Origin: an uncultured Amaricoccus sp.
GTDB taxonomy: Bacteria; Pseudomonadota; Alphaproteobacteria; Rhodobacterales; Rhodobacteraceae
Assembly (NCBI RefSeq): GCF_937858865.1
Contig: NZ_CALLYO010000454.1
Location: 1-11,922, forward strand
Length of the DNA stretch: 11,922 nucleotides
Direction: 5' to 3'
The position numbers and the translations under genes are program-made. Of the stretch, positions 1 to 11,922 are shown piece after piece. The notes under the pieces are model-generated. The model saw nothing but the letters and a program-made list of their open reading frames with translations. It was not told the origin of the DNA and did not search any database. The first letter of the stretch is position 1. The number at the start of each line of letters is the position of its first letter.

Positions 1-178
1 GCCTGCACCTCGTAGACGTAAGGCGGTGCCGCACCCTCCGGACGCGGCCCCGACGGTGCGAGAGGGCGACGGCCGCCCCGAGGGCGATGACCGCCGCGGC
101 AAGCAGGAGCCCGATCGCCCGGCGCCCGGGCCGCGCCACGCCGCCCGTCATCGCCGCCGCGGCGCCTGCTTCGTGCAT
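1..178 (-). CDS. Partial membrane-anchored protein downstream of hao (5' end only)
   Basis: The reading frame begins with ATG at 178, eleven bases beyond the hao stop codon, and runs off the left edge of the window. A second in-frame ATG lies at 151. Residues 20-41 form one hydrophobic segment (AIGLLLAAAVIALGAAVAL) after a basic stretch, so this is a signal peptide or N-terminal membrane anchor. After the segment this frame becomes implausibly arginine-rich. The frame reached by skipping two bases reads LAPSGPRPEGAAPPYVYEVQA-like sequence, which looks more like a periplasmic protein. A frameshift or base-call error near positions 55-65 is therefore possible. In ammonia oxidisers hao is followed by haoB, a membrane-anchored protein of unclear role, but too little is visible here to assign that name. 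No good ribosome-binding site is seen, so translation may be coupled to hao. Confidence 0.4.
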   Translation of the reverse strand, partial: MHEAGAAAAMTGGVARPGRRAIGLLLAAAVIALGAAVALSHRRGRVRRVRHRLTSTRCR

Positions 179-188
179 GGATCGTGCA

Positions 189-1781
189 TCACTGGGCCCC
201 ACCCTCGAGCGCCTCGATCCGGGCCTCGAGCGCCGCGCGCTCCCGCAGCCGGGTGTCCTCGTCACGGATCCGGGCGAGCGAGCCGATCAGCTCCGACCAG
301 CCGTAGGTATAGGTGAAGCCGCCGGGGTTGGCATGCGCCAGGCCCTTGAAGTGGCGCATGATCTCCTGCTCCCACATCTGGGCGTATTCGTACTCCGCCG
401 CGCTCGGGTTGTTCCCCTCGGTCCAGAAGAGCCCGAAGAACCCGCCCGGCACGTCCGCCTCCGGCTCCGGCGGCGCCGGCCGATTGGTCGCCTGCCCGAC
501 CAGCAGCCCGTCCTCGTAAAGCCCCTTGACGACCGCCTCGGCCTGCTGCACCAGCCCGACCCCCTGCGCCGTCCCCTTGTCGATCATCTCGAAGTAGCTC
601 TGCGCGAAGCTCGGCGCATGGCACTGCGAGCAGGTCGCGATCCACAGATCCTTGCGCTCCTCGAACCAGGGATGATCGAGGTTGTCGGCGATCGACGGCA
701 TCGGCGAGAAGCCCCAGCGGACCTTCTGCACCAGGTTGTGGCTGTAGGTCCCGTTCGCCTCCATGTGGCAGGTCTGGCAGGTCGGCGCCGTATAGCCGGC
801 CGAGGCGAAGGCCTCCGACAGCGGCGCATCCCAGTCCCACTCGGCGCCGCCGGTCTGGTAGATGATGCCGTGCCGCGAGAGCATGAAGGCCTCGAACTCG
901 TTGTGGTCGACGCCGTTGTGGCAGTTCGAGCAGACCTCCGGCTTGCGCGCCTGGGCGGCCGAGAACTCGTGCCGCGTGTGGCACTGGTTGCAGGTCGCCT
1001 GCGTCGTGTGGCACATGGTGCAGCCCTCGGCGATCTCGCGCTCGGCCATCCCCGCCCAGATCGCGGTCTCGTAGTTGGCCAGCATCGACAGAGCATGGCT
1101 CGGCCGCCCGGCGGGCCACTGCTCCTGCGGCCAGGTCAGCGTGTCGCGCTCGGACTCCCGCTCGGCGAACTGCTGCACGTGGCACTGGCCGCAGGCCGCG
1201 GAGTCGGGCAGCCGCAGGTCGGTCTTGTGATTGCCGCCCGCGCTCCCGACGCCCATGTGGCAATCGGCGCAGCCCACCTGCTCGAGGCTCTGCCCCTCGG
1301 GCAGCAGCCCCATCGACCGCAGGTTGCCTTCCACCTCCTCGATCATCGCCTTCTTGTAGGCGCGGGAATCGTCGTCGGGCAGCGCTCGGATCGCGTTCAG
1401 GTCGCCGTGCACGCTCTTCTGCCAGCCATGCACCCAGCGCGGGGTGATCGACTCGTGGCAGGTGACGCAGTCCGCCGCCTCGACGTCGAAATCGAGCTCG
1501 TCGCGCCCGGTATAGAAGAGCGTGGGATCGAGATAGGCCGACATGGGAATCGGCTCCCAGAGATCGGCGAACTTGCCCTTGCCCGCGCCCTGCGCCGCGT
1601 CGCGATAGCGGGCCGCAACCGCATCGTAGAGCACGTTCGGCGGGGCGTCCGGGGTGATGCCGAGCGCATCGTAGAGTTCCTGCGGCACCTCGGCCGAGGC
1701 GGGCGCCTGCACGAGAAGGAAGGCGGCGAGCAACGCCGCGACCTTCGTCCATGCCCTGCGCGCTGGCTGCCTGGGTCCCAT
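189..1781 (-). CDS. hao: Hydroxylamine oxidoreductase-family octaheme cytochrome c
   Basis: Predicted exported multiheme enzyme of 530 aa. Residues 1-30 are a Sec signal peptide ending in ASA. Eight CxxCH heme motifs begin at C105, C171, C197, C254, C264, C284, C335 and C384, the full octaheme set. In this family the fourth heme is the catalytic P460 site. An Asp-His pair at 292-293 after the sixth motif matches the known active-site pair. The tyrosine-containing segment GGFTYTYGW (487-495) lies in the C-terminal region, where the Tyr that crosslinks to P460 in oxidative HAOs is found. This favours oxidation of hydroxylamine (to NO or nitrite) over reductive action, but the alignment is inferred. 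Length is close to Nitrosomonas HAO (about 570 aa precursor), and no C-terminal membrane helix is seen. ATG at 1781 is chosen because GGAGGACAG lies just upstream and the signal peptide starts there. A longer frame to 1862 adds an unlikely 27 residues. No ammonia monooxygenase or cytochrome c554 gene is in the window. Confidence 0.92.
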   Translation of the reverse strand: MGPRQPARRAWTKVAALLAAFLLVQAPASAEVPQELYDALGITPDAPPNVLYDAVAARYRDAAQGAGKGKFADLWEPIPMSAYLDPTLFYTGRDELDFDVEAADCVTCHESITPRWVHGWQKSVHGDLNAIRALPDDDSRAYKKAMIEEVEGNLRSMGLLPEGQSLEQVGCADCHMGVGSAGGNHKTDLRLPDSAACGQCHVQQFAERESERDTLTWPQEQWPAGRPSHALSMLANYETAIWAGMAEREIAEGCTMCHTTQATCNQCHTRHEFSAAQARKPEVCSNCHNGVDHNEFEAFMLSRHGIIYQTGGAEWDWDAPLSEAFASAGYTAPTCQTCHMEANGTYSHNLVQKVRWGFSPMPSIADNLDHPWFEERKDLWIATCSQCHAPSFAQSYFEMIDKGTAQGVGLVQQAEAVVKGLYEDGLLVGQATNRPAPPEPEADVPGGFFGLFWTEGNNPSAAEYEYAQMWEQEIMRHFKGLAHANPGGFTYTYGWSELIGSLARIRDEDTRLRERAALEARIEALEGGAQ

Positions 1782-1821
1782 CGTCCTGTCCTCCGCGGGG
1801 AGCCTCGGTCGCAATCCCTCA

Positions 1822-1839
1822 CCGCCAACCTGCCGCCAA
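1822..1839 (-). promoter_or_regulatory. Tandem heptamer upstream of hao, 11-bp period
   Basis: On the minus strand TTGGCGG occurs twice with 4 bases between copies, giving an exact 11-bp period (plus-strand CCGCCAA at 1822-1828 and 1833-1839). It lies about 40-60 bp upstream of the hao ATG. Direct repeats one helical turn apart are a common form of activator site, for example for OmpR/PhoB-type regulators. No clear -35/-10 pair could be placed beside it, so the regulatory role is inference. Confidence 0.3.
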
Positions 1840-1855
1840 AGGAGACGAGGCCGTA

Positions 1856-1869
1856 GGTCCACCCGGACC
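1856..1869 (-). repeat. Small inverted repeat between ccmB and hao
   Basis: GGTCC-ACCC-GGACC is a perfect 5-bp inverted repeat with a 4-base loop, in the 146-bp gap between the ccmB stop and the hao start. There is no T-run on either side, so it does not look like a standard intrinsic terminator. It may be a weak hairpin or chance. Confidence 0.25.
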
Positions 1870-1927
1870 GAACGTCATGGAGCCGGCGCCGCGCGAGCAT
1901 GGGGCCGATCCCGGGAGAAGGGGTCGC

Positions 1928-2593
1928 CTACCGGAGATTGGCGCGAAGCGCCGCCGCCGCGGCCGGCGGCGCGAGGGCGAGGACGAAGAGGGTGAGGCCG
2001 CCGAGAAGCATGAATGCCGGCCACGGGTCGGCGCCCTCGGCTGCCGACGCAGCGGCACGGGCGCCGAAGATCAGCGACGGCAGATAGAGCGGCAGGACCA
2101 GGATCGAGAGCAGCAGCCCGCCGCGGCGGATGCCGACGGTTACCGCCGCCCCGATGGCGCCGAGAAAGCTGAGCGCCGGCGTGCCGACGGCAAGGCTCGC
2201 GACCAGCCACGGATAGGCCGGCGCCGGCAGATGCAGGGTGAGCGCGAGGAGCGGCGCGGCCGCGACGAGGGGCAGACCCGTCGTCAGCCAGTGCGCCACC
2301 GCCTTGAGCGCGACGAGAGCCTCGAGGGGCAGGGGAGAGAGAGCGAGAATGTCGAGGCTCCCGTCCTCCTGATCGGCCTGGAAGATCCGGTCGAGCGACA
2401 GCAGGCAGGCGAGGAGCGCGCCGATCCAGAGGGTCCCTGCGGCGAGACCGGCCAGTCGCTCCGGCTCCGGCCCGACCCCGAGCGGAACGAGCAGCACCGC
2501 GATCAGGAAGAAGGCCAGGCCGAGGCCAGCGCCGCCGCCGGAGCGAAAGGCGAGCGTCAGCTCGCGCGCGAGGACCGCCCCGGCCGCACTCAC
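1928..2593 (-). CDS. ccmB: CcmB, membrane subunit of the cytochrome c maturation ABC transporter
   Basis: Membrane component of System I cytochrome c biogenesis. With CcmA it drives release of heme-loaded CcmE from CcmC, so that heme can be attached to c-type cytochromes in the periplasm. The 221-residue protein has the usual family length and about six hydrophobic segments (near 22-40, 50-67, 95-120, 127-150, 158-177 and 192-215). Diagnostic stretches are the cytoplasmic loop LDRIFQADQEDGSLDIL (67-83) and the segment RRGGLLLSILVLPLYLPSL (156-174). The start is GTG at 2593. Its bases overlap the ccmA stop (GTGA, 4 bp), so translation is probably coupled. The stop is TAG. In many alphaproteobacteria ccmC, ccmD and ccmG follow directly. 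Here the next gene is hao, 146 bp away. Confidence 0.93.
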   Translation of the reverse strand: MSAAGAVLARELTLAFRSGGGAGLGLAFFLIAVLLVPLGVGPEPERLAGLAAGTLWIGALLACLLSLDRIFQADQEDGSLDILALSPLPLEALVALKAVAHWLTTGLPLVAAAPLLALTLHLPAPAYPWLVASLAVGTPALSFLGAIGAAVTVGIRRGGLLLSILVLPLYLPSLIFGARAAASAAEGADPWPAFMLLGGLTLFVLALAPPAAAAALRANLR

Positions 2594-3234
2594 GTCCAGG
2601 CGCCCTGGAGGAACGGATCGCCGGCGGCCGACGCCGTCTGCGCTTCCGCCGCCAGCACCAGCTCACGCGCGGGCGCGAGATCAAGCGGAACGTGCGTCGC
2701 GACGATCGCGAGCCCGCCGCCGGCCGCGTGCTCGCGCAGAACCCGAAGCAGGCGGCCCGTCGCATCGGCGTCGAGCGCGACGGTAGGCTCGTCGAGCAGC
2801 CAGAGCCGGCGCGGCGCGACCAGGAGGCGGGCGAGGCAGATGCGCCGCTTCTGCCCGGCCGAGCAGAGGTGCGCGGGCCGTTCGGCCAGCGGCCCCAGGT
2901 CGAAGGCGGCGAGCGCCGCTCCCGGATCCCCGCCGAAAAGGCGCGCCCAGAAGCGCAGGTTCTCGGCGACGGTGAGCTGCGGCTTGATCGCATCGAGATG
3001 GCCGGCATAGGCGACGGCGTCGGCGCGGCCCTCGCCGCCGACGGCACGGCCGTCGATCTCCATGCGGCCCGAGGCGGGCAAGAGGCCGGCGAGTGCCCGG
3101 AGCAGGGTCGATTTGCCGGAACCGTTCGGGCCGCGCAGGATCAGCGTCTCGCCGGAGCCGAGCGCGAACGAAAGCCCGCGGAGAATGAGGCGGCCGCCCC
3201 GGGTACAGGATAGGTCAGTGACGGTCAGCCCCAT
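2590..3234 (-). CDS. ccmA: CcmA, ATP-binding subunit of the cytochrome c maturation ABC transporter
   Basis: Cytoplasmic ATPase that works with CcmB on the CcmC-CcmE heme-handling complex. The 214-residue length is normal for CcmA. Visible ABC motifs are Walker A GPNGSGKST (35-43), a signature CSAGQ (124-128) in the CcmA-type context HLCSAGQKRR, Walker B LWLLDEPT with D148 and E149, and the switch histidine H181 in ATHVPLDL. The QKRR after the signature is typical of CcmA compared with other small ABC ATPases. The ATG at 3234 fits the length of the family, but only a weak GGGAA precedes it. The gene is first in a minus-strand ccmA-ccmB unit and is divergent from the heat-shock gene at 3461. 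Confidence 0.94.
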   Translation of the reverse strand: MGLTVTDLSCTRGGRLILRGLSFALGSGETLILRGPNGSGKSTLLRALAGLLPASGRMEIDGRAVGGEGRADAVAYAGHLDAIKPQLTVAENLRFWARLFGGDPGAALAAFDLGPLAERPAHLCSAGQKRRICLARLLVAPRRLWLLDEPTVALDADATGRLLRVLREHAAGGGLAIVATHVPLDLAPARELVLAAEAQTASAAGDPFLQGAWT

Positions 3235-3260
3235 GGTTCCCGCATAGCCGATCGGCCGCC

Positions 3261-3277
3261 GCCTGGGAAGTCCAGGC
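3261..3277. repeat. Perfect inverted repeat in the ccmA/hsp20 divergent intergenic region
   Basis: GCCTGG-GAAGT-CCAGGC is a perfect 6-bp inverted repeat with a 5-base loop. It lies 27 bp upstream of the ccmA start codon, so it may be in the ccmA leader or be an operator. There is no T-run on either side, which argues against a terminator. Confidence 0.3.
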
Positions 3278-3331
3278 AGCCCGCTCGTCTATCCCCTTGA
3301 TGGAAACTCACCTTTCCCTGCCCCGCCCTCC

Positions 3332-3361
3332 CCTTGAAACGCCGCTGCCCGGTACCCAGAT
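3332..3361 (+). promoter_or_regulatory. Probable heat-shock sigma factor (RpoH) promoter of hsp20
   Basis: CCTTGAAA at 3332-3339 is followed after 15 bases by CCCAGAT at 3355-3361. The RpoH consensus is CTTGAAA and CCCATnT with 11-16 bases between, so the -35 is perfect and the -10 has one mismatch. The expected start of transcription, near 3367-3369, falls at the base of the first leader hairpin. A weaker candidate, CCCTTGATGG, lies at 3295-3304. Confidence 0.6.
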
Positions 3362-3368
3362 CCTTCCC

Positions 3369-3457
3369 GTCCGGCGCCGCTCTGCGGGTCGGACTCCAGA
3401 GATGAGGGCCTGTCCCCGAGGGAAGGCCCGAAGATGTGTCGCTTCGAGAAGGATGCA
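3369..3457 (+). promoter_or_regulatory. ROSE-like RNA thermometer in the hsp20 leader
   Basis: Three consecutive hairpins fill the leader. The first pairs GTCCG (3369-3373) with CGGAC (3390-3394), and inside it CCGC with GCGG around TCT. The second pairs GGGCC (3406-3410) with GGCCC (3425-3429), and inside it TCCC with GGGA around CGA. The third (3435-3457) hides the ribosome-binding site: UCGCU at 3439-3443 lies opposite AGGA at 3450-3453. U3443-A3450, C3442-G3451 and U3439-A3453 pair, G3441 faces G3452, and C3440 is bulged. A U(U/C)GCU motif opposite the Shine-Dalgarno with a G-G contact is the hallmark of ROSE thermometers, known from small heat shock genes of alphaproteobacteria. Heat would melt the last hairpin and allow translation. 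Confidence 0.75.
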
Positions 3458-3460
3458 ACC

Positions 3461-3916
3461 ATGCGAACCTTTGATCTCACCCCCCTCTATCGCTCCACCG
3501 TCGGCTTCGACCGTCTGGCCAGCATTCTGGACCAGGTGATGAGCGCGGACGTGAGCCAGAACAGCTACCCCCCGTACAACATCGAGAAGACCGGCGAGGA
3601 TGCCTACCGCATCACGCTCGCCGTGGCGGGCTTCTCCGAGGACGAGCTCAGCATCGAGGCCCGTGAGGGTCAGCTCGTCGTGACCGGCCGCAAGGCCGAG
3701 ATCGAGGACAAGGCGACCGTCCTGCACCGCGGCATCGCGACCCGCGCCTTCGAGCGCCGCTTCCAGCTCGCCGATCATGTCCGCGTCGTCGACGCGGTGA
3801 CCGAGAACGGTCTCCTGCACATCGACCTGGTCCGCGAGGTTCCCGAGGCGCTGAAGCCCCGCAAGATCGAGATCTCGCGCGGCAAGGCGATCGAGAGCCA
3901 GGTCGCCGCGGCCTGA
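3461..3916 (+). CDS. Small heat shock protein, Hsp20/IbpA family
   Basis: Cytoplasmic ATP-independent holdase that binds unfolding proteins during heat stress for later refolding by DnaK/ClpB. The 151-residue protein has an N-terminal arm (1-37) starting MRTFDLTPLYRSTVGFDR, typical of class A alphaproteobacterial sHsps. An alpha-crystallin domain follows (about 38-132), with the markers YNIEKTGEDAYRI, AVAGFSEDEL, the L/VTGRK strand and ENGLLHIDL. The C-terminal motif IEI (136-138) is the I-x-I anchor used in oligomer formation. ATG at 3461 is preferred over the in-frame ATG at 3434 because AAGGA precedes it and 3434 lies inside the thermometer hairpin. The gene stands alone, with its own promoter, RNA thermometer and terminator, so control appears to be both transcriptional and translational. 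Confidence 0.95.
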   Translation: MRTFDLTPLYRSTVGFDRLASILDQVMSADVSQNSYPPYNIEKTGEDAYRITLAVAGFSEDELSIEAREGQLVVTGRKAEIEDKATVLHRGIATRAFERRFQLADHVRVVDAVTENGLLHIDLVREVPEALKPRKIEISRGKAIESQVAAA

Positions 3917-3939
3917 GCCGCACACGACTTGGAAAGGAA

Positions 3940-3968
3940 GGTCGCGCCCCGAGGGTGCGGCCTTTTGT
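3940..3968 (+). terminator. Intrinsic terminator after hsp20
   Basis: A 10-bp stem runs from GGTCGCGCCC (3940-3949) to GGGTGCGGCC (3953-3962), with two G-U pairs and a CGA loop, followed at once by TTTTGT. It lies 23 bp after the hsp20 stop codon. The facing flgN-like gene ends at 3981, so it may also limit read-through between convergent units. Confidence 0.85.
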
Positions 3969-3980
3969 CATCCGCGCGGC

Positions 3981-4343
3981 TTACGCGCGCTGATCGCGGG
4001 TGATCGTCGGCTCCCGCACCTCGACCGGCGTTCCGGCGGAACTGTAGGTGCGGAGCTGCGAGCGGGCGGCGCGGATCTCCTCGACCTGTGCCGCCCCCGC
4101 TCGGACCCCGGCGAGGCTCGCCAGGAGGAGACGGCTGTTGCGCTCGGCGCGGTCCTTGAGCGCCGTGAGGAAGTCCTCGGGCACCCCAGCCTCGCCTTCG
4201 AGCAGCTCCGCCACCGCCGCCTCGCGCCGCTCGACCAGCGTGCAGAGGTTCGAAAGGGGGCCGTTCAGGATCACCTTCCGCTCGAGATCGAGAAGTCTCA
4301 GGATGCGTGCGTAGCGTGCCGACGTGAGAATATGCGCGATCAT
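3981..4343 (-). CDS. FlgN-like flagellar protein (probable hook-filament junction chaperone)
   Basis: Probable cytoplasmic export chaperone; FlgN proteins bind the hook-filament junction proteins FlgK and FlgL before secretion. The 120-residue protein is small, largely helical by composition and without membrane segments. It has an N-terminal helical stretch (10-50), then the segment RNSRLLLASLAGVRAGAA (68-85), and ends around RSQLRTYSSAGTP, which resembles the end of FlgN-type proteins (long helix, then Tyr and Gly near the end). The family is weakly conserved, so the call leans on size, helical pattern and position. ATG at 4343 lies 4 bp after the flgJ stop, so the two are probably co-translated. 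The stop is TAA. Confidence 0.62.
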   Translation of the reverse strand: MIAHILTSARYARILRLLDLERKVILNGPLSNLCTLVERREAAVAELLEGEAGVPEDFLTALKDRAERNSRLLLASLAGVRAGAAQVEEIRAARSQLRTYSSAGTPVEVREPTITRDQRA

Positions 4344-4347
4344 CTGC

Positions 4348-4632
4348 TCACCGTTCCTGCTTGAGGAGTTCGAAGATCCGCTCGGCGAGCCCGATGCCGC
4401 CGCGCTGCGCCAGGAGCCTGGCGTATTCGTCGGTGAGAAGGCTGGCGAAGGCCTCCTCGCCCGCCCCGCCCCCGAAGCTCTCCGAGGGGGCATTGAGCCC
4501 GGAATGCCGGAGCATCTCCGCCAGAAAGGCCGCCTCGAACGCCTGCGCCGCCTCGCTCGCCGCCGTGTCGGTTGGCCTGGTCGCGCCGGGCCTTGGAGGC
4601 GCCACCGGCGATCCGATCGGGAATGACTGCAT
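4348..4632 (-). CDS. flgJ: Rod-binding protein, FlgJ N-terminal-type
   Basis: Flagellar rod assembly protein, acting in the periplasm on the growing rod. The 94-residue protein matches only the rod-binding domain of FlgJ, with the family pattern AFEAAFLAEML (31-41), FGGGAGEEAFASLLTDEYA (53-71) and RGGIGLAERI (77-86). The C-terminal muramidase domain found in enteric FlgJ is absent, which is normal in alphaproteobacteria, where a separate enzyme opens the peptidoglycan. ATG at 4632 follows AAGGGAGCCGGAG. It is the first gene of a minus-strand pair with the FlgN-like gene, divergent from fliK. Confidence 0.85.
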   Translation of the reverse strand: MQSFPIGSPVAPPRPGATRPTDTAASEAAQAFEAAFLAEMLRHSGLNAPSESFGGGAGEEAFASLLTDEYARLLAQRGGIGLAERIFELLKQER

Positions 4633-4690
4633 CTCCGGCTCCCTTCGCGGGCTCGCGTCCCTGCCGACCTATGCAGCCCGGGCGGTAAAG

Positions 4691-4705
4691 AAACCGTAAG
4701 GGTTT
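4691..4705. repeat. Short dyad in the flgJ/fliK divergent intergenic region
   Basis: AAACC-GTAAG-GGTTT is a perfect 5-bp inverted repeat in the 90-bp gap between the divergent flgJ and fliK starts. A related CGGT...ACCG pair (4683-4696) overlaps it. This is the most AT-rich part of the gap and could hold an operator, but no sigma-54, sigma-28 or CtrA consensus was recognised. Confidence 0.3.
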
Positions 4706-4722
4706 GCGGGCAAAGGAGGCGC

Positions 4723-5868
4723 ATGGACATATCCTTCCCGGTTCCCGACACGGCTGCCGCCAGGCCCCGGTCCACCGCCGCCCCACGCGAGGCGACGCAC
4801 CCGGCCGACCGCGAACGCGGAAAGGGCGAGGACTTCGGATCGGTGTTGCAGGACCCCCAGCAGCTCCCCGCGATCGAGCTGGCCGATGCCGGCGCCGATC
4901 CCGCCGCCGATCCCGCCGCAGCCGACATCCTGGTGGCCATCGTCGCGATGCCCGCCCCACCGCCGACGGACGCGGTGGACCTCCCGCCGGCCGACGCCGC
5001 TGCCGTCGCCCCCGATCTTCCTTCCCCGACCGCCACCCTTCCGGCGGCCGAGCTCACGCCGCCGCCACCCACCCCGATCGAGGACAGCAGCGCCCCGGCC
5101 GCCGATGGCGACATGCCGGTCGCCGCGCAGGGACCAACGCCGCGCCAAAACATCCGCCCGAGCGGGATGCTCCCCGTCACCGCGCCGGGGAGCGCGCCAA
5201 GGGCGGACGCCGAAGCCCCCGCTCCGGACGGCCCGATCGCCCCCGTGGCACTCCGGCGGGCCGATGCCCCGGCCGAGGGCGCCCAGCCGATGCCGACGGC
5301 CCTCCTCGCCCCGCCCGCCCGCTCGGGCGACGACCCGGCCAGCGGACAGGACGTCCGCCTGCTGGACGCGCCCGAGCCGGCATGGCAGCTCACCGAGGCC
5401 ACCGCGCGACCGGCCCGCGCCGAGGCGACCGTCCATCCGCTGGCGGCGGCGCCGGCTTCGCCCGCGCCGCGGCAGGTGGTCGCGCAGGTCGCCGTGGCGA
5501 TCGGCGAGGCCCCCGACGACCAGCGACTCGAGATCCGTCTGGATCCGCCCGAGCTGGGGCGGGTGCAGATCCATCTGACGCGGCACGATGGCGCCGTGCA
5601 GGCGGTGGTGCTGGCCGATCGCCCCGAAACCCAGGACCTCCTGCGCCGCCATTCCGACCTGTTGGCCAGCGAGCTGGACGCAGCGGGCTACGAAGGCGTC
5701 AGCCTCGACTTTCCTCGGCCGGACGCGCAGCCGGAACGCGCACCCCCCCCGAGCGACGACTGGGCCCAGACGCCCGCCCCACCGGCCGCCGTCCCGGAAC
5801 CGGTCGCGGTCACGCTTCGGGACGAAGCGCGGGGAAGCTTCGCCGGCGGGCTCGACATCCGCCTCTGA
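4723..5868 (+). CDS. fliK: FliK, flagellar hook-length control protein
   Basis: Secreted ruler that measures the hook and, through its C-terminal domain, switches the export gate (FlhB) from hook to filament substrates. The 381-residue protein has the usual FliK plan. A long Ala/Pro/Asp-rich, low-complexity N-terminal and central part (1-260) precedes a conserved C-terminal hook domain at about 267-330, with the markers LEIRLDPPELGRVQIHL, AVVLADRPETQDLLRRH and LASELDAAGYEGVSLDF. The ruler part contains short near-repeats such as DPAADPAAAD. ATG at 4723 is supported by a strong AAAGGAGG at 4712-4719. flgD follows after 20 bp, so the two probably form an operon. The N-terminal part is too low in complexity to compare by eye with other FliK proteins. 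Confidence 0.88.
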   Translation: MDISFPVPDTAAARPRSTAAPREATHPADRERGKGEDFGSVLQDPQQLPAIELADAGADPAADPAAADILVAIVAMPAPPPTDAVDLPPADAAAVAPDLPSPTATLPAAELTPPPPTPIEDSSAPAADGDMPVAAQGPTPRQNIRPSGMLPVTAPGSAPRADAEAPAPDGPIAPVALRRADAPAEGAQPMPTALLAPPARSGDDPASGQDVRLLDAPEPAWQLTEATARPARAEATVHPLAAAPASPAPRQVVAQVAVAIGEAPDDQRLEIRLDPPELGRVQIHLTRHDGAVQAVVLADRPETQDLLRRHSDLLASELDAAGYEGVSLDFPRPDAQPERAPPPSDDWAQTPAPPAAVPEPVAVTLRDEARGSFAGGLDIRL

Positions 5869-5888
5869 TCTCGGAAAAGGACGCACGG

Positions 5889-6572
5889 ATGGAGATCAAT
5901 CAGACCACATCTGCCGCCACCGGCACGCAATCGAGCGCGCGCGGCACCACGGACGGCGGCACGGACGGCGGCACGGGCGTCGCCGGCGCGATCGGCGGCG
6001 ACTTCCAGACGTTCCTCACGCTTCTCACCACGCAGATGCGCAACCAGGACCCGCTCAAGCCCATGGACTCGACGGAGTTCGTCGCGCAGCTCGCGAGCTT
6101 CTCGGCCGTTGAGCAGCAGGTCCGCACCAACGACCGGCTGCAGAGCATCCTCGACGTGCTGTCGGTCGGAAGCCCGGCCGGCCTTGCCGAGTGGATCGGC
6201 CGCGAGGTCCAGGTCGCCGCCGCGGCGGACTACGCCGGGACCCCGCTCGAGGTCGCCGTGGAGCCGGCCGACGGAGCCGAGCGCGGCGTGCTCGTGGTGA
6301 CCAACGACTTCGGCAACGAGGTGGCGCGCCTCCCCGTCGCCGCCGACGCCCGCGACGTTGTCTGGGACGGCAAGGACGCGATGGGCACGTCCGCCCCCCA
6401 CGGCAGCTACACCTTCACCCTCGAGAGCTACGCCGGCGACAACCTGCTCGGGACGACCGCCGGCAAGATATTCCGGCGCGTGGACGAAGTGCGCCTGGTC
6501 GACGGCGCCCCGCGGCTGGTGGTGGCCGGCGGAACGCAGATCCCCCTCGACGAGGTCGGCGCCGTCCGCTGA
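5889..6572 (+). CDS. flgD: FlgD, flagellar hook capping/scaffold protein
   Basis: Cap at the tip of the growing hook that guides assembly of hook subunits (FlgE). The 227-residue protein has the diagnostic N-terminal block FQTFLTLLTTQMRNQDPLKP followed by MDSTEFVAQLASFSAVEQQV (about 39-78). This block is needed for export and capping in the family. It is followed by Ig-like/tudor-type beta domains with the typical VVWDGKDAMGTSAPHGSYTF segment (about 157-176). ATG at 5889 has AAAAGGA eight bases upstream. The start lies 20 bp after fliK in the same direction. flgE, often the next gene, is not present; a convergent gene follows. Confidence 0.94.
   Translation: MEINQTTSAATGTQSSARGTTDGGTDGGTGVAGAIGGDFQTFLTLLTTQMRNQDPLKPMDSTEFVAQLASFSAVEQQVRTNDRLQSILDVLSVGSPAGLAEWIGREVQVAAAADYAGTPLEVAVEPADGAERGVLVVTNDFGNEVARLPVAADARDVVWDGKDAMGTSAPHGSYTFTLESYAGDNLLGTTAGKIFRRVDEVRLVDGAPRLVVAGGTQIPLDEVGAVR
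5949..5972 (+). repeat. Tandem 12-bp repeat in the flgD N-terminal linker
   Basis: ACGGACGGCGGC occurs twice in tandem, encoding TDGGTDGG in the flexible segment before the conserved FlgD capping block. It is an in-frame repeat and probably a slippage product. It changes only linker length. Confidence 0.7.
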
Positions 6573-6600
6573 CGCCCCCACCAAGCGCATGCCTGGGGCG
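6573..6600. repeat. Inverted repeat in the flgD/DUF2950 convergent gap
   Basis: CGCCCC (6573-6578) and GGGGCG (6595-6600) are perfect complements around a 16-base loop that contains the palindrome GCATGC. It starts directly after the flgD stop, between convergent genes, so it may help end transcription. There is no T-run. Confidence 0.25.
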
Positions 6601-6680
6601 AGGACCAGCTGGGCCTGCCGCACCCCACCCGGCCCCGCTCCTCGAGGCACGCCGCCCGCCGTTCCCGGCTTCCCTCCCCG

Positions 6681-7592
6681 TCACTCGACGGGCGACCATT
6701 CCTCCCCGGGGTCGAACAGATCGATCTCGATCGCCCTCGACAGCGTATCCTCGCCGAGATCGGCCTCGTAGACGACGCCGCCCTCGCCGACCATGAAGCT
6801 CATGATCCCGGTGTCGCCATAGACCGCCGGACAGGCGACCAGAGCGTGCCCTGCGACCATGTTCCCCGCGACCATGTAGCTGTAGGCGCCGCCGGGCGCG
6901 GACTCTCCCTGCCCCTGCAGGACGCGGAAATAGTAGCCCTCGAACGGCTCGGGATCCCGGTCCTCGCCGTCGAGGCTGTAGCCGGTGAAGCTGGCGCGCG
7001 CGATCGTGTCGTCGAACGGGCTCGGAGCCGCTCCGGGCTCTTCCGGCCAGTAGAGGCCGTCGCGGGCGCCGGGGCTCGACAGGATCGACGCCGCGAACTC
7101 CAGCACGCCGTCGCCGTCGTGGTCGGTCCGGCGGTAGGCCGCCTGGATCTCGCCCGCGCGGCGCATGATGCCGATCACCGCCAGCTCATTCCGGCCGATT
7201 CGGCGCGCCAGCACCTCCTCGCGCGCGCTGTCGGCGTCAAAGCTCCAGGCGCCGTCGCGCGAGACGAGCGGGGCCGGGAACGGCCATACGTCGCGGCCGG
7301 CGTAGAGGACGGCGCGGCCGTCGGCCTCCATCTCGAGCCGGCTGACCGCCCGCACGTCGCTCAGGAAGCCGCCCCAGAGCTCGCGATCCTCCTGCGCATC
7401 GCCGGTCGAGACGACGTCCTCATTCTCGGGGCCGAAGATGCGCAGCACCTCGGCCTTGTCGCCGGTCTCCAGCGCCGCGACCAGGGCCGACACGGCCGCC
7501 TCGGGCGTCTCGAACCGCGCGGGCTCCGCCGCGGCCGGTCCGGCCGACGCGATCAGGACCAGTGACAGGCAGACCCGCACCCGATGCGTCAT
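6681..7592 (-). CDS. Exported DUF2950 family protein
   Basis: The function of this family is not established. The 303-residue protein begins with a Sec signal peptide (1-22, ending PAAA before EPARFETPE), so it is probably periplasmic. An N-terminal helical part carries ETPEAAVSALVAALETGDKAEVLRIFGP (29-56). The core has family-like stretches YRRTDHDGDGVLEFA, DGLYWPEEPGA and FEGYYFRVLQGQG, plus a GYSLDGEDRDPEPFEG region. The end carries MSFMVGEGGVVYEADLGEDT and ends WSPVE. Together these suggest DUF2950. ATG at 7592 lies one base after the stop of the DUF3300 gene (TGAGATG), so the two are likely translated together. DUF3300-DUF2950 neighbours are a recurring pair in proteobacteria, which supports both calls. 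A role at the cell envelope is inference from signal peptides only. Confidence 0.85.
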   Translation of the reverse strand: MTHRVRVCLSLVLIASAGPAAAEPARFETPEAAVSALVAALETGDKAEVLRIFGPENEDVVSTGDAQEDRELWGGFLSDVRAVSRLEMEADGRAVLYAGRDVWPFPAPLVSRDGAWSFDADSAREEVLARRIGRNELAVIGIMRRAGEIQAAYRRTDHDGDGVLEFAASILSSPGARDGLYWPEEPGAAPSPFDDTIARASFTGYSLDGEDRDPEPFEGYYFRVLQGQGESAPGGAYSYMVAGNMVAGHALVACPAVYGDTGIMSFMVGEGGVVYEADLGEDTLSRAIEIDLFDPGEEWSPVE

Positions 7593-7593
7593 C

Positions 7594-9216
7594 TCAACGC
7601 CTCCTGCCGCCACCGCCACCGCTGCGACCCCCACCCCTGCTGATGCTGGCCCGGCCGCGATTGCTGGCCGCCGAGGCGCGAGGGCCGGACGGCCTGTCGA
7701 AGGCGCTGCTCGAACGGCTGGGCGCCCTTGCCGAGGGGGCGCGGTTCGCCGAGGGACGCGAGATGTTCGCCGGCCGGGCCGTCGTCGGCCGCTGCTGCGC
7801 CGCGCCGCGCTGGACGGACGCTTCCGGGCGCGTGGCCTGGCGCGACGGCCTGAGGCTCGCGGGCTGGGTGCCGACCGACTTCCGCGCCTCGATCTTCTGG
7901 CGGGCGACCTCGCGGCTGGCCCCGCTGGAGATCGGTGTCCGGTTGCCGGCGCCCGCCCGGTCGCCCGCCCGGTCACCCGCGCCGGCGCGGTCGCCGATGC
8001 CGGCGATCTCGCCGCGGTCGATCTGCGTCCGGTCGCTGTCGCCGATGCTGACCCGGTCGCCGTCCCCTATCTGCGGTCGATCCCCGTCGCCGATGCCGAT
8101 GTCACCGCGATCGACGTCGATGTCGTCGCGATCGACATCGATGTCGATATCGTCGCGGTCGATGGTGATGTCGCCGCGGTCCCAGTCGATGTCGTCGTCG
8201 CTGTCCCAGCCATCCCAGTCGTCATCGTCGAATATCTCGTCGAGGATGACCGCGCCGCCGAGGATGATGCCGCCCGCCACGAGCGCGTCGCCCCAGTCGT
8301 CCCAGTCGTCGTCGTAGCCGTAACCGTAATGATAGACCGGCGGGCCGGCGACCGGCGTGGTATAGACGACCTGGCTGTCGTAGGTCGGAACGTAGACGAC
8401 GTTGGGGTCGGCCGGGGCGATGACGATCTTGTCGTTCACCTCCTCGACCTGCTGCACCTCGTTGTCGACGAGGTAGCCGTTCTCCTGCGCCCGGACCCTG
8501 AGCCGCTGGATCGCCGCGAGCACCTCGTCGGTCTGGGCGACCACGGCCTCGCCGGCCTGCTCGGTCCAGTCGATGTTGTCGCTCATCCGGGTCACCACGT
8601 CCGGGAAGCCGGCGGCGAGCTCGCGGACACTGTCGTCCCATGGCTGGCCGGCGGCCTGCGTCGCGCGCTCCCGGTCCGGGGTGTCCCCCGACTCCTCGAC
8701 GAAGCGCGCCGCCTTGACCACGTCGAGCGGAAAGGTCGACGCCACCAGAACGGTCGTGAGCACCTGGTCGGGGAAGAGCGCCACCGGGCCGAGCAGCGTC
8801 TCGAGCTCGGCCGCCTCGAGCGGACCCTCGGCCGCGACCGCGGCCTTGAGCGAGGCCGCCGCCTCGGCCGCCTGCTCGGGCGTCAGGACCGCGCCGCTCG
8901 CATCGACGCAGGGAATCGTCAGTTCCATGCCGACGGCGACGCTTTCGGGATTTCCGCCGAGCGCGTCCCAGTTCGCGTCGGCTATGAAGCCGTAGAGCAA
9001 CGGATCGCCATAGGCGCGTTCGGCCAGCACGCTGAGCGTGTCGCCGCTCGCCACGACGTAAGGGGACCCGCAAGCCAGCGACCCGTCGCCGACCAGCATC
9101 TGGGCCGCGGCGGGAGACAGGCCGGAACCGGCGAGGAGTGCCGCGGCGAGACCGCGAACCGCGCGGCGCCGGCTCGAGTGAAGGGCACGAAGAGCGCGCA
9201 ATCGGTGCGAAGGCAT
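7594..9216 (-). CDS. Exported DUF3300 protein with LysM-like N-terminus, acidic repeats and Arg/Gly-rich tail
   Basis: Function unknown. The 540-residue protein has five visible parts. (1) A basic N-terminus and hydrophobic core with AAA before Q39, read as a Sec signal peptide. (2) A LysM-like domain (about 51-102; YVVASGDTLSVLAERAYGD through VAVGMELTIP), bracketed by the only two cysteines, C49 and C103, which may form a disulfide. (3) A DUF3300 core (about 135-290; LLGPVALFPDQVLTTVLVAS, WDDSVRELAAGFPDVV, IVIAPADPNVVYVPTYD). (4) A short hydrophobic stretch (311-325), then a very Asp-rich block (329-400) with repeats. (5) A Ser/Arg/Ala-rich basic tail ending GGGGGRRR. LysM domains usually bind peptidoglycan, so wall attachment is inferred. 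ATG at 9216 has AGGACGCAG upstream; an extension to 9285 looks spurious. DUF2950 follows after 1 bp. Confidence 0.85.
   Translation of the reverse strand: MPSHRLRALRALHSSRRRAVRGLAAALLAGSGLSPAAAQMLVGDGSLACGSPYVVASGDTLSVLAERAYGDPLLYGFIADANWDALGGNPESVAVGMELTIPCVDASGAVLTPEQAAEAAASLKAAVAAEGPLEAAELETLLGPVALFPDQVLTTVLVASTFPLDVVKAARFVEESGDTPDRERATQAAGQPWDDSVRELAAGFPDVVTRMSDNIDWTEQAGEAVVAQTDEVLAAIQRLRVRAQENGYLVDNEVQQVEEVNDKIVIAPADPNVVYVPTYDSQVVYTTPVAGPPVYHYGYGYDDDWDDWGDALVAGGIILGGAVILDEIFDDDDWDGWDSDDDIDWDRGDITIDRDDIDIDVDRDDIDVDRGDIGIGDGDRPQIGDGDRVSIGDSDRTQIDRGEIAGIGDRAGAGDRAGDRAGAGNRTPISSGASREVARQKIEARKSVGTQPASLRPSRQATRPEASVQRGAAQQRPTTARPANISRPSANRAPSARAPSRSSSAFDRPSGPRASAASNRGRASISRGGGRSGGGGGRRR
8023..8094 (-). 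repeat. Three tandem octapeptide repeats (IGDxDRxx) in the DUF3300 protein
   Basis: Three back-to-back 24-bp units encode IGDGDRPQ, IGDGDRVS and IGDSDRTQ (residues 375-398 or so). They follow a related Asp-rich stretch (8101-8260) with DRxDI-type units such as IDRDDIDIDVDRDDIDVDRG. Codons differ between units, so the repeat is old or kept at protein level. Its Gly/Asp pattern could bind cations, but it is not a standard RTX motif. Confidence 0.65.
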
Positions 9217-9446
9217 CTGCGTCCTGCTCCTGTCTCGACCTTGCACCACGCTGGCCAGGTCGCCGGCTGCAACTCTACCGAACACCGCGATGGCGGAACA
9301 GGGGCCTTTCCCGGCGCCGAGCGCCGCGCGCGCCCGTCAACGAATCAAACACGACTCTTTCAGGTGCAATACGCATTCCATACCGATTCCACATGCGTCC
9401 CAGATCGAACGAATCTCCGTAAACCCTTGCCGCCGAACGACCCCGG
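9217..9446 (-). promoter_or_regulatory. Gap upstream of the DUF3300 gene with an AT-richer block and 11-bp direct repeat
   Basis: This 230-bp gap separates the hydrolase genes from the DUF3300-DUF2950 pair. The part at about 9330-9425 is much richer in A/T than its surroundings, as expected for a promoter. It holds TGGAAT twice on the minus strand with an 11-bp period (plus-strand ATTCCA at 9375-9380 and 9386-9391). A TTGCAC element follows, but the matching -10 is poor. No intrinsic terminator for the upstream hydrolase gene was found. Confidence 0.35.
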
Positions 9447-10319
9447 TCAGGGCTCAACCCCGCCCAGGAACCCCCCGACATAGCCTGCATAGAGCGCGGG
9501 TTGCTCCAGGTTCATCGAGTGCCCGATGCCGGGCACGGTGACGAGGCGGCAATGCGGCATCTCCGCGGCCATCCGCTTCACGTCGGCCGCCGGAATCCAG
9601 CCGTCCATCTCGCCCCAAAGCACGAGATGCTCGTTCTCGAGGGAAGGCATCCTCTTCGCAAGTTCCCCGCTGACATACTCGACGTTCAGGTTGTGCGGCG
9701 TGCCGAACCAGATGCCTTCCGCGACGCCGAAGGTCTGGTCGATGATCCGGTCGAAAAACTTCTGCAGCTCGTCCACACCCTCTCTGAACCTCGGCATCGA
9801 CCCGGGCTTCAGGCTGTCGGCCAGGAACAGCGACGCCGCGGCAGTGGCCATCCCGGCGCGGGTCACCTCCTTGCTCGCCTGCATCGCCCTGAAGACGGCG
9901 ATGCCCGCATCGTCGAACTTCAGGCCGAGCGGCGTGACCGGGTCGAGCGCGAGGCAGCGGCCGAACCGCTCCGGCTGCGCGAGCATCATCCGGGCGGCGA
10001 TGATTCCGCCGGTCGAGTGCGTGGCGAGGTGGCAGCGGGCGATCCCGAGCGCGTCGAGCGCCGCCAGCATGTCGTCGGCATGCTGCTGCATCGAGTAGTT
10101 GGCATAGTCCGGCGCGGCAGGCGGGCGATCGCTGTCGCCACAACCGCGCCAGTCGATGCCGATCACCCGCAGGTCCTTGGGGAACCAGCGCGCCGAAAGC
10201 TCGATCCAGTCCTTGCTGGCGAGGTTGCCGTGGATGAAGAGCACCGGGATGGGACCGTCGCCCCACTCCCGGTACGCAAGGCGCACGCCCCCGCCGACCT
10301 CGACCTTCCCGGCGCTCAC
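9447..10319 (-). CDS. Alpha/beta hydrolase, probably cytoplasmic
   Basis: Serine hydrolase of the alpha/beta-fold superfamily; substrate unknown. The 290-residue protein has the fold's main motifs in order: oxyanion HGN (30-32), IDWRGCGDSDRP (55-66), nucleophile elbow THSTGG with Ser102, a helical cap region (about 130-215), acid Asp239 in LWGEMDGWIP and His267 in PGIGHSMNLEQP. The first glycine of the usual GxSxG elbow is Thr here. No signal peptide is seen. The start is GTG at 10319, overlapping the stop of the preceding gene by 4 bp (GTGA). No Shine-Dalgarno is seen, so translation is probably coupled. It is the last of three consecutive hydrolase-like genes and, unlike the two before it, lacks the APERPSGFSK tail. 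Esterase, lactonase or haloalkane dehalogenase-like activity are all possible. Confidence 0.87.
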   Translation of the reverse strand: MSAGKVEVGGGVRLAYREWGDGPIPVLFIHGNLASKDWIELSARWFPKDLRVIGIDWRGCGDSDRPPAAPDYANYSMQQHADDMLAALDALGIARCHLATHSTGGIIAARMMLAQPERFGRCLALDPVTPLGLKFDDAGIAVFRAMQASKEVTRAGMATAAASLFLADSLKPGSMPRFREGVDELQKFFDRIIDQTFGVAEGIWFGTPHNLNVEYVSGELAKRMPSLENEHLVLWGEMDGWIPAADVKRMAAEMPHCRLVTVPGIGHSMNLEQPALYAGYVGGFLGGVEP

Positions 10320-11671
10320 TTGGAGAAACCAGACGGGCGCTCCGGCGCCGCCGCCGCCGCACCGCCACCGCCACCGCCCTGCACGATCGGCAGGTTCACG
10401 TTGTCGACGAAGGACTTCACCTGGTCGCGGAGCACGTTCGGGGCCTTGAAGACCGCATAGTGCGCCGTCGGGTCCGGGAAGGAGAGGAAGCTCGCTCCCG
10501 GCACCTTCTCCGCGGCGGCGCGCGCGTTCGCCACCATCAGCCAGTTGTCGTTCTCTATGTGAATGACCAGCGTGCGGGCCGTGATCCGCTCGAGATAGTC
10601 GTTGATGTTGTAGTTCCAGCCCGCGTTGTTGCGGTACCAGTAGTCGTTCGGGTCCTCGTTGACCGTCCGGGCGAGCCACGCCGCCGTCTGGTTGCCCGTC
10701 GGCTCCCAGTAGAAGACCTCACGCTCGACGGCCGACCAGGGTTGAGCCGAGCGGTAGGGGAAGCTGTAGCCGGTCTGCTGCAGGATCGACCACAGGAACT
10801 GCAGGCCTTGCTTCGGATGCTCGGCTTTCGGCAGGTCGTAGAAGTTGCCCCCGGTCTCGCGATAGAGCGGGTCGCTCTCGATCGCGGCCGTGGCGAGGCG
10901 GAAGGTCCACTGCCCGACCGGGTCGGAGCCGTCCGATGCGGTCGCGCCGCCGAGCGGCATGATCGCGTCCACGAAGCCCGAGGGCGAATACATCGCCCCC
11001 CAGACCCAGGTCTGGGTCGCCCCCATCGACGCGCCGAAGGCCAGATGAACGTTCGCCACGTTCAGGTGATCGCGCAGGAGCTGGTAGTTCGCCTGCACCA
11101 TGTCGAAGTAGTTGTATTCCGGGAAGTTCCGCCCCAGCCCCTCCGACGGCTTCGACGTCCCCCAGAGGCCAAGGGAGTCGAGGAAGACCACGTAGTACTT
11201 GTTGGTGTCGATCACCAGCCCCGGACCGACCACCGGCTCGCCGCCGGCCAGCGGGTTTGCCGCCATCGGCATCCAGTAGCTGTAGCTCGCGGTCGAGTCG
11301 CCCGAGTAGTGCGGGCTCACGATCACCGCGTTGATGATCTCCCCGGCCTCGTTGCGGATGGGCGTGCCGACGTCGATGTAGGCGGTCTTGAGCGGCCCGT
11401 AGCCGAGGCTCTCGAGGGTCGTTCCCCCCACGCCGCCGTCGCGCCAGGTCTCCGGATCGGCAGTGAGATCGTATGTCCCGCCGATCCGGAAGTTCGGGAT
11501 ATCGTAGAACTTCTTGAGCGAGGAGAGCGTCGGCGTGCTCGACGCCGGCGTGAACGCCTCGTTGGGCGGCGGCGCGGCACTGGTCGAAAGGAGGTCGGCC
11601 GTCGCCGGCGCCCCGGCCATGGCCAGCAGCGACGTCGCCACGAGAAACCTTAGCATGAGCTTGCTGAACAT
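10316..11671 (-). CDS. Secreted alpha/beta hydrolase, homoserine acetyltransferase (MetX)-like fold, with C-terminal tag
   Basis: Exported alpha/beta-fold protein; true substrate unknown. The 451-residue protein has a Sec signal peptide (1-25, ending ATA before DLLST). Its catalytic elbow is AFGASMGATQTWVW with Ser215 and the late residues Asp375 (HIENDNW) and His404 (PTAHYAV) complete a likely triad. The elbow and its context resemble the MetX group of acyltransferase-like hydrolases. MetX itself is cytoplasmic, so an exported hydrolase is likelier than methionine synthesis. After the catalytic domain (ends about 428) comes Gly6-Ala5 and then PERPSGFSK at the end. The same ending is on the gene just upstream. 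ATG at 11671 has GGAGGGACCGAG before it. The start lies 20 bp after the upstream stop, and the stop overlaps the next start. Confidence 0.82.
   Translation of the reverse strand: MFSKLMLRFLVATSLLAMAGAPATADLLSTSAAPPPNEAFTPASSTPTLSSLKKFYDIPNFRIGGTYDLTADPETWRDGGVGGTTLESLGYGPLKTAYIDVGTPIRNEAGEIINAVIVSPHYSGDSTASYSYWMPMAANPLAGGEPVVGPGLVIDTNKYYVVFLDSLGLWGTSKPSEGLGRNFPEYNYFDMVQANYQLLRDHLNVANVHLAFGASMGATQTWVWGAMYSPSGFVDAIMPLGGATASDGSDPVGQWTFRLATAAIESDPLYRETGGNFYDLPKAEHPKQGLQFLWSILQQTGYSFPYRSAQPWSAVEREVFYWEPTGNQTAAWLARTVNEDPNDYWYRNNAGWNYNINDYLERITARTLVIHIENDNWLMVANARAAAEKVPGASFLSFPDPTAHYAVFKAPNVLRDQVKSFVDNVNLPIVQGGGGGGAAAAAPERPSGFSK
10319..10348 (-). other. C-terminal APERPSGFSK tag, copy A
   Basis: Last ten codons of the MetX-like protein, after a Gly6-Ala4 linker. 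Compared with copy B the residues are identical, while five codons (Pro, Arg, Ser, Gly, Ser) differ at the third base only. The final AAG-TGA also supplies the GTG start of the next gene. Confidence 0.75.
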
Positions 11672-11691
11672 CTCGGTCCCTCCCCGCCGCA

Positions 11692-11922
11692 TCACTTCGA
11701 GAATCCGGACGGACGCTCGGGCGCACCCCCGCCCCCGCCGCCCGCCGCCGCCGCCGGCGCTGCCATTCCGTTGACGAGCGCGTCGATGACATCGGGCGAG
11801 ACGGCATCGACCGCACTGGTCTTGATGAAGGAGACCGTATCGGCGGCGAACTCGAACGGCACGTCCGTGTGGATGAAGTGGCCGACGCCCGGATAGATCT
11901 TGGCCGCCACCGGATTGCCGGC
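11692..11922 (-). CDS. Partial alpha/beta-hydrolase-like protein, C-terminal end, with tag
   Basis: Only the last 76 residues lie in the window; the start is beyond the right edge. The visible part starts AGNPVAAKIYPGVGHFIHTDVPFEF and continues to DTVSFIKTSAVDAV. The PGVGHFIHTDVP element looks like the catalytic histidine loop of alpha/beta hydrolases, followed by the usual last helix. After this come a DVIDALVNGM helix, an Ala/Gly6 linker and the ending APERPSGFSK, the same as in the next gene downstream. That gene starts 20 bp after this stop (TGA at 11694-11692), so they are likely one operon. Whether this protein is exported cannot be seen. Confidence 0.7.
   Translation of the reverse strand, partial: AGNPVAAKIYPGVGHFIHTDVPFEFAADTVSFIKTSAVDAVSPDVIDALVNGMAAPAAAAGGGGGGAPERPSGFSK
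11695..11724 (-). other. C-terminal APERPSGFSK tag, copy B
   Basis: Last ten codons of the partial hydrolase-like protein, after an Ala4-Gly6 linker. The linker has glycine and alanine runs in the opposite order from copy A, while the ten residues are the same. Confidence 0.75.

What the first reader, a model, noticed from the sequence alone, without database searches (positions are those of the whole stretch)
10316..11724. Shared ten-residue C-terminal tag (APERPSGFSK) on two adjacent, diverged hydrolases
Seen directly: two neighbouring genes end in exactly APERPSGFSK after a Gly6/Ala-rich linker, while the domains before the linker show little resemblance by eye. Of ten codons, five differ and every change is silent (CCG/CCC, CGC/CGT, TCT/TCC, GGT/GGA, TCC/TCG). 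That pattern points to selection on the peptide, not a recent DNA copy. The linker's Gly and Ala runs are swapped in order, as expected of a free spacer. One carrier clearly has a signal peptide; the untagged third hydrolase has none. Inference: a short C-terminal sorting, anchoring or docking tag for exported enzymes. It lacks the membrane helix and basic end of PEP-CTERM-type signals, so it would be a different kind.
Basis: partly seen in the sequence, partly recalled or inferred. Interest (0 to 1): 0.75.

Follow-up and report, generated by a model that had tools for sequence, protein, structure and literature searches.

The report
C-terminal lysine tag on exported hydrolases
Two exported bacterial enzymes end in the same short peptide after a floppy spacer, and their relatives in other bacteria keep the same or a similar ending; it probably fastens the enzymes inside the cell envelope, perhaps to the cell wall itself.

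Summary
Genes A and B both end APERPSGFSK; five of ten codons differ, all silently. A continues on another contig: signal peptide, MetX-like domain, second alpha/beta-hydrolase domain, spacer, tag. B is a signal peptide, a MetX-like domain (49% identical to A's), spacer, tag.

The ending is a family trait. P-x-G-[LF]-[AS]-K ends 120 of 120 listed B homologues and 116 of 120 listed A homologues. Over all 334 homologues listed in three searches (many near-identical), [LFMI]-[ASN]-K-COOH ends 331; the other three look truncated or out of frame. A and B of one organism tend to change together: two sister species have KPAGLSK on both genes where this one has RPSGFSK. I found it on no other protein family in the genomes sampled, so a general sorting tag for many enzymes is not supported.

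AlphaFold leaves the tail disordered. Some homologues look like lipoproteins and still keep it. Best reading (0.4): an anchor like the 'Lpp box' of Braun lipoprotein and OutB, whose C-terminal lysine an L,D-transpeptidase links to peptidoglycan. Main rival (0.35): non-covalent docking. Neither is proven; both need the bench.

The parts
11692..11922 (-). 3' end (76 aa) of gene A: C-terminal alpha/beta-hydrolase domain end, spacer, tag; gene continues on contig C432
11725..11763 (-). spacer of A: AAPAAAAGGGGGG
11695..11724 (-). tag of A: APERPSGFSK-COOH
10316..11671 (-). gene B: 451 aa, signal peptide, MetX-like alpha/beta-hydrolase domain, spacer, tag
10349..10378 (-). spacer of B: GGGGGGAAAA
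10319..10348 (-). tag of B: APERPSGFSK-COOH
9447..10319 (-). gene C: untagged alpha/beta hydrolase (PF00561 7.3e-23), no evident signal peptide; relatives in 4 of 8 loci with the pair and beside A in L074

Best explanation
A and B are paralogous exported (in some lineages apparently lipid-anchored) alpha/beta hydrolases. Each carries an added tail: an unconserved flexible spacer and a conserved end whose core is hydrophobic-(A/S/N)-Lys-COOH. The tail is an anchoring handle, not part of the catalytic fold. Most likely mechanism: it works like the 'Lpp box' of Braun lipoprotein and Dickeya OutB. [quoted passage not shown] Shown here: conservation, exact C-terminal position, peptide-level constraint, linked change in A and B, export signals (by rule and eye), predicted disorder, L,D-transpeptidase genes in nine hosts. 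Inferred: the covalent link itself, and the enzymes' job (splitting an outside ester whose acid is later activated as a CoA ester).
For: C-terminal Lys with a hydrophobic residue at -3 in 331 of 334 listed homologues, nothing ever added after the Lys in those (P0144, P0230, P0231 are the misses and look truncated or out of frame). Lys at -1 is never Arg in the 331, while -7 varies between Lys, Arg and others. N-terminal hydrophobic segment in 117 of 120 B and 210 of 214 A rows. Seven B and two A rows have a lipobox by eye (of 13 pattern matches) and keep the tag, the layout of Lpp. Tail disordered in AlphaFold models of B and of an A relative. YkuD proteins in 9 of 9 genomes tested. Published: OutB's C-terminal Lpp box is necessary and sufficient for tethering, moves to a periplasmic reporter, tolerates substitutions, improves with Tyr at -3; some Lpp orthologues end S/RYTK, close to F-S-K (PMC12274547, abstract, passages and section 9).
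Against: No direct evidence of a peptidoglycan link. C-terminal Lys is common: over 20% of E. coli periplasmic proteins and lipoproteins (PMC12274547). YkuD genes are widespread (6 of 14 control genomes), so their presence says little. Gly -4 (196 of 207 scored A rows) and, in B, Pro -6 (120 of 120) are stricter than the substitution-tolerant Lpp box would need. The residue at -2 is small, not basic as in E. coli Lpp. I know of no C-terminal-lysine tether shown in alpha- or betaproteobacteria (recalled and from the review passages).
Confidence: 0.4

Rival explanations
1. Non-covalent docking peptide: the tail, free carboxylate included, is bound by a pocket on a partner. The simplest receptor is the MetX-like domain that A and B share, in trans, giving A-A or A-B assemblies; an unlinked envelope protein is the alternative.
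For: Strict Gly -4 and Pro -6 in the main clades and linked change of the tag in A and B; in two sister species both genes end KPAGLSK, in the own genome both RPSGFSK. Every carrier listed has a MetX-like domain of this family.
Against: Single-chain models do not dock the tail on the own domain, though they cannot test another chain. A keeps a tag in L074 with no B beside it, so A-B docking alone is not enough.
Confidence: 0.35
2. Protective C-terminus: the end keeps tail-specific periplasmic proteases off the floppy tail.
For: Exact C-terminal position and charged last residue; the spacer is disordered.
Against: Does not need Gly -4, Pro -6 or lineage-matched change in A and B; simply losing the spacer would do as well.
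Confidence: 0.12
3. Signal for passage or display beyond the periplasm by a secretion machine.
For: Carriers have signal peptides and lie near porin genes in some loci.
Against: No secretion genes seen in the stretches compared; tag kept in lipoprotein-like forms; no comparable known signal (recalled).
Confidence: 0.08
4. A DNA- or RNA-level effect (overlap with the next start codon, gene conversion) keeps the ending.
For: In the window AAGTGA overlaps the GTG start of C, and A ends AAGTGA in all 8 pair loci. In G003 the A and B tags differ by one silent codon only, as conversion would give.
Against: 18 silent against 4 replacement differences within eight genomes; 4 silent, no replacement in G010; B rows ending TAA or TAG keep the peptide.
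Confidence: 0.03

Closest known systems
Lpp box of Braun lipoprotein and Dickeya dadantii OutB (L,D-transpeptidase substrates)
   Same: Free C-terminal Lys on an exported protein, short box at the end of a flexible extension (30 residues in OutB), hydrophobic or aromatic residue helpful at -3
   Different: Here on enzymes, in alpha-, beta-, gamma- and desulfobacterial lineages; small residue at -2; stricter box; link not shown
Sortase, PEP-CTERM, GlyGly-CTERM and similar C-terminal sorting signals (recalled)
   Same: Short conserved motif at the C-terminus of exported proteins
   Different: No membrane helix or basic end after the motif; nothing follows it; one gene family only
MetX-type acyltransferases and MekB / E22 esterases
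   Same: Fold of the B domain (best Foldseek match 5jkj_A, E 1.7e-20, TM 0.60); sequence matches 5e4y, 5d6o, 5jkf
   Different: Far below curated cut-offs (61.7 against 500 bits for MetX_acetyl; best PRK06489.1, 155.5 against 305); exported; tail added

Membership tests
Lpp-box peptidoglycan-tethered proteins | Lysine exactly at the C-terminus | tested here: met
   331 of 334 listed homologues
Lpp-box peptidoglycan-tethered proteins | Export to the periplasm | tested here: met
   hydrophobic N-terminal segment in 117 of 120 B and 210 of 214 A rows, a crude rule; lipoboxes in nine by eye
Lpp-box peptidoglycan-tethered proteins | YkuD L,D-transpeptidase in the host | tested here: met
   9 of 9 genomes; weak, since 6 of 14 control genomes also have one
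Lpp-box peptidoglycan-tethered proteins | Covalent amide to diaminopimelate of peptidoglycan | not testable with these tools
   needs sacculus biochemistry
PEP-CTERM / sortase-type sorting signals | Membrane helix and basic residues after the motif | tested here: not met
   the motif is the very C-terminus
PEP-CTERM / sortase-type sorting signals | Many unrelated carriers in one genome | tested here: not met
   only the pair in the own genome and in five genomes with the pair, apart from matches taken as chance
MetX homoserine acetyltransferase | Curated NCBIfam cut-off | tested here: not met
   61.7 against 500 bits
alpha/beta-hydrolase superfamily | Fold and nucleophile motif | tested here: met
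   Foldseek matches; PF00561 in A relatives; invariant S215, D375, H404 in 61 B rows, their catalytic role being my reading

The most novel reading that the evidence does not exclude
Gram-negative bacteria fasten whole catabolic enzymes covalently to peptidoglycan through a portable, lineage-tuned C-terminal lysine tail, so that the cell wall is the scaffold for a two-enzyme ester-degrading assembly; the tail was kept although the domain in front of it was exchanged or lost between A and B.
Probability: 0.33. Interest if true: 0.75.

Novelty: new variant of a known kind. Interest (0 to 1): 0.6.

Why it matters
The OutB authors suggested that more periplasmic proteins with a C-terminal lysine are bound to the wall. 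Here is an enzyme family in which that end is under family-wide selection in several bacterial classes, so the idea can be tested in a named strain (Dechloromonas denitrificans carries the pair). If the link is not covalent, it is still a short, lineage-specific C-terminal docking peptide on exported enzymes that could be used to hold cargo in the envelope. The sources name the family only homoserine acetyltransferase, pimeloyl-ACP esterase or alpha/beta hydrolase; I found nothing in print on its tail in the searches.

Tried and rejected
General sorting tag: not supported. Narrow pattern: 1 of 147 relatives, the own genome; that pattern demands E at -8 and F at -3, and it missed the pair in G003 and G010, found later by protein search, so alone shows little. 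Loose pattern: in 5 genomes with the pair, 11 matches, 10 of them the pairs; in the own genome 3, one antisense to a gene. In 300 genomes of one order 44 had a match, 49 matches in all, 4 of them the two pairs, against about 51 control matches by my hand count of the table. I looked at 34 of the other 45: 13 have no stop codon at the end, the rest show no Gly/Ala spacer by eye; 11 were not looked at.

Recent duplication of whole genes: rejected; paralogous domains are 49-54% identical.

P0226 (1224 aa) as a B-A fusion: first thought so; the tree joins its two MetX-like domains to each other (100/96), so it is a separate internal duplication. P0230 reads from A into B out of frame and was not used.

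A-B docking as the sole role: weakened by L074, where A has no B beside it. A B elsewhere in that genome is not excluded: one search scored only two candidates there, and one search was a pattern for the GLNK ending. Lysine as an acyl-carrying swinging arm: thought of, no evidence. Plasmid searches gave only distant relatives (best rows 25-30% identity); the two I read lack spacer and tag, although one ends in Lys. Pfam gave nothing for E. The outgroups were too long-branched to root the tree.

Against or mixed: over all 17 tags of nine loci codon differences are 300 silent and 169 replacement, so lineages do differ. The tag agreement is not corrected for kinship. Three pairs disagree at -2 and two at -7. 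Two of eight C, D and E rows pass the crude export rule.

Own errors: read gene C in a wrong frame (no families); corrected. Two control rows were out of frame; redone. Two tree rows (P0048, P0089) were cut short.

Full report
WHAT IS THERE. The window is one whole contig (C454, 11922 bases) of a 3.6 Mb draft assembly. On its minus strand lie the end of gene A (11692 to the contig end), gene B (10316-11671) and gene C (9447-10319). A and B end in APERPSGFSK after Ala/Gly spacers in opposite order; five of ten codons differ, all silently. The rest of A is on contig C432: the contigs overlap by 55 bases, and the joined reading gives 837 aa from MLKVIRLVAV..., with signal peptide, MetX-like domain, second alpha/beta-hydrolase domain, spacer and tag. 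Before A on C432 lie a small lipoprotein-like gene and a porin (Porin_4, 5.5e-15); on the other strand are relatives of D and E.

THE ENDING IS A FAMILY TRAIT. Of 299 B homologues found, 120 are listed, and 120 of 120 end P-x-G-[LF]-[AS]-K after spacers that share no clear sequence. In five named betaproteobacterial loci B follows a gene A with the same kind of ending; in L006 only the end of A is held. For A, 120 of 486 found are listed; 116 of 120 have the ending. The misses are P0144, P0230 and P0231 (truncated or out of frame by eye) and the variant P0226 (KKGAFSK). A third search, from P0226, listed 120 of 429, 94 of them new. Only 4 of these 94 have the strict form; 73 end PTAGLNK, others AFSK, ILSK, LLSK, GMSK, GLSK. 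The deep constant is therefore [LFMI]-[ASN]-Lys-COOH: 331 of 334. Many of the 334 are near-identical. Gly -4 stands in 196 of 207 scored A rows. Residues further in are kept only within lineages.

SELECTION ON THE PEPTIDE, AND LINKED CHANGE. In eight genomes with both genes the last six codons of A and B differ by 18 silent and 4 replacement changes. In the window's genus 3 of 11 genomes have the pair. The own genome has RPSGFSK on both genes; G003 and G010 have KPAGLSK on both, although their spacers differ between A and B. In G010 the A and B tags differ by four silent codons and no replacement, in G003 by one silent codon. So the tag changed at three positions (-7, -5, -3) in both genes together. 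In 31 A/B pairs the residues agree at -3 in 31, at -7 in 29, at -2 in 28 and at -5 in 17, each more than in shuffled pairs (p 0.0002 to 0.0064, not corrected for kinship). A tree of 68 MetX-like domains puts all 24 B rows in one clade (100/100) amid A rows, so A and B parted long ago. In the part holding the own genes, A and B end FSK or LSK; in the other large part both mostly end LAK, with LSK exceptions. The root is not fixed. If B came from an A-like gene, it lost the second hydrolase domain and kept the tail.

NOT A GENERAL TAG. Pattern searches found the ending on the pair and otherwise at about control level (of 45 other matches in 300 genomes 34 were looked at). The pair is patchy: 3 of 147 relatives, all in the window's genus, own genome only in a sample of 289 of the class, 2 of 121 in one family, 2 of 60 in one genus. 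With a Bradyrhizobium A as query 2 of 385 genomes of the class matched. In the second, G923, A (PTAGLNK; 86% identical to the query) stands with C, D and E, no B beside it, and near CoA-transferase, MaoC-like and DUF3141 genes.

SETTING. A, B, D (PcaD-like hydrolase) and E (about 200 aa, no Pfam match) occur in 8 of 8 loci with the pair that I compared; C in 4 of 8; an OprD-type porin in 3 of 8, another porin in the own genome. L006 begins inside A, so its upstream side was not seen. D, E and C show no clear signal peptide; two of eight rows pass a crude hydrophobicity rule, with the segment 21-35 residues in. The substrate is unknown; an ester whose acid enters by CoA-transferase is my inference from two loci (own and L074).

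HOW IT MAY WORK. Single-chain AlphaFold models leave the tail of B (432-451) and of an A relative (P0233, 817-838) under pLDDT 50, with mean pLDDT 81.5 and 83.4 overall (alignments of 61 and 47 rows). That speaks for a free handle but cannot exclude docking to a second chain. Carriers look exported; seven B and two A rows have lipobox-like starts (13 pattern matches, nine kept by eye) and still end in the tag, so it does more than keep the protein at a membrane. A free C-terminal Lys after a hydrophobic residue at -3 is the layout of the Lpp box. In Dickeya, OutB's box is necessary and sufficient for attachment to peptidoglycan, two L,D-transpeptidases catalyse it, the box transfers to a periplasmic reporter, and Tyr at -3 strengthens it; some Lpp orthologues end S/RYTK (PMC12274547: abstract, passages, section 9). 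A review lists other lysine and N-terminal tethers (PMC12729407, passages); DpaA work describes the Lpp bond (PMC8263019, passages); Lpg1810 is tied by a lysine of its C-terminal tail (PMC11841132, passages). All nine genomes tested have YkuD proteins, as have 6 of 14 controls. In the 331 ends Lys at -1 is never Arg, while -7 varies. This suggests chemistry at the amine; it is not proof. The same OutB paper notes that over 20% of E. coli periplasmic proteins and lipoproteins end in Lys, so a terminal Lys alone means little.

WEIGHING. I give 0.4 to covalent anchoring, 0.35 to docking, 0.12 to protection from proteases, 0.08 to a secretion signal, 0.03 to a nucleic-acid effect. Gly -4, Pro -6 and the linked change in A and B are the best arguments for a docking pocket; the unbroken terminal Lys, the lipoprotein forms and A without a neighbouring B are the best for anchoring. 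In print: the motif letters gave three unrelated papers (listing); a conserved C-terminal peptide on hydrolases and the gene set gave none; two broader searches listed nothing on this family's tail (eight rows shown of each).

Noticed in passing
window 11868-11922 and contig C432 1-55: The contig breaks inside gene A; the two contig ends overlap by exactly 55 bases, so A is split by assembly, not by biology.
   Followed up: yes
L091-L094 (G003, G010): Sister species carry the pair with KPAGLSK on both genes instead of RPSGFSK, with different spacers on A and B.
   Followed up: partly
P0226 (1224 aa): A relative with two MetX-like domains in tandem, made by its own internal duplication, a lipobox-like start and the variant end KKGAFSK.
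   Followed up: partly
L007 2338-3333 (-), L008 2181-3209 (-) and relatives: Gene D hydrolases of the betaproteobacterial loci end in Pro/Ala/Lys/Arg-rich basic tails; the D of L074 does not.
   Followed up: no
L007 1724-2452 (-) and relatives: Gene E, about 200 aa, recurs beside A and D but has no Pfam or NCBIfam match in the members scanned.
   Followed up: partly
L074 1216-3441 (+): A DUF3141 protein (PF11339, 2.5e-294) lies near A in a Bradyrhizobium-like genome, with CoA-transferase and MaoC-like genes.
   Followed up: no
P0327: An A protein labelled Leptospira interrogans by its source looks like the Bradyrhizobium ones in length, start and ending; I suspect a mislabelled or contaminated record.
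   Followed up: no
window 189-1862 (-): Multihaem cytochrome-like protein with many CxxCH motifs, next to what look like ABC exporter genes (1928-3234, -); by eye only.
   Followed up: no
window 7594-9285 (-): Exported-looking protein with a long Asp/Ile-rich repetitive stretch and a Gly/Arg-rich end, downstream of C; by eye only.
   Followed up: no
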